The notes under the pieces: generated by a model
Database searches by the model: none
What the model was told of the DNA's origin: nothing
Seen by the model: only the letters and a program-made list of their open reading frames with translations
Program-made: the position numbers and the translations under genes
NCBI GenBank assembly: GCA_021646405.1
Contig: SOER01000003.1
Coordinates: 62,001 to 126,000, forward strand
DNA length: 64,000 bases
Reading direction: 5' to 3'
Source: Candidatus Loosdrechtia aerotolerans
GTDB lineage: Bacteria > Planctomycetota > Brocadiia > Brocadiales > Brocadiaceae
Shown here: positions 1 to 64,000 of the stretch, piece after piece
Position numbering within the stretch: position 1 is the first letter of the stretch
How the letters are laid out: each line of letters starts with the position of its first letter

Positions 1-418
1 TGACATGAGGATTGAAGTATTGAACAAAAGGTATCTGCGTTTCTGCGGCATGTTCATATATATGGGCTTCTGAATCTTTCTCAATAAGATCACAGGCCAG
101 TACTATTTCATCTACTATCTCTTCATTTACCTGAACATCTCCCAGCGGTGTATTCCACGATCCACTTGGCCAGATAGAATACGGAGCACCGTTACCTGTA
201 TGGTTTGGCGCTAGTATAACAACCGTATCAGGGATTATAATTCTCGAATACAGGTTCCCTGCAACCCGGCCAGAATACAGATACCCTGCATGAGGAGAGA
301 CAATGCCTAATACAACCTGCTTTGGGCAATCCTTGACGGTGAATCCCTCAATATCGCTCTTTAATTGGTCTGCATCGCTACTATAAAAACTACCTGCCAC
401 AGCAGGTTTCCTTATCAT
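1..418 (-). CDS. MEMO-family protein (AmmeMemoRadiSam system protein B), N-terminal part
   Basis: Only the first 139 residues are inside the window; the gene runs off the left edge. Translation of the minus strand from the ATG at 418 gives an uninterrupted frame starting MIRKPAVAGSFYSS, then SPHAGYLYSG and LAPNHTGNG, which are hallmark segments of the MEMO1 family, including the conserved metal-site-like histidines (SPHAGY, PNHTG). The end of the visible part (HAAETQIPFVQ) also fits the family. In bacteria this family is usually encoded beside an AMMECR1 domain protein and a radical SAM enzyme; those neighbours would lie outside the window. The biochemical role of bacterial MEMO proteins is not settled. 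Family assignment is confident; the activity is unknown. Confidence 0.85.
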   Translation of the reverse strand, partial: MIRKPAVAGSFYSSDADQLKSDIEGFTVKDCPKQVVLGIVSPHAGYLYSGRVAGNLYSRIIIPDTVVILAPNHTGNGAPYSIWPSGSWNTPLGDVQVNEEIVDEIVLACDLIEKDSEAHIYEHAAETQIPFVQYFNPHV

Positions 419-721
419 TGGTATATGGTTATGATGGTATTTTATGATGGCATCACCCCAAAATTCTACCGTTCTTCAAGTCCTTGTGCAGGGAAAACGA
501 TATTAAGTATTTATTTCTTAAGGACAGAGAATTAATAGGAGTATACTGTTTATCATAGAAAACAAATAGCTATAATCAATAGTGTAACATCACTTCTTTT
601 AACAGTCAAACCTCTTTTATAAAATGATTTTTCAATTGAAGATACATGTATTATGGTTTAAAATTTACCTTTTACATAATCTTAATGATCTCAATTTGCA
701 ATTAATTAAGGAGTCTGGATT
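419..721. other. Intergenic region between divergent genes
   Basis: AT-rich spacer separating the minus-strand MEMO gene from the plus-strand PP-loop gene. It must hold promoters for both. I see no convincing hairpin, repeat or small ORF. The only clear signal is the Shine-Dalgarno AAGGAG at 708-713 for the downstream gene. Confidence 0.5.
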
Positions 722-1750
722 TTGGCAAAGGCATTAGCATTATTATCAGGGGGCTTAGACAGTACCTTAGCTATTCGTGTTATCCAAGAACAAGAAATTG
801 AGGTTATTGCTCTCAATTTTGTAACGGTGTTCTGCCGTTGTACATCCCATGGTAATTGTAAATTAGAAGCAGTAAAGGTTTCTGAAAAACTCAAGGTACC
901 AATCAAAGTTATCAACACTACGGAACGGTTCTTAGAGCTTGTCAAAAAGCCCAAGTTCGGATATGGGAAAAATATGAATCCTTGTATCGATTGCCGAATT
1001 AATATCTTCCGCACTGCCGGGGAATATATGAAGGAAATCGGGGCAGATTTTATTATCACAGGTGAGGTACTGGGGCAGAGACCTATGTCACAACGAAAAG
1101 AGGCCATGAAAATAATCGATAGAGAGGCAAACCTTACCGGTTTTGTCCTGAGGCCTCTGTGTGCTAAACATTTGGAGCCCACGATTCCTGAAAAATTAGG
1201 AATTGTGGACAGGGAGAAATTACTTCAGATCCGGGGACGCTCCCGGAAGGATCAGATACAACTTGCAGATGTGTTTCAGATTAAAGATTATCCCTGCTCA
1301 GCGGGTGGATGCCTGCTTACCGATCCTGAGTTTGGACATCGTATGAGGGATCTGGTCCAAACCAGTGACGCTTCGGTTAATGATGTTAATTTACTCAAGG
1401 TAGGAAGACATTTTAGGCTTGATCAGAAAACAAAGGTTATTGTTGGAAGGAATGAAGAGGACAATATACGAGTCGCCACCCTGTCAAAAGAAGATGATCT
1501 TCTGCTCAACTTAGTTGATATGCCAGGTCCTCTTACCCTCATGCGTGGAGAGATTACAGAGGCAAAGATTGAAATTGCAGCACGTCTTACTGCCAGATAC
1601 GGAAAATCTCAATATTTGCCTTTTGTAAAAGTTTCCGTAAAACAAGCAAGGAAAGATGCACCTGTGAGGATCTTAGAGGTTGCCCCAATGAGCCAGGAAG
1701 AAGCAGATAAACGTATAATAAAAAAGATACCTGTTTATAGTGAACATTAA
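722..1750 (+). CDS. PP-loop ATP pyrophosphatase, tRNA thiolation type (ThiI/MnmA-like) with NFACT-R-like tail
   Basis: A 342-residue protein with an N-terminal PP-loop (LLSGGLDSTLA, residues 7-17), the ATP-binding signature of enzymes that adenylate a tRNA base or carbonyl before sulfur or nitrogen transfer. Cysteines cluster at FCRCTSHGNC and CIDC, consistent with a sulfur relay or metal site. The last ~110 residues look like the RNA-binding NFACT-R type domain that follows the PP-loop in a widespread group annotated as thiouridylase-like. The start is a TTG at 722, supported by AAGGAG eight bases upstream; no ATG is better placed. The next gene begins three bases after the stop, so the two are probably co-transcribed. 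Exact tRNA target is not known. Confidence 0.8.
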   Translation: MAKALALLSGGLDSTLAIRVIQEQEIEVIALNFVTVFCRCTSHGNCKLEAVKVSEKLKVPIKVINTTERFLELVKKPKFGYGKNMNPCIDCRINIFRTAGEYMKEIGADFIITGEVLGQRPMSQRKEAMKIIDREANLTGFVLRPLCAKHLEPTIPEKLGIVDREKLLQIRGRSRKDQIQLADVFQIKDYPCSAGGCLLTDPEFGHRMRDLVQTSDASVNDVNLLKVGRHFRLDQKTKVIVGRNEEDNIRVATLSKEDDLLLNLVDMPGPLTLMRGEITEAKIEIAARLTARYGKSQYLPFVKVSVKQARKDAPVRILEVAPMSQEEADKRIIKKIPVYSEH

Positions 1751-1753
1751 ATT

Positions 1754-2911
1754 ATGAAACGAATATTGAAAGAACTATTCTATAATTTTAAAACAACAAC
1801 AAAGAATACTTTTTCGGCATCAAAAAAATCTTTTGTCAAAACCGATAAACAAATGTTCGTTGCTCTCGGGGCTGTGTTTGTCATTTTGATAATAACACTT
1901 GTCTGTTACTGGTTTTTTAAAGAAAAACCTTACTATACTACTTTACTTGCCGAAAAGGATGAATTAATAAAGACGCTAAAATTTACCCGTGACAAGCAAA
2001 AGAAGATATATGAAAATGCTCTAGACGCGTATGAGAAAAAACTAGCAGAAGAATATATCTCAAAATCTGTTTACGACCTTAAGGTCAGTGAGTATGAACA
2101 AGAATTAAACCTGTATAAAACGAACTATATTTCTCATGAGGATCATGAAAATCAAATAAAACTTATAACGCAGCAACTTAAGGAAGATACCCAAGTAGAA
2201 ACAACAGAGGATACATCGAAAGAAGAGGCTGAGAAAAAAATCATTGCTCTGGAACATAAAATTTCCCTTCTCGAGGATAAAAACCTTAGTATAAAAACAT
2301 CCCTCGAAAAGTCCCTGTCATTCATTAAGGGAGAAAAAGAAACATGGGAAAACATGCTCTTATTGGAGAGAAAAAAGGCCCTTATCCCCTCTTTAATTCT
2401 TCCCGAGACAAAACCTAATGCATTACGTAATGATCTCTTTGGGAAATTGGTTGTTTTAAAAGATACATTAAGAAACATTGCAGAGATGAATATTTCTTTA
2501 CGATCTGACACATATTTTGAAATGGGTCTTATCTCGTATTACAATAAGCAATATGATGAGGCAATAGAACAATGGGAAAACGCAATATCTTTAAATAAAA
2601 ATGATATGAGGGCATATATTTGCCTCGGGATCGTATACAACGAAAAAGGTATGTCAAAAAATGCTATCAAAATTTTAAACCATGCCGTTGAATTCAGTCC
2701 TCAATATTCTACACTGCATCTCACGCTTGCCCGTATTTATGAACAACGGGATGCTCTTGATAATGCTATTTATGAATATTCGAGGGTTCTGGAAATTGAT
2801 CCACAGGCAATAGACACCTATAATATCATTGGCAGACTCTATGAAAGGAAGGGATTAAAAGAGGAAGCAAGAAAGGCTTTTGCCCAATATGAAACATTAA
2901 AAAATAAATAA
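1754..2911 (+). CDS. Membrane-anchored coiled-coil TPR protein
   Basis: 385 residues. A single membrane segment lies near residues 34-54 (VALGAVFVILIITLVCYWFF), then a long charged region that looks like coiled coil (about 60-190), and four tetratricopeptide repeats in the last ~135 residues (for example TYFEMGLISYYNKQYDEAIE). This architecture is typical of protein-complex scaffolds anchored in the cytoplasmic membrane. It starts three bases after the thiolase-like gene and ends 57 bases before the convergent peroxiredoxin gene. No enzymatic motif is visible and its partner is unknown. Confidence 0.75.
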   Translation: MKRILKELFYNFKTTTKNTFSASKKSFVKTDKQMFVALGAVFVILIITLVCYWFFKEKPYYTTLLAEKDELIKTLKFTRDKQKKIYENALDAYEKKLAEEYISKSVYDLKVSEYEQELNLYKTNYISHEDHENQIKLITQQLKEDTQVETTEDTSKEEAEKKIIALEHKISLLEDKNLSIKTSLEKSLSFIKGEKETWENMLLLERKKALIPSLILPETKPNALRNDLFGKLVVLKDTLRNIAEMNISLRSDTYFEMGLISYYNKQYDEAIEQWENAISLNKNDMRAYICLGIVYNEKGMSKNAIKILNHAVEFSPQYSTLHLTLARIYEQRDALDNAIYEYSRVLEIDPQAIDTYNIIGRLYERKGLKEEARKAFAQYETLKNK

Positions 2912-2968
2912 TCACTAGTACTAAGGCTTCCAGCTTCCATGAAGAATTGGTAACCATTTTTCACACCA

Positions 2969-3490
2969 CTACGCTCCACCCAGTGTCTTCTTGCCCGGCC
3001 TCCATTCAACCGGACAGAGTTCCCCCGTCTGTAAGGCACTTAATACCCTGAGTACCTCTTCAACACTCCTCCCAATACCTAAATCGTGAATTAGTTGATA
3101 TCTCACTTTTCTTTCCGGGTCAATGATAAATGTTCCTCGCAGTGTAATGCCTTTGTCCTCGATGAGGACCTCATATTTCCTTGAGACTTCTTTTGTAATA
3201 TCACTCAGTAAAGGATAATTAAGGTTTCCAAGTTCTTTGAGCCATGCCTTGTGGGAATATACGCTATCAACGCTTACCCCCAGGACTTGTGCATTCAACG
3301 CCTTAAATTCATTGTCACGTCTTGAGAACTCGGTAATCTCAGTGGGACAGACAAAGGTGAAATCAAGCGGATAAAAGAAAAGAACAATCCATTTTCCCCT
3401 GTATTCATTTAAACCAATATCCTTAAATGTGTCCCCGACAACTGCCTGTAAAGTAAACTCAGGTGCATCCAGTCCGACCCTCACACTCAT
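2969..3490 (-). CDS. Peroxiredoxin, typical 2-Cys (AhpC/TSA family)
   Basis: 173 residues, full length for a short 2-Cys peroxiredoxin. It reduces hydrogen peroxide and organic hydroperoxides in the cytoplasm. The peroxidatic cysteine is C48 in FYPLDFTFVCPTEI, with the conserved Pro, Thr and Cys of the PxxxTxxC motif; the resolving cysteine is C159 in GELCPVEWRPG near the C-terminus, as in typical 2-Cys enzymes. The start ATG at 3490 has an AAGGAG Shine-Dalgarno at about 3499-3504. It is a single-gene unit, convergent with the TPR gene. An AT-rich imperfect palindrome upstream could be a PerR/Fur-type site but is weak. Confidence 0.95.
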   Translation of the reverse strand: MSVRVGLDAPEFTLQAVVGDTFKDIGLNEYRGKWIVLFFYPLDFTFVCPTEITEFSRRDNEFKALNAQVLGVSVDSVYSHKAWLKELGNLNYPLLSDITKEVSRKYEVLIEDKGITLRGTFIIDPERKVRYQLIHDLGIGRSVEEVLRVLSALQTGELCPVEWRPGKKTLGGA

Positions 3491-3511
3491 TTTTCATTCT
3501 CCTTTTTATAA

Positions 3512-3525
3512 ATAATAATTGTTAT
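3512..3525. promoter_or_regulatory. Possible PerR/Fur-like operator upstream of peroxiredoxin
   Basis: A 14-base palindrome ATAATAATTGTTAT with one mismatched pair sits 22 bases upstream of the peroxiredoxin start, where a repressor could block transcription. It resembles the AT-rich PerR/Fur type of site, but the surrounding region is very AT-rich and a chance match is quite possible. Confidence 0.25.
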
Positions 3526-3579
3526 ATAACTATGAATACACATTATAAAAATAAAGTGTCTTTTGTCAACAGTTCTTTT

Positions 3580-3957
3580 TTATTTTTTTATTGTAAAAAA
3601 GGTTAATGCCATTACTTGAAAGATTAATGCAAGTAACAGGTATGCATGGACGTCGCCATTACGATTTAGGTATGCAAAAACGAGCGAGCCAAAAACAAAA
3701 CATTGGATAACGGAGGCAAGGATGTTAAGCCACGAAGCAGGTTCATAGGTCAGGGTTCTATTAATACCTTTTAGTTCATTTAGTAAGGATTCAAGAATAA
3801 AATCCTTCTCTTCATATCCTTTTTCTTTTCTCGTTTTTAATGCCAGACACTCCCTGCAAAGGAGTATTCCACTTTCCTGATATTCCGCATATCCAGAATT
3901 AATATCGTCTCTGGATAAACTCCGTTTACAATTAACACACAATTTAATCTCTAACAT
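3580..3957 (-). CDS. Small membrane protein with N-terminal zinc ribbon
   Basis: 125 residues. Two CxxC knuckles (C7/C10 and C34/C37) form a likely zinc ribbon at the N-terminus; two hydrophobic segments follow at about residues 78-97 and 104-122. No enzyme motif is visible. It lies upstream (in transcription sense) of the peroxiredoxin gene with a 90-base gap. I do not recognise a named family; the layout suggests a cytoplasmic metal-binding head on a membrane hairpin. Confidence 0.65.
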   Translation of the reverse strand: MLEIKLCVNCKRSLSRDDINSGYAEYQESGILLCRECLALKTRKEKGYEEKDFILESLLNELKGINRTLTYEPASWLNILASVIQCFVFGSLVFAYLNRNGDVHAYLLLALIFQVMALTFFTIKK

Positions 3958-4036
3958 ACATATCGATTATTTTTATCTTTGCCTGAGGAAAACGAATATA
4001 GGCGTTACCCTATTACTATCACCTTCATACAGACCT

Positions 4037-5395
4037 TTATTTGAGTCCATATCGGTCTATTTTTCGATAAAGAGTACGTTCACCAATTCCAAGTAATTTT
4101 GATGCGTCTTCTCTGTTTCCGCCTACAGCCGCCAACGTATTTTTAATTAATTCCTTTTCTGCCTCTTCTACTGTCATTCCCGGTTGCAACCATACTGAAT
4201 TTTGCTCTTTATCCTTTCGCTGAATAATATGGTCAGGAATAGTTTCAACATCCAGGATATCTTTTGTACTAACAACAACCATACTCTCAATACAATTTCT
4301 TAATTGCCTTACATTTCCCGGCCATGAATATTTGTACAGAATCTTTCTTGCATCTAGCGATATACCTGATATCTTTCTTTTGTATACCTGTGAAAATTCA
4401 CGGAGAAATGCATCGATAAGCAACGGAATATCTTCTACCCTTTCCCTTAATGCTGGTAATCTGACAGAAACAACGTTTAGTCTAAAATACAAATCTTCCC
4501 GAAATTTACCCTCTTTAATAAGTTCTTCAAGATCTTGATTCGTAGCAGCAATTATGCGGACATCCACCGAGACGGATTCGTTATTACCAATACGGGTAAT
4601 GACACCATCCTCGATTACCCGTAATAATTTTACCTGTGTAGAGAGGGGCATATCACCCACTTCATCAAGAAATAATGTACCACGATGGGCATGTTCGAAT
4701 TTTCCTTTCCTCTGATAGAGGGCTCCTGTAAAAGCACCCTTCTCATGTCCAAAGAGTTCACTTTCGAGGAGGTTTTCAGGAATTGCTGCTGAGTTTAGAA
4801 TAACCAGTGAATTATTTTTCCTGGGGCTGTTAGTATGAATAGTTTTTGCAATAAGTTCTTTACCGGTACCGCTCTCACCAGTAATGAGTACCGTGGCGCT
4901 TGTACCGGAGATCTGTTTAACAATATTCAATACCCTTTGCATCTTTGAACTATTACCAATAATACCTGATAGTCCAAATTTTTCATCCAACCGTTTATGA
5001 AGCTCTTTGTTACTTCTTATAAGGGCTTGTTTTTCAACCAGCTTATTAATTTCTGCACGCAAGTGATTAATATTAATTGGCTTCAAAAGATATGTGGCAG
5101 CACCCTTCTGCATTGCATCAACGGCAGTCTCAATTGTACCATAACCCGTAATCAGGACTACCTCAGCCTCCGGCAATATTTCTTTTGTTGCCTTAAGTAT
5201 TTGCAAACCATCAATATCATGCATAATCAGGTCTGTAACAACAATATCAACCTCCCCCGTTTCAACGATCTTCAGCCCTTCCTTACCGCTTTTCGCAATG
5301 CGGCATCTGTATCCTACTTTCTCCAGAACCTCTGCCGCAGCACTTGCATGCTCTTCTTCATCATCAATAACAAGAATAACGGTATCGTTTGTCAT
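4037..5395 (-). CDS. Sigma-54-dependent response regulator (NtrC/ZraR family)
   Basis: 452 residues with three domains: a receiver (phospho-acceptor D55, acidic pocket D11/D12, conserved Lys in YLLKPI), an AAA+ sigma-54 activator domain (Walker A GESGTGKE, the sigma-54 contact loop GAFTGA, Walker B LFLDEVGDM) and a C-terminal Fis-type helix-turn-helix (REDASKLLGIGERTLYRKI). It should activate sigma-54 promoters when phosphorylated. The histidine kinase gene at 5399-6259 lies three bases upstream in the same direction, so they form a two-component pair. The regulated genes are not obvious here; I found no clean -24/-12 element next to the operon. Confidence 0.93.
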   Translation of the reverse strand: MTNDTVILVIDDEEEHASAAAEVLEKVGYRCRIAKSGKEGLKIVETGEVDIVVTDLIMHDIDGLQILKATKEILPEAEVVLITGYGTIETAVDAMQKGAATYLLKPININHLRAEINKLVEKQALIRSNKELHKRLDEKFGLSGIIGNSSKMQRVLNIVKQISGTSATVLITGESGTGKELIAKTIHTNSPRKNNSLVILNSAAIPENLLESELFGHEKGAFTGALYQRKGKFEHAHRGTLFLDEVGDMPLSTQVKLLRVIEDGVITRIGNNESVSVDVRIIAATNQDLEELIKEGKFREDLYFRLNVVSVRLPALRERVEDIPLLIDAFLREFSQVYKRKISGISLDARKILYKYSWPGNVRQLRNCIESMVVVSTKDILDVETIPDHIIQRKDKEQNSVWLQPGMTVEEAEKELIKNTLAAVGGNREDASKLLGIGERTLYRKIDRYGLK

Positions 5396-5398
5396 AAC

Positions 5399-6259
5399 TT
5401 AATCTTTCAAATCTGTTGGTAACTGTATAGAAAACTTAGTACCCATCCCTTCTTCGCTATAAAGAGAAATCGTTCCTTTATGTTCTTCTATAATACGTTT
5501 TGTTGTTGGAAGACCAAGACCCGTTCCTGTTTTTTTTGTAGAAAAATAAACATGAAATATCTTATCTATATTATCTTTAGGAATACCAGTACCTGTATCT
5601 GTGATATCGATCTGTATATTCTTTTTATCTTTTGATGTACGGATCATAAGTTCCCCACCATTTTCCATTGCTTGTTCTGCATTAATGATAACATTTAAAA
5701 TCGCCTGTTTTACCAGGTTACTATCAATACGACAGGGTAGAAGATGGGCAGCATAATCTTTTAGTATTACGATATTCTTTTGTTTTAATTCCGGTGTAAC
5801 AAAATCAACAACCTCATCGAGAACTTCATTCATATCGCAATTTTCTAATTCCAGTTTTTTCCCCTTAGCGAACCGAAGAAAATCGTTAAGGATCTCTTCC
5901 AAACGTAATATTTCTTTTTGTAAAACCTGTACCTTTCTATATATCCTCTCGCTCTTTTCATCTGTCATGGTCTGTATATCTTCCTTCAAAAGCTGCAGAT
6001 TTATATTGAGCGTACTGAGTGGATTTTTAATCTCATGGACAAGTCCTCCTGCCAGGGTACCAACAAAAGCCAGCCTTTCAGAATTCATCGCTCTTTTTTC
6101 AAGTCCTCTTGTCCTTTCAATAACCCTTTGTATATAGAAAAAGGCAACGGGAATAACCAGAATAACAGATGCGAATGCACCGATTAAATAATAAATCACA
6201 TTTTCCTTTATAAAAAAAGAGCCAGGAAAAAAGACCTGATTGTTCTCCTCCTGGCTCAA
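5399..6259 (-). CDS. Membrane histidine kinase, partner of the sigma-54 regulator
   Basis: 286 residues. One clear membrane segment at about residues 20-45, no sizeable extracytoplasmic sensor domain, then a HisKA dimerisation domain with phospho-acceptor H75 in VHEIKNPLST and a HATPase domain with N-box NVIINAEQAM, G1 DTGTGIP and G2 KTGTGLGL. The short sensor part resembles NtrB/ZraS-type kinases that lost or never had a periplasmic domain. It is co-transcribed with the response regulator three bases downstream and follows the cold-shock gene by 27 bases. Signal unknown. Confidence 0.9.
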   Translation of the reverse strand: MSQEENNQVFFPGSFFIKENVIYYLIGAFASVILVIPVAFFYIQRVIERTRGLEKRAMNSERLAFVGTLAGGLVHEIKNPLSTLNINLQLLKEDIQTMTDEKSERIYRKVQVLQKEILRLEEILNDFLRFAKGKKLELENCDMNEVLDEVVDFVTPELKQKNIVILKDYAAHLLPCRIDSNLVKQAILNVIINAEQAMENGGELMIRTSKDKKNIQIDITDTGTGIPKDNIDKIFHVYFSTKKTGTGLGLPTTKRIIEEHKGTISLYSEEGMGTKFSIQLPTDLKD

Positions 6260-6286
6260 CTAACATACAGTGAGTATCTCTTTATT

Positions 6287-6496
6287 TTAGGAAGCGATAC
6301 GCGTTACTTTTTGGGCTTGTAAACCTTTTGCCCCTTCAACAATATCAAACTCTACCTTTTCTCCATCCTCAAGTGTCTTAAATCCCTCTCCGATAATGTT
6401 TGAGTAGTGAACAAAAACATCACCACCACCCTCCTTTTCAATAAAACCAAAACCTTTTTTTGCATCAAACCACTTAACTTTACCTATTGCCATCAT
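6287..6496 (-). CDS. Cold-shock protein (CspA family)
   Basis: 69 residues, one cold-shock domain. The RNA-binding motifs are intact: [13 protein letters not shown] (RNP1) and DVFVHYSNI (RNP2). It acts as an RNA chaperone. The 192-base gap between it and the upstream pnp gene leaves room for the long 5' leader common in cold-shock mRNAs, though I see no specific structure I would claim. The tight spacing to the kinase gene downstream (27 bases) suggests some read-through into the two-component pair. Confidence 0.95.
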
Positions 6497-6688
6497 ACTG
6501 CTCTCCTATTTGAGTAAATACAACTTAAAACATTACAACATACATCTAAGCTTATTTTTGTTCTTTACGTTTTTCCACCTCCTAAAAACTAAAATATAAT
6601 TAATAAAATACAGGCTTTCCTCCTCCATTTACCTATTTTTTAATAATTAACTTTCAGCTAAATATTACGTAAGTAACACCGGAGAGTT

Positions 6689-8800
6689 TTACACACTTGA
6701 AGGTTCGGATTGTTGTGTTTCTTTGAGGGCAGCTTTTCTACTTAATTTAACCCTTTTCTGATCATCTATTCCAATTACTTTTATCAAGATCTCCTGACCA
6801 ACCTGTACAACATCTTCAACTCTCTCTACATAACTATCGGATAGTTCAGAAATGTGCACAAGTCCGTCATGTCCTGGAAGGATTTCTACAAAAGCACCAT
6901 ATTCTTTTAGAGAAAGAACCTTTCCCATGTATGTTTTGCCAACCTTAACTTCCTCTGTCATGCGCTCAATCCGCATTTTGGCTTTCTGCACCGATTCACT
7001 AAGCATTGAAGAAATTATAACGGTACCATCATCTTCAATCTCGACCTTTGCACCTGTTTCTTCTTGTATCTTTTTGATCATTTTACCCCCGGGACCAATT
7101 ACCATACCGATTTTTTCCGGGTTAATCTTAATATGTGCTAACTTTGGCGCATAGATAGAAATCTCTTCTCTTGGTTCTTCAATTGCCTTTTTGAGCTCTT
7201 GAATTATAGAGAGTCTTCCTTCTTTCGCCTGTATGAGAGCATCCCTGAAGATATTTTCTGTAATCCCGGAGACTTTAACATCCATTTGTAATGCAGTAAC
7301 GCCTTTTTCTGTCCCCGCGACTTTAAAATCCATATCGCCCAGATGATCCTCTGTTCCCAGAATATCTGAGAGGATACATACGGTATCCTTTTCTTTAATT
7401 AAACCCATAGCGATACCGGCAACCGGTGCAGTTATGGGTACTCCTGCATCCATCAGGGAGAGGGTACCACCGCAAACAGTAGCCATGGAGGATGATCCGT
7501 TAGATTCCATAATATCTGAGACAACTCGGATAGTATATGGGAACTTACTCTGTGGCGGCAGCACAGGTTCCAGTGCACGTTCAGCTAGCGCCCCATGCCC
7601 AATCTCCCTCCTGCCTGGTCCACGCAACGGTTTTACTTCACCTACACAGAAAGGTGGAAAATTGTAATCCAACATAAATTTTTTTGAATATTCATCCTCA
7701 AGGGTATCTACCTTTTGCTCATCCATAGGTGTACCAAGCGTCGTTACAACAATGGCTTGTGTCTCACCCCTTGTAAATAAGGCAGAACCGTGAGTTCTCG
7801 GCAACATTCCTACCTCGCAGGTAATAGGACGTATATCTTTTACCCCACGCCCATCTGGCCTTTTATTTTCTTTTACGATTTGATCACGAACTACAAGCAT
7901 TTCTATCTCTTCAAAGATTATTTTAACTGCCTTTTCCGAAGGGGCACCTTCATTATCAGTACAATACTCATGAATTATTTGCTTCTGTAATTCGTTCAGT
8001 GCCTGCTTTCGCTCATGTTTTCCGGGTACTACATTCCTTTCCGCTATTTGCGCATAGTACTTGTTCTTAATTTCTTCAATAAGTGCCACATCTACTTTTG
8101 AAGGTGGAACAGGCTGTTTTTCTTTTCTATATTCAGATAATAACTCCTTCTGAAGTTCTATAATTTCTTTGATAAAGATATGGCCAAACATAATAGCATC
8201 CACCATCAGCTCTTCAGGAACCTCTTTACTGGATGCCTCAACCATGGTAACAGCATCTTCTGTTCCTGATACCACCAGGTCCATACTACTCACGGCCAGT
8301 TCCGAATGGGTAGGATTCACCACAAAATTCCCATCAACCAAACCAACCCTTACAGATCCTGTTGGCCCATAAAACGGGATACTCGAAACGGATAAAGCAG
8401 CAGATGAACCTACCATTGCAAAGATATCCGGATCGTTTTCTTTATCTGCGGAAAGAACCATGGACATAATTTGAACTTCATTAAGGTATGTTTCTGGGAA
8501 GAGTGGTCTGATAGGGCGGTCTATTAACCGCATGGTTAATATTTCTTTATTGGTAGGTTTTCCTTCTCTTTTATAAAATCCCCCCGGAAATTTTCCCGCC
8601 GCATATACTTTTTCTCTGTAATCAACGGTGAGAGGGAAAAAACTTGCTTCTTCATTTGCTTCTGCCGAAACAGCCGTACATAAGACTACAGTATCTCCAT
8701 ATCGAACTATTGCTGCACCATCGGCCTGTTTTGCAACCTTGCCTACCTCTATACTCAGCATTCTTTTGCCGATCATTCTTTCTACTTTACAATAAGACAT
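6689..8800 (-). CDS. pnp: Polyribonucleotide nucleotidyltransferase (PNPase)
   Basis: 703 residues, standard length. Two RNase PH-like domains are visible (for example GRGVKDIRPI, then GPGRREIGHGALAERAL in the second core), followed by a KH domain (GMVIGPGGKMIKKI) and an S1 domain (YMGKVLSLKEYGAFVE). The enzyme degrades RNA phosphorolytically from the 3' end and is part of the degradosome. It lies downstream of rpsO, the arrangement found across bacteria. Start ATG at 8800; an alternative Met at residue 9 (ERMIGKR) is possible. Confidence 0.97.
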   Translation of the reverse strand: MSYCKVERMIGKRMLSIEVGKVAKQADGAAIVRYGDTVVLCTAVSAEANEEASFFPLTVDYREKVYAAGKFPGGFYKREGKPTNKEILTMRLIDRPIRPLFPETYLNEVQIMSMVLSADKENDPDIFAMVGSSAALSVSSIPFYGPTGSVRVGLVDGNFVVNPTHSELAVSSMDLVVSGTEDAVTMVEASSKEVPEELMVDAIMFGHIFIKEIIELQKELLSEYRKEKQPVPPSKVDVALIEEIKNKYYAQIAERNVVPGKHERKQALNELQKQIIHEYCTDNEGAPSEKAVKIIFEEIEMLVVRDQIVKENKRPDGRGVKDIRPITCEVGMLPRTHGSALFTRGETQAIVVTTLGTPMDEQKVDTLEDEYSKKFMLDYNFPPFCVGEVKPLRGPGRREIGHGALAERALEPVLPPQSKFPYTIRVVSDIMESNGSSSMATVCGGTLSLMDAGVPITAPVAGIAMGLIKEKDTVCILSDILGTEDHLGDMDFKVAGTEKGVTALQMDVKVSGITENIFRDALIQAKEGRLSIIQELKKAIEEPREEISIYAPKLAHIKINPEKIGMVIGPGGKMIKKIQEETGAKVEIEDDGTVIISSMLSESVQKAKMRIERMTEEVKVGKTYMGKVLSLKEYGAFVEILPGHDGLVHISELSDSYVERVEDVVQVGQEILIKVIGIDDQKRVKLSRKAALKETQQSEPSSV

Positions 8801-8912
8801 TTGTTACCTCCAACTTCGCTTGTTTCCTACTTTTTTCCTTCGACCAGCAAAAGGAATGGACAATTTTTTTTTATACATTTTTGATTAGTCTACAAATCCT
8901 CCTCAAGATTAA

Positions 8913-9179
8913 TTATTTTCGAATACCAAGCTTACCGATAATATTCTTGTATCTTTCGTTGTTCTTTTTTGATAAATATTTCAGTAATGCTGATCTACGC
9001 CCGACCATTTTTAATAACCCCCTGCGAGAAGTGTGATCCTTTTTATGTTCCCTGAGATGACTACTTAAATGATTAATGCGCTCTGTTAATAATCCTATCT
9101 GCACCTCTGGCGAACCTGTATCATTCTCATGAGTTTTAAGGTCACTAATAAGCCGTTGTTTCACTTCTTTACTTATCAT
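8913..9179 (-). CDS. rpsO: 30S ribosomal protein S15
   Basis: 88 residues, within one residue of the usual length. The family signature is clear: [19 protein letters not shown] and [17 protein letters not shown]15 binds the central domain of 16S rRNA early in 30S assembly. It precedes pnp by 112 bases in the same direction; in enterobacteria rpsO mRNA folds to allow S15 autoregulation, which I cannot judge here. Confidence 0.97.
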
Positions 9180-9327
9180 TTAAACAAATTCCTTATGAAG
9201 AATAAAAATTTCAGAGTACTTAGTTTTCCTATAACTATCTCATTGCTGATCAACATATCACAATTTGGCAATATTATTATATTTTTTATACTATAGCAAA
9301 ATTAGACCTTTTTTTGCAACAAAAAAT

Positions 9328-11775
9328 TTATCGTTTTTCTAATATAAGTTTGAGCAACAGTTCTGCAGAATCTTTATTTATAGAGAGAAATGCCATCCCT
9401 ATAATATTTTTTTTAAGAAAACAAGAAGTATAACGGGAAGTCTTGTCCTTAAAGGTATGAATTATCCCTGTGTGTGATTCTTGTTCATTCCACGTTTGCC
9501 ATAACGCCACTACATCATGAAAAGCAAGTCTTGCAGCATTATCATCAGGGTATTTTACAATCATAAGTTTTAAAGAATCTCCATGAGAATCGGCTTTATA
9601 TTCTGCTACAACACAATCTGTCTTCTCATTGAGGTGAAACACGTTCTCCTCAATAAAATTATCGGAAATATACAGATTATCAAGAACGATTTTTTTATGA
9701 AAAAATATCGGACTTTCCTTGATAAGATACTCTTGGGGGAGATAATTCATTACGGCTGGTAACTGTGTTTTTTTATACGGCATCAAATTGATAATATATT
9801 TTCCGATAAAAATAATCTCCTCGGGTAATATATCACCTTGTCTCGGCTCAATTCTTATAAAGAATACATCATTCCACAAACAGAGATAATTATCAAATAA
9901 TGCACTCCCATTACCCAATCCTATGTTCATCCCCGCACGGTCTTTACTAAAAACTCCAAAGGCATCTTCAGAGCAACCAAACTCCCAAATGTCAATAAAG
10001 ATCTTTTTATCCGCTTCAGATGAATATTCAGCAGTGGAAACCCGGATAAACGAATACGATAAATAGGGCTCTGCACCCCCATTGATGTATTCATAAAGTT
10101 TTTCTTTACCCGCATACATGTTTGGCTTCAGGACCCTTTTCCACCCCCCAATAGTCTCCGGAAGGAAGTTGTTATCCGATGACAGACCTTTTCCCTGTTT
10201 TATTCGTGTTTGAGGTTGTATACCTTCTACAACAATCGCCGACATCCCTAAAACAGGACAAACTTTTTCACAAAAACCACAACCAATACAGACGTCCTCT
10301 CGCACAAAGGGTCTTCGTATCTCTCTCCCATGAGCATCTGTGTAGGTGTTAAAGTGAATAGCTTTCGTAGGAACGGGGCATACCTCTTCACATACACCGC
10401 AATTGAAATCCTGCCACTGTTTTTCTAATTCAGGAAGCCGTGCATATCCCACCCAGGGGATACACCGATTGTGGTCTATCCGTGCCTTACCTAATGCTGT
10501 TTCACGCTTTTCCTCCAGCGATAAGCGTTTCAGTGCGCCCGATGGGCATACACGAGTACAGAGTACACAACCATAATCACAATATCCAATCCTTGGAATA
10601 AGTTTAGGTGTCCATACACCTCCAATGCCGGCTTCTAATAATGCCGGATGCAATCCATTTGTCTTACAAACCCTCATACACTCACCGCAGCGGACGCAGA
10701 GGTCAAGAAATCCCTCTTCATCTACAGCACCTGGCGGGCGAATAACAGAGACCCTTCCCTTATTGACATGTTTTCTATAATCTAATTTCAGCAAAGGTAC
10801 CGCGACTGCACCAGCTAAACCCGTAAGGATGAATGCCCTCTTCGAGAGATCAACGGTGTTCCTCTGCTCTACCGGTTGCCCTCTTTTAAAAGAAACGCTA
10901 TCCTCCGGACATACCTTTTGGCAGGTCATACATAAAATACACTCACCTTCTTTTGTACTCTTGCCATCGCTTTCAATTGCACCCATACCACAAGCTTCAA
11001 CACAAAGGCCGCAACTTGTACATGACGATGAAACGGTTCTTTTCCTGAATGACCAATCTGAAATAAGGGCAAAGATTGCTCCCATAGGACATATATTCCT
11101 GCACCAATAGCGCCGGAACACCATACCAAAGGCAATCAATAAAATAAATACAGAGAGAAGAATTCCATGTGCCCTAAAAAAAGGTGCGTGGTAAGAGAAG
11201 AGGATATTTTGAATACCTTTATGAATCAAAATAAAAAAATCCCCTGCAACAGGGAAAGCAGCAAGATATTCAAAAAGATAATCAATAAGATGGACTGCAT
11301 AAGGATGAAGACTTATTGTATATACATTTGTTGCAAGAGAAAGCGGATCAAACCATCCAACATACTGCTGACTAAAAAACAAACTGAACAGGAGAAAAGC
11401 AAGTAAGTAATACTTTGCCTTACGGCCATCATACACGTTCCTGTAAGACCTCCTTCGAAAACCAGCAAGGAAATGATCGGTAATATCTATCGTTGTTCCA
11501 AGCGGACAAATCCACGAACAAAAGAAGCGTCCGAAAGGAATGGTTAACAGGAATATAACAAGAGCAGGCCAGTATTTTATAATATATGTTTTTGCAGCAA
11601 CCATTGCCCCTACAGCAGAAAGAGGACTCATACGAAGAAATATATTACCTGAAAGATCTCTCTCTGTGAAGGGATCCAGAAAAAGAAGCAAGTAAATAAA
11701 GAAAAAATAAGAAAGGAATTGGATAACCTTACGTGTATAATACAGCCAGGATATCCTGCATTGTTCTTTTTGCAT
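9328..11775 (-). CDS. Fused NapH/NapG-type membrane polyferredoxin with C-terminal DUF6599-like domain
   Basis: 815 residues. The first ~230 residues carry several membrane helices with two NapH-type C-x3-CP motifs (FFCSWICPLG and YWCRNICPMG). Six further cysteine clusters for iron-sulfur centres follow (CTSCGLCVEAC, CILCMTCQKVC, CVRCGECMRVC, CDYGCVLCTRVC, one split cluster, CIGCGFCEKVC). Between clusters two and three a segment SKRAFILTGLAGAVAVPLL resembles the twin-arginine-like anchor at the start of NapG, so this looks like NapH and NapG fused in one chain. The last ~280 residues (from about 535) lack cysteine motifs and resemble the DUF6599 domain. Probable role: quinol oxidation and electron transfer across the membrane to an unknown redox partner. 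Monocistronic. Confidence 0.8.
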   Translation of the reverse strand: MQKEQCRISWLYYTRKVIQFLSYFFFIYLLLFLDPFTERDLSGNIFLRMSPLSAVGAMVAAKTYIIKYWPALVIFLLTIPFGRFFCSWICPLGTTIDITDHFLAGFRRRSYRNVYDGRKAKYYLLAFLLFSLFFSQQYVGWFDPLSLATNVYTISLHPYAVHLIDYLFEYLAAFPVAGDFFILIHKGIQNILFSYHAPFFRAHGILLSVFILLIAFGMVFRRYWCRNICPMGAIFALISDWSFRKRTVSSSCTSCGLCVEACGMGAIESDGKSTKEGECILCMTCQKVCPEDSVSFKRGQPVEQRNTVDLSKRAFILTGLAGAVAVPLLKLDYRKHVNKGRVSVIRPPGAVDEEGFLDLCVRCGECMRVCKTNGLHPALLEAGIGGVWTPKLIPRIGYCDYGCVLCTRVCPSGALKRLSLEEKRETALGKARIDHNRCIPWVGYARLPELEKQWQDFNCGVCEEVCPVPTKAIHFNTYTDAHGREIRRPFVREDVCIGCGFCEKVCPVLGMSAIVVEGIQPQTRIKQGKGLSSDNNFLPETIGGWKRVLKPNMYAGKEKLYEYINGGAEPYLSYSFIRVSTAEYSSEADKKIFIDIWEFGCSEDAFGVFSKDRAGMNIGLGNGSALFDNYLCLWNDVFFIRIEPRQGDILPEEIIFIGKYIINLMPYKKTQLPAVMNYLPQEYLIKESPIFFHKKIVLDNLYISDNFIEENVFHLNEKTDCVVAEYKADSHGDSLKLMIVKYPDDNAARLAFHDVVALWQTWNEQESHTGIIHTFKDKTSRYTSCFLKKNIIGMAFLSINKDSAELLLKLILEKR

Positions 11776-12368
11776 ACTTATAATAAGGAAAAATATTAAC
11801 TTATACTATTAACTCTATACTTCTAAAATATTATAGTAGCACTTCACTGTTTTATCCACAAGTATTCGCTTCAGACCATATACCTTTTCTTAAGACTACA
11901 ACGTATCATCATTTGCAACATGCGACATGTCATCATTTGTAACATGCTACATGTCTGTAACTTGTCACAGTTTTTCTTTTTTTCTGCATTCGTTCTCCTC
12001 TATCATATCCATATTATCCCCTGATAAAGCGTTTTCGACTCACATCACAAAAGTAAAAATAATTCATTCTTAGTTTTTTAAAATCGGAAACTTAGGTAAA
12101 TTTTATTATTTAACAACATTTGGTTTTCACCTTTATAAAAAATGTTTGGTATAGGTTTTTCTATATAACTTTTTCAGGGATTAAACATGCCTCTCTAGCA
12201 CAATCTTATAATCACCCATATAAAATAATTCAAAAGAAAAACTTATATTGTTCCCTTTTTGATATTTTTAGAAGGAGGTGCAACAGGAAACCTATCTTTA
12301 GAGCAGAGTAGTTTGTTTATACGCATTCTATCAATGGTGTAGTATATATCGTAAGAAAAGGAGTGGAT
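11776..12368. other. Long divergent intergenic region
   Basis: Separates the polyferredoxin gene (minus) from the 14-repeat secreted protein gene (plus). It is strongly AT-rich. The one notable structure is a 24-base direct repeat at 11907-11954 (listed separately). A GGAG Shine-Dalgarno at about 12360-12363 precedes the plus-strand gene. A short frame at 12120-12311 has no coding character that I trust. Confidence 0.5.
11907..11954. repeat. Two tandem 24-base direct repeats, operator-like
   Basis: Units 11907-11930 and 11931-11954 are head-to-tail and differ at two positions (CATCATTTG, then C or T, AACATGC, then G or T, ACATGT). Unit 2 contains TGTAACATGCTACA, a 14-base palindrome with a single mismatched pair, and another TGTAAC...GTCACAG segment follows. 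The repeat is about 130 bases upstream of the polyferredoxin start and 410 upstream of the secreted protein, so it is more likely a binding array for the polyferredoxin promoter. Confidence 0.45.
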
Positions 12369-14432
12369 ATGACCAATAAAAGATTTTTACTCAGCATACC
12401 TTTGGCTTTCTTCATGAGTCTTGTTTTATTTGTTATGGATGTTCCGGCTAAAACTGTGTGGGAAAAGAGGGCAATAGACCATCCAAAATATATTACACAG
12501 TGCTATTCGAGGGCAATCACTATCGATACCAACAATCGACCTCATATTACATATGGAGGAGATTGTCTCTATTATGCATACCATGATGGTAATAATTGGA
12601 AATATAGAATTGTAGATCGGTCACCCGGGGTAGGTTATTATGCCTCTATAGCACTTGATGCATCAGGTAACGTGCATATCAGTTATTATGATTGGTATAA
12701 TAAAAATCTGAAGTATGCAACAAATGAATCTGGATCATGGGTCATAAAGGTTTTAGATGCAAAGGGAGATGTAGGCCTATACACCTCTATGGCGGTTGAC
12801 ACATCAAATAAAATACACATTAGCTACTATGATGCTACGAATGGTGACCTCAAATATGCCACGAATGCATCCGGCTCATGGGCCAAAAGGCGACTGGACA
12901 AATGGGAAGATGTAGGCCGGTATACATCCATAATGCTCGATTCATCAGACAAAGTCCATATTAGCTACTATCATGTCACAAAAGGTAACCTTAAGTATAT
13001 TACCAATGCATCGGGTTCCTGGGCAAAAAAGATTGTCGATGCGAAAGGAGATGTAGGTCAATATACCTCCATAGCGCTTGATACATCAGGCAAGGCTCAT
13101 ATTAGTTATTACGATGCCACAAACAACAAACTGAAATATGCTACGGATAAATCAGGGTTATGGAAAAAACAAACGGTGGATAGTTCCGGAAGGGTAGGAC
13201 GTTATTCCTCTATTGCACTCGATAAATTTGACAAAGTACATATCGCCTACTATTCTACAACCATGGGAGATCTGAAGTACGCCACGAATACCCTTGGACA
13301 ATGGAACATAGTAATCGCTGACGCTCACGGAATTACAGGCCAGTACACATCATTAGCGCTTAATAAAAACGGCCAAGTGCATATATCTTACTATAACTAT
13401 TCCAGTAAGAGTCTTATGTATATTACGAATATTTTAAGTTCGTGGGCAAAGGATGTTGTAGATAATTGCGGAGTTGTAGGCCAGTATACATCCGTGGCGC
13501 TCGATTCATCGGATAAGACACATATCAGCTATTTTGATTCACTTCATGGTAACCTTAAGTATATTACAAACAAAACAGGATCTTGGACCAAGAAAATTGT
13601 AGATAATGAGGAAAAGGTAGGTATGTATACCTCCCTGGCACTTGATTCTTCGGATAACATTCATATCAGCTATTACGATGATACAAACAGCGATCTGAAA
13701 TATGCGGTATATAACGGGAAAAAATGGACCGTTATAACCGTAGATAGTAATGGAAACGTTGGTGAATATACCTCTATAGCAATTGATGCGTCTGATAAGG
13801 CACATATCAGTTACTATGACAGGACAAATGGTCATCTTAAGTATGCAACGAATGTAACAGGTACATGGGAGACAACGGTTGTTGATAACAATGGAAATGT
13901 AGGGGCTTTCTCATCTATAGCACTTGACTCATCAGGTAATGCGCATATCAGCTATTACGATGATACAAATGACGATCTGAAATATGCAACAAATGCCTTC
14001 GGACAATGGGCATCAACAAAGGTGGATGGTCAGGGAAATGTAGGTATGTATTCTTCCATTGCAGTTGATACATCCGATAGGATTCATATTAGCTACTTTG
14101 ATGATAGCAGAGACGACCTCAAATATGCCAATAATATATCAGGTTTATGGGCAAGATTCATTATTGATGATGGTATAGGGATAGGCCAACATACTTCAAT
14201 CGTACTTGATGCATCAAATAACGCATACATCAGTTACTATGACAGTTCAAAAGATAATCTCAAGTATGCAAGTAACGCATCAGGCAAATGGGAGATAGAG
14301 ACCTTAGATATCAGGGGAAATGTAGGTGGACATACCGCTATAGCGCTGAGCACATCAAATGATGTATGCATTAGCTACTATGATTGGACCAAAGGTGATC
14401 TAATGTGTGTTATCAGTTCGACTACAGAGTAG
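12369..14432 (+). CDS. Secreted protein made of 14 tandem ~45-residue repeats (probable double beta-propeller)
   Basis: 687 residues from the ATG at 12369, chosen because GGAG lies five bases upstream and the protein then starts with a clean signal peptide (MTNKRFLLSIPLAFFMSLVL). A GTG six bases earlier is the alternative. The rest is 14 copies of a unit with the core consensus VGxYTSIALDxSxxxHISYYD followed by LKYATNxSGxW. The spacing of aromatic and glycine residues matches beta-propeller blades; 14 units would make two seven-bladed propellers or one larger ring. The last copy is degenerate (CISYYDWTKGDLMCV). It is probably extracytoplasmic or surface-bound; ligand unknown. A terminator-like hairpin follows. 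Confidence 0.8.
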   Translation: MTNKRFLLSIPLAFFMSLVLFVMDVPAKTVWEKRAIDHPKYITQCYSRAITIDTNNRPHITYGGDCLYYAYHDGNNWKYRIVDRSPGVGYYASIALDASGNVHISYYDWYNKNLKYATNESGSWVIKVLDAKGDVGLYTSMAVDTSNKIHISYYDATNGDLKYATNASGSWAKRRLDKWEDVGRYTSIMLDSSDKVHISYYHVTKGNLKYITNASGSWAKKIVDAKGDVGQYTSIALDTSGKAHISYYDATNNKLKYATDKSGLWKKQTVDSSGRVGRYSSIALDKFDKVHIAYYSTTMGDLKYATNTLGQWNIVIADAHGITGQYTSLALNKNGQVHISYYNYSSKSLMYITNILSSWAKDVVDNCGVVGQYTSVALDSSDKTHISYFDSLHGNLKYITNKTGSWTKKIVDNEEKVGMYTSLALDSSDNIHISYYDDTNSDLKYAVYNGKKWTVITVDSNGNVGEYTSIAIDASDKAHISYYDRTNGHLKYATNVTGTWETTVVDNNGNVGAFSSIALDSSGNAHISYYDDTNDDLKYATNAFGQWASTKVDGQGNVGMYSSIAVDTSDRIHISYFDDSRDDLKYANNISGLWARFIIDDGIGIGQHTSIVLDASNNAYISYYDSSKDNLKYASNASGKWEIETLDIRGNVGGHTAIALSTSNDVCISYYDWTKGDLMCVISSTTE

Positions 14433-14507
14433 GATTTCAGAGACAAAGTATCATATACGCTGATAATCTGAAGCAGGAAAATCATTTCAATCGGGAATAG
14501 TTATCAT

Positions 14508-14545
14508 AAGAACAGGGAATGCTCCTATACATTCCCTGTTCTTTT
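14508..14545 (+). terminator. Probable rho-independent terminator
   Basis: Perfect 14-base arms AAGAACAGGGAATG (14508-14521) and CATTCCCTGTTCTT (14530-14543) with an eight-base loop, followed by TT. It lies 76 bases after the 14-repeat gene. The U-run is short, so termination strength is uncertain. Confidence 0.65.
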
Positions 14546-14625
14546 GGTACACCAAAATAAAATACAAAATCAATTATGAAACTTTTTAAATACTCAATTT
14601 AAGATTTGGGTAAAGTTCATATCTC

Positions 14626-14931
14626 CTATCTTACAATAATATCGTTCTCAACGGCCTCGACACCTTCAATATTTTCCGCAATATCCTCGGCCCTGCGGGC
14701 TTGTTCAGCACTGTCGACAAAACCACTTAATTGTACTACACCATTATTCGTGCCTACATCTATATCCAATGCACTAACAATAGGATCAGCGACAAAGGCT
14801 GATTCAACCCTTGCAGTAATAGCGGCATCATCAATATATTCACCGGTGGTTCGTCGGGTTTCTGTACCTCTGCAACCAATTATTATCGTAATGAACACTA
14901 AAGCAATGAAATATTTTATTTGACCTTTCAT
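14626..14931 (-). CDS. BON-domain lipoprotein
   Basis: 101 residues from the ATG at 14931, chosen over a longer frame because GGAGG lies about ten bases upstream and the protein then begins with a lipoprotein signal (MKGQIKYFIALVFITIIIGC, lipobox IIGC). The mature part is one BON domain (ITARVESAFVADP, GVVQLSGFVDSAEQARRAEDI). BON domains bind membranes or lipids in the periplasm, as in OsmY. It is followed upstream by a paralogue at 15064-15597 that shares the same motif, so this pair is a local duplication. Confidence 0.85.
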   Translation of the reverse strand: MKGQIKYFIALVFITIIIGCRGTETRRTTGEYIDDAAITARVESAFVADPIVSALDIDVGTNNGVVQLSGFVDSAEQARRAEDIAENIEGVEAVENDIIVR

Positions 14932-15063
14932 ACCGTATTTTCCTCCTTCTGAAGAATTTTGTTCATAAACATTAACACGTATCATATTGATTATCTATTG
15001 CATTCGTTAAACTTTGTAAGGCGAGTATTTACCTTACGATATGCGCTGATGTAATAAAGATGT

Positions 15064-15597
15064 TTATTTTACGATAATATCATTCTCAACAAGTTTAACA
15101 CCTTTGACACCAGCCGCAATCTCTTCTGCCCTCCGGGCCTCTTCGGCAGAATCCACGAAACCACTCAACTGTACCGCTCCATTGAGAGAATTTACCTTAA
15201 TACTCAGCGCGCTAACCGTTGGATCTAAAGCAAAAGAGGTCTTTATTTTTGCAATAATAATAGAATCATCAATAAATTCACCTAAACCTTCCTCCTTCAC
15301 AATGAGAGTATTCTTAACCGATTTAACGCCCTTTACCCCGGCTGCAATCTCACCTGCCCTGGAAACCTGTTCAGAAGTATCTACAAAACCGCTCAACTGC
15401 ACCACACCTTCGTACGTCTCTACATTGATATCACCCTTATTAACAGCAGGGTCTGTAGCGAACGCTTCCTTTACCCTTTGTGTAATAACAATATCACTGG
15501 TATCCTCCCCTACCGTTTCTTTAACCTGGGCATTAATATAACTTACTATATGAATGATTACTGTAAAAATAAGTATATTTTTTAACATGTTTCTCAT
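15064..15597 (-). CDS. Periplasmic protein with two BON domains (OsmY-like)
   Basis: 177 residues. A signal peptide (MRNMLKNILIFTVIIHIVSY) leads into two BON domains at about residues 30-100 and 105-177, each with the core GVVQLSGFVD or GAVQLSGFVD and an IAAGVKGVK turn. Two-BON proteins such as OsmY act at the envelope under osmotic or other stress. The two domains are very alike, pointing to internal duplication. A strong AGGAGG Shine-Dalgarno lies upstream of 15597. Sits between the single-BON lipoprotein and a DUF3185 gene in the same direction, forming an envelope-stress type cluster. Confidence 0.88.
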   Translation of the reverse strand: MRNMLKNILIFTVIIHIVSYINAQVKETVGEDTSDIVITQRVKEAFATDPAVNKGDINVETYEGVVQLSGFVDTSEQVSRAGEIAAGVKGVKSVKNTLIVKEEGLGEFIDDSIIIAKIKTSFALDPTVSALSIKVNSLNGAVQLSGFVDSAEEARRAEEIAAGVKGVKLVENDIIVK

Positions 15598-15736
15598 GAT
15601 ACTCCTCCTTCATCGTGCAAAGGTATCCCACCAAATCTAAATACTATTATAGGTAACAAACATCAGTTAACCTCAACGATACTATTCAACCACTATCTGG
15701 GTACTACCTTTGCCCTATTCATCATCTTTTCTTTTT

Positions 15737-15958
15737 TCATCTCCGTGACCCTATAATTATTAATGCAATCCCACCTGCTAACGATATCCCGCCAACAATT
15801 GGAGGTACCGGGATTTTCCTGGTCTTTTCAGCAGTTGCTTCAACCGGACCAACTTCTAATACCTTTTCCTTCGTTGTATAAGTAATGCCCTCATATACCA
15901 AAGATATGATTCCGAATACAATCAGCGCTATTCCAATAAACAGGTATGCCCTTCTCAT
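15737..15958 (-). CDS. Small two-helix membrane protein (DUF3185 family)
   Basis: 73 residues with two membrane helices (LFIGIALIVFGIISLVYEGI and IVGGISLAGGIALIIIG) joined by a charged linker containing YTTKEKVLEVGP. This matches the DUF3185 pattern of small membrane proteins often found near stress genes. Same direction as the BON genes downstream. No known activity. Confidence 0.75.
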   Translation of the reverse strand: MRRAYLFIGIALIVFGIISLVYEGITYTTKEKVLEVGPVEATAEKTRKIPVPPIVGGISLAGGIALIIIGSRR

Positions 15959-16394
15959 ATTTTCAACCTCCCGCCTGAATTTAAAGTCCTAATTGCCGAA
16001 TATAGGTACCTGACCACAAATTTTTGTACATTTGTATTACCGGGGAGTTTCAATATGCAAATATTTATGTACAGGTACTTAATTACAGATAAACAAAGAA
16101 TTACACCAATACAGGAGATGTTCAAATATCATACCAACATAAATAGCCCATAAAACTTTTTTGCGATTCCATAAAAAAAGCCTTACGGCAGAGATGCTCT
16201 TTACAAACATCTTACCGTAAGGCTTTCCTGGTTTAGTGCCTTCTAAACTCTAAATTCTCTTTATCTTACGTATTTAACTTGACTTATGTCAAAAGATACA
16301 TGAACAAATATCAAGAAACGTACGGATACATTATATTCCATATATAGTCATTTAATTCTGGGAGAAATGATGGTCAATAATTATAGAATACAAT
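15959..16394. other. Intergenic region with one terminator
   Basis: AT-rich spacer between the DUF3185 gene and the small membrane protein at 16395, both on the minus strand. It contains the strong terminator at 16173-16226. The remaining part, nearer DUF3185, should hold its promoter; I see nothing else in it. Confidence 0.5.
16173..16226 (-). terminator. Rho-independent terminator
   Basis: On the minus strand a stem built from AAAGCCTTACGG and its complement, extended by a second short helix (CATC/GATG), encloses a loop of about 11 bases and is followed by a run of seven U. It ends the rfbB/membrane-protein transcript about 170 bases after the stop at 16395. Confidence 0.85.
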
Positions 16395-16856
16395 CTACAC
16401 AGAAAAACGGTTCTTAATCTTTTCCGGTGAGAGCTGTGATAAATCTCCCAGAAACGATTCCTCTATCTGCTGTAAACATCGCCTGCTCTTAAACGACAAT
16501 CGACTGATAATAGATTCAACTATCAAGCGAGACTCATCATATGTTACGATAATCTTGCAGATAAAGTATAGTTTCAACATAATAATAAGCATTAACGGTG
16601 ATGTAAACAGGAGTGCCTTCGTCAATGACATTTCCAGGGAAAGGCGTGGGGTTATAGAGAGTAACAAGAAGGCCATTGCAGAAAAGGTCGCAAGAAGAAT
16701 GAGACCGACTTTTACTCCCATATATATCACAAAACAATCCTTCAGGAATGGCTTGTATCTTTCTTTAAGACCACAAATAAACGCTAATGTTCGAAGTACT
16801 TTTTCTTTAAAATCTGAAATACATTTCGTGTTTTTACATTTTATTGCAATCTGCAT
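16395..16856 (-). CDS. Membrane protein of unknown function
   Basis: 153 residues from the ATG at 16856, preferred because AGAGG lies about seven bases upstream and a longer start at 16901 would overlap rfbB. Two hydrophobic segments (about residues 48-70 and 83-105) sit between a basic, Cys-containing N-terminus and a charged C-terminal tail. No family recognised. It lies just downstream of rfbB and is probably co-transcribed, ending at a strong terminator. Confidence 0.6.
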   Translation of the reverse strand: MQIAIKCKNTKCISDFKEKVLRTLAFICGLKERYKPFLKDCFVIYMGVKVGLILLATFSAMAFLLLSITPRLSLEMSLTKALLFTSPLMLIIMLKLYFICKIIVTYDESRLIVESIISRLSFKSRRCLQQIEESFLGDLSQLSPEKIKNRFSV

Positions 16857-16882
16857 AATACACCTCTTCTCTGGGATATAGC

Positions 16883-17920
16883 TTACTGATTCTGTAAACA
16901 AGGAGAAATAAAACGATGGTTATATTGTTTATGATAATATCCCATAAACTCACTATTTTTTATCCGTTTCCACCAGTTCTCATTATCTCTGTACCATTGT
17001 ATGGTATCCCTTAAGCCAGTTTCAAATTCTATTTTCGGTCTATAACCTAAAGCTTTTAACTTTGTACAATCTAAAGCATAGCGCCTGTCATGTCCTTCCC
17101 TATCTTTAACATGTTCTATTAGCGTTCCGGGCTTCTTGAGTTCATCGAGGATAAGGCTTGCCGTATCAATATTACATCGTTCATTACCACCCCCAATATT
17201 ATATACCTCACCATCTTTTCCATGCGTTAAGAGAAAGTCAATACCGGCACAATGGTCCTCAACATGAATCCAGTCTCTGATCTGCCTTCCGTCACCGTAC
17301 AGGGGAAGTTTTCTATCCTCTATTGCATTCGTAATGAAGAGGGGTATAAATTTCTCCGGGTATTGATACGGACCATAATTATTCGATGCCCTCGTTATAA
17401 TAATCGGTAATTTATAGGTTATCCAATACGAATAGGCTAATCGGTCTCCTCCAGCTTTACTAGCAGAATATGGGTTACCAGGATTTAAGGCATCCGTTTC
17501 TTTGAAGGCACTATGATAAGCCGTTCCGTAAACCTCATCGGTAGATATTTGTATAAACTTCTTTATAGCATACCGCCTTGATGCCTCTAGCAGCACGAGA
17601 ACACCTTTCATGTCAGTATCAATAAAGGCACTTGCACTAAGAATACTCCGGTCAACATGGGTCTCTGCAGCAAAGTTGATAATCGCATCAATTCCTTCCG
17701 TTGATAAAATATATTCAACCAACTCCTGATTACAGATATCACCTTTATAAAATGTGAACTGTTTAGATCTCCTTGAATCTCCTGTAATATCTCTGAGATT
17801 CTCAAGATTTCCAGCGTAGGTTAGTTTATCGAGTACCACCACCCGCGTATCTTGATTAATCATGCGGCGGACAAAATGGCTTCCGATAAATCCTGCACCA
17901 CCCGTAACGAGTATTGTCAT
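16883..17920 (-). CDS. rfbB: dTDP-glucose 4,6-dehydratase
   Basis: 345 residues, the usual size. It has an N-terminal NAD-binding Rossmann motif GGAGFIGSHF, the short-chain dehydrogenase YxxxK pair in YSASKAGGD, the conserved TDEVYG segment and RASNNYGPYQYPEKFIP. It converts dTDP-glucose to dTDP-4-keto-6-deoxyglucose, the entry step to dTDP-rhamnose and related sugars. The other rhamnose genes (rfbA, rfbC, rfbD) are not in this window, so the pathway genes are scattered. Monocistronic with the small membrane protein downstream. Confidence 0.95.
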   Translation of the reverse strand: MTILVTGGAGFIGSHFVRRMINQDTRVVVLDKLTYAGNLENLRDITGDSRRSKQFTFYKGDICNQELVEYILSTEGIDAIINFAAETHVDRSILSASAFIDTDMKGVLVLLEASRRYAIKKFIQISTDEVYGTAYHSAFKETDALNPGNPYSASKAGGDRLAYSYWITYKLPIIITRASNNYGPYQYPEKFIPLFITNAIEDRKLPLYGDGRQIRDWIHVEDHCAGIDFLLTHGKDGEVYNIGGGNERCNIDTASLILDELKKPGTLIEHVKDREGHDRRYALDCTKLKALGYRPKIEFETGLRDTIQWYRDNENWWKRIKNSEFMGYYHKQYNHRFISPCLQNQ

Positions 17921-18020
17921 ATATCTTATACAGTAAAACCCTCAATATAAAAAACCAGATAGCCTTCTATGCTATACACTATACCCATATTTTTTATATT
18001 TTTCAATTTAAATACTTCAG

Positions 18021-18054
18021 AAAAAAAATGCCTCTTAACGTATTAAGAGGCATT
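18021..18054 (-). terminator. Terminator of the ATP synthase operon
   Basis: On the minus strand the perfect 12-base stem AATGCCTCTTAA with a four-base loop is followed by eight U. It lies about 110 bases after the atpC stop, exactly where the operon should end. Confidence 0.9.
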
Positions 18055-18161
18055 GTATTAATTATTATTCATAACCCATGTATGAATCATAGGTAAAGTG
18101 CTATTTCTCCGATAGAAAACATCATATATCAGTAAATAGTATTGTATAAATCGGGGGGATC

Positions 18162-18566
18162 TTACTTATTTACTAAACCTAACCAGGTATTGGCGCGCCT
18201 GAGAGCAGCCTGTGCCTTTTGCTTTTCCTCTGCACTTTCTCCACTGGACAGGGTCTTTTCCGCCAGGACCTTTTCAGCACGAACCTTCTCAACATCTATT
18301 TCACCTTCCGTAACACATGCATCAGTTAGTACAACAACATTGTTTGCCATAACCTCAAAAAATCCCCCGTCAATGGCAAATCGTATTGTCTTATTATTTG
18401 AATCACGAACTGTCAAAATTCCCGTCTTTAACCCTGTAATTAATGGTGCATGATCCGCAAGAACGCCGAATGAGCCCTCCGTCCCATCGGCAGAAACGCT
18501 TTGAACATGCTCACTATAAACAACTCTTTCAGGTGTAATAATCTCAAATGTAAATGTCTTGGCCAT
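18162..18566 (-). CDS. atpC: ATP synthase F1 subunit epsilon
   Basis: 134 residues. N-terminal beta-sandwich with FEIITPERVVYS and GSFGVLADHAPLITGLKTG, then a C-terminal helical part (VRAEKVLAEKTLSSGESAEE). Epsilon sits in the central stalk, couples rotation to catalysis and can inhibit ATP hydrolysis. Last gene of the atp operon, three bases after atpD. Confidence 0.96.
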   Translation of the reverse strand: MAKTFTFEIITPERVVYSEHVQSVSADGTEGSFGVLADHAPLITGLKTGILTVRDSNNKTIRFAIDGGFFEVMANNVVVLTDACVTEGEIDVEKVRAEKVLAEKTLSSGESAEEKQKAQAALRRANTWLGLVNK

Positions 18567-18569
18567 ATT

Positions 18570-20995
<2,426 letters not shown>

Positions 20996-20998
20996 TCC

Positions 20999-22513
20999 TT
21001 AGCCCTTTTTTACAAAATTTTGTTTGAATTCCTTGATAGCACTTTCTAATTTCTGAGTTACTTCCTGATCAAGCTTTTTCTTCTCTTTAATCTCAATACC
21101 AATAGCGGCATATTTTTCTCTCATAAACTTCAGGAACTCACTCTCAAAAGACTTTACCTTACCAACAGCAATATCGTCCAAATATCCATTAATCCCGGCA
21201 AAGATTACCATAATCTGTTCTTCTACCGGTACCGGTGAATATTGTGGTTGCTTTAAAAGCTCTACAAGCCTGCTTCCCTTAGCTAATTGTGATTGTGTGA
21301 ATTTATCCAATTCAGAACCAAACTGTGCAAAGGAAGCCAGCTCCCGATACTGAGCCAGGGTTAACCGTAATGTGCCGGCTACCTTCTTCATTGCAGGAAT
21401 CTGGGCATTTCCACCAACCCTTGATACCGACAATCCGACCGAGACTGCAGGGCGTATACCAGCATTAAACAGATCACTTTCAAGATAAATCTGGCCGTCG
21501 GTAATTGAGATTACATTGGTTGGAATGTAAGCAGAATAATCACCCGCTTGTGTCTCTACAACGGGAAGCGCAGTTAAAGAGCCGCTGCCAAAATCATCAC
21601 TCAGTTTCGCAGCCCTTTCAAGCAATCGTGAGTGAAGATTAAATATATCACCAGGAAAGGCTTCCCGACCGGGCGGACGCCGTAATAATAACGAAATTTG
21701 GCGGTATGCAATTGCATGTTTGTACAAATCATCATACATAACTACAGCATGCATACTGTTATCCCGAAAATATTCACCCATAGCACAACCGGCATATGGT
21801 GCGATATACTGAAGCGGAGCAGGGTCAGATGCGGAAGCTACTACGACGATGCTTATATCCAGCACTTTGTGGTCTTCCAATGTCTTAACAACATCAGCAA
21901 CGGTAGACATTTTTTGTCCAATTGCAACATAAATACAATAAACACCTGTATTTCGCTGATTTATAATCGTATCAATAAGAATAGCGGTTTTTCCCGTTTG
22001 CCTGTCACCAATAATAAGCTCGCGCTGCCCCCTCCCAATTGGTATCATGGCATCAATGGCCTTGATGCCTGTCTGTAATGGCTCTTTCACAGGCTGTCTC
22101 TCGACCACATTCGGTGACGAACCTTCGATAGATCTAAATTCTTCGGCAGCAATAGGCCCTTTACCATCAATAGGCTGACCTAACGCATTCACAACACGTC
22201 CTAATAATGCCTTACCTACAGGAACTTGTACAATCTTTCCTGTGGTCTTTACAATATCACCTTCCTTAATCTTTTCATCTGAACCAAGAAGAATTGCGCC
22301 AACATTATCTTCTTCAAGATTCATAGCGATGCCGTATACGTTTTCAGGAAACTCCAATAGTTCACTAGAAAGACAGTTATCTAAACCATAAATACGCGCA
22401 ACCCCATCTCCCACCTGCATAACATACCCGACATTCTCTAATTTTAGTTTTTCCTCATAACCCTCAATCTCTTTTGTAATGATTGAAGTAATATCAGTGG
22501 ATGCTAGTGCCAT
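20999..22513 (-). CDS. atpA: ATP synthase F1 subunit alpha
   Basis: 504 residues, standard length. Non-catalytic nucleotide-binding Walker [11 protein letters not shown], the arginine-finger region [14 protein letters not shown] and the N-terminal delta-binding helix are present. The ATG at 22513 follows a 238-base gap after atpH that holds hairpins (22634-22658 and a smaller one at 22528-22545 just before the ribosome site), unusual within an atp operon. Confidence 0.97.
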
Positions 22514-22527
22514 ACCCCCTTACTCCT

Positions 22528-22545
22528 ATCTAAAATTATTTAGAT
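22528..22545 (-). promoter_or_regulatory. Small hairpin next to the atpA ribosome-binding site
   Basis: Seven-base arms ATCTAAA and TTTAGAT with a four-base loop lie directly upstream of the atpA Shine-Dalgarno. The position could influence atpA translation, but the stem is AT-rich and weak. Confidence 0.3.
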
Positions 22546-22633
22546 CCTTTCCCACGTTCTTTGTGAATTATTATTTCACTTACAAATAAACGTGATCAAA
22601 GAACCTCAATAAAAATTACCAAATTTTAAAACA

Positions 22634-22658
22634 TGTGGCAGGAATAAATCCTGCCACA
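22634..22658 (-). terminator. Intra-operon hairpin between atpH and atpA (attenuator or processing site)
   Basis: Perfect ten-base arms TGTGGCAGGA / TCCTGCCACA with a five-base loop. In the direction of transcription it is followed by ATGTTTTAAAATTT, a partly U-rich tail. It lies in a 238-base gap in an otherwise tightly packed operon. It could be a leaky terminator, an mRNA stabiliser or an RNase site that separates membrane-sector from F1 gene expression. Confidence 0.5.
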
Positions 22659-22751
22659 CATTTATTGTCTCGTTATTGTATAGTTTACCGATATACATGA
22701 GTAAATTATACTAAGCACTTATCTCTTTTTATAGAAAATGGTTAGATCAAA

Positions 22752-23300
22752 CTACGCTGTACGTACTGACAGCAATTTGTTTTTCAGATTTTGTAACCTA
22801 TTTGCAACGCTCCCATCAATCAAATTATTCCCGATCTGAACAATCATTCCTCCAAGGATATCGGGGTTGCGAACAATCTCGATTTCCGGTGTCCTGCCAG
22901 TAATTTTATGTAACTGCTTCTTGAAGTTATCCAGCCTTTCCCCTGTCAAAGGGATTACTGTCTGGACCCTAACTTTAACGATTCCCTTTTTTTCATCAAT
23001 AGCCTCTTTATATATCTCAGAAATGAATTCTAACACCCGCTCCTTTCTTCGGTCTATCAATAAATATAAGAAGTTCCTCATAAGATCTGAGACTGGCTCA
23101 CCAAATACATCTTTGATTAAATCCTTTTTATCATCTCGCGAAATTGTCGGATGAAAGAGTACCTTTTTCAGGTTGTCATGTCTTGTAATTACATCAGAAA
23201 CTAAGTCTAAATCTTTTTCTATCCGTTCAAACTCCCCCCTTTTAGAAGCGACATCCAACAGGGCATTAACAAATGTAATTGCAACACTTTTATCTAACAC
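22752..23300 (-). CDS. atpH: ATP synthase F1 subunit delta
   Basis: 182 residues. Weakly conserved family, recognisable by FVNALLDVASKRGEFERIEKD, the middle LYLLIDRRKERVLEFISEIY and the C-terminal IGNNLIDGSVANRLQNLK. Delta links the peripheral stalk to the top of F1. GTG start at 23300; its first codons overlap the last codons of atpF by 11 bases, indicating translational coupling. Confidence 0.95.
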   Translation of the reverse strand: MLDKSVAITFVNALLDVASKRGEFERIEKDLDLVSDVITRHDNLKKVLFHPTISRDDKKDLIKDVFGEPVSDLMRNFLYLLIDRRKERVLEFISEIYKEAIDEKKGIVKVRVQTVIPLTGERLDNFKKQLHKITGRTPEIEIVRNPDILGGMIVQIGNNLIDGSVANRLQNLKNKLLSVRTA

Positions 23301-23799
23301 GTAATTCCCCTATCTCTTCAATAAAATCATCGACGATCTCTTCAGCAGTCTTTGGACTTATCGATTGTTGAATGATTTTGGAAGAAGCCAGAACGGAAAG
23401 GGTTACAACCTGTTCCTTTATTTCAGCCAGTGCCTTTTTCCGTTCTTGCTCAATACCTTCCTGTGCCTTGATTTTGGCTTGTTCAACCTCTTCCCTGGCA
23501 CGCTTAACAATCTCTTCACTCATACGATTGCCATCATTAATTGCTTCCTGAATCCTCCGTGCAGCCTCAGCTTCAGTCTCAGAAAGCTTCTTTTGGTACT
23601 CTAATCTGATCCTCTCCGCCTCTGCCATATCATTTTCAATCTTCTCATAGGTATTCTTTACTTCATCAGTTCGAGCCTGAATCATGGCAGAAACCTTACC
23701 AAAAAGGAATTTTTTAAGGACAAAGAGCAGTATTAAAAAACCCGTTCCCTGGATAATGATTAACTTAAAATTAATTCCCAAGGTATTTAAAATATCCAA
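23290..23799 (-). CDS. atpF: ATP synthase F0 subunit b
   Basis: 169 residues. One N-terminal membrane helix (FKLIIIQGTGFLILLFVLKKF) followed by a long charged helix rich in Glu, Arg, Ala and Lys, as expected for the peripheral stalk dimer. Overlaps atpH by 11 bases. Only one b gene is present, so the stalk is probably a homodimer. Confidence 0.95.
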   Translation of the reverse strand: MDILNTLGINFKLIIIQGTGFLILLFVLKKFLFGKVSAMIQARTDEVKNTYEKIENDMAEAERIRLEYQKKLSETEAEAARRIQEAINDGNRMSEEIVKRAREEVEQAKIKAQEGIEQERKKALAEIKEQVVTLSVLASSKIIQQSISPKTAEEIVDDFIEEIGELRVR

Positions 23800-23814
23800 G
23801 ACATCCCCTCCTAA

Positions 23815-24087
23815 CTATTTTACAGCATGCTGAATCAATTCAAGGACGGCTTCTGTCTTTGGTAATTTTCCAAGAAGCATAAAGGACATCATCAATGAAT
23901 AGATTGTTAACGATTCAATAAAGGCTAAACCTACGAACATAACAAGCTGTATCCGGCCTGCCGTTTCTGGTTGCCTGGCGATACTCGTTGTTGCGCCATA
24001 AACTGCCATACCTTGTCCAATAGCACAACCAAAAGCCGCAATTGCTATCAAAGCTACCGACACTGCCAACACTGCAAAATAAACCAC
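23815..24087 (-). CDS. atpE: ATP synthase F0 subunit c (rotor ring)
   Basis: 90 residues, two membrane helices joined by the polar loop RQPE (residues 38-41). The ion-binding carboxylate is E58 in GLAFIESLTIYSL. Q25 in helix 1 (CAIGQGMA) and S59 and Y63 in helix 2 have the same spacing relative to E58 as the sodium ligands Gln32, Glu65, Ser66 and Tyr70 of Ilyobacter tartaricus; Thr67 is replaced by Leu. This suggests possible sodium binding but proton use cannot be ruled out. GTG start at 24087 with GGAGG seven bases upstream. Confidence 0.96.
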   Translation of the reverse strand: MVYFAVLAVSVALIAIAAFGCAIGQGMAVYGATTSIARQPETAGRIQLVMFVGLAFIESLTIYSLMMSFMLLGKLPKTEAVLELIQHAVK

Positions 24088-24112
24088 TTCACATCCTCCT
24101 TTTCAAAAAATG

Positions 24113-24877
24113 TTAATGATGTTCTTCTTCCTCATGGATGCCAATCGCACCCGCTATATAAAAACTTGCCAATAATGAGAAGATCATTGCTTGTATTGTG
24201 CTTCCCAGCAAGGCAAGAAAAACCATCGGGAGATGCATTGGTAAGGGTATATACCCCAGGAGAAACGGAGAAATTCCAATAAATATTGCAATAATAGTAT
24301 CTTCTCCCATAACATTGCCAAATAAACGCATTGATAGGGATAGTGGACGTGAAAGAAATTCTTGCATTAAATGCAATGGGAATACTAACGGAGCGAGCCA
24401 AATTGGCTTCCCGGCCATATGCTTAAGATACCCTACAACACCGTTATTCTTTACTCCCTGGTAATGGGTAACAAAAAAGACAATCAACGTTAGAGCTATG
24501 GTTGTATTAAAGTTACTCGTTGGTGAGTGAAAAAACGGTATTTGCCCTAACATGTTCATGGTAAAAATATATATGAATAATGTCCCAATAAATGGAATAA
24601 ACGGCCCTGCAGCTCGTCCCATCTGCGATCGGGTAAAATTCTCAAGCCCTAGTACTATAATTTCTAAAAAAGCTTGGAGCCTGCCCGGAATTTTTCTCAA
24701 TCTCATGGTTGCAAGGATAGAAAATATACCCAGGAATATAATTATCGTTGCAGACATGATAATTGGTACCCAGTCATGCTTTGTTAGGCCTAAAAATTGG
24801 CTATGAGGATCAACTGGTACCAAATCCACAAACGATGGTAGTTCTGTTGTATTTTCATTTCCACCTGCAGCAGACAC
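24113..24877 (-). CDS. atpB: ATP synthase F0 subunit a
   Basis: 254 residues with five or six membrane helices. The essential arginine is in LSLSMRLFGNVMGED, and the N-terminal TKHDWVPIIMSATIII and C-terminal LLGSTIQAMIFSLLASFYI segments are typical. It forms the ion half-channels next to the c-ring. GTG start at 24877. The C-terminus is histidine-rich (HEEEEHH), a feature also seen in other subunit a tails. Confidence 0.96.
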   Translation of the reverse strand: MSAAGGNENTTELPSFVDLVPVDPHSQFLGLTKHDWVPIIMSATIIIFLGIFSILATMRLRKIPGRLQAFLEIIVLGLENFTRSQMGRAAGPFIPFIGTLFIYIFTMNMLGQIPFFHSPTSNFNTTIALTLIVFFVTHYQGVKNNGVVGYLKHMAGKPIWLAPLVFPLHLMQEFLSRPLSLSMRLFGNVMGEDTIIAIFIGISPFLLGYIPLPMHLPMVFLALLGSTIQAMIFSLLASFYIAGAIGIHEEEEHH

Positions 24878-24919
24878 TCGACTTTCACCCCTTTCTTCAT
24901 TTATATCAAATTAAAAATT

Positions 24920-25375
24920 TCATACGTTACTATCTTTAAAAGGTACCTTAACTGCTCTGTTTACATAACCTACAATCAATTTACTTCCAATTTTCATCAT
25001 CATCACTATAATAACAATACCAAGACCTAGCGCTGTCGCAATTATATTAATATCCAAGAATAAACAAGAGGAGAGTAAGATTGCCCCCATAGTGAAGTAT
25101 TTCAGGAGGCCTATCTTTAAAAAAAATCTTTGTATCTTAGGTTTTTGATTTTCACCTCTGTACGATATAGCCCGTTGTATCGTCCACCATAATGTTTTAT
25201 AGAAACCAAGACTTATAAAACAACCTATCGCAAGGCTTAATGTCGATATAAGCGACACAGAGGATAATGAACAGATAATCATGAGTAGCGATAAAAAAAA
25301 GGACGTCTTGAGCACCCTATCGGGAAACCCACTATCGAGAGACAAGAGTAATTTTTCCTTATCCTCTATCGCCAT
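24920..25375 (-). CDS. atpI: ATP synthase-associated membrane protein AtpI
   Basis: 151 residues with four predicted membrane helices (for example VLKTSFFLSLLMIICSLSSV and YFTMGAILLSSCLFLDINII). Its place directly upstream of atpB and its size match AtpI (ATP synthase subunit I), which assists c-ring assembly and ion uptake in other bacteria. It overlaps atpZ by 17 bases. The sequence of this family is poorly conserved, so the call rests mostly on topology and position. Confidence 0.78.
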   Translation of the reverse strand: MAIEDKEKLLLSLDSGFPDRVLKTSFFLSLLMIICSLSSVSLISTLSLAIGCFISLGFYKTLWWTIQRAISYRGENQKPKIQRFFLKIGLLKYFTMGAILLSSCLFLDINIIATALGLGIVIIVMMMKIGSKLIVGYVNRAVKVPFKDSNV

Positions 25376-25616
25376 GACCCTTTTTATTCTCCCCTGACAA
25401 TTTCTTTACTAATTTGAAAAACTCTATAAAACTTCCTGTAATTCCTAACAAGATAAGGATTAATGTAAGCCACGGATATGTATCAAATCTTTTGTCTAAA
25501 TAACTACCCAAAAAATACCCGCCTGCTATGGCCCCGGCTGTCGTAAAACCAAACCCTCCTATCAATCCAACAATTCGGTATGCTTCGTTATCCTTATCTT
25601 TCTTTGTGTGAAACAA
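25359..25616 (-). CDS. atpZ: AtpZ/AtpI-type small membrane protein
   Basis: 85 residues, two membrane hairpin helices: GLIGGFGFTTAGAIAGGYFL GSYLD and LTLILILLGITGSFIEFFKL. The pattern (glycine-rich helix, Y/F-LGSYLD, then IxGxxxGF-type helix ending in FK) is that of AtpZ, which forms a magnesium or assembly accessory with AtpI. First member of the ATP synthase set proper; four bases after the PhoU-like gene. Confidence 0.8.
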   Translation of the reverse strand: MFHTKKDKDNEAYRIVGLIGGFGFTTAGAIAGGYFLGSYLDKRFDTYPWLTLILILLGITGSFIEFFKLVKKLSGENKKGHGDRG

Positions 25617-25620
25617 AATA

Positions 25621-26250
25621 TCACTTACTCATAAAGAATCTGTCAATCGCCTGTTTCGTATGCCAAATCACTTTCGTTAAAGAGTTAACAATACTTAAGT
25701 ATAATGTAGAACTCTGGGGCTGGCAGAGACCCTTAATCAGCCGCTCTTCGTGCTCTTCAGAATAAATATCAACCGTCCGATTAATGTTTGCGCACTTATC
25801 AAGGATATGGTTCTTCAGTATTTCATTTTTCGTTAAAATCGTATCACCAGCAACTGTTAAAACATCAATAGTCTCCCGAAAGAGATGACCGATCTCACTA
25901 ACACCTTTGTCACTAAACAATATTCCTTCATTCACCTTCACTTGTACATGCCGGAGAACATCATCTATCCCAGTAATCGCCATTTCCACATTTCCGATAA
26001 CTGCCATTAGCGATTTTATCATATCTTTATCTGCATCGGATTGTACACCTTTATCACTAAGAACGTTCATTAATTCGTTCTCTTCCTCATGAATAGCCTG
26101 GCTTAATTTTTTTGCTTCATCGATTGATTCCATCTTATGTTTCATAAAGCCTTCCATGCAGAAGTTTAAAATCGCTTCAGTATCAAAACACATCTTACTG
26201 ATACGCTCAATTATAGCTTTAATATCTTTATTTATGTTTATAATTGCCAT
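25621..26250 (-). CDS. PhoU-like all-helical protein
   Basis: 209 residues predicted to be almost wholly alpha-helical with heptad-like spacing and no membrane segment. It resembles the PhoU-like helical bundle found alone or at the end of phosphate transporters (for example EAILNFCMEGFMKHKMESIDEAKKL style), though I cannot name a family with confidence. It sits between hemL and atpZ with eight and four bases of spacing, so it is surely in the ATP synthase transcript, which is not a usual place for such a protein. Function unknown. Confidence 0.6.
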   Translation of the reverse strand: MAIININKDIKAIIERISKMCFDTEAILNFCMEGFMKHKMESIDEAKKLSQAIHEEENELMNVLSDKGVQSDADKDMIKSLMAVIGNVEMAITGIDDVLRHVQVKVNEGILFSDKGVSEIGHLFRETIDVLTVAGDTILTKNEILKNHILDKCANINRTVDIYSEEHEERLIKGLCQPQSSTLYLSIVNSLTKVIWHTKQAIDRFFMSK

Positions 26251-26257
26251 ATGTTAT

Positions 26258-27550
26258 TTAAAAACCTTTTATGACCTCTTTAAAGGCATCAACAGTTTCA
26301 TCGATCTCTTTTTCACCGTGAACTGTTGACATAAAAGCAGCCTCGAACTGGGACGGTGCAAAGTAGAATCCCCGGTCAAGCATGCCGTGAAAAAACCCTG
26401 CATATCGTTTTGTATTACACAATTTTGCTGTAGCATAATCGATAACCGGCTGATCAGTAAAGAATGTACACATCATCGAACCTACCCGTGTATGGTATGC
26501 AGGTATCCCGACATCCTTACAAACTTTTTCCATACCTGCAGCCAATCGCTGAGATTTTTCCTCCAGAGACTGATATAAAGTCTTGTCTTTTAATATCTCT
26601 AATGTAACAATACCAGCAGTCATAGCTACGGGGTTACCCGATAGCGTACCGGCTTGATAGATAGCACCTACAGGCGATATACAATCCATAATCTCCCTCT
26701 TACCGCCATATGCACCTACCGGAAGACCGCCACCGATAATTTTTCCTAATGTTGTTAAGTCTGGCATAACATTATAAAGTGACTGAGCACCGCCGTATGC
26801 TACCCTGAAACCCGTCATTACTTCATCAAAGACCAGAACAATCCCGTGCTTTTTTGTTATTTCCCGCAGTCCTTCTAAAAAATTCTTCTTCGGCGGTACA
26901 ACACCCATGTTTCCGGCAATTACTTCAACGATGATGCAAGCAATATCCTTTCCCCGTCTTGAACAAACTTCATTCACTGCATCTATATCATTGTATGGAA
27001 GCGATATCGTATGTTTAACAAAATCCTGAGGGACACCCGGGCTCGTGGGCGTTCCCAAAGTTGTTGCACCTGAACCTGCCTGAATAAGCAAACTATCCAC
27101 ATGTCCATGGTAACAGCCATCAAACTTGATTACTGCATCACGTTTCGTAAATCCTCTCGCCAAACGGATCGCGCTCATTGTTGCCTCTGTACCAGAATTT
27201 ACCATTCTTACCTTTTCCAAAGAAGGCATTGCATCCTTGATAAGCTGTGCTAGTATCACTTCTAACTCTGTCGGGGCCCCGTAACTCATACCATTGGTAA
27301 CGGCTTCATGAATTCTGCTTATCACCCGTGGTTCCGCATGTCCTAAAATAAGCGGACCCCATGAACCCACGTAATCTACGTATTTGTTATCATCAATATC
27401 TGTTAAATAACACCCTGCGCCGGATTTTATAAAAAGCGGCGTACCACCAACTCCGCCAAAGGCCCTCACAGGACTATTCACTCCGCCGGGTATAAGATTT
27501 TGCGCTTCAGCAAACAGCTTTTCTGATTTTTCCGTAATTCTTTTTGACAT
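26258..27550 (-). CDS. hemL: Glutamate-1-semialdehyde 2,1-aminomutase
   Basis: 430 residues, the family length. PLP fold-type I enzyme with NSGTEATMSAIRLARG, FDEVMTGFRVA (Asp that contacts the pyridine ring) and the Schiff-base lysine in TTLGKIIGGGLPVGAYGG. It makes 5-aminolevulinate for heme and corrin synthesis by the C5 pathway. It is the first gene of the transcript that continues into the ATP synthase operon; heme demand and respiration may be co-ordinated by this linkage, which is inference. Confidence 0.97.
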   Translation of the reverse strand: MSKRITEKSEKLFAEAQNLIPGGVNSPVRAFGGVGGTPLFIKSGAGCYLTDIDDNKYVDYVGSWGPLILGHAEPRVISRIHEAVTNGMSYGAPTELEVILAQLIKDAMPSLEKVRMVNSGTEATMSAIRLARGFTKRDAVIKFDGCYHGHVDSLLIQAGSGATTLGTPTSPGVPQDFVKHTISLPYNDIDAVNEVCSRRGKDIACIIVEVIAGNMGVVPPKKNFLEGLREITKKHGIVLVFDEVMTGFRVAYGGAQSLYNVMPDLTTLGKIIGGGLPVGAYGGKREIMDCISPVGAIYQAGTLSGNPVAMTAGIVTLEILKDKTLYQSLEEKSQRLAAGMEKVCKDVGIPAYHTRVGSMMCTFFTDQPVIDYATAKLCNTKRYAGFFHGMLDRGFYFAPSQFEAAFMSTVHGEKEIDETVDAFKEVIKGF

Positions 27551-27693
27551 ATGATTTTAATTTTTATATATTTTAGCTAAAAATGGTTGTAAGTCTATAA
27601 GATTCTTTAAGTACCGTAAAGACTGGCATCATAGCAAACATTAAAATTTTTGTCAATGTTTTTCATAAAATTTAAAAAAATCTACGAATACCT

Positions 27694-28368
27694 ATGGTGA
27701 AAAAGATTCAGTTAGGGGTGTTAATCTCTGGAAGCGGCAGCACCCTTCAAAATTTTATCGATCAGATAAAAGCAGGAAAACTCAACGCCCATATTCAAGT
27801 TGTTATAAGTAGCAAGTATGATGTTGCTGGTTTAGACCGGGCAATAAGGAATAACATACCTACGGCAGTTATTCCTTATTCACATTATAAGGATATTGAT
27901 TCATTCAGCAGTGCTATTACCCGGGAACTTGATAGGTATTCCATCGATTTGATTGCCCTTGCAGGTTTTATTCATCTTTACAAAATTCCCGAGAAATATT
28001 TAGGAAGGATTATGAACATCCATCCCGCCCTTATTCCTGCCTTCTCCGGGCATGGATATTATGGCAGAAAGGTTCATGAAGCAGTCGTTAACTCTGGTGT
28101 AAAGGTATCCGGATGTACGGTACATTTTGCCGATAATACCTATGACACCGGCCCTATTATTCTCCAGAGAGCCGTTCCCGTATTCTTCGAGGACACCCCG
28201 GATACCCTTGCTGCACGAGTATTAAAGGAGGAATATGAAGCATACCCCGAAGCAATACGCCTTTTTGCTGAGGGGAGATTACAAAGAGTCGGCAGAAAGG
28301 TAAAAGTACTTAATTCAAAGGAAAACTATAAACAACATGAAAATTCACAGAATTCTCATTACCAATAA
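27694..28368 (+). CDS. purN: Phosphoribosylglycinamide formyltransferase
   Basis: 224 residues. Formyl-folate-dependent transferase of purine synthesis. The substrate loop LISGSGSTLQNFID, the catalytic segment MNIHPALIPAF (Asn and His of the active site) and GCTVHFADNTYDTGPII (catalytic Asp) are all visible. The Pro-Ser usual in IHPSLLP is Ala here, which is a conservative change. Divergent from hemL. No other pur genes nearby. Confidence 0.93.
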   Translation: MVKKIQLGVLISGSGSTLQNFIDQIKAGKLNAHIQVVISSKYDVAGLDRAIRNNIPTAVIPYSHYKDIDSFSSAITRELDRYSIDLIALAGFIHLYKIPEKYLGRIMNIHPALIPAFSGHGYYGRKVHEAVVNSGVKVSGCTVHFADNTYDTGPIILQRAVPVFFEDTPDTLAARVLKEEYEAYPEAIRLFAEGRLQRVGRKVKVLNSKENYKQHENSQNSHYQ

Positions 28369-28501
28369 AAACAGACCGTCAATAATACGGTACGAAATCT
28401 TTCCTCCTTAATTTATTCTCTTGCAAATTTTTAGTGATTCCTTTAACCTTTAAAATTGAAATAGGATGAAGGTATGTTTTTATGTGAAAGGTTTCCATTT
28501 T

Positions 28502-29227
28502 ATGAAAAATTGCATAGCAACATCTCTGTGTTTTTTCCTTGTAGTTTTCATGGTGGGTTGTGGTAAGAACGACACACCGTCTACAAGCGTGGGAATTCTC
28601 TATACACCGGGAAACATAAAGAACGAAAACCATAGAGATGAAACATCCCAACAGGATGCCTCTACGGCCGTATATCTTCAACAACTCAGTAACAAACTAA
28701 AAGTAATGAATAACGACGATGTATTTCGATATGCACTTGATTTACAAAATCAGGGAAGATATTCTGAAGCCCTGGCAGCATACAACAAAATTATAGAGAC
28801 GGATGAGAGCTATCCTGAAATTTATTATCACCGGGGTCTTTTATACCGGGATATGGATGCGCAGGATGAAGCTATTTGTGCCTTTCAGACAGCTGTTATC
28901 CAGAACCCAGATTCTGCTGAAATTCACTATAATCTTGGTTATGCTTACCAGCGTAAGGGGCTGTACACTGAAGCTATCACTGAATACCAAAAAGCCTTAG
29001 GACTTATTTCTGAAAATAAGACAAAACAAAAATCTTCCATCCATTTCAACCTTGGTTCTTCTTATTTTTCTCAGGGGTCCATTGATGATGCAATCAGCGA
29101 ATATGAAAAGGTATTAACTTATAACCCCCGGGATAAGGAAACCCATCAAAAACTTGGTATTGCTTATACAGCCAAGGGTTGGGTAGATAAGGCCAAAAAT
29201 GAGTTCTCTCTCAGCACTGAAAAATAA
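28502..29227 (+). CDS. TPR lipoprotein
   Basis: 241 residues from the ATG at 28502, chosen because the protein then begins with a lipoprotein signal (MKNCIATSLCFFLVVFMVGC, lipobox). A longer frame from 28466 is possible but would bury the signal. The mature protein has a Ser/Thr-rich linker and four to five tetratricopeptide repeats from residue ~80 (EIYYHRGLLYRDMDAQDEAI, EIHYNLGYAYQRKGLYTEAI and later copies). Likely an envelope-attached scaffold. Function unknown. Confidence 0.78.
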   Translation: MKNCIATSLCFFLVVFMVGCGKNDTPSTSVGILYTPGNIKNENHRDETSQQDASTAVYLQQLSNKLKVMNNDDVFRYALDLQNQGRYSEALAAYNKIIETDESYPEIYYHRGLLYRDMDAQDEAICAFQTAVIQNPDSAEIHYNLGYAYQRKGLYTEAITEYQKALGLISENKTKQKSSIHFNLGSSYFSQGSIDDAISEYEKVLTYNPRDKETHQKLGIAYTAKGWVDKAKNEFSLSTEK

Positions 29228-29343
29228 TAAATCCCCAGAAATTCCATGAAACTGAATAGAGAGAAAGCAGATACGATACTCTTTATAACTTGTGTTTTAC
29301 CTGTGCTCAACATATACACCTCTGTTGTATTCCTGGAGAGAGT

Positions 29344-29559
29344 ATGAAAGACCTTAAAAACAGGCTTGATTTATTAGAAATGGATTTAAAAAAGTTAGAG
29401 GAGAAAATAAAAGAAGAAGGGGATTACGGCACCGAGCAAGAATGGCATCATGTACTGCGCAGAGCAAGAAAAATCGAGGAATTTGCAATTGCTCAATTGG
29501 CAGTCAAAAAATATTTAGAAGAACAGAAAAAATCGGAAAACGGTCAGCGACAAACATAA
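29344..29559 (+). CDS. Small coiled-coil protein
   Basis: 71 residues from the ATG at 29344, supported by GGAGAG just upstream; a longer frame from 29290 has no ribosome site. Very rich in Glu, Lys and Leu with a heptad-like pattern (MKDLKNRLDLLEMDLKKLEE). No known family. It sits 31 bases before the large FAD oxidoreductase and may be co-transcribed with it. Confidence 0.55.
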   Translation: MKDLKNRLDLLEMDLKKLEEKIKEEGDYGTEQEWHHVLRRARKIEEFAIAQLAVKKYLEEQKKSENGQRQT

Positions 29560-29590
29560 AGCAAACATCGCGATACGGACCCCGTTATCC

Positions 29591-32338
29591 ATGAGCGATA
29601 CTACAATTTCTCACTGTATTTATGAGAAATCATTCTCCATGAGACTTCCTTTAAAAAACAATTCAAGTATTGTAATTATAGGCGGTGGGCCATCAGGTAG
29701 TTTCTTTACCTATTTCACCCTCAAGCTTGCAAGGAAATACGGATATAATCTTTCATTAACAATCTTTAATGGAAGGGACTTTATTCAGAAGGGCCCTGTT
29801 GGTTGTAATATGTGTGCAGGAGTCCTGTCAGAGACCCTTATCGAAAGAATGGAATCTGAGGGGATTGTACTACCAAAGACACACGTCCAGCAGGAGATTA
29901 ACGGCTACTATTTTCAAACACAAGAGCGTGGCATTCCATTATATCACCCGGTACCAGGACATAAGCCGAAGATTGTAACAATATTTCGGGGGAATGGCCC
30001 CCGGTTTTCCAGGCTAACGGACAATGTCAGTTTTGATGATTTTTTACTCAGGCACGTCGCAGCCCAGGGCGCAAAGATTATCCCTGCCGTTGTAGAAGAA
30101 ATAGAGCTATCAAAAAACCCGCATGATTTGGTAAATATTGTTTACTCCGAAGCAGGTGTAAAGAAAAAGATATCCGCACATCTTGTCGTTGGGGCATTTG
30201 GTCTTAATACATCTCTGATTAAAAGGATTGTGGGCAAGGAATTTGGATACCGGGAACCGCAATCCGTGCGTACCTGTAATGCAGAACTTCGCTTAGGACG
30301 CCCGTTTATTCAGGAAAACTTCCACAATACCATTTTTGTATTTGCGTTAGGAATCAAACCCATCAAATTTGCTGCCTTCATACCGAAGGGAGATTATATT
30401 ACGGTTTCTCTTGTTGGTAAAGAAGATATTACAAAGGCACATTTAACAGAATTCTTGAAACACCCTAAAGTACGAGAACTTCTACCCGACGGATGGTCAT
30501 TACCAAAAGATCTCTGTATTTGCTTCCCGAGAATCCCGATTTCCCATGCCACCCACCCGTATACCAACCGATTTGTTATCGTAGGAGATGCCAGCATCTC
30601 ACGTACTTATAAGAATGGCATTGGGTCTGCTTTTGATACTGCAAAACTAGCATCATATACCATCTTCAAAAATGGAATCGCTGAAAATGATTTTAAGAAA
30701 GGATATTTTATCCCTGCATTAAAACTTTTAGCGCAGGATAACTTCTTTGGTAATCTTATATTTGGTATACACGGCTATACCACATCCAGCCGGCAGCTGG
30801 TAAATATTCAGATTGATCATCTTATGAAACATAAAAATGCCTGGGAATCAAGACAGATTAACAGCATTCTATGGAATATGGTTACCGGTAATGCAAGTTA
30901 TAAAGAGATTTTCCTCAAGGTTATTGATGTACGTCTCCATGTATTGATGTTCCCCTATATCTTTTCTGCCCTTGCAAAACAAGCATATGAATATCTGGAT
31001 AACCACCTGCATCCGGGACAAGACAAAACAGTGACATCTCAAAAAGAACTGGAATTAGGTCCTTTGAAAAATGGGCAAACGGTCGCCATTATTGGAGGGG
31101 GACCTGCAGGTGCAAGTTGTGCAATCGCCTTAAAAAATCTCGCAAAAAAACAGAATATCAGCATAGATGTCATCCTGTATGAGATGAAAGACTTTGAAGG
31201 TGGTATTGAACACAACGAATGTGCCGGAGTCCTTTCACAACCCATAGAACGTATTCTTGAAGAAAAACTTAATATCCCGTTTCCATGGCATCTCGTTAAA
31301 AGGGAGGTGTCAGGTTATTACCTCCATACTGACGGACAGATTGTCAAACTCGATGGAGAAGGAGAAATCTCTTACGCAGTCCGCAGGATTCAATTCGACG
31401 CTTATCTTTTAAAAAAGGCAAAAGAGGCTGGCGCAACGGTCATCCAAAGCAAAGTTACTGATGTAGAGATTGGTAAACATAAGGTTACGGTGTACAGCGA
31501 TACAAAGCATATTTTAGCTGACGTTGTCGTTGGGGCGTTTGGTCTTGAAGAGGGCACCAACAGGGTATTTGAAAGTGAAACATCCTATGAATCACCGGGA
31601 TTCATTCTTACTCTGTTAACCAAATTCCACCCGAAAGGAAAACTTCATGAACTAGAAAATACCAATGGATATATCCATGCCTTTTTACCTTCTGGTAAAG
31701 GAATAGAATTCGGTGCCATTACCCCGAAGGCAGATCACTATACGATCAATATCGCAGGTGCAAAGATTTCATCCAGGTCTATGGACAAATTTCTTCGATT
31801 ACCTGAGGTTTTAGCCATACTTCCCGAAAATTTTAAAGAGTCGCTGGATAAACTTGATTACCATCGCGGTTGTTTTCCTATAAGACCTGCAAAAAATCTC
31901 TTCGGGAATAGATATGTCACTGTTGGCGATGCCGCTGGTCTCATACGCCCATTTAAGGGTAAGGGAGTTAATGCAGCATGCCTGATGGGCATTGCTGCCG
32001 CAGAAACAATGATGCATGTTGGTATATCGAAAGAGGCTTTCCGCACATATGCAGACAGTTTTCGGGAAGTCATGAAAGATCTTCCTTATGCAAAAGCGGT
32101 AAGAAGATTTGTTATCTGGGGCACACGTTATGGTTTTCTTACCCCTATTATCCAAACTGCAAAGAACCATCCATTATGCAAAAGGGCATTATTTGATAGT
32201 ATATCGGGCAAAAAGATGTACCGGGAGATATTGTTAAGTACCATGAGTGTGGCACTTTTTCTAAAAATAGCTGCACTACTCGCTCAGTGGTCTGTAAAGC
32301 GTATATATAACTCCTTTAAGTATTTCTCCCGCTTTTGA
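29591..32338 (+). CDS. Tandem FAD-dependent oxidoreductase (two geranylgeranyl-reductase-like units fused)
   Basis: 915 residues, about twice the usual length. Each half starts with an FAD dinucleotide motif (GGGPSG near residue 32; GGGPAG near residue 500), then a CAGVLS segment (GCNMCAGVLSETL and HNECAGVLSQPI), then a VVGAFGL segment, and ends with the second FAD motif (VIVGDASISRTYKNG and VTVGDAAGLIRPFKG). The halves are clearly duplicates. The family includes geranylgeranyl reductases and related oxidoreductases of isoprenoid lipids, so it may reduce double bonds of polyprenyl chains. Which half is active is not clear; both FAD motifs look intact. Start at 29591 has no strong ribosome site; 29639 is an alternative. 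Confidence 0.82.
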   Translation: MSDTTISHCIYEKSFSMRLPLKNNSSIVIIGGGPSGSFFTYFTLKLARKYGYNLSLTIFNGRDFIQKGPVGCNMCAGVLSETLIERMESEGIVLPKTHVQQEINGYYFQTQERGIPLYHPVPGHKPKIVTIFRGNGPRFSRLTDNVSFDDFLLRHVAAQGAKIIPAVVEEIELSKNPHDLVNIVYSEAGVKKKISAHLVVGAFGLNTSLIKRIVGKEFGYREPQSVRTCNAELRLGRPFIQENFHNTIFVFALGIKPIKFAAFIPKGDYITVSLVGKEDITKAHLTEFLKHPKVRELLPDGWSLPKDLCICFPRIPISHATHPYTNRFVIVGDASISRTYKNGIGSAFDTAKLASYTIFKNGIAENDFKKGYFIPALKLLAQDNFFGNLIFGIHGYTTSSRQLVNIQIDHLMKHKNAWESRQINSILWNMVTGNASYKEIFLKVIDVRLHVLMFPYIFSALAKQAYEYLDNHLHPGQDKTVTSQKELELGPLKNGQTVAIIGGGPAGASCAIALKNLAKKQNISIDVILYEMKDFEGGIEHNECAGVLSQPIERILEEKLNIPFPWHLVKREVSGYYLHTDGQIVKLDGEGEISYAVRRIQFDAYLLKKAKEAGATVIQSKVTDVEIGKHKVTVYSDTKHILADVVVGAFGLEEGTNRVFESETSYESPGFILTLLTKFHPKGKLHELENTNGYIHAFLPSGKGIEFGAITPKADHYTINIAGAKISSRSMDKFLRLPEVLAILPENFKESLDKLDYHRGCFPIRPAKNLFGNRYVTVGDAAGLIRPFKGKGVNAACLMGIAAAETMMHVGISKEAFRTYADSFREVMKDLPYAKAVRRFVIWGTRYGFLTPIIQTAKNHPLCKRALFDSISGKKMYREILLSTMSVALFLKIAALLAQWSVKRIYNSFKYFSRF

Positions 32339-32391
32339 AACTGTACTGGAGTTTGATGTGCTACAACAATAACACCTGATTCCGGCAAGCA

Positions 32392-32970
32392 CTACTCAAG
32401 ATTGGAGTGCCTCTTGTGCATATCATGCTCAGAACTATTCAACCTTGCTAAAAGCGAAAGGATAACTCCGTCTAAATAAACAAGGCATGCCTGCTCAAAA
32501 AGGGTACTGCGAAACTGAATAGATCCGTTATTCTTATAATTGGTACTTACCTCCTGTACAGGCAATTCAATAATAACATCTGCACCTCGTGCGAGCGGGG
32601 AGTTCCTTTGAGACGTCACAGCAGCTATCATAGAGTGTGAATTTTTAGCTAATCCTGCAATATAACAAGTGATATGAGTACTGCCAGAACTACTGCATGC
32701 TACCAATAAATCACCCTTATCAATATTCGGGGTTGTAGCATCGCCAACACAATAAGCACTCAAACCGATATGGGTAAGTCTCATTGCGAAGGTACGTGAT
32801 ACCAAACCCGACCGTCCTTGCCCTGTAACAAATATATTTTTTGCAGTAAGAATCGATGAAATAAACTGTTGATAAGCATGATCATCAATCTTCTCAAGTA
32901 CAGAACGAATTTCATCCAATATAATCTGCGTAGTCGCTTTAATACTTATTGAGCCGTTCTCGATCTTCAA
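32392..32970 (-). CDS. hxlB: 6-phospho-3-hexuloisomerase (SIS domain)
   Basis: 192 residues. One SIS sugar-isomerase domain: FVTGQGRSGLVSRTFAMRL, then VGDATTPNIDKGDLLVACSSSGST. The GQGRSG and SSSGST motifs bind the phosphosugar. HxlB interconverts hexulose-6-phosphate and fructose-6-phosphate in the ribulose monophosphate pathway, which in many organisms without formaldehyde growth serves pentose supply. The partner synthase HxlA is not next to it. Convergent with the FAD oxidoreductase, 53 bases apart. Confidence 0.88.
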   Translation of the reverse strand: MKIENGSISIKATTQIILDEIRSVLEKIDDHAYQQFISSILTAKNIFVTGQGRSGLVSRTFAMRLTHIGLSAYCVGDATTPNIDKGDLLVACSSSGSTHITCYIAGLAKNSHSMIAAVTSQRNSPLARGADVIIELPVQEVSTNYKNNGSIQFRSTLFEQACLVYLDGVILSLLARLNSSEHDMHKRHSNLE

Positions 32971-33240
32971 CCTGTATTCCTCTATTTAAAACATTCATCT
33001 CAACATAAAATATCTGAGAAGGAAACTATAAGGAGATTTTCATAAAATCCATATAGGGAGAATTTTATCATGCAGCATTGCATATTTCAAGTAATCATAC
33101 AGGGCATATATACTTACTGTTCAGGATTTATTTTTATTGCTCTCAATATTTTAATGTGTTAGTATTTCATCGTTTAAGTGTTAACAACTCATTCATAGTC
33201 TAGGAAGTTTTTTACTCATTTAAGCAAAAGGAGTATCTAT

Positions 33241-33483
33241 ATGGGGGTTTTCTTAGGTAAAATTATCAGTCTCTATGAGATCGCATTACTTATTAGAATT
33301 GTCCTCTCCTGGGTACCGCACAATCCGTATAACCAGGCGGTTCAATTTCTCTACAAGATTACAGATCCGGTATTAAATCCTGTACGAAAACTTATTCCAC
33401 CTTTTAGGGGTATAGATTTTTCTCCCGTAATTGTATTCGTCGGGTTGGGTATTCTCAAGCGAATTGTAGTGTCACTATTCTAA
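33241..33483 (+). CDS. YggT-family small membrane protein
   Basis: 80 residues, two membrane hairpins separated by the conserved SWVPHNPYNQAV...ITDPVLNPVRKLIPP stretch (the YggT signature). Function is unclear; in other bacteria it is placed with genes for cell division or ion homeostasis. Good AAGGAG ribosome site before the ATG. Independent of its neighbours by direction and spacing. Confidence 0.88.
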   Translation: MGVFLGKIISLYEIALLIRIVLSWVPHNPYNQAVQFLYKITDPVLNPVRKLIPPFRGIDFSPVIVFVGLGILKRIVVSLF

Positions 33484-33576
33484 CGTCTCATAAAACATGG
33501 GTACTATGCCGCAAATACTATCTCTTTTTGGCACTATTTCTAGAGAAATTTCTTACAACACTATTCCAGGAAGTAT

Positions 33577-34857
33577 ATGGTAGATACACCTACTGCAATG
33601 AAAAAAATTGTTATTATGGATGTAGATGGTGTCCTATTTAAAGGGCAATTTCTTCTCCATCTGGCACGTTCTTTAGGAGCGTTTGTATATATTCGAACTG
33701 CACTCCTGTGCTTTCTCTTTAATTTGAATAAAATTTCTATTCGAGAACTGCTTCTTCAGGTATATGAACGCTTTAAAGGTATTGAGCTTGAGTATGCCCG
33801 GAAGGTTTATCAGAATATTCCTCTTATAGGTAATGCAAAAGAGACCATTGAGGTATTGAGAGATAATGGCTACTCTGTTATTCTTATGAGCAGTGGCGTA
33901 CCTGATGTATTTGTGAAAGACCTTGCAATGCGGTTATCAGCAAATGACGGTTACGGTATAGAAATTGGTATACAGAATAAAAAGCTGACAGGAGAGGTAT
34001 CCGGACGTCTTGTACTCCCCAATGGAAAGAGAGATTTTGTTGAAGAACTCTTAAACAAATATAATCTTACCTGGCAGAATACCGTTGTTCTCGTGGACGA
34101 CCGGAATAACCTTGACATTATGCATAAAGCCAGTATTAATATTGGCGTTAACGCTCATTATGCCGTACGGCAGCGGGCACATTATCTTATTGACAGCAGG
34201 AACCTTGCAGAGGTACTCGACATCCTCAGTATAACAGACGCTCATACATTCCAGACCCTGTTTGCAGGCATTCACAAGCAGTTTGTACACTCCTGGTATC
34301 AGGAAATTCGGAGAAAACTGCTACATGTTTTGATTGCATTTGTACCGGTATTCTCAAGTCTCATCTACCACACAACTATCATGGTACTTTTTGCCGTATT
34401 GGTTGTTTATTTGATTTCTGAATGCTTAAGAGTTAATGGATACTCATTTCCGATACTGGGAAGGATAACAAAATCCAGTATCCGTAAAGCTGAGGAACGA
34501 GATTTCGCACTTGGACCAGTAACCCTGGTTCTCGGTGCGATTTTTTCTTTACATTTTTTTCCTGCTGTCATTGCGATTGTTGCTATCTGGATCGTTGCAT
34601 TTGCTGATACAGCTGCAACATTAGTTGGAAAAAGTTTTGGTAATTATCGCATTCATTATAATAAAAAAAAGAGTTATGAAGGCACCCTGGCGGCTTTGAT
34701 AGTCGCTTTTTTCTGTGGGTGTGTATATTTCCCTGTCCCAGTAGCTTTACTTACGGCAACCTTTTCAAGTATAATAGAATCATTACCATTAAAATCATTT
34801 GATAATCTGCTTATGCCCATTGGAACCGGGATTCTCCTTCTCTGCCTCGGATACTGA
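33577..34857 (+). CDS. HAD phosphatase fused to a phytol/dolichol-kinase-like membrane domain
   Basis: 426 residues. The N-terminal ~220 residues are a haloacid dehalogenase phosphatase: VIMDVDGVLFKG (nucleophile Asp), SSGVPDVF (motif II Ser) and VLVDDRNNLD (motif IV Asp pair). The C-terminal ~190 residues are six to seven membrane helices of the phytol kinase/dolichol kinase family: REIRRKLLHVLI at the start (RKxxH), FADTAATLVGKSFG and KKKSYEGTLAA. Kinase and phosphatase of prenols or lipid alcohols in one chain suggests salvage or control of polyprenyl or phytol-like phosphates. Substrate is not known. An internal ATG at 33598 is an alternative start. Confidence 0.75.
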   Translation: MVDTPTAMKKIVIMDVDGVLFKGQFLLHLARSLGAFVYIRTALLCFLFNLNKISIRELLLQVYERFKGIELEYARKVYQNIPLIGNAKETIEVLRDNGYSVILMSSGVPDVFVKDLAMRLSANDGYGIEIGIQNKKLTGEVSGRLVLPNGKRDFVEELLNKYNLTWQNTVVLVDDRNNLDIMHKASINIGVNAHYAVRQRAHYLIDSRNLAEVLDILSITDAHTFQTLFAGIHKQFVHSWYQEIRRKLLHVLIAFVPVFSSLIYHTTIMVLFAVLVVYLISECLRVNGYSFPILGRITKSSIRKAEERDFALGPVTLVLGAIFSLHFFPAVIAIVAIWIVAFADTAATLVGKSFGNYRIHYNKKKSYEGTLAALIVAFFCGCVYFPVPVALLTATFSSIIESLPLKSFDNLLMPIGTGILLLCLGY

Positions 34858-34975
34858 TAAAGGGAATTGTTTTTATAGGACGTATGAGTAGATTTATTAT
34901 ATTGGATTCATTATTGTAAGAAAGATAAGTTCATAAATAACATTACCGGGAGTAAATTAACTCAATATTTTCAGT

Positions 34976-35389
34976 ATGCGTATACTTGGAATCGATTATG
35001 GTGAAAAACGAATCGGCATAGCAATAAGCGATCCACTTGGAATTACCGCACAAGGATTACCAACGATAGAATGTACCCACAGGGAGGAAGATTTAAAAAA
35101 AATAGCAAACATTGTCCGTGAAAAGGACGTGAAAGAAATTGTTGTTGGTCTGCCAAAACATATGAATAATACCCTCAGCGATAAAGCATTTACCGTCCTG
35201 GCCTTCATCGATTCATTAAAAAAGCATGTCCATATTCCTATAAAAACCGTGGATGAAAGACTCAGCACCGTTAGGGCCAATAAGGCTATGTTAGAAGGAG
35301 ACCTCTCGAGAAAAAAGAGAAAAAAGCGAATCGATATGATTACTGCTCAGCTTATACTGCAAACATATTTAGATATGATTAGGAAATAA
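34976..35389 (+). CDS. ruvX: Holliday junction resolvase-like/pre-16S rRNA nuclease RuvX (YqgF)
   Basis: 137 residues, standard size. RNase H fold with the metal-binding Asp in MRILGIDYGEKRIGIAISDP, the VVGLPKHMNNTLSD block and the C-terminal VDERLSTVRAN. Family members process pre-16S rRNA 5' ends or resolve junctions; in YqgF both have been suggested. Same direction as the following U32 gene, 73 bases apart. Confidence 0.94.
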   Translation: MRILGIDYGEKRIGIAISDPLGITAQGLPTIECTHREEDLKKIANIVREKDVKEIVVGLPKHMNNTLSDKAFTVLAFIDSLKKHVHIPIKTVDERLSTVRANKAMLEGDLSRKKRKKRIDMITAQLILQTYLDMIRK

Positions 35390-35462
35390 AAAACGTACAG
35401 AGCCTATACACATTTTATTTATTACCACTGTGCAGAAATATTTACGAGTATTTCAAAAATCT

Positions 35463-36701
35463 ATGATACAAACAGATGCTGTACACAATAAAAAACCGGA
35501 ACTCGTTGCACCAGGCGGGGATATCGAGAAACTGAAAACCGCAATAGAGTATGGTGCCGATGCTGTCTATACCGGTGGGGAAGGTTTTAATCTCCGCATG
35601 GGCGCCTCTCATATGACCCTGCAGGAAGTGAAAGAGGCTACCGCATGGGTTCACGACCGTGGCAAAAAAATCTACATTACGTTAAATATTTTTGCGCATA
35701 ATTACCATATTCGTGGTATACGATCCTATATAGAAAAACTTGCAGAAATCCCGATAGATGCTGTAATTATTTCAGATCCTGGCATTTTCCTGACGGTAAA
35801 AGAAATTGCCCCGCATATTCCTGTCCATCTCAGCACGCAGGCGAATACTACCAACATAAAGTCTGTCGAATTCTGGTATCAACAGGGTATACACAGAATA
35901 ATCCTCGCCCGGGAATTAACCTTAGGCGAGATTCAGGAAATCACCCAGAATTCTCTCTCAGAAACCGAGGCATTTGTACATGGAGCTATGTGCATGTCGT
36001 ATTCTGGACGCTGCCTCTTGAGCAGCTTTTTGACAAACCGGCATGCAAATCTTGGAGACTGTTCTCATTCATGCCGGTGGCACTACACCCTCCGGGAGGA
36101 AAAACGGCCGAATGAATCATATCCTATTATTGAAGATGAAAGCGGCACGTTTATTTTAAGTTCCAAGGATCTCTGTATGATTCAGCATATTCCAGAGTTA
36201 GTCCGTGCAGGTATTACGGCATGGAAAATAGAAGGACGGATGAAAAGCCAGTATTATGCTGCTGTTGTTACCAGGATATACAGAGAGGCAATAGATCAGT
36301 ATTTTGCAAACCCTGATAAATATCTCTACGATCCGAGATGGCTCGAAGAACTTGAGAAGGTTAGTCATAGGGAATATGGAACTGGTTTCTTTTTTGGGAA
36401 CCAAGGATATAAAAGCCAGACAATGTATCCGGAAAATTCTCCGATAAAAGGATATAATTACCTTGGAACAATCTCTAATGTCCTTTCAGAAGACATAGCC
36501 GAAGTTCTCGTAAAAAACAGGATTTCTCATAATACACCTGTAGAGATCATGGGGAAGCGTTTACATGATGATTTTCGTGAAGTGCTTGACATAAGAAACG
36601 AATACAATGAACCCGTAAAATCTGCCAACGCAGGGCAAAAGATACTGATAAAAGTATCACGTCCTGTTGATAAGTATTTTATGATTAGGAAGTGCTCATG
36701 A
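35463..36701 (+). CDS. U32 family protein, YegQ/TrhP-like (tRNA hydroxylation type)
   Basis: 412 residues from the ATG at 35463; a GTG at 35430 would add 11 residues, and neither has a good ribosome site. The N-terminus KPELVAPGGDIEKLKTAI and the block with HGAMCMSYSGRCLLSSF and GDCSHSC are typical of U32 proteins such as YegQ (TrhP), which carry four cysteines for an iron-sulfur cluster and take part in prephenate-dependent hydroxylation of tRNA wobble uridine. I infer that role by family; the protease label of older annotation is not supported. It overlaps the next gene by four bases, so the two are translationally coupled. Confidence 0.85.
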   Translation: MIQTDAVHNKKPELVAPGGDIEKLKTAIEYGADAVYTGGEGFNLRMGASHMTLQEVKEATAWVHDRGKKIYITLNIFAHNYHIRGIRSYIEKLAEIPIDAVIISDPGIFLTVKEIAPHIPVHLSTQANTTNIKSVEFWYQQGIHRIILARELTLGEIQEITQNSLSETEAFVHGAMCMSYSGRCLLSSFLTNRHANLGDCSHSCRWHYTLREEKRPNESYPIIEDESGTFILSSKDLCMIQHIPELVRAGITAWKIEGRMKSQYYAAVVTRIYREAIDQYFANPDKYLYDPRWLEELEKVSHREYGTGFFFGNQGYKSQTMYPENSPIKGYNYLGTISNVLSEDIAEVLVKNRISHNTPVEIMGKRLHDDFREVLDIRNEYNEPVKSANAGQKILIKVSRPVDKYFMIRKCS

Positions 36702-36961
36702 GAACTGTTGTAAAAAATGTGGCAGGTGTTTTTCTTATTATCATTGGCTGTGGAATGCTTATCCTACCCGGCCCCGGATTATTAACGATACTTGCAGGAT
36801 TATATATTACCAATTTTCCCGGCAAGACCACCCTCATTAAGAAAATCAGAAAAACAAAGTTTTACAACAGATTTTTAATAAGCCTTGAAGCAAAATTACA
36901 TTCAAATAAAACAAGAATACGATCAAAGTTTAAAAGGAAGATAAAAAATAACGATGAATAG
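36698..36961 (+). CDS. PGPGW-motif small membrane protein
   Basis: 87 residues from the ATG at 36698, whose ATGA overlaps the U32 stop. Two hydrophobic segments with the LPGPGLLTI motif (IIIGCGMLILPGPGLLTILA) typical of the PGPGW membrane family, then a Lys/Arg-rich tail. No assigned function. It overlaps the start of the next gene by eight bases, forming a translationally coupled set. Confidence 0.75.
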   Translation: MRTVVKNVAGVFLIIIGCGMLILPGPGLLTILAGLYITNFPGKTTLIKKIRKTKFYNRFLISLEAKLHSNKTRIRSKFKRKIKNNDE

Positions 36962-37961
36962 TAAAACAATTATATCCCTCGCCCTCGTTACCTTTATCAC
37001 TGGTTGTAATTCAACCGCCCGGTTGCTCAGGGGAATATCACCTTTTAAAAGCGAAGAGGCTGTACTGGAATCCCACAATAATGCGGAGTCCTCAACCATC
37101 CAGAAAACAGATGATGTATTTGTATGTGCAGGCGATATCGATATTGCCTATAAGAAATTAGGTATGGTAAGCCTTGGTGAATTTGGCTTTTCAGGACAAG
37201 ACATCCTGATCTTTAAAATAAAAGAAGAGGCCCGTACCGTAGGTGCCCAGGCAGTAATTAATGTCCAGTACGATACCGGAGCATCAAAATCATGGCAAGG
37301 ATATGGAGAGCTGGGAGGAACAGATTATGGTGTAAGGCACACATCATGGTGCAAGGGTATGGCAGTTGTATTTTTAGAATCATACAATCACCTGGGACTC
37401 TTAGCTTGCAATCTTACGAAGGAAAACAGAGAATGGTTTCAGATTAAAAAGAAGCAAAATGGCGTACTTGTTGCTAATATATTACCCGGAAGCACTGCAG
37501 CAAATGCAGGTATTAAAGTAGAAGATCTCATTACAGAATGGAATAGTGAAAAAGTCGAAAGCAGGAAACATCTAACACAATTAATACAAGCATCTGCCGG
37601 AAAAGAAGCAAAACTTGCGGTAATACGTAACAGAGAAATTAAGGTAATGACCTTATCGGTACCCGTATCCCCACCAGACGTGCTTGCATCAACCACATCT
37701 AATTCTTTCCGGGAGGAAAAGCATCTTTCAACGAAACTGAGCACGGAAGCTGCAGACGTGTATAATGAAGTTGGTGATCTTTATTTGCGAAAAGGAATGT
37801 ACAACGAAGCAATCAGGGAATACAGAAAGGCTATAGAGGCTGATCCCAGCTATGCCCTCCCTCATTTTAACCTTAGCATTGTTTATGAGAAAAAAGGTAT
37901 GAAGGAAGAGGCAGACAGGGAATTTGCAACATATAGAAGATTAAAACAAAAAAGAAAATAG
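36954..37961 (+). CDS. Envelope lipoprotein with YbjQ-like, PDZ and TPR parts
   Basis: 335 residues. Lipoprotein signal MNSKTIISLALVTFITGC. A middle region (DDVFVCAGDIDIAYKKLGMV through MAVVFLESYN) resembles the YbjQ-type heavy-metal-binding fold. A PDZ-like domain follows (GVLVANILPGSTAANAGIKV), then at least two TPRs (AADVYNEVGDLYLRKGMYNEAI and ALPHFNLSIVYEKKGMKEEA). This is a protein-interaction scaffold of the periplasm or inner leaflet of the outer membrane, function unknown. The three domains in one chain are unusual. Confidence 0.7.
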   Translation: MNSKTIISLALVTFITGCNSTARLLRGISPFKSEEAVLESHNNAESSTIQKTDDVFVCAGDIDIAYKKLGMVSLGEFGFSGQDILIFKIKEEARTVGAQAVINVQYDTGASKSWQGYGELGGTDYGVRHTSWCKGMAVVFLESYNHLGLLACNLTKENREWFQIKKKQNGVLVANILPGSTAANAGIKVEDLITEWNSEKVESRKHLTQLIQASAGKEAKLAVIRNREIKVMTLSVPVSPPDVLASTTSNSFREEKHLSTKLSTEAADVYNEVGDLYLRKGMYNEAIREYRKAIEADPSYALPHFNLSIVYEKKGMKEEADREFATYRRLKQKRK

Positions 37962-38057
37962 ACTTATCTTAATCGGAAGAGAATAAAAATGATACAAATT
38001 TAAGCTGGTATCTCAAAAGGAATCATAAATTTACTTCATCTATACATCTTACCCTAT

Positions 38058-38282
38058 TCAAACGCTATTAACCTTTTGAGAAATTATATTATAGATTTCA
38101 CATTCCCGGAAATTTTTACTACAGTAATATATTAATTTGGTTATACTTAAGCTATTCATTGTAACACAATGGCATTTTTCGTTAGGAGGATTTTTAATAA
38201 AAGGACAGTACCATTTATTGAAATCTCCCGCTGCTGGCGTTGCCTGTTTCTGTAATCTCTCTTTTACGTTCATTTCGCTCAT
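38058..38282 (-). CDS. Small Cys-rich protein
   Basis: 74 residues. Five cysteines: C26 in YCPF, C37 and C39 in KCHC, C54 and C61 in CSKNFRECEIY. The spacing with the final C-x6-C and CEIY matches small cytoplasmic proteins with probable zinc or iron-sulfur sites that are common in Planctomycetes. Start at 38282 ATG. No operon partner. Function unknown; the cysteines favour metal binding. Confidence 0.55.
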   Translation of the reverse strand: MSEMNVKERLQKQATPAAGDFNKWYCPFIKNPPNEKCHCVTMNSLSITKLIYYCSKNFRECEIYNIISQKVNSV

Positions 38283-38402
38283 GGCTTCATACCGATTAAT
38301 CTGAACACTACCTCAATCCGCCAATTATTCGTAAGGGAATACTATTTACCCAGATATTCTATAAACATAGATACACATCGAGTCCTTGCAAGCCCCGCTG
38401 AA

Positions 38403-38711
38403 TTAAAACCGCAACCCTGCTTTACTCAATTGCTGACGGTTCTCTATGATATTTTTGTAAATAGAAGTCCATGATCTTCTCGCATAAACGATAGGAATTC
38501 CTTGATTATGCGCGAATCTCTTCATCTTATTTGCCAGGTTATGATTAACAAAATCATAGAGCAGTATAATAAAAACCTTTTTTCCCAGAGTCGTCCTGCG
38601 AATTTTTTGTCCGCCCCTACCACTTATATGCTGTATCTGTTTAATTCCAAGTTTATCAAGTTCTTTAGGGATACATCCCAAACGATCTCCTCCAACGATT
38701 AATACAAACAT
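38403..38711 (-). CDS. DUF2325-type protein
   Basis: 102 residues from the ATG at 38711, chosen because GAAAGGA lies about nine bases upstream; ATG codons at 38720 and 38741 are alternatives. The Rossmann-like start MFVLIVGGDRLGCI and the central FIILLYDFVNHNLANKMKR match the small DUF2325 domain. No known function. The 650-base region upstream holds palindromes and TGTCTCA boxes. Confidence 0.6.
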   Translation of the reverse strand: MFVLIVGGDRLGCIPKELDKLGIKQIQHISGRGGQKIRRTTLGKKVFIILLYDFVNHNLANKMKRFAHNQGIPIVYARRSWTSIYKNIIENRQQLSKAGLRF

Positions 38712-39207
38712 TTTTTGCATCCTTTCTGGGAAATTCAGCAAAACGTAAAATTAAATTTTTAATAAAACATCTTCAAAAAATCCTGGACCGGAACAGGGTT
38801 CTGATTCAAATTTAAACTCTCGGCTTATGATACATACTGAAATTTCAGGAGTATATTACTACTACCAATATGCAGTCCATGAGAACACCCCAAATGCAGG
38901 TTAGTAACAGTTCAATATTCAAAACATATACCAAGAATTTATAGAAAGATATTTATCTGCCATCGTTTGCTCTTTGAAATGATAAACAGGATGGCAAAAA
39001 ACAAAAATTTTTATATGTGCAACATAAAAATAAAGGGAGGCATAGTTATTGAAAAACAACCCTGACAATAATTACCACCCACAGATTAATTACCCATAAA
39101 TCTAGAATAGATATAGGCTTATAAACGTATAGTTTCTGGAAAAAACCTCTTCAAGAAAAGAGCACGTAGGTGAATAGAATGGAAATTAAAAATGAAGAAA
39201 AGAAACA
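38712..39207. other. Non-coding region upstream of the DUF2325 gene
   Basis: About 500 AT-rich bases without a trustworthy ORF. It should hold the promoter of the DUF2325 gene. I searched by eye for a sigma-54 type -24/-12 element on both strands and did not find one. The following 39208-39338 part holds a terminator and repeat boxes, listed separately. Confidence 0.5.
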
Positions 39208-39242
39208 GTTATCACACAATGGTAAAATATTTGTGTGATAAC
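39208..39242 (-). terminator. Long perfect hairpin, probable terminator of the sigma-54 regulator gene
   Basis: Twelve-base perfect arms GTTATCACACAA and TTGTGTGATAAC with an 11-base loop. In the minus direction it is followed by TGTTTCTTTTCTTC, a U-rich tail, about 150 bases after the stop of the regulator gene. The spacing leaves the three TGTCTCA boxes inside the 3' untranslated region. Confidence 0.6.
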
Positions 39243-39292
39243 CGGGGGAGAAAATAACCGGGGAATGAAAATAGGATTATAGGCCCTGAAAG

Positions 39293-39338
39293 TGTCTCAT
39301 GAGACAAAAATGTCTCAGGACAAAAGTGTCTCAGGACA
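39293..39338. repeat. Three TGTCTCA boxes in direct repeat
   Basis: TGTCTCATGAGACA (39293-39306, a perfect 14-base palindrome) is followed by two copies of TGTCTCAGGACA (39311-39322 and 39327-39338), spaced 18 and 16 bases start to start. Each box is preceded by an A-rich stretch and G or A. The array looks like a multi-site regulator-binding region, and an NtrC-type regulator gene lies directly beside it. Confidence 0.55.
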
Positions 39339-39394
39339 TATCCTCAATACGTTCGAACTGCTCCACAATTCCATACAAAGTGTTCCGTAACACC

Positions 39395-41098
39395 TTAAAT
39401 ATCCTGCATTTTTATTTTATATTCTTCAATTTTCCGGTAAAAGGTACTTCTGCTCATCCCCAATAAACGGGCAGCCTTAACCCTACTCCAGGAGGTTTTC
39501 TCAAGTGCCTGAATAATCGCTTGCGGTTCATCGGTTTTTACATCTTCTTGAAAATCCGGTCTCGTTTCAACAAATCCTTTCAGTGCAACAGGTAAGTGAT
39601 CTACGGTAATTATACTTTGTTGACAAAGAACAAAGGCATGTTCCAGGGTATGTTCCAGTTCCCGGACGTTTCCCGGCCAGGAATATTCCATGAATAATTT
39701 TTGGACGTCTGAAGAAATTGCTGTAATCTCCTTATGTAATTTTTTACTATATTTATTTAAAAAATAATTTACCAGAGGCGGTATATCTTCCCTTCTTTCT
39801 CTTAGTGGCGGCAGGTGTATTTCCACGACCTTTAGGCGGTAATATAAATCTTCCCGAAACACACCACTCTTAATTTTTTCCTGCAAATTTTGATTCGTAG
39901 CTGCAATAACACGCACATCCACCCTAATAGGTGTTGAGTCTCCAACCATCTCAAATTCTCTTTCTTGTAATATCCTCAATAACTGGAGTTGCATCCTGGG
40001 TGATATATCACCAATCTCATCTAAAAAAATAGTACCACCATTTGCCTTTTGAAATCTCCCAACCCGGTCATGAATGGCACCGGTAAATGCACCTCTCACA
40101 TGTCCAAAAAGTTCACTTTCAAGCAAGCTTTCTGATAAAGCAGTACAGTTTACCTTAACAAAAGGTTTATTATTTCGGTCACCGCTACAATGCAATGCCT
40201 CTGCAATTAAGCCCTTGCCGGTACCGCTCTCACCCGTAATAAGCACCGTAGTCTGAACGTTGGCCAAATTTTTTATAAATGAATAAACCGTTTGCATCTT
40301 CTCACTCTTTCCAATGATATTATGGAACTGCTGATATCCTTTCGTATTATGATCAACGTCCACCAAATGCGTTTCGTCACTTACTATGAGAACAACACCG
40401 GAAAATACCCCTTTATTATTTACAAGAGGATATGTGGTAATAGCAACTACCTGTTGGGGGCGGAGTTTATGCTTACATTCAACACGGTACACTTCTAAAG
40501 GTTGATTTTTGTTAATGGTTTCCTTGATAGTAATAAGGCATTGTCCACTACAGTGTCGCGGAAGAGAACGGAGTGGTTCCCCGATAATTTCACGAGACAG
40601 ATTACAAATATCTTTAGCAGCCTCATTAATCTCAAGTACGAGTAATTCCTTATCTACCGTAATAATTGCATCCTTTACACTATTAAAAATAGCTTCGAGG
40701 TTCAACCGGTATTTTTCCTTTTCATCCACCAACGCCTTATGCTGTAACGCCTTCTTCGTAATCCGTAACAATGGCTCTTTAAGAACCGGTTTCGGTATAT
40801 AATCAAAGGCATCCAGCCGAAGGGCATCCGAGGCTGTCTCAATATCAGGAACCCCTGTGATCATGATTACAGGAGAAGTAATGTTTCTTTTCCTCACCTC
40901 CCTCAAAAAATCAATACCCGTCTTACCTCCCAGGATTATATCCGCAAATATCAGGTCAAAATCAAACTCCTCAATTTTTGCCAAAGCTTCATCGTAATTT
41001 ACCACAGTTTTAACATCATATCCTGCGTTTGTAAGGAAGCTTTTCAGGGTAAATCTGATATTCTCTTCATCATCAATTATGAGAATTTTTACATCCAT
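39395..41098 (-). CDS. Sigma-54-dependent response regulator with a PAS domain
   Basis: 567 residues from the ATG at 41098, chosen because GGGGGG-TAGG lies directly upstream and a longer frame would run into the kinase gene. Domain order: receiver (D53 phospho-acceptor, D9/D10), PAS (about 135-240, NLEAIFNSVKDAIITVDKEL), AAA+ sigma-54 activator (GESGTGKG Walker A, GAFTGAI, FLDEIGDI) and Fis-type helix-turn-helix (SRVKAARLLGMSRSTFYRKI). PAS between receiver and AAA+ is less common and suggests a second input. It pairs with the large multi-PAS kinase upstream, 78 bases away. Confidence 0.92.
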   Translation of the reverse strand: MDVKILIIDDEENIRFTLKSFLTNAGYDVKTVVNYDEALAKIEEFDFDLIFADIILGGKTGIDFLREVRKRNITSPVIMITGVPDIETASDALRLDAFDYIPKPVLKEPLLRITKKALQHKALVDEKEKYRLNLEAIFNSVKDAIITVDKELLVLEINEAAKDICNLSREIIGEPLRSLPRHCSGQCLITIKETINKNQPLEVYRVECKHKLRPQQVVAITTYPLVNNKGVFSGVVLIVSDETHLVDVDHNTKGYQQFHNIIGKSEKMQTVYSFIKNLANVQTTVLITGESGTGKGLIAEALHCSGDRNNKPFVKVNCTALSESLLESELFGHVRGAFTGAIHDRVGRFQKANGGTIFLDEIGDISPRMQLQLLRILQEREFEMVGDSTPIRVDVRVIAATNQNLQEKIKSGVFREDLYYRLKVVEIHLPPLRERREDIPPLVNYFLNKYSKKLHKEITAISSDVQKLFMEYSWPGNVRELEHTLEHAFVLCQQSIITVDHLPVALKGFVETRPDFQEDVKTDEPQAIIQALEKTSWSRVKAARLLGMSRSTFYRKIEEYKIKMQDI

Positions 41099-41175
41099 CC
41101 TACCCCCCCTTAGGATAAAGGGTTTAATAACAAGAACAAATAATACAGATTCAAAAACAGCAAGCCACAACCAGC

Positions 41176-44100
41176 CTATCCACAAAAATTCTGCACAGTA
41201 GGAAATATCACGGTAATCCTGGTGAATTCCCCCTCAACGCTCGTAATAAGAATTTTGCCACCATGTTCAGTAACAATGCCATGGCTTATGCTTAGCCCTA
41301 ACCCTGTTCCTTTACCTCTCGGTTTAATGGTAAAGAACGGATCCATTATTTTATCGACAATATTCGAAGGTATACCGGTACCGTGATCACAGAAACTAAT
41401 TTTTATATACGGACAGCTATCTATTATTACCTCTTCAGAGAAAATCTCAAGAATCTTATTCTCATGTACCCCCGGATACTTTTGATTTAAAGCATACCGT
41501 GCATTACTAATGAGGTTCAGAAATACCTGTTGAATTTGCTGTGGATGTACATATATTCCCGGTATATTCTGAGGGATATTTAATTGTATCTGAATACCCT
41601 CCTTTCGTAATTGCGCCTCTGTTAAAATGAGTGTTTCAGTCATTATCTCCTGAATACTGGTATTGCTCTTTTTCTCTTTTTTATCACCCGGTCTTGCGAA
41701 TGAAAGAAGACTGCTCACAATGTTAGCTATACGCTTACCTTCCTTAATAATCCGGCTGGCAATGTCCCTTTCTTTACCATCATCACTATTTTTATCGTAT
41801 AATATTTGAGCACAGTTAATAACCCCCATAATGGGATTATTGATTTCGTGGGCAACACCAGCTGCCAATTCACCCAATGCTGCTAAGTGTTTATTGCGTA
41901 TTGCTTCCCTTCCCAACGTTACCTTTTCAGTAACATCCCAGAAAATGCCTAAGATACCGATAACATTACCTTCTTCATCTTTTACAGGGGTTCTAATAGT
42001 ATGGATAATAAACTCCTGCCCATCCTTAATATGTTTCTCTTCCATATCCTCAGGTTTCCCCAATTTCATAATCCGTATATCGTCAGCCATATATCGTTCA
42101 GCAATTATTTCAGGATAAAAATCATAATCAGTCTTTCCTCTGATATCATCCGGCCTGATACCTAAATCCCGGGCATAATTCTCGTTACAAGATACATAGA
42201 CAAAGTTTTTATCTTTATAGAATATCCTTTGAGGAAGATTCTCCAGAAGTAACCGGTATTTACTTTCGCTCATGCGAAGCGCTTCCTCTGCCTGCTTACG
42301 GTCAACACCTAAGGCAATAATATCTGCAGCAGATGCCAGCGCTCTCGAGATATATTCAGGGAGCATCTTACGTGCAAACATCCCAATGACTCCCACCAAA
42401 TGATCTTTAACAATGAGTGGATAGCCGGCAAACGAGACAATGCCTTCCTTTTTTACCCAATCTCTGTCACTTATATAGGGATCATCTATGATAGAATTTG
42501 TAAGATATGGTCTGCGCTCCAGGGCAATACGACCAATTTTAAACTCACCAACGGGTATCCGGCTGTGGAAACCGGTTATATGAGTATACATCCCGGCACT
42601 AGCCCGCAGTTCCAACATATTCTCCTTCTCATTGAGTATCCAGATACGGGCAAATACAGCATCCAGATTATGAACCACAGCCTCGGCACATTGTCGAAGG
42701 ATCTCCGGTAAATCATCGCCCTGGGTAATAGCAACACCGACATCTTTGACAAACGACATTATCCGGAGCCGCTCCACAAGCGCCTTTGCCTGCTTTTGTT
42801 CGGTAATATCAATTCCAAAGGAGATTACCCCGCTAACCTTTCCCCGTTCTGACACCTCAGAATTTTGCCATGATATGTATCTTCTTTGTCCTGTTTTTGT
42901 TAAAATGGGATTTTCAAATGTTTTCAATACTTGTCCACCTGAATAGAGTTTCATAAACTCTTCCCACACATAATAAAATTTATCCTTTGGTACAATTGTC
43001 TCAAACCAATCCTTCCCTATTATTTCATTTTTTTCATATCCGGTAATTTTTTCGGCGGCTTTATTAAATACACGAATACTTCCCGTTGTATCCAAACCAA
43101 CTACCATCACATTTGCTGTCTCAATAAGATTTTCAGCATAATCCTTCGCCTGTCTGAGTTCATCAACCATTCGCTTCCGTTCTGTAACATCGGTTATTAT
43201 ACCGACAATACCAGTAATATTACCGCGAGAATCATGCAAAGGCGCTGTTGAAACACTAATATCAATCGGAGAACCATCACGTCTCTTTCGCCGCAGCTCC
43301 AATCCCATGAAAGATTCTCCTCGCAATATCCAATTTCGCAGCATGCGGAATTCTTCTTGTTTTCCTTTCAGTGCAGAGGGGATTGGCTGATTCAGTAACT
43401 CTCTTTCGGTCCAGCCGAAGATATGTTCAGCAGAGGGATTCCACATCCTAATACGTCCGTGTGAATCAAGTACAATAATTGCTACAGGAGATGCGAGTAT
43501 GAGGGCATGGAGGGTTTGGTTTGTTTTTCGCAACATATCCTCAATTTGCCTTCTTCCGGTAACATCTCTTGCAATACCGGTAACGCCGGTTATGTTTCCC
43601 CCTTCATCCTTTAAAGGAAGATTTTTATACTCACATAATATTCCCGTATCTTTAAAGTAAAGTTCATATTGAGGACTTTCACCCCTCAATGTTCTCGCGT
43701 AGACATCCATTGCCTTTTTTAAATTCTCTTCATCAAAAAGGGATGCAAATGATTTTCCGACAAATTCTCCTGATTTATGGCCAGTAAGTTTTTCAAACAT
43801 GTGATTTACAAATACTATATTGCCTTTTGCATCACAAATATAGGAAAGATCAGTCATTTGTGAAATTAGTATCTCATATTTTTTTAACTCCCTTTTTGCC
43901 TTTTTGTGTTCGGATATCTCTTCCTTTAAAAGGTTATTCGTTTTTAAAAGTTCAAGGGTACGCTCCATAACACGTATCTCTAGCTTATCATATGCCTTTT
44001 GTAACATCTCTTCCTTCCGCCTGTGTTCTAAAGCGTTTGCAAATATCTCCCCTACTACCTTAAGCAGGGTAATATCCTGCTCTGTCCATGTTTTTTCCAC

Positions 44101-45393
44101 CCGTACAGAATCGAACCCCAAAAACCCGACAAGAGAACCTCCGTAAATCATTGGAACAACAATGAACGACAGAACTGATTGCGACCGCTGCAGTTCCCTT
44201 TCCGCCCTTGCATATTCCGGCATACTGCTTACGCTGGGAACGTGAACAACCTCAAATCTCTTTAGTTTCTCCATCCCCCACGGAAACTGATCAACCGAAA
44301 TCCCTTTGAGATTTTTCATTTGTGATTCAATCCCTTCCGCACACCATTCATGGGTATTATCCATTGTTTTTTCATTACTATCAGAATACAGGAAGACATA
44401 ACTACGATCAACATCAACAAAACTCCCAATCATTTCTAACGCATAATGGATCCCTGTATCAACTTCAGAAGGCGCAAGATTAATGAAGCTGGTCGATATA
44501 ACAGCAATCAACTCTTCCAGTTTAACCCGATAGTGTAATAATTCTGTTGTACGCTTGTGTTTTTCAACCTCCTGCCTCAGGTCTGAATATGATTCCGCAA
44601 GTGCCTTTGTCATCTGATTGAAGTACATGGATAATTGTCCAATTTCATCCTTTGTATTGACGTTGGCAGTATGGGTAAGTTTTCCTTTAGCAACATCCAG
44701 AGTAGTATATGCCAAATGCTGGAGTGGTGAAATTATATATCTGGCAAGAAAAAAAGTCGTACAGACACCACAAAAAATAATACTCAAACCCATAGGAATA
44801 ATACTATAAAAAATAACCTTATGAATTCTTTCCGTTAATCTGTGAGTAGATAAACCAATCTGCACATATCCTAATGGTTTCTGTTCTGTTTCTAAAGAAA
44901 CTGTATCTTCACTGAGGATTTGTCTGGCAAATACTTCTTCCGGAAAGGCCTGACTCTCAAATACAGGGGTGGAAAAATCATAAAAATCATTTCCCGGAAT
45001 GATATTTATCCGGTAAGTAAACAGTACATCTGTATTTTGATAGTCCTTTACAGCAGGGATTGTCTTTGTATCAATGGCAATCTCAGAAGGCCTTTCTTCA
45101 GTTATCATGATTCCCTCGCTATTTGATACACGCAAATAACCAATCTCATCATCCGTGTCAAGTGCCCGTATCTTTTTCAGGAGGGCGTCGGGAAAGGAAG
45201 GTTGTGTATATTTCAAGGCATGTTTAACCTTGTCATCCTGAGCAAGTACTATGGCAAGAGATATGCCTAATTTTTTCAATGCTTCTTCGTGCTGTTTCTT
45301 TGAGTGCATGAAAAAGAATAGACAACTTAGTATCCCAACAATACTTATTAGTGCATTGATAAAAAGGATAAGTTTTATTCGAATGCTCATCAA
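41176..45393 (-). CDS. Large multi-PAS/GAF sensor histidine kinase
   Basis: 1405 residues. N-terminal membrane helix (7-29), a periplasmic sensor part, second helix (about 190-212), HAMP, a GAF domain, three PAS domains (DLSYICDAKGNIVFVNHMFE; VAIIVLDSHGRIRMWNPSAE; VMVVGLDTTGSIRVFNKAAE), a second GAF, a fourth PAS (LPQRIFYKDKNFVYVSCNEN), then HisKA (VAHEINNPIMGV, phospho-acceptor near residue 1180) and HATPase (KPRGKGTGLGLSISHG). It can integrate an external signal, redox or gas cues and small ligands. It is followed by its likely partner regulator on the same strand. No cofactor is proven by sequence alone. Confidence 0.92.
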   Translation of the reverse strand: MMSIRIKLILFINALISIVGILSCLFFFMHSKKQHEEALKKLGISLAIVLAQDDKVKHALKYTQPSFPDALLKKIRALDTDDEIGYLRVSNSEGIMITEERPSEIAIDTKTIPAVKDYQNTDVLFTYRINIIPGNDFYDFSTPVFESQAFPEEVFARQILSEDTVSLETEQKPLGYVQIGLSTHRLTERIHKVIFYSIIPMGLSIIFCGVCTTFFLARYIISPLQHLAYTTLDVAKGKLTHTANVNTKDEIGQLSMYFNQMTKALAESYSDLRQEVEKHKRTTELLHYRVKLEELIAVISTSFINLAPSEVDTGIHYALEMIGSFVDVDRSYVFLYSDSNEKTMDNTHEWCAEGIESQMKNLKGISVDQFPWGMEKLKRFEVVHVPSVSSMPEYARAERELQRSQSVLSFIVVPMIYGGSLVGFLGFDSVRVEKTWTEQDITLLKVVGEIFANALEHRRKEEMLQKAYDKLEIRVMERTLELLKTNNLLKEEISEHKKAKRELKKYEILISQMTDLSYICDAKGNIVFVNHMFEKLTGHKSGEFVGKSFASLFDEENLKKAMDVYARTLRGESPQYELYFKDTGILCEYKNLPLKDEGGNITGVTGIARDVTGRRQIEDMLRKTNQTLHALILASPVAIIVLDSHGRIRMWNPSAEHIFGWTERELLNQPIPSALKGKQEEFRMLRNWILRGESFMGLELRRKRRDGSPIDISVSTAPLHDSRGNITGIVGIITDVTERKRMVDELRQAKDYAENLIETANVMVVGLDTTGSIRVFNKAAEKITGYEKNEIIGKDWFETIVPKDKFYYVWEEFMKLYSGGQVLKTFENPILTKTGQRRYISWQNSEVSERGKVSGVISFGIDITEQKQAKALVERLRIMSFVKDVGVAITQGDDLPEILRQCAEAVVHNLDAVFARIWILNEKENMLELRASAGMYTHITGFHSRIPVGEFKIGRIALERRPYLTNSIIDDPYISDRDWVKKEGIVSFAGYPLIVKDHLVGVIGMFARKMLPEYISRALASAADIIALGVDRKQAEEALRMSESKYRLLLENLPQRIFYKDKNFVYVSCNENYARDLGIRPDDIRGKTDYDFYPEIIAERYMADDIRIMKLGKPEDMEEKHIKDGQEFIIHTIRTPVKDEEGNVIGILGIFWDVTEKVTLGREAIRNKHLAALGELAAGVAHEINNPIMGVINCAQILYDKNSDDGKERDIASRIIKEGKRIANIVSSLLSFARPGDKKEKKSNTSIQEIMTETLILTEAQLRKEGIQIQLNIPQNIPGIYVHPQQIQQVFLNLISNARYALNQKYPGVHENKILEIFSEEVIIDSCPYIKISFCDHGTGIPSNIVDKIMDPFFTIKPRGKGTGLGLSISHGIVTEHGGKILITSVEGEFTRITVIFPTVQNFCG

Positions 45394-45839
45394 TAAATTT
45401 TTGAATAATTATAGCTGTATTTTCTGCTGCAACTGAAGAGGAAATAAAGAATGGTATCTGGAGAAGAACTATGCAATTAAATGAAATTATGATAAAAATG
45501 AAAAAGCTACAATTAATGAAAATACCTCTGTAACAATTTCCTCAAATTATAATCTTTTACCCGAGCGTAAGACAATAAAAAATTCACACCGAGTTATTTT
45601 TTATATAGCTTATTGAAAACAGAAAGTCCCGTAGTATAATTAATGCAAGAATACTTTTGTAAACAGGGAAGCCTTTACAACCCACTTATCAACGCATCGA
45701 ATCTGCATCCATTTGCGATTCGACACGTATCCAGTGTTCTCGTGAATCTGATAAGGGTTCATTATTAAAGGGAAATCACTATTTTTTCATTCCTTATCTC
45801 CTGAAATAAATCTATAATCGTAAATAAATAATACACCCT
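45394..45839. other. Divergent intergenic region before the Amt-kinase gene
   Basis: Between the divergent sensor kinase (minus) and the Amt-histidine kinase fusion (plus). AT-rich. A short inverted repeat TCGAATC (45697-45703) / GATTCGA (45717-45723) with a 13-base spacer is the only symmetrical element that stands out; it could be a regulator site for either gene. No small ORF I trust. Confidence 0.4.
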
Positions 45840-47885
45840 ATGGAAAACCTACAAATAAATATTAATCATGTCTGGATTGTAGCAGCGGCATGCATGGTCT
45901 TCTTCATGCAGATTGGATTTACCTCATATGAAACGGGCTTCTCACAATCCAAGAATGCCATCAGCATCTCCATGAGAAACCTCGTGCTATTTCTTATATC
46001 TTCTCTAGTCTTTTACATCGTTGGATTCGGGCTCATGTTTGGTAAAACTTATAAAGGATTCATCGGGACAAATTATTTTCTTACTAATGGAATACAGATA
46101 CACCCACAAGATTTCGGTTACACATTTTTCTTTTTTCAACTCGTCTTCTGTGCTACAGCTGCAACCATAATGACAGGTGCCATAGCAGAGCGTTCATGTT
46201 TTCTTCCAAACGTCATCGGTGGTATATTTATGGTAGCTTTTATTTATCCGTTTTTTGGTCACTGGGCATGGGGAAATCTCTTTCACCCAGAACAATCTGG
46301 CTGGTTAAGGAAACTGGGATTTATCGATTTTGCAGGTTCAACCGTTGTACATTCCATTGGTGGTTGGTTTGCCTTATCGGGGGCTATACTCGTAGGACCA
46401 AGAATTGGTAAATATAATCCTGATGGGTCTTCAAACCCCATAGGCCTTCATAACATTCCCCTGGTTACACTCGGTACTCTATTCCTTTGGTTCGGATGGT
46501 TTGGCTTTAATGGCGGGAGCCTTCTGAAGGCAAGTGCAGATATCAGTCTTGTTATTACAAATACCAATCTTGCTGCAGCTGCAGCGGGGGTTTATTCACT
46601 GGTATTCAACGCTATCAGAGAAAAGAGGGTCAATGCCGGAAAACTCTTTACCGCCATACTGGCTGGTCTTGTCTCCATAACAGCGGGTTCGAGCCGGGTA
46701 ACCCCTCACGGTGCGATTTTTATTGGTCTCATTACCGGTGCCGTAGTAACCCTTGCCGGAGATCTTATTGAAAAGGTATTAAGGATTGATGATCCTGTTG
46801 CTGCAATTACCGTTCATGGAGTTGGCGGAGCTGTCGGTACCCTCTGTGTTGCACTCTTTGCCATAAAATCAACCCTGCTTGTAGAGAGTGGCAGTCGTTT
46901 GCAACAACTTGGTATTCAAGCATTAGGTGTCGGAGTTGCCTTTGTATGGTCATTTGGAATGGGAATGCTCTTTTTCTGGTGCTTCAAGAAAATTACGGCC
47001 ATCCGCGTAACCCCCGAAGAAGAAAAAAGGGGATTAAATATCGCGGAGTACGAAGATGTAGTCTCCTGGCTTGATTTCATGCGTATTACAAGGCTTCAAG
47101 ATGTAAACACTCTGCTTGAAAAAAGGGTTGCAGAAAGGACAGAGGAACTTCGGAAGGCAAATATTGCGCTTGAAAAAGCGAATAAACTAAAATCAGAATT
47201 TCTCGCAACTATGTCACATGAATTTCGTACCCCATTAAATGCAATTATTGGTTTTGCAGAGATTTTAAAAGATGAGGTTGTCGGGACCCTCAATGCGGAA
47301 CAAAGAGAATACCTCGGCGATATTCACGGCAGCGGCCAGCATTTACTGAATATGATAAATGGTATCCTTGATCTCTCAAAGATTGAAGCCGGAAAAATGG
47401 AACTCCATTATGAAACATTTCATATAGAAGAAGTTATCAATGAAATACTGGAGACGGTTTCACCATTTTCTCATAAAAAGAATATAGACACCCGGTCCTC
47501 CATCCAGAAAAATATCCCACCTTTGACTGCAGATAAGATAAAAATTAAACAGATTTTATCTAATCTCTTATCAAATGCCGTCAAATTTACCCCCGATAAC
47601 GGTAAGATTACCATCGCGGTGAATCTGCTAAATCAGTACATTCAGTGCGACGTCAGCGATACCGGTGTCGGTATCAAATCAGAAGATATGGACAATCTAT
47701 TTCAGCCATTTCGCCAATTGGATGCCTCATATTCCCGCCACTATGAAGGAACAGGCCTTGGCCTGGTACTTACCAAACGTCTGGTTGAATTACACGGCGG
47801 GAGAATATGGGTAAAGAGTGAATATGGAAAGGGAAGTACCTTCTCCTTTACCCTGCCGTTAAGACCATTATATGATTTATCCTAG
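45840..47885 (+). CDS. Ammonium transporter fused to a histidine kinase (Amt-HK sensor)
   Basis: 681 residues. Residues 1-390 form an Amt/Mep/Rh channel: 11 membrane helices and the twin pore histidines H171 ([12 protein letters not shown]) and H326 ([10 protein letters not shown]). Residues ~420-680 are a histidine kinase: coiled linker ([20 protein letters not shown]), HisKA with H460 ([14 protein letters not shown]) and HATPase ([14 protein letters not shown]). A Kuenenia protein of this type (Ks-Amt5) is known to sense ammonium rather than to transport it. The pore looks complete by twin histidines. It has no response regulator directly beside it; its stop overlaps the convergent nitroreductase stop by four bases. 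Confidence 0.95.
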
Positions 47886-48517
47886 CTGTGACACCTTCCC
47901 CCATATTTCTCATAATAAACAATCTTTTCAAGACGGAACCGGGGTCTTTGCAGCGGTTCTTCATCAGGATACCCTACGGGAAGTAAAGCTATGATTTCAA
48001 TATTTTTTGGAATCTCAAGTATTTCTTTTACCCTGGTATCATCAAACCATCTTACCCAACAAGTTCCCAACCCTAATTCAACAGCCTGAAGAACCATATG
48101 TTCAATCGCAATATCCGTATTTCCTGTGGCAGCAATCAGGAGATGCCACTTAATATCAGCACTCATTCCACCTTTTTTTAAAGAAGGAACAAAGATCTCC
48201 CGTGTTTTAGCAGGCAAAGCACCAACTGCAATAAGTTCATCAATTCGTTCCGGAAATTCACCAAATGCCTTTATATCGGCACAACAGGCAATAATAACAG
48301 GAGCCTGTCCAACATGGCGCTGATTGTAGGAAGCCCTCTGTAGCCTCTGTCTTGCCCCGCTATCTTTTACTACAATAAATCTCCATGGTTGTGTGTTTGA
48401 ACCTGAAGGTGCAAGCCGGGCACTTTCCAGTATTTGTACTATCAATTCATCAGGAACAGCATCTGGTTTAAACCTCCTAATACTTCGTCGTTTGCTAATT
48501 GCATCTCTGACATCCAT
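47882..48517 (-). CDS. Nitroreductase family flavoprotein
   Basis: 211 residues. FMN-binding signature at the N-terminus ([17 protein letters not shown]), [16 protein letters not shown] and the C-terminal [10 protein letters not shown]. Family members reduce nitro compounds, quinones or flavins using NAD(P)H; the natural substrate here is unknown. Its stop codon overlaps that of the convergent Amt-kinase gene by four bases, so their transcripts overlap at the 3' ends. Confidence 0.88.
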
Positions 48518-48792
48518 ATTGTACCCCCTCTCTATTTATGAAGTTCATCTCATTCCTTTCACGCATCAAAGCAATAACTCAGAATTCCTATATTATAGTA
48601 AACGGCAATACTCTGTAAACAAATCTCTTAAATCTTCAATTCTTCTTATTATCGTATGCAAACTACGATAAAAATATGTAGAAACTCCCTACAAGAAAAT
48701 GTTACAATACAACCAATGAATCTCTGAAAACATTGTTCATCTTCTTTACGGTATTCCCAAACAAGGTCAGTTTCACCAATCCGGAGCAAGTT

Positions 48793-49335
48793 ATGGTAAA
48801 CATCACTATAAACAGATCAACCATAGAACTTGTTGAAGGCGATATTACAAAACAAGAGACAGGCGCTATTGTCAATGCAGCAAATCCAGGCTTGCTTGGT
48901 GGTAGTGGAGTAGACGGTGCAATCCATAAAGCAGGCGGTCCGCAAATACAAGAGGAGTGTAGAAAATTAGGAGGATGTCCGACCGGAGAAGCCCGCATTA
49001 CTACAGGAGGAAATTTAAAAGCGAGGTATATAATCCATACAGTAGGGCCCATCTACCATAATGGCAAGCAGCAAGAGGCAGAACTGTTATCTCGTGCCTA
49101 CAGGAATAGCCTTAATCTCGCCTCACAATACAAGCTTAAGAGTATTGCATTTCCATCTATTAGCACAGGTGCCTATGGATATCCCGTCGATGCAGCGGCG
49201 AAAATTGCCATAAAAACCGTAATGGATTATATAAATACTCATACAGATATCGAACTCGTACGTTTTGTTCTCTTTGATCAGAGATCATATCAGGCTTATA
49301 AAAAAGCCTTAGAAGAACTTATAGAACAGAAGTGA
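48793..49335 (+). CDS. Macrodomain protein (O-acetyl-ADP-ribose deacetylase type)
   Basis: 180 residues from the ATG at 48793, supported by CGGAG seven bases upstream; a longer TTG-started frame from 48733 is not supported. Typical macrodomain motifs: VEGDITKQETGAIVNAAN, GLLGGSGVDGAIHKAGG (the loop that binds ADP-ribose) and FPSISTGAYGYP. Related enzymes remove ADP-ribose from proteins or deacetylate O-acetyl-ADP-ribose. No adjacent NAD-glycohydrolase or toxin was seen. Confidence 0.92.
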   Translation: MVNITINRSTIELVEGDITKQETGAIVNAANPGLLGGSGVDGAIHKAGGPQIQEECRKLGGCPTGEARITTGGNLKARYIIHTVGPIYHNGKQQEAELLSRAYRNSLNLASQYKLKSIAFPSISTGAYGYPVDAAAKIAIKTVMDYINTHTDIELVRFVLFDQRSYQAYKKALEELIEQK

Positions 49336-49433
49336 TATTACCATAAAGGCATTATTCAAAAATAGTTGCCAAACTGATCGTGTTACATGCATTCTACTAA
49401 TACGGGAACCCAAGATTGTAGTAAACTATCAGT

Positions 49434-51020
49434 ATGTTTGTCAGTAAAAAAGAAATCATCCTCAATATCAACAAAATCATTTTCTCCAGCCTTGATATCC
49501 GAGATGTTTACCAGACGATGAGCAAGGAATTTCTCAAGGTAATTGATTTTGACCGGCTCAGTGTTACCCTTATTACCGAAAATAATGATTTGTATGAGAC
49601 ATTTGTACTATCAAAAGATTACGAACATACCCAACTCAAGGAGGGTGTTCTGTACCCCATGGAAGGGAGCTTAATGAAACGAGTGGTTCAATTCCGTGAG
49701 CCTGTAATCGTCCAGGATACCTCGAAAGGCCGGTTCCTCACGGATATTATATTGTTTGGAGAAAATATTCACTCGCGGTTAGGATTTCCGCTCGAATATA
49801 AAGGACGCATAATAGGCAGTGTAAATTTTGGCAGCAAACGAAAAGAGTATTATTCAAAGAAACATATTGATTTCCTTTCAAAAATTGCCCCTCAGCTGGC
49901 TATGGCAATTGAGAATACAAGACTCTTTAACAAAATTAAAGAGGCAGAGGAAAAGTACAGAACTGTTATTGAAACCTCACCGGATATCATTTTTGAATGT
50001 ACAAAAGATGGGAAGTTTTTGCTGATGAGCCCTTCTGTAGAAAACGTTACAGGCTATTCATTACATCAATTTTATGATAATCAGGGGTATGGGCTTTCCC
50101 TGTGTCACCGCGAGGATCAAGAACAGGTGCAATCGGAAATACTTCAGGTATTACAGGGAACTAATAAAAGCTTACTTAATCTAGAGTTTCGGGTTACTCA
50201 CAAAGAAGGGTACACCGTATGGCTTTCCCTCGAGGTACTCCCTATTATTAAAGAGAATACGATCGTTGGTATTGAAGGGTTCTGCCGTGATATTACAGAA
50301 AGAAAAAGGCTGGATGAATTAAAAGATAATCTCATTCGTGACGTTACTCACGAGTTAAAAACCCCCGTTGCTAAGATAGAAATGGCAATCGACATGTTTC
50401 AGCGTTCTCTCTTACAGGAAAACAAGCATACATCTGGAAGGGCATACCAGATTAATGAGATTTTAAGGAATAATATCGACCGTTTAAAGAATGTAATTAA
50501 AAATATCCTTGATATATCTAAGTTAGAATCGGGAACGGAACCATTAAAACTTTCAGATATTTCATTAGCCGAACTTATCGAGCTGGCTATCAACACAATG
50601 AAAGATACAGCCGACAAAAAAAAGAATACCATCGTATATGAGGTATCCCCTGAGATCCCTTTTATTAAAGCAGACCGGGATAAAATCCTTCATTTACTAA
50701 CCCATCTGATACATAATGCTATTAAATTTACAGAACAGGGGACGGTTCGTATATCAGTAAAACAACTCTCTCATACCGTAGAGATAACCGTAGAAGATAC
50801 AGGTAAAGGATTAAACAAAGAAATATGTGAGCGTATATTTGATAAATTTTACAAAGAAACACCTTCGGCATATGGATCTGGTATAGGCCTTGCCATTTGT
50901 AAAAATATTGTACAGATGCATAAAGGGAAGATCTGGGCAGAATCTGAAGGAAAAAGAAAAGGTTCACGGTTTAAAGTTATATTGCCAATACACGGAGAAC
51001 ATCTTCTGGTAAACACATAA
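49434..51020 (+). CDS. Cytoplasmic GAF-PAS histidine kinase
   Basis: 528 residues, no membrane segment. GAF domain at about 15-165 (including SLDIRDVYQTMSKEFLKVID), PAS at about 175-290 (ETSPDIIFECTKDGKFLLMS), HisKA with phospho-acceptor near residue 306 (RDVTHELKTPVAKIEMAID) and HATPase (AYGSGIGLAICKNI). It should sense a cytoplasmic signal. The response regulator at 51037 begins 16 bases later and is its obvious partner. The kinase core is closely similar to that of the kinase at 60484. Confidence 0.92.
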   Translation: MFVSKKEIILNINKIIFSSLDIRDVYQTMSKEFLKVIDFDRLSVTLITENNDLYETFVLSKDYEHTQLKEGVLYPMEGSLMKRVVQFREPVIVQDTSKGRFLTDIILFGENIHSRLGFPLEYKGRIIGSVNFGSKRKEYYSKKHIDFLSKIAPQLAMAIENTRLFNKIKEAEEKYRTVIETSPDIIFECTKDGKFLLMSPSVENVTGYSLHQFYDNQGYGLSLCHREDQEQVQSEILQVLQGTNKSLLNLEFRVTHKEGYTVWLSLEVLPIIKENTIVGIEGFCRDITERKRLDELKDNLIRDVTHELKTPVAKIEMAIDMFQRSLLQENKHTSGRAYQINEILRNNIDRLKNVIKNILDISKLESGTEPLKLSDISLAELIELAINTMKDTADKKKNTIVYEVSPEIPFIKADRDKILHLLTHLIHNAIKFTEQGTVRISVKQLSHTVEITVEDTGKGLNKEICERIFDKFYKETPSAYGSGIGLAICKNIVQMHKGKIWAESEGKRKGSRFKVILPIHGEHLLVNT

Positions 51021-51036
51021 TTAAGGAGGGAAAGAG

Positions 51037-51405
51037 ATGAAGGAGCTGTTAATCGTAGAAGACGATCTGGAGATGCAGGAATTCTATAAGGACATGTTAC
51101 AAGGAGAGCCATTTAACATTACCCTTGCTCCGAACGCAGATGAAGGTCTCAGAAAGATAAAAGAGGGTACCTATGATATGGTAATACTGGACATCCTCAT
51201 GGAGGGCATCACAGGAGACAGGCTTTTTGCCCTATTAAGAAAGGAAAGCCGGTACAGGAATGTACCTGTTATTATGGCTTCCGTCCTCGAAGAAAATACC
51301 TATCGATGTTTTCAGGCGTTGGGAAATGTATCTTTTTTAGAAAAACCTTTTAATAAAGAAAAACTTTTATCTGAAATAACAAAGCGGTTTGAAAGTTCCC
51401 GGTAA
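51037..51405 (+). CDS. Single-domain response regulator (receiver only)
   Basis: 122 residues containing only a receiver domain: acidic pocket EDD near 8-10, phospho-acceptor Asp in DMVILDILMEG, conserved Ser in IMASVL and Lys in FLEKPF. Without an output domain it may act by protein-protein contact or feed a phosphorelay. Strong GGAGGG ribosome site; 16 bases after its kinase. The target is not in view. Confidence 0.92.
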   Translation: MKELLIVEDDLEMQEFYKDMLQGEPFNITLAPNADEGLRKIKEGTYDMVILDILMEGITGDRLFALLRKESRYRNVPVIMASVLEENTYRCFQALGNVSFLEKPFNKEKLLSEITKRFESSR

Positions 51406-51560
51406 TAGATAATCAACAGTACCACATTTTCATCTTGAAATATTTTATTTTCTGCTTGAAACAACGTGCAATACGTGATAATTAAAATAGAGAGCCGCGA
51501 AAAAACCTAATGTCCAAACACCGTATGTCTCTTTTCATGCTTTAATTCACAGGTCCAACG

Positions 51561-51660
51561 TTTAAGGGTTCAGGGTTAAAGGCATGAGGAAAAGAATTGC
51601 CTGAAGGGTATGAAGAACACATGACAGCCAGATTCACTCCTCCCCTGAGTCTTAAACCGC
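51561..51660. repeat. Dispersed inverted-repeat element, copy A
   Basis: Begins with GGGTTCAGGGTTAAA and ends with CCCCTGAGTCTTAAACCG. Related copies lie at 55360-55510 and 56599-56710. They share ATTGCCTG or CCAGTCTT-type internal blocks but differ in length, and the outer ends (TTCAGGGTT and AACC..TGAA) are inverted relative to each other. No coding sequence. Probably a mobile miniature element or a structured element multiplied in the genome. Confidence 0.65.
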
Positions 51661-51673
51661 AAAAACCTTTCAA

Positions 51674-51785
51674 GATTCTTCACTTCGCTTCGTTCTGAAT
51701 GACAATACATGGTATTACTCTCTCGTGCAAGAATGAATCTCTTTCATCAGGGATGAGACCCTTCGCTCCACTCAGGGTGACAGAA
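51674..51785. repeat. Two related short units with TTCGCT and TGACA ends
   Basis: 51674-51704 (ATTCTTCACTTCGCTTCG then TTCTGAATGACA) and 51757-51785 (ACCCTTCGCTCCACTCAG then GGTGACAG) share the pattern CTTCGCT..., ending in GNNTGACA. They look like degenerate copies of one widespread intergenic repeat. Confidence 0.45.
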
Positions 51786-51852
51786 TACAGGGTGCCATCC
51801 TGAAACCCTTCATTCCACTACAGAAAGAAACATTATGGTAATATATTGTCTT

Positions 51853-51925
51853 CATTACCCTTATAATTACACCTCCCCGCAAACCCGCTTACATAAAATG
51901 AAAATTCCTATACCATCAAGCTGAG
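51853..51925. repeat. Dispersed 73-base repeat, copy 1
   Basis: Almost identical to 62930-63003. The conserved core includes CACCTCCCCGCAAACCCG, CTTACATAAAATGAAAAT and CCTATACCATCAAGCT. Only a few bases differ between the copies 11 kb apart. No coding sequence and no inverted ends obvious in this element. Confidence 0.7.
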
Positions 51926-51934
51926 GATAAGCCT

Positions 51935-53656
51935 TTATCCTTTTCTTTTTTTCTTACAAAAGGCCTTTAAATCGTCTAAAGAAAGGGTATTAATTACATT
52001 TCTTGCCTCTAACCATCCCCTGCGTGCAATCCCCACACCTAATTCCATCATCCACATCTGGTCCACGTTGTGAGAATCTGTACTAATGGAGATCATAACT
52101 CCCGCATCTTTTGCCTTTCTACAGTTACTGTCATCTAAATCAAGCCGGTCGTAATAACAATTGAGTTCAAGTGCAGTTCCTGTCCCGGCACATGCCTCTA
52201 TAACCTTATCCAAATCGATCTCATAAGCCTCGCGTTTTCCGATTAACCGTCCTGTGGGATGGGCAATAATATTCACATACGGATTATGAATGGCAGCAAC
52301 CATCCGCTCGGTAATTTTTTTCTTCCCCTGCTTAAACCCACTATGGATAGAGGCAATGACAATATCAAGTTTTTCTAATGCCGTATCAGGAAAATCTATC
52401 GATCCATCTGACATAATATCGACCTCGGTCGCTTTCAGTAAGGTAAATCCTTTCAATTTTTTATTGAGTTTATCAATCTCTTCAATCTCTTCAAAAAGTT
52501 CTTCTTCTGTCAAACCGTTAGCAACATGAAGCGATTTCGAATGATCTGAAACCACAAGATACTTATACCCCATCTTCATTGCTCGTTCAGCCATCTCCTC
52601 AAAGGTATTTGTACCGTCAGTCCGGTTTGAATGACCGTGAAGATCTCCCTTGATATCTGAAAGTTCGATGAGTCTGGGCAGTTTCCCCTCCTGGGCAGCC
52701 TCAATCTCTCCCGTATTTTCACGTAATTCAGGCGGTATCCAATCCATGCTTAATGTTTTATAAATATCCTCTTCACGCCGGCCGCCAATCTTTTTATCTC
52801 CTTTAAAGATACCATACTCACTGATCTTATATCCCCTTTTCTTGGCAATTTCACGGAGATGGATATTATGTTCCTTCGATCCGGTAAAGTATTGTAATGC
52901 AGAACCAAACTCATCCTCTTGAACCACTCGCAGGTCTATTTGTACACCTTCCTCTACATGAACACTTCCTTTCGTATCTCCGGCCGCTAATATTCTTGTT
53001 ACTCCCCGCATGTTCACAAAAGATTGTATAATGTCCTTACCATTTGTACCGGTTGCGAGTATATCTATATCACCAACCGTCTCTTTCATCCTACGCAACG
53101 AACCTGCCGGCTGGATATCTGTTATATGAGAATCGCGCTTTAATACCTCTACTATTCCTTTTACAATAGGATACGCGGTCCCGATAGGAATACGCTGTTG
53201 ACTCTTCTTGAACAGTTCGATCCCGCGGCTAATATTCTCAACCTTCTTGCCTCCAATACCGGGAAGGCCATTCAACCTGCCTTCCTGTATCGCCTTTTCG
53301 AGATCAGCCAGGTTTGAAATACTTAACTTCTCATTCAACAGTGCGACTGTTTTTGGACCTAAACCAGGTATTTGCATAAGGGTTATGGTCTCTTCAGAAA
53401 CCCCCTTCATCGCCTCCTCATATTTCGATATCTTCCCTGTGGCGATGTATTCAGAAATTTTCCCGGCCATACCCTCCCCTACACCGGGGATATCTTCTAA
53501 CCTCCCTTCTCGTGCAAGCACCTCTATATCTTCAGTTAAATCCCGGATTGTACGGGCAGCATTTCGGTATGAGTTTATCCGGTAGGTATTTCCCCCTTTC
53601 AGTTCCAACGCATTAGCAATCCGTTCAAAGAGTAAAGCTATCTCATGATTTTTCAT
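51935..53656 (-). CDS. polX: DNA polymerase X family (Pol X) with C-terminal PHP domain
   Basis: 573 residues, the size of bacterial PolX. Helix-hairpin-helix motifs near the N-terminus (DIPGVGEGMAGKISEY, LPGIGGKKVENI), the nucleotidyltransferase GSLRRMKETVGDIDIL (metal Asp pair) and a PHP phosphoesterase domain from about residue 339 (DLHGHSNRTDG, VVSDHSKSL, IIAHPTGRLIG) that provides 3'-exonuclease activity in characterised PolX. It is a base-excision repair gap filler. Convergent with no gene; alone on its strand, in a repeat-rich neighbourhood. Confidence 0.95.
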   Translation of the reverse strand: MKNHEIALLFERIANALELKGGNTYRINSYRNAARTIRDLTEDIEVLAREGRLEDIPGVGEGMAGKISEYIATGKISKYEEAMKGVSEETITLMQIPGLGPKTVALLNEKLSISNLADLEKAIQEGRLNGLPGIGGKKVENISRGIELFKKSQQRIPIGTAYPIVKGIVEVLKRDSHITDIQPAGSLRRMKETVGDIDILATGTNGKDIIQSFVNMRGVTRILAAGDTKGSVHVEEGVQIDLRVVQEDEFGSALQYFTGSKEHNIHLREIAKKRGYKISEYGIFKGDKKIGGRREEDIYKTLSMDWIPPELRENTGEIEAAQEGKLPRLIELSDIKGDLHGHSNRTDGTNTFEEMAERAMKMGYKYLVVSDHSKSLHVANGLTEEELFEEIEEIDKLNKKLKGFTLLKATEVDIMSDGSIDFPDTALEKLDIVIASIHSGFKQGKKKITERMVAAIHNPYVNIIAHPTGRLIGKREAYEIDLDKVIEACAGTGTALELNCYYDRLDLDDSNCRKAKDAGVMISISTDSHNVDQMWMMELGVGIARRGWLEARNVINTLSLDDLKAFCKKKRKG

Positions 53657-53916
53657 ACCTAACCCTTCATTATAATTCCAAATGGAAAATGTATACGGTC
53701 AGTTAAGTTGATTATATCAACGACCTTATAATACTTCAAATTTTATTTATTGACATGGATAAGACGCTTTCGCATAATCTAGAACCTCGTACATCGCATG
53801 AAGACTTTGTCTGCTACATTACGAAAGAGTATGAAAGATAAAAAAGAAAGGGTACGGTAACCCCGGGAAAGAGTATTTCTGCAAGAAAAAGATCACCGCA
53901 TAAAGGAGACAGTAAA

Positions 53917-54780
53917 ATGGGCGAACAAGTAATTGGTATTATTGGAGGAAGCGGTCTTTATAATATAGAAGGCATTAAGGACGTGCATGCGGTATCAATC
54001 GATACACCATTTGGTAAACCTTCTGATAGTTTTATGGTAGGCACCCTTGAAGGAAGGAAAGTGGCTTTTTTACCACGTCACGGCAGGGGACATACTATCT
54101 TACCATCCGAGCTTAATTTCAGAGCCAATATATACGGAATGAAAAAATTAGGAGTGGAACGTATTATTGCCGTCAGCGCCGTTGGAAGTATGAAAGAAGA
54201 GATCAGACCCTTAGATCTTGTTATTCCGGATCAATTCATTGACAGAACAAAGGGCAGGATAAGTACATTCTTCGGAGAAGGAATCGTCGGACATATAAGT
54301 TTTGCAGACCCGGTATGTGATATACTTGCACACAAAATATTCCAGGCTGCTCAATCAATTGACATCCGGGTACATAAAGGCGGTACCTATCTGTGTATGG
54401 AAGGTCCTCAATTTTCTACCCGGGCAGAATCGAATGTATACAGGCAATGGGGAGTCAGTATTATTGGTATGACTAATCTTCAGGAGGCAAAACTGGCGAG
54501 AGAGGCAGAAATATGCTACAGCACATTAGCCATGGTTACCGATTATGATTGCTGGTATGCGGAAGAAGAACCTGTAACTCTGGAAATGGTTGTAAGAAAT
54601 CTAAACAAAAACGCGGAGACAGCAAAACAGATTCTCAAAATAGTTATCCCTCAAATAGAGGAGAAAAGAAGCTGCTCATGTGCAGCCGCAGCCCAGAATG
54701 CCATCGTTACCCCTAAAAATTTAATTCCAGAAAGTACGAAAGGGAAGCTCGATATTATTTTTGGGAAATATTTACAGTAG
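53917..54780 (+). CDS. mtnP: S-methyl-5'-thioadenosine phosphorylase
   Basis: 287 residues. Family motifs: IIGGSGLYNIEGI, the purine/phosphate site TPFGKPSD, RHGRGH and LNFRANIYGMKKLGVERIIA, and the MEGPQFSTRAES substrate block. It splits methylthioadenosine for methionine salvage. No other salvage gene (mtnA, mtnB) is adjacent. Strong AGGAG site before the ATG. Convergent with the FKBP gene, the stop codons overlapping by nine bases. Confidence 0.95.
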   Translation: MGEQVIGIIGGSGLYNIEGIKDVHAVSIDTPFGKPSDSFMVGTLEGRKVAFLPRHGRGHTILPSELNFRANIYGMKKLGVERIIAVSAVGSMKEEIRPLDLVIPDQFIDRTKGRISTFFGEGIVGHISFADPVCDILAHKIFQAAQSIDIRVHKGGTYLCMEGPQFSTRAESNVYRQWGVSIIGMTNLQEAKLAREAEICYSTLAMVTDYDCWYAEEEPVTLEMVVRNLNKNAETAKQILKIVIPQIEEKRSCSCAAAAQNAIVTPKNLIPESTKGKLDIIFGKYLQ

Positions 54781-55257
54781 TTTACGCCTTAAAGGATTCA
54801 TAATCTCAATAAGTTTGATATCAAAAGTAAGATCTTTTCCGGCTAAAGGGTGATTCATGTCGAGTGTTACTTCCGCCTCTGATATATCAATCACCGTAGC
54901 GATAATAGCACTACCGTCGTCCTGGCAAATATCTAACTTTTGGCCTGTCGTGAGCTTCAAATCTGATGAAAATTCGCTCCGGTCTACGGAAACAATGAGA
55001 TCTTCATTATAGGAACCGTGCGCTTTCATTTGGGATACCCTGATAGTCTTTGCCTCACCCGGCTTCATTCCAATAACAGCCTCTTCAAGACCCTTAATAA
55101 CATGACCATCACCTATGGTAAATTTCAAGGGTCCGTCATTAAAAGAAGATTCAAATACGCTACCATCTTCAAGTCTCCCTTTATAGTGAATCCTGACAGT
55201 ATCACCGTATTTTGCAAGGACCATCCTTCCCTGTTCCCTATGACGAGTTGCTTTCAT
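54772..55257 (-). CDS. FKBP-type peptidyl-prolyl isomerase (SlyD-like), copy 1
   Basis: 161 residues from the ATG at 55257, chosen because AGAGG lies about nine bases upstream; a longer ORF starting at 55311 and a shorter one at 55224 exist. FKBP domain with YGDTVRIHYKGRLEDGSVFE and GMKPGEAKTIRV, an inserted flap, and a C-terminal segment LDMNHPLAGKDLTFDIKLIEI. It speeds prolyl bond isomerisation and acts as a chaperone. A close relative lies 513 bases upstream (55770-56207), a local duplication. Confidence 0.9.
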   Translation of the reverse strand: MKATRHREQGRMVLAKYGDTVRIHYKGRLEDGSVFESSFNDGPLKFTIGDGHVIKGLEEAVIGMKPGEAKTIRVSQMKAHGSYNEDLIVSVDRSEFSSDLKLTTGQKLDICQDDGSAIIATVIDISEAEVTLDMNHPLAGKDLTFDIKLIEIMNPLRRKLL

Positions 55258-55359
55258 AATCAAAAACCTCTTGAATTGTTGTTTATTGAGTGTGCATACA
55301 TCTTTTATCAAGAAAATTATGTGCCAATATAACAGGAATAAGGAGAAATATTGTAACTA

Positions 55360-55510
55360 TTCAGGGTTCAGGGTTAAAAGCCAAGCAGGGTAGAGTATTG
55401 CCTGTCAAAAATATCTGTTTGGAGGTTTATGGAGAGCACAGGGTGGTCAGTCTTACTCCTTACCTGATCCTTAAACCGCTAACCTTGAATCCTGAACTTG
55501 AGCAGTTACG
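55360..55510. repeat. Dispersed inverted-repeat element, copy B
   Basis: Left end TTCAGGGTTCAGGGTTAAA, then ATTGCCTG and AGTCTTACTCCT, right end CTTAAACCG followed by AACCTTGAATCCTGAA and AGCAGTTACG. The outer ends are inverted with respect to each other. Same family as 51561-51660 and 56599-56710. Confidence 0.65.
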
Positions 55511-55690
55511 TTGTGTTTTATTTTTCTATAAGTGAAGAAGAATAAAATGTTACATGCGAAGTTACCGGGAGAAAGCATTCACGGTGTGACATGGCACGTG
55601 CACTGTGACATGAGAAAAGCGTGATATCCCGGGACAATGTTGGTTTTAAACGTGAGTGCGCGCAGGTTGAAGCTGTGCGGCTATCCTGGC

Positions 55691-55726
55691 AGTGCAGGGA
55701 CAAATTATTTTATTTGTCCCTGCACT
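55691..55726. repeat. Perfect 15-base inverted repeat (hairpin)
   Basis: Arms AGTGCAGGGACAAAT (55691-55705) and ATTTGTCCCTGCACT (55712-55726), loop of six bases. It lies 44 bases after the end of the FKBP copy 2 gene on the minus strand, so it may end that transcript, but no U-run follows. It can also be read as a dispersed palindromic unit. Confidence 0.55.
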
Positions 55727-55769
55727 ATCTCCAAATGTTTCGGTAGTTTCTTATCTGTTATGAGACTCG

Positions 55770-56207
55770 TTATTCAACCTCTACGAGCCGGATATCGAAA
55801 ACCAGGTCTTTTCCAGCCAGGGGATGATTGGCATCTAATGTTACCGTGCTTTCTGTAACATCTGCTACCGTAACGACAGTTGTTCGGCCATCCGTTGTAC
55901 GAACTTTAAACTGTTGACCCACTTCAGGTGTTACATCTTCCGGAAATTGGTCCCGGTTTACAACCATGACCATTTCATCTTTGTGGGGACCGTATGCATT
56001 CTCCGACTTAACCTTAACGGTTTTTGATTCACCAGGGCTCATACCAACTACAGCTTTTTCAAAGTCCGGAATTAGCTCATGATCTCCTATGGTAAATTCC
56101 AACGGGTCACGATTCGATGAACTATCAAACACGGTACCATCATTTAATTTTCCTGTATAGTGGACCTTAACAGTATCTCCATGCCTTGCTTGTTTCATTT
56201 TTTTCAC
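55770..56207 (-). CDS. FKBP-type peptidyl-prolyl isomerase (SlyD-like), copy 2
   Basis: 145 residues. FKBP/SlyD fold: HGDTVKVHYTGKLNDGTVFD, TIGDHELIPDFEKAVVGMSPGE, an inserted flap with NAYGPHKDEMV and the C-terminal LDANHPLAGKDLVFDIRLVE. It is highly similar to copy 1 at 54772-55257 in order of motifs. No metal-binding His/Cys-rich tail as in SlyD proper. Cytoplasmic chaperone/isomerase. Confidence 0.93.
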   Translation of the reverse strand: MKKMKQARHGDTVKVHYTGKLNDGTVFDSSSNRDPLEFTIGDHELIPDFEKAVVGMSPGESKTVKVKSENAYGPHKDEMVMVVNRDQFPEDVTPEVGQQFKVRTTDGRTTVVTVADVTESTVTLDANHPLAGKDLVFDIRLVEVE

Positions 56208-56705
56208 TCCTTTCTATCCGATCATCTTCTAAAAAACAGAAGAAATAATGTATCTAAAAATAGTATAACGGGGGCAATTTGAGCTTGAATTTGAATACAA
56301 AAAACAGGGAAGCCATTGAGAGGCAAATGAGAATTGTTCTTGAATGGTAAGCGAAGGTGTTTTATCTTACCCTATCTGTAACCGGTTGATTTCCAAATCC
56401 TGTAAAAATTGTTTCCCTCTAAACAGGGTGTTAAATGTTTTTTCAAGTATCCCTCTCTGCAACGTAAAATCTTATCCAGCGTCCTGGTTGCATGCCGTAA
56501 ATATTTTACAAAATTTCGTAGCACAGAAAATCCTCACAAAATATACTATACCTCATAATGCAGAAAAAGGAAGATAAAAAGAAAAAAATTTAGAGGCTTC
56601 AAGGCTTAAGGGTTCAGGGTTCAGGGTTAAAAATGTTCGTTAAAGGCCAGTCTTTCCCATCCCCTGAGCCTTAAACCGGGAACCGTGAACCCTGAATCAA
56701 AGCAG
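56208..56705. other. Intergenic region upstream of FKBP copy 2
   Basis: About 500 bases between the FKBP copy 2 gene and the end of the UMF1 transporter gene. The part nearer 56600 is occupied by the dispersed repeat copy C; the rest is AT-rich without recognised structure and should hold the FKBP promoter. Confidence 0.5.
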
Positions 56706-56710
56706 TTACG
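56599..56710. repeat. Dispersed inverted-repeat element, copy C
   Basis: Left end TTCAGGGTTCAGGGTTAAA, right end CCCCTGAGCCTTAAACCG, AACCGTGAACCCTGAATC, then AGCAGTTACG. The last ten bases are identical to those of copy B. The UMF1 transporter stop codon (56706-56708) lies within this conserved right end, so the element may have provided the stop. Confidence 0.65.
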
Positions 56711-58004
56711 ATAGATTTTTGATCTCTTCCCTCCCCCTCTCCTCAGTGACAAAATAAAATAGAATTCCACCTGCAATAAAAAAAATCGATACAGATGAGA
56801 TACTAACCCGCGATGCAATAGTACTACTATAACCAAGAGACTTCATGAGCAGGCCAGTTCCTCCAATAAGCATTGGACCAAGAATAGCAGCAAATTTCCC
56901 TACCAGATTATAAAAACCAAAGTATTCGGCTGATTTATCAACGGGAATTATTCTCGCATAATATGAACGACTTAAAGCTTGAATACCTCCCTGGACAAGC
57001 CCGACAAGAGTAGCCATGATAAAAAATTCGTGCTCGTTGGATAGAAAAGCACCATAGAAGGAGATACATAAGTAGACCGCAATAGCAGTAAAGATGGCAT
57101 GCCGGGTACCAATCTTGCCTCCCAGGTAAACAAACCCGAGAGAAGCCGGAAACCCAATAAATTGGGTGATAAGCAACGCAACAATTAAATCATCAGATTT
57201 AAGACCAATGGAAATACCGTAATCTATTGCCATGTAAATAATAGAGTTTACACCATCGATATAAAGCCAGTAAGATATAAGAAACAGAAAGATGATCTTC
57301 AAGTGCCTGATCTTTCGGAACGTTTCTTTCAATTGAATAATGCCTGCCTTTACCAGGCTCAGGTAAGGTTCTGTTCTTTTATTCTTACGTTCTTTTACGA
57401 ATAAGAAGAGGGGAATCGAAAACACAGTCCACCAGATACCAACAGAAATGAACGAAAATTGCATAGCCTCGCCAGGGTTTTCAAATCCCAATACTTCTGG
57501 ATTGAGCGTTGTCCATACATTAAAGGCAAAAAGAATACCTCCACCCAGATATCCAAGGGCAAAACCTAATCCAGAAACAAAATCGAATATTTTTTCAGAT
57601 GCAATATCAGTTATTAATGCATCATAGAAGATATTCCCCCCTAAAAATCCAATTGTTGCAAGGATATATAATGCGATAGCCATCGGCCAGCTGCCTTTTG
57701 AAATGAAAAATAAAAGCAGCGTTGCAGTCGCACCTACATAAGCAAAAAACAAAAGGAATTTCTTTTTCGATGTTCCTCTATCGGCGATGGCTCCAAGGAA
57801 AGGCGCAGAAAAAGCTATCGTCATACCTGCAAGAGAATTTGCCAATCCGAGCCTGGCTGTGCTCACAACGGTATCAACATCAGCACTCCAGTACTGCTTG
57901 AAAAAAATAGGGAAAAAACCAGCCATAACTGTAGTAGCAAAAGCAGAGTTGGCCCAATCATACATACTCCATCCAAAGATTGCTTTTTTATCAGTATACT
58001 GCAT
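56706..58004 (-). CDS. MFS transporter, UMF1 (Atg22-like) family
   Basis: 432 residues, 12 predicted membrane helices. The N-terminus IFGWSMYDWANSAFATTVM is the signature of UMF1 (the bacterial Atg22-like branch of the major facilitator family). The conserved GLVQGGIQALSRSYYARIIP in the second half fits as well. Substrate unknown; Atg22 exports amino acids in yeast. The last codons lie in a dispersed repeat (56599-56710). Confidence 0.9.
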   Translation of the reverse strand: MQYTDKKAIFGWSMYDWANSAFATTVMAGFFPIFFKQYWSADVDTVVSTARLGLANSLAGMTIAFSAPFLGAIADRGTSKKKFLLFFAYVGATATLLLFFISKGSWPMAIALYILATIGFLGGNIFYDALITDIASEKIFDFVSGLGFALGYLGGGILFAFNVWTTLNPEVLGFENPGEAMQFSFISVGIWWTVFSIPLFLFVKERKNKRTEPYLSLVKAGIIQLKETFRKIRHLKIIFLFLISYWLYIDGVNSIIYMAIDYGISIGLKSDDLIVALLITQFIGFPASLGFVYLGGKIGTRHAIFTAIAVYLCISFYGAFLSNEHEFFIMATLVGLVQGGIQALSRSYYARIIPVDKSAEYFGFYNLVGKFAAILGPMLIGGTGLLMKSLGYSSTIASRVSISSVSIFFIAGGILFYFVTEERGREEIKNLS

Positions 58005-58208
58005 AGAATAGAAATCCTCAAAATACTACCTGGAAATGTACACCCTGAATGGTACGGCTACCAAATTTAAGTTAAAAGCCTTACCCTGCACTCCTGCCCA
58101 AACCCGTTTCCGTAAGAAACCTAGCAAATCTGGTAAACTATGTCAAGTATTCCGTGAAATAAGAAGTTTTTCAGCAGAGAGAAAAAATATTGTACTTATA
58201 TGGTATTG

Positions 58209-58225
58209 ATAGTAAAATTTACTAT
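58209..58225. promoter_or_regulatory. Perfect 17-base palindrome upstream of the radical SAM gene
   Basis: ATAGTAAAATTTACTAT, a palindrome around a central A, lies 75 bases upstream of the radical SAM start in the 296-base divergent region with the UMF1 transporter. It looks like a dimeric regulator site. No other strong structure was seen between 58005 and 58300. Confidence 0.45.
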
Positions 58226-58300
58226 TAATTCTGGAAAACCCCTTTTAGGATTTTAAACGGGTTTTATACCTCTTATTAACTCTGAAAAAAGGTTTCTGAA

Positions 58301-60190
58301 ATGAATTACAAACCATATGCAGTTTCATGGAATACAACCTATCGTTGCAATCTGCACTGCAGCCATTGTTATCTCGATACGAATGCACTAACCAAACAAT
58401 CTGCCAGTGAATTAACCACCCGGGAAGGATTTAAACTCATAGACCAGATGGCAGAACTGAATCCCAACCTGCTCTTAATCCTTACCGGTGGAGAGCCCTT
58501 GCTCAGAGAGGATATTTACGATTTAGCTTCATACGCCTCCCAGAAAGGTATGATGGTAGTGCTGGGCACAAACGGAAACCTGATTGACGACGACATTGCA
58601 AAGAGGTTAAAAGAGAGTGGGGTAACCGGTATTGGTATCAGCCTTGATTCTCTTGTACCTGAGATACACGACAATTTCCGGGGAAATTCAGGTACGTGGG
58701 ACGATACCCTTAACGGGATCGAAGCATGCCGCCGGCAGGGAATCGAGTTCCAAATACAGACTACCGTCACCAGGAAAAATTTTCACGAAATTCCCCGTAT
58801 TATCGAATTCTCATACAACCTCGGCGCAAGGGTTTTCAACCTATTCTTTTTGGTATGCACCGGTAAAGGTCAGGAACTAACGGACATTACACCGCAACAA
58901 TACGATCAGGCGCTTCTTCAGCTCTACGAAATACAAAAAAACTACCAGGGAAAAATGATGGTAGGCGCAAAATGTGCGCCGCACTATCGAAGAATTGTGT
59001 ATGAACATGATACCACATCACCTCTTGTCCGGGCATACGCAGGGGGGTGTCCGGCCGCCACGCATTATTGCAGGATTACTCCAGAGGGAGATGTTACACC
59101 GTGCCCTTATATGCCTAATATTTCCGGAAATATACGGGAAAAGGATTTTGGGGAGATATGGAATAATGCCGCCGATTTTCAATCCCTGCGGTATGCAGAC
59201 CTCAACGGTAGATGCGGAATATGTGAATTCAAGCACCTCTGCAAAGGATGCCGGGCAAGGGCACTTGCTACAACAGGAAACCAAATGGACGAAGATGCCT
59301 GGTGTAATTATATTCCGGGACACTATGGTAATACGGTTATCCAATTGGCATCATCTGAAACCTTTGGAATTGAGGAGGATTTTACTCTACCCTGGAGCGC
59401 AGAAGCAAAGGGCATTCTAAAGCAAATCCCCTCTTTCAGCCGGGGTATGGTTATAAAAAATGTAGAAAACTATGCAGCAGAAAATAATCATCAGGAAATA
59501 ACATTAGCAATAATGAAATCTGCACGGGAAGAGATGATTTTAAAGAGAAGAACTGCGTTTCCTGCAGAAGATAAAAATCAGGATATACAGGTGAAAGAAG
59601 ATAAAGACCGTGTCCACCAGGACGATGAAATTCCATGGACCGAAGAGGCAAGGAAACGGGTTGCAAACGCCCCGGACTTTGTACGACCAGGTATTTTAAA
59701 ACTCATGCAGAAAAAAGCACGGCGTCATGGTTATACAGAAATTACCTCTAAATTTCTTTCTGAAATAAGGGATGAATCTATGCAGCTTGCGTCAAAACGT
59801 ATTAAGAATATCGGCTTTGATGAACTCAGAATGGACGCCTGGGACAAGGCAAAAGAAAAATTAAAAAGTGTTCATAAAAAAGAAGTTATCGATACTATTA
59901 AGAAATTTCTGGAAGAGCGTACCCATAAGAAAGAAGGCATTATTACCAAATTCCAGGCCTATTTGAAAACTGTAAACAGAACAACACAAGAAACCCCTTT
60001 GTCACCTACATGGACAGAGGAAGCATCACAGCGTATTGAAAGAGCACCTCTCTTTGTGAGAGGGAGAGCAAAGAATGCCATTGAAGACTTTGCAGTCCAA
60101 AACGGTATTGCCGAAATCACTATAGAATTGATAGAGCGATACATGAAAAACATCCCCTCTTTTGTTAAAAATAAATTCCGGGATACATAA
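58301..60190 (+). CDS. Radical SAM/SPASM protein with three C-terminal PCP-reductase-type domains
   Basis: 629 residues. Radical SAM core with the cluster cysteines C16, C20, C23 (CNLHCSHC), GGEPLLR and a SPASM-type cysteine region at about 264-340 (TPCPYMPN, CGICEFKHLCKGCRARA). This part resembles the NirJ/AhbC/AhbD enzymes of heme d1 and heme synthesis. Three ~50-residue domains follow at about 363-410, 444-493 and 569-618, each with W-[ST]-x-E-A, a -P-x-F-x-R- pair and an EIT core, the pattern of the C-terminal domain of light-independent protochlorophyllide reductase. A triple copy on a radical SAM protein is unusual. Tetrapyrrole chemistry is the best guess, not proven. Confidence 0.8.
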   Translation: MNYKPYAVSWNTTYRCNLHCSHCYLDTNALTKQSASELTTREGFKLIDQMAELNPNLLLILTGGEPLLREDIYDLASYASQKGMMVVLGTNGNLIDDDIAKRLKESGVTGIGISLDSLVPEIHDNFRGNSGTWDDTLNGIEACRRQGIEFQIQTTVTRKNFHEIPRIIEFSYNLGARVFNLFFLVCTGKGQELTDITPQQYDQALLQLYEIQKNYQGKMMVGAKCAPHYRRIVYEHDTTSPLVRAYAGGCPAATHYCRITPEGDVTPCPYMPNISGNIREKDFGEIWNNAADFQSLRYADLNGRCGICEFKHLCKGCRARALATTGNQMDEDAWCNYIPGHYGNTVIQLASSETFGIEEDFTLPWSAEAKGILKQIPSFSRGMVIKNVENYAAENNHQEITLAIMKSAREEMILKRRTAFPAEDKNQDIQVKEDKDRVHQDDEIPWTEEARKRVANAPDFVRPGILKLMQKKARRHGYTEITSKFLSEIRDESMQLASKRIKNIGFDELRMDAWDKAKEKLKSVHKKEVIDTIKKFLEERTHKKEGIITKFQAYLKTVNRTTQETPLSPTWTEEASQRIERAPLFVRGRAKNAIEDFAVQNGIAEITIELIERYMKNIPSFVKNKFRDT

Positions 60191-60231
60191 GTTACTGAAT
60201 GAGTAAAAAGCTTTTGTAGCCGGATTCCTTC

Positions 60232-60256
60232 AGTGCAGAATAATGCTGTACTTTTT
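60232..60256 (+). terminator. Possible terminator after the radical SAM gene
   Basis: Arms AGTGCAG (60232-60238) and CTGTACT (60246-60252, one G-U pair) with a seven-base loop, followed by TTTT. It is 42 bases after the stop. The arms resemble one end of the hairpin at 55691-55726, so a dispersed unit is also possible. Confidence 0.4.
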
Positions 60257-60295
60257 CCGGGGTATGAACGTAAGTGTGCACAGACTGAAGCCTGT

Positions 60296-60480
60296 AACAA
60301 ATAAATTCCAAATAACAATATCCAAATAACAAATAAATCCCAAAAAACAAATCCCAAATTCCAAAAAGTGTGGTTTTGGAAATTGGATATTGAGATTTGG
60401 AATTTGTTTGGAATTTGGAATTTGGGATTTGGGATTTACGCTTGCGTTTATCTGCGTCCTATTTTTGGTTTTTGGAATTT
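60296..60480. repeat. Large TTTGGAATT/AAATTCC-type palindromic repeat
   Basis: The first part is made of AAATAAATTCC, AAATAACAA and AAATCCCAAATTCC units; after a GTGTGG centre (about 60368-60373) the complementary strand pattern appears (TTTTGGAAATTGG, TTTGGAATTTGTTTGG, TTTGGGATTTGGG). The two halves can pair as a very long imperfect hairpin. It occupies most of the space before the sensor kinase at 60484 and is the source of a false N-terminal extension. Confidence 0.7.
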
Positions 60481-60483
60481 ATC

Positions 60484-62544
60484 ATGAATACCATAGTAAA
60501 GCAGATCCTGCAAAAATATGGAAACTACAAAGGCATCATCCTTAAGATTATCCATAAATTTCATATACCCTCCTACAAATCCATACGAACGAAGATTATT
60601 ATTTCTTCAATACTCCTTTCCATATTTCCTATCCTCATTATGAGGGTATTTGTTTATCCTACCGAGAAAAAGGCCTTGCAGGAGTCGTTGATCCAAAACC
60701 TTGAAGGGGTCGGACACAAACAAGCAGAGCTTATCGTAAAGTGGATTAACGAAAGAAAGGCAGACGCAAAAATTATTGCAGAGAATCCCAATGTACCAGG
60801 CGTTATTTATAAATCCGAAGGCAGCGAAAATTTTTACCGACTTCTCCATCATTTGAATAGTGTTCGGGAGGCTTACGGTTATAAGGAAATCTTCATTTCT
60901 GATCGTCATGGGGATCTAAAAATTACTACGGCAACGGGAATGGTGATTACCAATCTGACAGGATACGAATTTTTCGAGAAAGCTGTCCACGGTGCTACCT
61001 TTATATCACCTATTGCACCATCAGTGATCCCATTAGAGAATGAATATGGGGAATTGGAGTTAGGTATACCTACTCTGTATATCACTACACCGGTGATTTA
61101 TGAAAAAAAGATTATTGGTGTAGTATGTTTGAGAGTAGACGTGATGGAGATTAGCAAACTTATGAGAAGTGTCAGGCTGGGAGAAACAGGGGAAACATAT
61201 CTGATCAATAAAGAAGGATTTATGATCTCCGAATCCAGGTTTTTAAAAGACCTTAAGGACTTTGGAATTGTTCGCAAAAGAACAACCCTCGAACTCAAGG
61301 TAATAAATCCGAAGACAGGGGAATTTATCCGGAGCGTTAAAGAATGTTTAAAAGGAAGAAGTGGAAACGACGGTGATGGCTACGAGGACTACCGGGGAAT
61401 ACAGGTATTAGGTTTCTGGCAATGGATCCCGGAACTCAACTGGGGCGTTATCGCAGAAATCGACGTTAATGAAGGCTACGGTATGGTGAGAAAACTCCAT
61501 ACCATCATCTCATCAATCATGATACTTATAACACTTATCGTTATCTCCTTCGCATTCTTTTTTGGTAAGAAGATATCAGAGCCAATTCTTTATCTTACCG
61601 AGATAACAAAAAGTATCTCCGAAGGGGATTACAGTAAACGGGTAAAAATTATGTCTCACGATGAAGTTGGTGAACTAACAAATTCCTTCAATAAAATGGC
61701 AGGCTCCTTAGAAGAAAAAACACAGATACTCAAGGAATACACCTCGAACCTTGAGAAAACGGTTGAAGAAAGAACAAAAGACCTTATCCGTACGAATCAG
61801 AAACTTGAAACACAAAGCAGCAATCTGAAAAAGGCGTATAAAGAATTACTCACACTTGATCAGATGAAGGACAAAATGATACGGGATGTATCTCACGAAC
61901 TTAAATCACCCGTCGCTCAGGTACAAATGGCCGTCGATCTCTGGTTTAAAGAGGTGAAAAAGGGATATAAAGACCGTTCAAATGAAGAGAAATTCAGCAA
62001 GATTATTCACGACAGCCTGCAAAGGTTGCGGAAAACCATTGAGAGCATCCTTGACCTTTCTGTTTTAGAATCAGGCCGTTTGGTATTTAAAAAAGAGATC
62101 CTCCACCTCAGCGAACTTACAATTCAGACCATTACAGGTATGAGGCTTATTGCAGAAAAGAAGGGACTTGCTCTTGTAAGTGACATACCTGATAGAGTAC
62201 CCTCTGTTATTGGAGATAAGAGTGAAATCCAACGGGTAATTACCAACCTCATAGACAATGCAATAAAATACACCGAACAAGGGGAGATTCATGTTTCTCT
62301 GAGACAGAAGGGTGCTTACATAGAGTTCTCTATAAAAGATACGGGAGTAGGTATCGGAATACCACAAGAACAGTTCTCAAGAATCTTTGAGAGATTCTTT
62401 CAGGAGCGCCCACGGATAGATGGTGCAGGGGTAGGGCTTGCAATATGCAAAAACATTATCAAAGCACACAGAGGGCAGATATGGGCAGAAAGTGGCGGGC
62501 CCGGGAAGGGTTCAACTTTTCGATTTACTTTACCGTTAGCATAG
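60484..62544 (+). CDS. Membrane sensor histidine kinase with a Cache-type sensor and HAMP
   Basis: 686 residues from the ATG at 60484; an apparent longer frame from 60397 lies in the palindromic repeat and is rejected. First membrane helix at about 38-58, a ~280-residue extracytoplasmic part with a Cache-like pattern (GYKEIFISDRHGDLKITTAT, TPVIYEKKIIGVVCLRVD, MRSVRLGETGETYLINKEGF), second helix about 340-362, HAMP, coiled linker, HisKA (phospho-acceptor near 470, RDVSHELKSPVAQVQMAVD) and HATPase (GAGVGLAICKNI). Its kinase core is very close to that of 49434-51020. It has no adjacent response regulator; the single-domain regulator at 51037 may be a common partner. Confidence 0.92.
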   Translation: MNTIVKQILQKYGNYKGIILKIIHKFHIPSYKSIRTKIIISSILLSIFPILIMRVFVYPTEKKALQESLIQNLEGVGHKQAELIVKWINERKADAKIIAENPNVPGVIYKSEGSENFYRLLHHLNSVREAYGYKEIFISDRHGDLKITTATGMVITNLTGYEFFEKAVHGATFISPIAPSVIPLENEYGELELGIPTLYITTPVIYEKKIIGVVCLRVDVMEISKLMRSVRLGETGETYLINKEGFMISESRFLKDLKDFGIVRKRTTLELKVINPKTGEFIRSVKECLKGRSGNDGDGYEDYRGIQVLGFWQWIPELNWGVIAEIDVNEGYGMVRKLHTIISSIMILITLIVISFAFFFGKKISEPILYLTEITKSISEGDYSKRVKIMSHDEVGELTNSFNKMAGSLEEKTQILKEYTSNLEKTVEERTKDLIRTNQKLETQSSNLKKAYKELLTLDQMKDKMIRDVSHELKSPVAQVQMAVDLWFKEVKKGYKDRSNEEKFSKIIHDSLQRLRKTIESILDLSVLESGRLVFKKEILHLSELTIQTITGMRLIAEKKGLALVSDIPDRVPSVIGDKSEIQRVITNLIDNAIKYTEQGEIHVSLRQKGAYIEFSIKDTGVGIGIPQEQFSRIFERFFQERPRIDGAGVGLAICKNIIKAHRGQIWAESGGPGKGSTFRFTLPLA

Positions 62545-62610
62545 TATTCATATGATGAAACCGGACATTATCAAGTCAGGCCTTCGGCGACTTTTGTCTG
62601 TTGTAAAGAT

Positions 62611-62684
62611 GTAGGGCAAGGCTTTAGCCTTGCTTTCCCGCCAGAATACCTGTACGGGGAGGCAACCCTAAAGGGTCGCCCTAC
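62611..62684. repeat. Compact 74-base element with two inner hairpins
   Basis: Outer arms GTAGGGC (62611-62617) and GCCCTAC (62678-62684). Inside are two perfect or near-perfect hairpins: GCAAGGCTTTAGCCTTGC (62616-62633) and GGCAACCCTAAAGGGTCGCC (62661-62680). The outer and inner pairs overlap by a few bases at the borders. The whole can fold into a branched structure. It looks like a dispersed miniature element. Confidence 0.6.
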
Positions 62685-62708
62685 TTTGAAATCCCTCAGC
62701 ATGTACTT

Positions 62709-62834
62709 AACCCCGAAGGGGTGACATTATGAAGCTGTTAGTTCGACAAGCTCACCACAAGGTTTTGGCACCACCGTTCCGGGTTAGCTGTTATTTTCAT
62801 TTTTTATTTACAAGTATGTCACCCCTTCGGGGTT
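62709..62834. repeat. 19-base perfect inverted repeats flanking 88 bases
   Basis: Left arm AACCCCGAAGGGGTGACAT (62709-62727) and right arm ATGTCACCCCTTCGGGGTT (62816-62834) are exact reverse complements. Each arm contains its own CCCCGAAGGGG palindrome. The 88 bases between have no coding character. Arms and size fit a non-autonomous miniature element. Confidence 0.7.
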
Positions 62835-62929
62835 TACAATTCTTCTGAGGTCTTTTGCTATAATCATGGCATTCCTTCGGGATTAAAAACAATTCAACAT
62901 AAAGAATCACTGTTGCATCATAGTAACAT

Positions 62930-63003
62930 CATTACCCTGATAACAACACCTCCCCGCAAACCCGCTTACATAAAATGAAAATCCCTATACCATCAAGCTA
63001 AGG
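62930..63003. repeat. Dispersed 73-base repeat, copy 2
   Basis: Almost the same as 51853-51925, including CACCTCCCCGCAAACCCG, CTTACATAAAATGAAAAT and CCTATACCATCAAGCT. High conservation in a non-coding spacer 11 kb away suggests either recent spread or selection for structure or RNA. Confidence 0.7.
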
Positions 63004-63425
63004 TATCTCCCTCACACAAAGACACAAAGAATAAAGTTGAATACTGATTGTTGGAATAATAGCTACCATAGTTCCGCTTCTCGTTGGTTTTACCCTGGAT
63101 AAAGAGGAGAATAAAAAGCGGAATGCCGGAATAAGAGTTGAATACCTCTTAATTTTTCATAATCTTTGATATAATCCGGATGCCCGGATACCGCCATTTT
63201 CCACAATAAACTTTCTTGGTTTATCTGTTTTCCATGGAAAAGTTTTTCTTTCATTCTGCCATCTATCGTAAAAACATATCAAAACCGATAAAGACAAACA
63301 AGAATTAAATTCCTTTGAAAGTCTTAAAAATATTGATACAATCAAAAGAAACAGGAACATATGAGAAATCATAAAAATATCTAAAAAAAGCCTGGAAATT
63401 TTTTCATGAAACTTACCGTTAAATA

Positions 63426-63776
63426 ATGAGTAGAAGGTCTCTCTTTTCTTTAAGCGTGCTCCACTCCTTACTGTTTTTTGTAATTACCTATGTATCTATA
63501 GAATCTTTAACTGCGGAGAAAGCGGAGAGTCATAGCAGGGGAAATAACTTTCAGCGCGTGGTACACGGTTTGGGTTTGGGGGCTACAACAAAACCTACGT
63601 GGTGCTATATCAATTTCGACCCGAGGGTCGACCCGCGCTGTCCATGTATCGAATGGCCTGTCCCCGGAGGTTTCTGCTATTGCCCGGAACATACAGGCAC
63701 CGTCTCTTATATAGCTGGTAATGTCGAAATGGGTATAGCAATAGAAACAAAAGAAGGCACAGCCCCTGAATTGTAA
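63426..63776 (+). CDS. Small secreted Cys-rich protein
   Basis: 116 residues. N-terminal hydrophobic segment (about 7-26) with a charged start, consistent with a signal peptide. The mature part has five cysteines, C60, C72, C74, C84 and C86 (WCYINFD, RCPCIEW, FCYCPEH), with a glycine- and proline-rich context. I do not recognise a family. The CxC pairs suggest metal or disulfide chemistry. It precedes a probable ABC permease, 84 bases away, and may be exported or processed with it, which is inference. Confidence 0.55.
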   Translation: MSRRSLFSLSVLHSLLFFVITYVSIESLTAEKAESHSRGNNFQRVVHGLGLGATTKPTWCYINFDPRVDPRCPCIEWPVPGGFCYCPEHTGTVSYIAGNVEMGIAIETKEGTAPEL

Positions 63777-63860
63777 GGTACCAATCTTATCTATCGGCTT
63801 TTAAAGAGTATTTCATTGAAATCGATACCAAAAGACTTGTTGAAAATTTAGGTTGCTATC

Positions 63861-64000
63861 GTGAATAAACACATAAATCTTCTTCTTCTGGCAACAGAAA
63901 ATATATTACGGCACAAAACAAAAACCGTCGTCGTGTGTCTCTGTATTGTTGCTATCCTTTCCCCTTTCATAACGGCCATTGCCATATCAGAAGGCATAAG
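63861..64000 (+). CDS. Probable ABC transporter permease, N-terminal part
   Basis: Only 46 residues are inside the window, from a GTG at 63861; an in-frame stop at 63849 sets this as the earliest possible start. The sequence begins with LLLLATENILRHKTKT and continues into a hydrophobic helix (VVVCLCIVAILSPFITAIA) followed by ISEGI, the pattern of the first membrane helix of FtsX/MacB-type permeases. The rest of the gene and its ATPase should lie to the right. Family call rests on this short piece. Confidence 0.55.
   Translation, partial: MNKHINLLLLATENILRHKTKTVVVCLCIVAILSPFITAIAISEGI

Follow-up and report, generated by a model that had tools for sequence, protein, structure and literature searches.

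A phosphatase-kinase fusion gene and its surroundings

The window, meaning the whole 64,000-nucleotide stretch of Candidatus Loosdrechtia aerotolerans DNA that was analysed, carries at 33577-34857 (+) one unbroken open reading frame of 426 amino acids, as seen in the ORF list and its translation. The features discussed here are the following.

33241..33483, + strand: YggT family membrane protein, upstream neighbour in f1 loci (Pfam, locus comparison)
33577..34857, + strand: fusion of a HAD-IB phosphatase with a CTP-dependent lipid-alcohol-kinase-like domain, 426 aa (Pfam, alignment)
33598..34242, + strand: HAD-IB phosphatase domain, residues ~8-222, catalytic D15, D17, S105, K151 and D174, motif IV DDxNN
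34243..34287, + strand: linker between the fusion halves, residues ~223-237 (from alignment)
34288..34854, + strand: membrane kinase-like domain, residues ~238-426, with R246-K247-x-x-H250, D344, G351, N362, K365 and G369
34976..35389, + strand: RuvX/YqgF (Pfam), a conserved neighbour downstream that probably has a separate function
35430..36701, + strand: U32 peptidase family protein, conserved downstream neighbour (Pfam, locus comparison)

The start codon at 33577 is directly preceded by purine-rich sequence (aggaag), and the second in-frame ATG lies at 33598. Promoter and terminator scans around the gene stayed near the level of shuffled sequence. The earlier note had read the chain as a HAD phosphatase joined to a phytol/dolichol-kinase-like domain, and the profile searches recovered both halves: the HAD half scored over its Pfam cut-off, and the other half was identified by a profile-profile match (E 8e-27) together with its active-site motif.

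Downstream and on the same strand, RuvX or U32 follows the fusion gene in 44 of the 48 loci examined. RuvX itself was found there in at least 31 loci, a lower bound as short ORFs can be missed, and in 8 of them it shares one base with the end of the fusion gene. RuvX and U32 are housekeeping neighbours that point to no particular substrate, YggT is equally silent on lipids, and Pfam scans of the neighbours in the other families found no shared lipid gene. Further upstream, 29591-32338 (+) encodes a 915-aa protein with two tandem FAD domains of the geranylgeranyl reductase family (TIGR02032, two stretches); a protein of this kind lies near the fusion gene in several f1 (Brocadiaceae) loci only. 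The 6-phospho-3-hexuloisomerase HxlB encoded at 32392-32970 (-) scored over its cut-off and is conserved beside the fusion locus in f1.

The host genome measures 3.26 Mb, is 99.4% complete and encodes the hydrazine synthase alpha family (PF18582). With Candidatus Jettenia and Brocadia as its nearest named relatives, it is read as an anammox planctomycete within Brocadiales. As a side observation, the hydrazine synthase alpha domain was matched 11 times in G064 and 16 times in G065, two genomes of the same class outside Brocadiales; many of these matches lie in ORFs of more than 1000 aa and probably represent an expanded family and not hydrazine synthase.

The phosphatase half is SerB-like and has lost the phosphoserine site

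Pfam HAD (PF12710) matched residues 12-171 with an E-value of 4.9e-8 (34.1 bits, cut-off 27), and the closest solved relatives by sequence are the SerB phosphatases 3m1y (E 6.9e-18) and 1f5s (E 5.5e-17). The fold of the full-length AlphaFold model, a poor one built with 10 close sequences (mean pLDDT 63, pTM 0.45), also matches 3m1y (E 9.1e-11). All hallmarks of HAD subfamily IB are in place, namely the DxD nucleophile/acid, the serine of motif II, the lysine of motif III and an acidic motif IV. D15, D17, S105, S106, K151, D174, D175, N177 and N178 did not vary in any of the 47 aligned Brocadiales sequences, a set that includes one copy incomplete at its C-terminus (L056 of G060) and leaves out a contig-cut copy (L029), a split copy (G025) and same-genome duplicates. 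The catalytic positions were equally invariant in all 22 sequences of an alignment that includes two from outside Brocadiales. In the cap stretch (residues ~29-50), hydrophobicity peaked at 1.5-1.6 in three of the four fusions tested and at 1.28 in the fourth; the same region was less hydrophobic in two SerBs tested than in these four. No lipin domain was among the Pfam matches of the fusion up to E 0.1, the HAD half being SerB-like and not lipin-like.

NCBIfam serB is the closest model to the HAD half, at 88.8 bits against an equivalog cut-off of 144.15. In an alignment of 24 fusion HADs, 11 planctomycete SerBs and the PSP of M. jannaschii, we took E20, M43, F49 and R56 of the last to be the phosphoserine-binding residues. 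None of the 24 fusion HADs retained E20, M43 or R56, and only one retained F49; of the 11 canonical SerBs, 8 retained each of the four. Fusion HADs and SerBs agreed at the catalytic positions of the same alignment, and motif IV read DDxNN in the fusions versus GDxND in SerB. The loss of E20, M43 and R56 from every fusion HAD in the alignment led us to reject phosphoserine phosphatase as the identity of the protein.

One could still suppose that the fusion supplies anammox bacteria with the phosphoserine phosphatase they seem to lack, given that a canonical SerB over the cut-off occurs in just 8 of 73 genomes of the class and that the best serB match of the host genome is the fusion itself. With the binding residues lost, a serB score well under the cut-off and a canonical SerB present alongside the full fusion in five tested genomes, we regard this as very improbable. 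The rarity of canonical SerB in the class makes serine synthesis in most anammox bacteria a side question; among the 32 Brocadiaceae-family genomes tested, none had one over the cut-off. Recognising the fusion would remove a source of misannotation, as the best serB match in its genome lacks the phosphoserine site. By its sequence affinities, the phosphatase half is derived from the phosphoserine phosphatase group.

The membrane half carries the motifs of CTP-dependent lipid-alcohol kinases

Pfam CTP_transf_1 matched the whole protein with E 0.007 and 16.7 bits and the kinase half alone with 19.4 bits, in both cases below the cut-off of 24. The same model appeared at E up to 0.1 in 17 of 23 aligned kinase halves (best 1.6e-6). 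Comparing these 23 halves by hhalign with six phytol-kinase-like domains of the phylum gave 99.7% probability and E 8.2e-27; the six domains are planctomycete, with no assayed kinase sequence among them.

R246, H250, D344 and G351 were invariant in 22 of 22 sequences and K247 nearly so (Arg in the f92 pair), and R246 and D344 held in all 47 aligned Brocadiales sequences. Catalytic residues are accordingly kept in both halves, a point on which the earlier note had made its proposal depend. Presumably, G351 corresponds to the glycine of the Asp/Gly motif of yeast Dgk1. R246 and D344 lie 98 residues apart, compared with 101 for R76 and D177 of Dgk1, whose R76A and D177A mutants are described as inactive (PMC3486869). 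In the malaria prenol kinase PfPolK, RKxxH is described as a charged clamp formed by Arg29-Lys30-His33 (PMC10849223), and R246-K247-x-x-H250 has the same spacing. Both the motif test (RKxxH clamp plus Asp/Gly) and the whole-domain profile test place the domain in the SEC59/VTE5/DGK1 kinase group.

A further likeness is to CdsA (4q2e), with which the kinase-half profile shows a weak sequence-profile match (E 0.005). The AlphaFold model of the kinase half alone is weak (pLDDT 72.6, pTM 0.68), and Foldseek found no match to it at E 0.001, with CdsA absent among the best 50 rows. In a structural second look, CdsA ranked first (Z 8.4, rmsd 5.4, 160 aligned); as an unrelated helical bundle scored 8.3, this match adds little by itself. 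The fusion's domain differs from CdsA in being shorter and in carrying the RKxxH kinase clamp, and a true CdsA is encoded elsewhere in the host genome (E 2.7e-47). Judged by motifs and profiles, the C-terminal domain belongs to the CTP-dependent lipid-alcohol kinases, the group of the phytol, dolichol and yeast diacylglycerol kinases.

The fusion is widespread in the anammox order

Within Planctomycetota, to which the genome search was confined, we covered 75 genomes of the class, 62 of them Brocadiales (families f1-f5). Tallied by hand, 46 of the 62 contain the full one-frame fusion, 8 a partial, split or contig-cut copy and 8 none. The fusion is conserved well beyond its source assembly; it is not unique to it, as the earlier note had allowed it might be, and recurrence in one frame in 46 genomes rules out an assembly artefact. 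The Brocadiales genomes without it comprise four of 82-85% completeness (G012, G034, G039 and G009) and the more complete G016 (99%), G046 (95%), G053 (95%) and G001 (93%). Since G016 has no trace of the gene, the fusion is not strictly essential, unless this genome is incomplete at that place. One locus (L114, G057 C65:2915-3181) holds a remnant in which profile positions 1-41 adjoin 373-419, as if the middle had been deleted.

None of the 13 genomes from other orders of the class had the fusion, and one of them (G064) encodes the kinase half alone, without the HAD, at 39% identity. In a draw of 294 genomes from the phylum, fusions outside the class were found only in G345 and G296, which belong to one family, match at 36-38% identity and account for 2 of the 29 genomes of their own class. 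The suggestion that the fusion is conserved in Planctomycetes consequently stands for the anammox order and one other family, and fails for the phylum as a whole. Mobile sources were also considered. A viral origin was rejected, with 0 of 108 pattern stretches in viral contigs encoding a relative, as was a plasmid origin, with plasmids matching the HAD half only (at most 23.9% identity, 11 records, the annotated ones serB).

Trees were built from 22 of the 47 Brocadiales fusions and two f92 sequences. A quickly built kinase-half tree placed the fusions and the G064 protein together (95% support) and the phytol-kinase/DUF92 proteins elsewhere. The HAD tree grouped the fusions with only 87% support, one long branch disturbing the picture. 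Families f1, f3 and f4 were each recovered in both trees. This pattern fits one fusion event followed by mostly vertical descent; for the f92 family it would suggest transfer or an early divergence.

Candidate substrates

Searches for other lipid enzymes gave no match to DUF92/VTE6 (PF01940) or DgkA (PF01219) in the host genome (G000); the former is missing from 53 and the latter from 57 of 60 Brocadiales genomes. The host genome encodes one DAGK_cat (PF00781) protein besides its one CdsA, which gives it a candidate diacylglycerol kinase other than the fusion. Neither DgkA nor DAGK_cat was detected in 27 of the 45 full-fusion genomes tested, and in those of the 27 that also lack a phytol-kinase/DUF92 protein, the fusion is the sole candidate lipid-alcohol kinase in the family searches. 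A minority of Brocadiaceae has a second fusion of ~441 aa, in which a phytol-kinase-like domain is joined to a VTE6-like DUF92 domain (L083 4046-5368, L084 and L085, of G022, G019 and G017).

The earlier note had suggested prenol phosphates as possible substrates. An enzyme of this type would make a prenyl- or undecaprenyl-type monophosphate with its kinase half and remove it with the HAD half, serving salvage or lipid-carrier supply. DgkA is also an undecaprenol kinase in some bacteria, and its near absence from Brocadiales suits the idea, as do the match to phytol-kinase-like domains and the RKxxH clamp of prenol kinases. The scarcity of DUF92/VTE6 in Brocadiales, including the host, speaks against it: without VTE6, salvage to a prenyl diphosphate is not completable by that known route, although a monophosphate product is not opposed. 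Some Brocadiaceae, moreover, have their separate phytol-kinase/DUF92 fusion, the kinase domain of which falls outside the fusion clade, and the kinase superfamily also includes yeast Dgk1, which acts on diacylglycerol. The prenol phosphate assignment therefore found no support, and we consider it rather unlikely.

About equally doubtful is a division of labour in which the kinase works on a lipid, whereas the HAD half uses a different phosphomonoester, soluble or otherwise, and is held at the membrane to channel or regulate. The HAD half leaves room for this, as it descends from SerB and has a clear active site but no known specificity, and G064 has a nearby kinase without the HAD half; the hydrophobic part of the cap and the conservation of both halves in one chain suit a lipid substrate better.

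We give still less credence to the HAD half as a phosphatidylglycerophosphate phosphatase standing in for PgpA. In a survey that covered PgpA, one of several phosphatase families for this step besides PgpB, PgpC and PTPMT1, it was found in 11 of 13 genomes from other orders of the class but in just 18 of 60 from Brocadiales, the host genome being among those with no match. Its presence in 14 of 45 tested full-fusion genomes and the lack of both fusion and PgpA in G016 and G001 count against a replacement.

We tentatively favour two opposing active sites for the same lipid class in one membrane enzyme, with phosphatidate and diacylglycerol as the likeliest pair. The invariant catalytic residues, the lost phosphoserine site, the hydrophobic cap, the kinase motifs and profile matches and the 27 genomes with neither DgkA nor DAGK_cat speak for this reading; against it count the 16 of 62 Brocadiales genomes without a full copy, the DAGK_cat protein of the host, a HAD half that is not lipin-like, neighbours uninformative on lipids and the weak AlphaFold models. 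Polyprenol and its phosphate come after diacylglycerol/phosphatidate in our ranking of substrates. A lipid alcohol would receive its phosphate from the C-terminal domain, presumably with CTP as the donor, and the N-terminal HAD-IB domain with its hydrophobic cap would remove the phosphate from this product or a close relative of it, probably at the cytoplasmic face. Together, the two activities would decide how much of the lipid is present as phosphate and how much as alcohol, and some form of control would have to prevent a futile cycle.

Opposing lipid phosphatase and kinase activities usually sit on separate proteins, and a single chain with both may allow a cell to tune a membrane lipid phosphate up as well as down. 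If the fusion does hold both activities, it would offer a single testable handle on how anammoxosome and ladderane membranes are made or sized. The domains themselves are already known; what we regard as new is that they are combined, that the anammox order conserves this arrangement and that the phosphoserine site is gone. Among the open-licence papers listed on HAD/SerB-kinase fusions, on anammox or planctomycete kinases (20 of 929) and on bacterial CTP-dependent kinases, no title or opening lines of an abstract describe such a fusion, and those listed on anammox phosphoserine phosphatase or ladderane genes name no such protein. The passages seen of one paper from the ladderane gene literature (PMC12758564) mention neither dolichol nor phosphoserine.

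Comparison with known systems

With the SerB/HAD-IB phosphatases (3m1y, 1f5s), the fusion shares the fold, the catalytic positions of motifs I-III and the first aspartate of motif IV, and differs in its lost phosphoserine-binding residues, its DDxNN motif and the attached membrane kinase domain. VTE5, FOLK, PfPolK and SEC59 have the same RKxxH clamp, D...G motif and small multi-helix membrane domain, whereas the fusion adds a HAD phosphatase and its host genome lacks a DUF92 partner. A SEC59-like kinase domain joined to a second phosphate-handling domain also occurs in the planctomycete kinase-DUF92 fusions, whose clade is separate from the fusion kinase halves, and in an archaeal SEC59-like kinase-DUF92 fusion already in print (PMC5898192). 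There, in contrast, the second domain is probably a further kinase, and the two steps would follow one another and not oppose each other as proposed here.

A parallel in function may exist in yeast, where the HAD phosphatase Pah1 and the CTP kinase Dgk1 are described as opposing each other on phosphatidate and diacylglycerol and controlling membrane growth (PMC3790011). As in yeast, a HAD phosphatase of the DxDxT/V type would oppose a domain of the CTP-kinase type, and the fusion keeps the two positions on which Dgk1 depends. The yeast enzymes are two proteins, however, and Pah1 is a lipin and not a HAD-IB phosphatase, while the substrates of the fusion are only predicted. The fusion would be a one-chain functional analogue, and not a homologue, of Pah1/Dgk1. 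It is a long step further, and one we think distinctly unlikely, that a one-protein phosphatidate/diacylglycerol switch sets the flux into ladderane phospholipids and hence the growth of the anammoxosome membrane, convergent with the control of nuclear/ER membrane growth by Pah1/Dgk1 in yeast.

Follow-up and report, generated by a model that had tools for sequence, protein, structure and literature searches.

A radical SAM/SPASM protein with three PCP_red domains and its possible role in maturing the bd-like cytochrome module of NXR-type gene clusters

AhbD is the heme b synthase that carries out the last heme step in some anaerobes, and some SPASM enzymes built along similar lines act on peptides instead. 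The PCP_red domain is known mainly from chlorophyll synthesis. The NXR clusters contain a conspicuous and enigmatic 'bd-like' protein, in which the heme b ligands are conserved and the quinol site is missing (PMC3578206), and the gene cluster of this protein is conserved with Nitrospira, Nitrospina and anammox bacteria (PMC6606698). Fusion of PCP_red to a universal stress protein (USP) has been described in Methanomicrobiaceae (PMC12159084). Our literature search returned no paper in which a radical SAM protein is connected with the NXR cluster or with the bd-like protein. Here, we describe a gene that brings these elements together, located in a 64,000-nucleotide stretch of DNA (the window).

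Architecture of the gene and its radical SAM core

The gene is a single uninterrupted open reading frame of 629 amino acids, occupying window positions 58301–60190 on the forward strand. Brocadiaceae orthologs match it along its entire length at 70–82% identity. The encoded features are:

58301..60190, + strand: complete gene, radical SAM/SPASM protein with three PCP_red domains, 629 aa (open frame; Brocadiaceae orthologs matching along the entire length)
58331..58810, + strand: radical SAM core, residues 11–170 (PF04055, 94.0 bits; CX3CX2C formed by C16, C20 and C23)
58973..59305, + strand: SPASM region with eight cysteines (PF13186, 39.0 bits at residues 250–308)
59393..59527, + strand: PCP_red copy 1, residues 365–409, ancestral-type copy (PF08369, 55.9 bits)
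59546..59623, + strand: flexible linker from copy 1 to copy 2 (ortholog alignment; pLDDT <50)
59636..59767, + strand: PCP_red copy 2, residues 446–489 (PF08369, 35.5 bits)
59789..59995, + strand: helical stretch 3' of copy 2, residues 497–565 (conserved in the alignment; three predicted helices)
60011..60139, + strand: PCP_red copy 3, residues 571–613, Brocadiaceae-specific (PF08369, 57.1 bits)

The original prediction, that one chain joins a radical SAM core, a SPASM region and three PCP_red domains, was confirmed by Pfam, and the three PF08369 matches (365–409, 446–489 and 571–613) lie inside the intervals first proposed. PCP_red accounts for 135.7 bits summed over three stretches of the full protein. 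When scored in a whole-genome scan, each copy exceeds the curated PF08369 cut-off of 32.5 bits (57.1, 55.9 and 35.5 bits), and the agreement of these matches is far beyond chance. The linker between copies 1 and 2 differs widely in length among orthologs. The full-length structure model has a mean pLDDT of 57; at this quality it was read for the fold of the core and the tail only, and not for the geometry of ligands or clusters. On the 3' side of the gene, positions 60300–60470 of the window are A/T-rich and contain repeated AATTTGGAATTTGGGA-like words that run in either orientation and so make up an inverted repeat.

The CX3CX2C motif, the PF04055 match and the SPASM region with its auxiliary-cluster cysteines place the protein in the Radical SAM/SPASM superfamily. 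The eight SPASM cysteines (C225, C250, C268, C305, C308, C314, C317 and C335) are spaced CX24CX17CX36CX2CX5CX2CX17C, which fits the full-SPASM motif of AhbD, with its AuxI and AuxII cysteines, as given in PMC10452713. This complete AhbD-type set is kept in 20 of the 20 clade members tested. Fifty-three core positions are nearly fixed and identical in the PCP_red-tailed clade and in AhbD, including a CxPxxxR motif that contains the AuxI residue Cys225. At 15 other positions both groups are nearly fixed yet differ from each other.

The core is closest to tetrapyrrole enzymes but falls below the family thresholds. Its best NCBIfam profile is NirJ2 (TIGR04055; 336.1 bits, cut-off 500), with AhbD at 332.8 bits (TIGR04545; equivalog cut-off 500), TIGR04053 radical SAM/SPASM third at 289 bits (cut-off 395) and NirJ at 195.4 bits (cut-off 515). 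NirJ2 and AhbD are also the best models for eight related proteins, which scored 279–345 bits against the AhbD model, likewise below 500, and the deficit is 155–221 bits in every clade member tested. In a maximum likelihood tree of cores, all PCP_red-tailed radical SAM proteins form one clade (support 97/98) that is sister to AhbD (100/99) and apart from AhbC and the NirJ-like proteins, the internal forks of the AhbD and PCP_red-tailed clades being only partly resolved. Judged from these comparisons, the protein is a member of neither the AhbD nor the NirJ family. The NirJ/Ahb-type core originally predicted is borne out as to its nearest models, its SPASM cysteine spacing and its sister clade, but not as membership in either family. 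By its anatomy, the core would be expected to work like the AhbD and NirJ enzymes. The tetrapyrrole flavour that was originally proposed is likewise supported.

The genome represented by the window also encodes AhbA-type and AhbB-type proteins, an AhbC (743 bits, cut-off 650) and a separate AhbD (495 bits, cut-off 500), to which our protein is 39% identical. A role as the only AhbD of this genome, making heme b, was therefore rejected. It might instead be an AhbD isozyme, a second heme b synthase that delivers the same product to a respiratory module; the shared cysteine ligands, the many common core residues and the 39% identity are what this idea would predict. We consider it decidedly unlikely, since this genome and all five families (f1–f5) compared already possess a canonical AhbD, and since the score deficit, the separate well-supported clade and the 15 differing positions set the tailed proteins apart.

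A role in making heme d1 was also rejected. A search of the window's genome for cd1 nitrite reductase gave just one weak, partial match (PF02239, 30.7 bits), and in Scalindua-type genomes a nirS-like gene is accompanied by three further nirJ-like genes. The d1-like heme suggested in the original prediction is accordingly unlikely. The nirS-like neighbours in family f4 are proteins other than the PCP_red-tailed radical SAM protein. In the Scalindua-type genomes, the three radical SAM genes, nirJ/ahbC-like, are consecutive (L145, L146, L147).

The PCP_red tail and its copy history

A sequence search of the PDB with the tail retrieved subunit B of the light-independent protochlorophyllide reductase DPOR (2kru, 2xdq and 3aek) and the stand-alone protein Asr4154 (2l09). 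The modelled tail fold superimposes on 2kru with 0.7 Å over 50 columns, and profile–profile comparison of the PCP_red copies gave probabilities of 97.7–98.5%. NCBIfam BchB models match the tail region only, with no match to a nitrogenase-like body. The tail has no cysteine. Its sole histidine invariant within Brocadiaceae, H476, is not kept in families f4 and f5.

PCP_red had been read as a protochlorophyllide-reductase domain, a description that proved too narrow: in the window's genome it also occurs at the C-terminus of a tandem USP (L001), and a siroheme-reductase-like Fe-S protein whose gene neighbours those of AhbA and AhbB carries it as well (L004/L142). At the latter locus (L142, 7961–9889, contig C44), PCP_red lies at the N-terminus of a NIR_SIR/ferredoxin protein whose gene stands in a row with siroheme decarboxylase genes of AhbA-like and AhbB-like type; this protein may carry or handle siroheme for the Ahb heme pathway. 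At several loci (L135, L138–L141), the gene of an Mrp/NBP35-type Fe-S carrier ATPase is followed by that of a small zinc-ribbon protein with PCP_red at its end. In genome G062 the Mrp, small zinc-ribbon–PCP_red and radical SAM–PCP_red genes are directly consecutive (L135, 8782–12147).

The number of PCP_red copies on the radical SAM protein varies by lineage. Counted beyond Pfam with a small home-made profile, it is one in the ortholog from Brocadiales family f3 (G034), two in f4 and f5, and three in every full-length ortholog of Brocadiaceae (f1). Single-copy radical SAM proteins were found in six further Planctomycetota genomes (G062, G078, G095, G118, G137 and G296). In a tree of the copies, which are short sequences and weakly resolved overall, copy 1 groups with copy 1 of f4 and f5 and with the single copy of L123 (84/88), copy 2 of f1, f4 and f5 forms one clade (100/100), and copy 3 forms a separate Brocadiaceae-only clade (100/97) without counterpart in f4 or f5. 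The tail has grown in steps, from one to two to three copies. Residues 497–565, which are conserved also in the two-copy forms of f4 and f5, have a helix pattern resembling that of PCP_red and are possibly a decayed fourth unit; against PCP_red they show no profile similarity (hhalign probability 1%).

The copies can reside on either partner. The balance is three on the radical SAM protein and one on the USP in the window's genome, and one on the radical SAM protein and two to three (Pfam) on the USP in G062, G078 and G137. This distribution suggests a docking array. The USPs with two or three copies, each accompanied by a single-copy radical SAM partner, are encoded at L118 (7258–9327), L119 (4845–7466) and L120 (4720–7011). 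The USP of L118 also carries a rubredoxin-like domain.

Genomic setting and co-occurrence with the bd-like protein

The gene lies immediately downstream of a USP gene with a C-terminal PCP_red in family f5 (L081, L082) and in G095 (L129/L132), and in G118 (L131) it adjoins one. A single small gene separates radical SAM–PCP_red in f3 (L083) from a USP without a PCP_red match. All of these settings, which span f3, f5 and two outside families, lie inside a cluster that encodes the CydA-like bd-like protein and several c-type cytochromes. In f4 the gene is found beside a bd-like/cytochrome c cluster or beside a Rieske/cytochrome b operon. The G118 locus also contains a second radical SAM–PCP_red gene, split in two frames, next to the intact copy and USP–PCP_red (L131, 501–1773).

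The window's genome has the homologous cluster on another contig (L137), without the radical SAM–PCP_red gene. Its order is bd-like protein (PF01654, 73 bits), cytochromes c, USP–PCP_red and then NXR-type subunits (EB_dh, Fe-S and molybdopterin). We conclude that the radical SAM gene has moved away from the cluster in this genome. Throughout Brocadiaceae, the window included, the gene stands beside no respiratory genes, and its recurrent neighbours encode a sensor kinase and a response regulator; neighbours lacking a Pfam call were named by eye. The window also contains a 915-residue ORF that appears by eye to be a tandem fusion of two geranylgeranyl-reductase-like flavoprotein halves (29591–32338). 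A 689-residue ORF with many ~48-residue repeats (ISYYDxTNxxLKYATN; 12363–14432) is, again judged by eye, probably a beta-propeller surface protein.

Presence of the gene follows that of the bd-like protein. Among 294 Planctomycetota genomes, 22 encode the bd-like protein; radical SAM–PCP_red is present in 21 of these and in none of the other 272. Fisher's test gives 3e-31, but the genomes are related, and the association is more fairly put as the presence of both in seven families, all in one phylum and amounting to a handful of independent lineages. In Brocadiales, 46 of 59 genomes have the gene, every one of them together with the bd-like protein. In three genomes, all fragmented assemblies (G009, G044 and G054), the bd-like protein occurs alone. 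Both are absent from G056 and from each of the nine f2 genomes.

Family f2 separates the candidate partners. Most of its genomes encode hydrazine synthase, which was searched for in the Brocadiales genomes, and NxrA (45–58% identity). This agrees with what has been published on Bathyanammoxibiaceae, in which NxrA branches separately (PMC9723696). Hydrazine synthase was rejected as a partner, being present in f2 where the gene is absent, and the NXR catalytic subunit is a weaker candidate than the bd-like protein, since f2 has NxrA and neither the gene nor the bd-like protein. The distribution is therefore accounted for by the bd-like module and by neither enzyme. Several f1 genomes gave no hydrazine synthase match, for which assembly gaps may account.

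These results bear on the anammox-specific or d1-like hemes proposed in the original prediction, with each of the three tail domains binding a tetrapyrrole. PCP_red does recur in DPOR subunit B and in the siroheme-reductase-like protein beside AhbA and AhbB, as would suit such an enzyme. The expected link to hydrazine-synthesis genes nevertheless fails in f2, and the one-copy form occurs in planctomycetes outside Brocadiales. Together with the lack of a full cd1 in the window's genome, the presence of other nirJ genes beside a nirS-like gene and a tail that offers neither a conserved cysteine nor a cross-family histidine as iron ligand, this makes such a role highly improbable.

The association could also be inherited baggage, the gene having taken up an unrelated role in Brocadiaceae after leaving the cluster. 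Its recurrent regulatory, rather than respiratory, neighbours in f1 point in this direction. In separate families, however, the gene comes and goes with the bd-like protein, both being absent from f2, and it is kept at 70–82% identity with an expanded tail; in view of these observations we regard an unrelated role as very unlikely.

Proposed role and comparison with known systems

The near-perfect co-occurrence with the bd-like protein suggests a role in building that cytochrome. We propose, with a probability of roughly 45%, that the protein serves the bd-like/multi-cytochrome c membrane module in NXR-type clusters as its dedicated maturation enzyme, acting by heme chemistry and equipped with docking tails. 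Its substrate would most likely be a heme. The core would use radical chemistry of the AhbD/NirJ type, abstracting hydrogen from a tetrapyrrole side chain, with electrons leaving via the auxiliary clusters, and the heme so altered would be destined for the bd-like/cytochrome c module. The need for a modified heme is speculative, because the cited papers predict heme b in the bd-like protein. The tail would be a docking array for PCP_red-bearing partners rather than a catalytic part; these partners would be USP–PCP_red and, in some genomes, the small zinc-ribbon–PCP_red protein next to the Mrp-type Fe-S carrier. Copy number may have risen as the gene left the operon.

The main rival keeps the enzyme in the same module and changes its substrate to a protein, with a cross-link or other modification made on a residue of the bd-like protein or a cytochrome and the target presented by the PCP_red tails. 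Most SPASM enzymes that have two auxiliary clusters act on peptides or proteins; PqqE, SkfB and anSME turned up when our protein was searched by sequence and fold, and the co-occurrence evidence fits equally well. We nonetheless judge a protein substrate unlikely, on the grounds that profiles and tree both place the core nearest to the tetrapyrrole enzymes NirJ2 and AhbD rather than to peptide maturases and that 53 nearly fixed core positions are common with AhbD. Pfam finds no peptide-recognition domain in the protein, and no gene for a small precursor peptide is conspicuous in the clusters, where small ORFs were judged by eye.

Returning to the proposed maturation enzyme, we would put forward more hesitantly, as a doubtful reading, a new radical SAM family that supplies an as yet undescribed modified heme, or a covalent heme-protein modification, to the bd-like complex of nitrite-oxidizing respiratory chains, with PCP_red as a general docking domain of assemblies that handle tetrapyrroles and its copy number tuned between partners. 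If correct, an AhbD-like enzyme that comes and goes with the bd-like protein would suggest an unrecognised cofactor or modification there. For PCP_red, the gene family adds a second setting in which the domain recurs, one where its successive duplications can be traced.

Among described systems, AhbD (TIGR04545) is the closest to the core: it shares the radical SAM domain, the complete eight-cysteine SPASM region with the same spacing and the CxPxxxR motif holding an AuxI cysteine, and it forms the sister clade. Unlike our protein, AhbD has no PCP_red tail, and genomes with the tailed protein have both. NirJ2 and TIGR04053 provide the best and third-best NCBIfam profiles, although the core scores below both cut-offs. 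A plasmid search outside the phylum for tail-bearing relatives returned core matches only; the plasmid-borne TIGR04053 relatives of Thermus match in the core but not in the tail. USP–PCP_red has the same C-terminal domain and an adjacent gene in the respiratory cluster, whereas its body is a tandem USP rather than an enzyme core. DPOR subunit B (BchB) has a tail domain of the same family and fold, but carries one PCP_red on a nitrogenase-like body, whereas the protein described here carries three on a radical SAM body.
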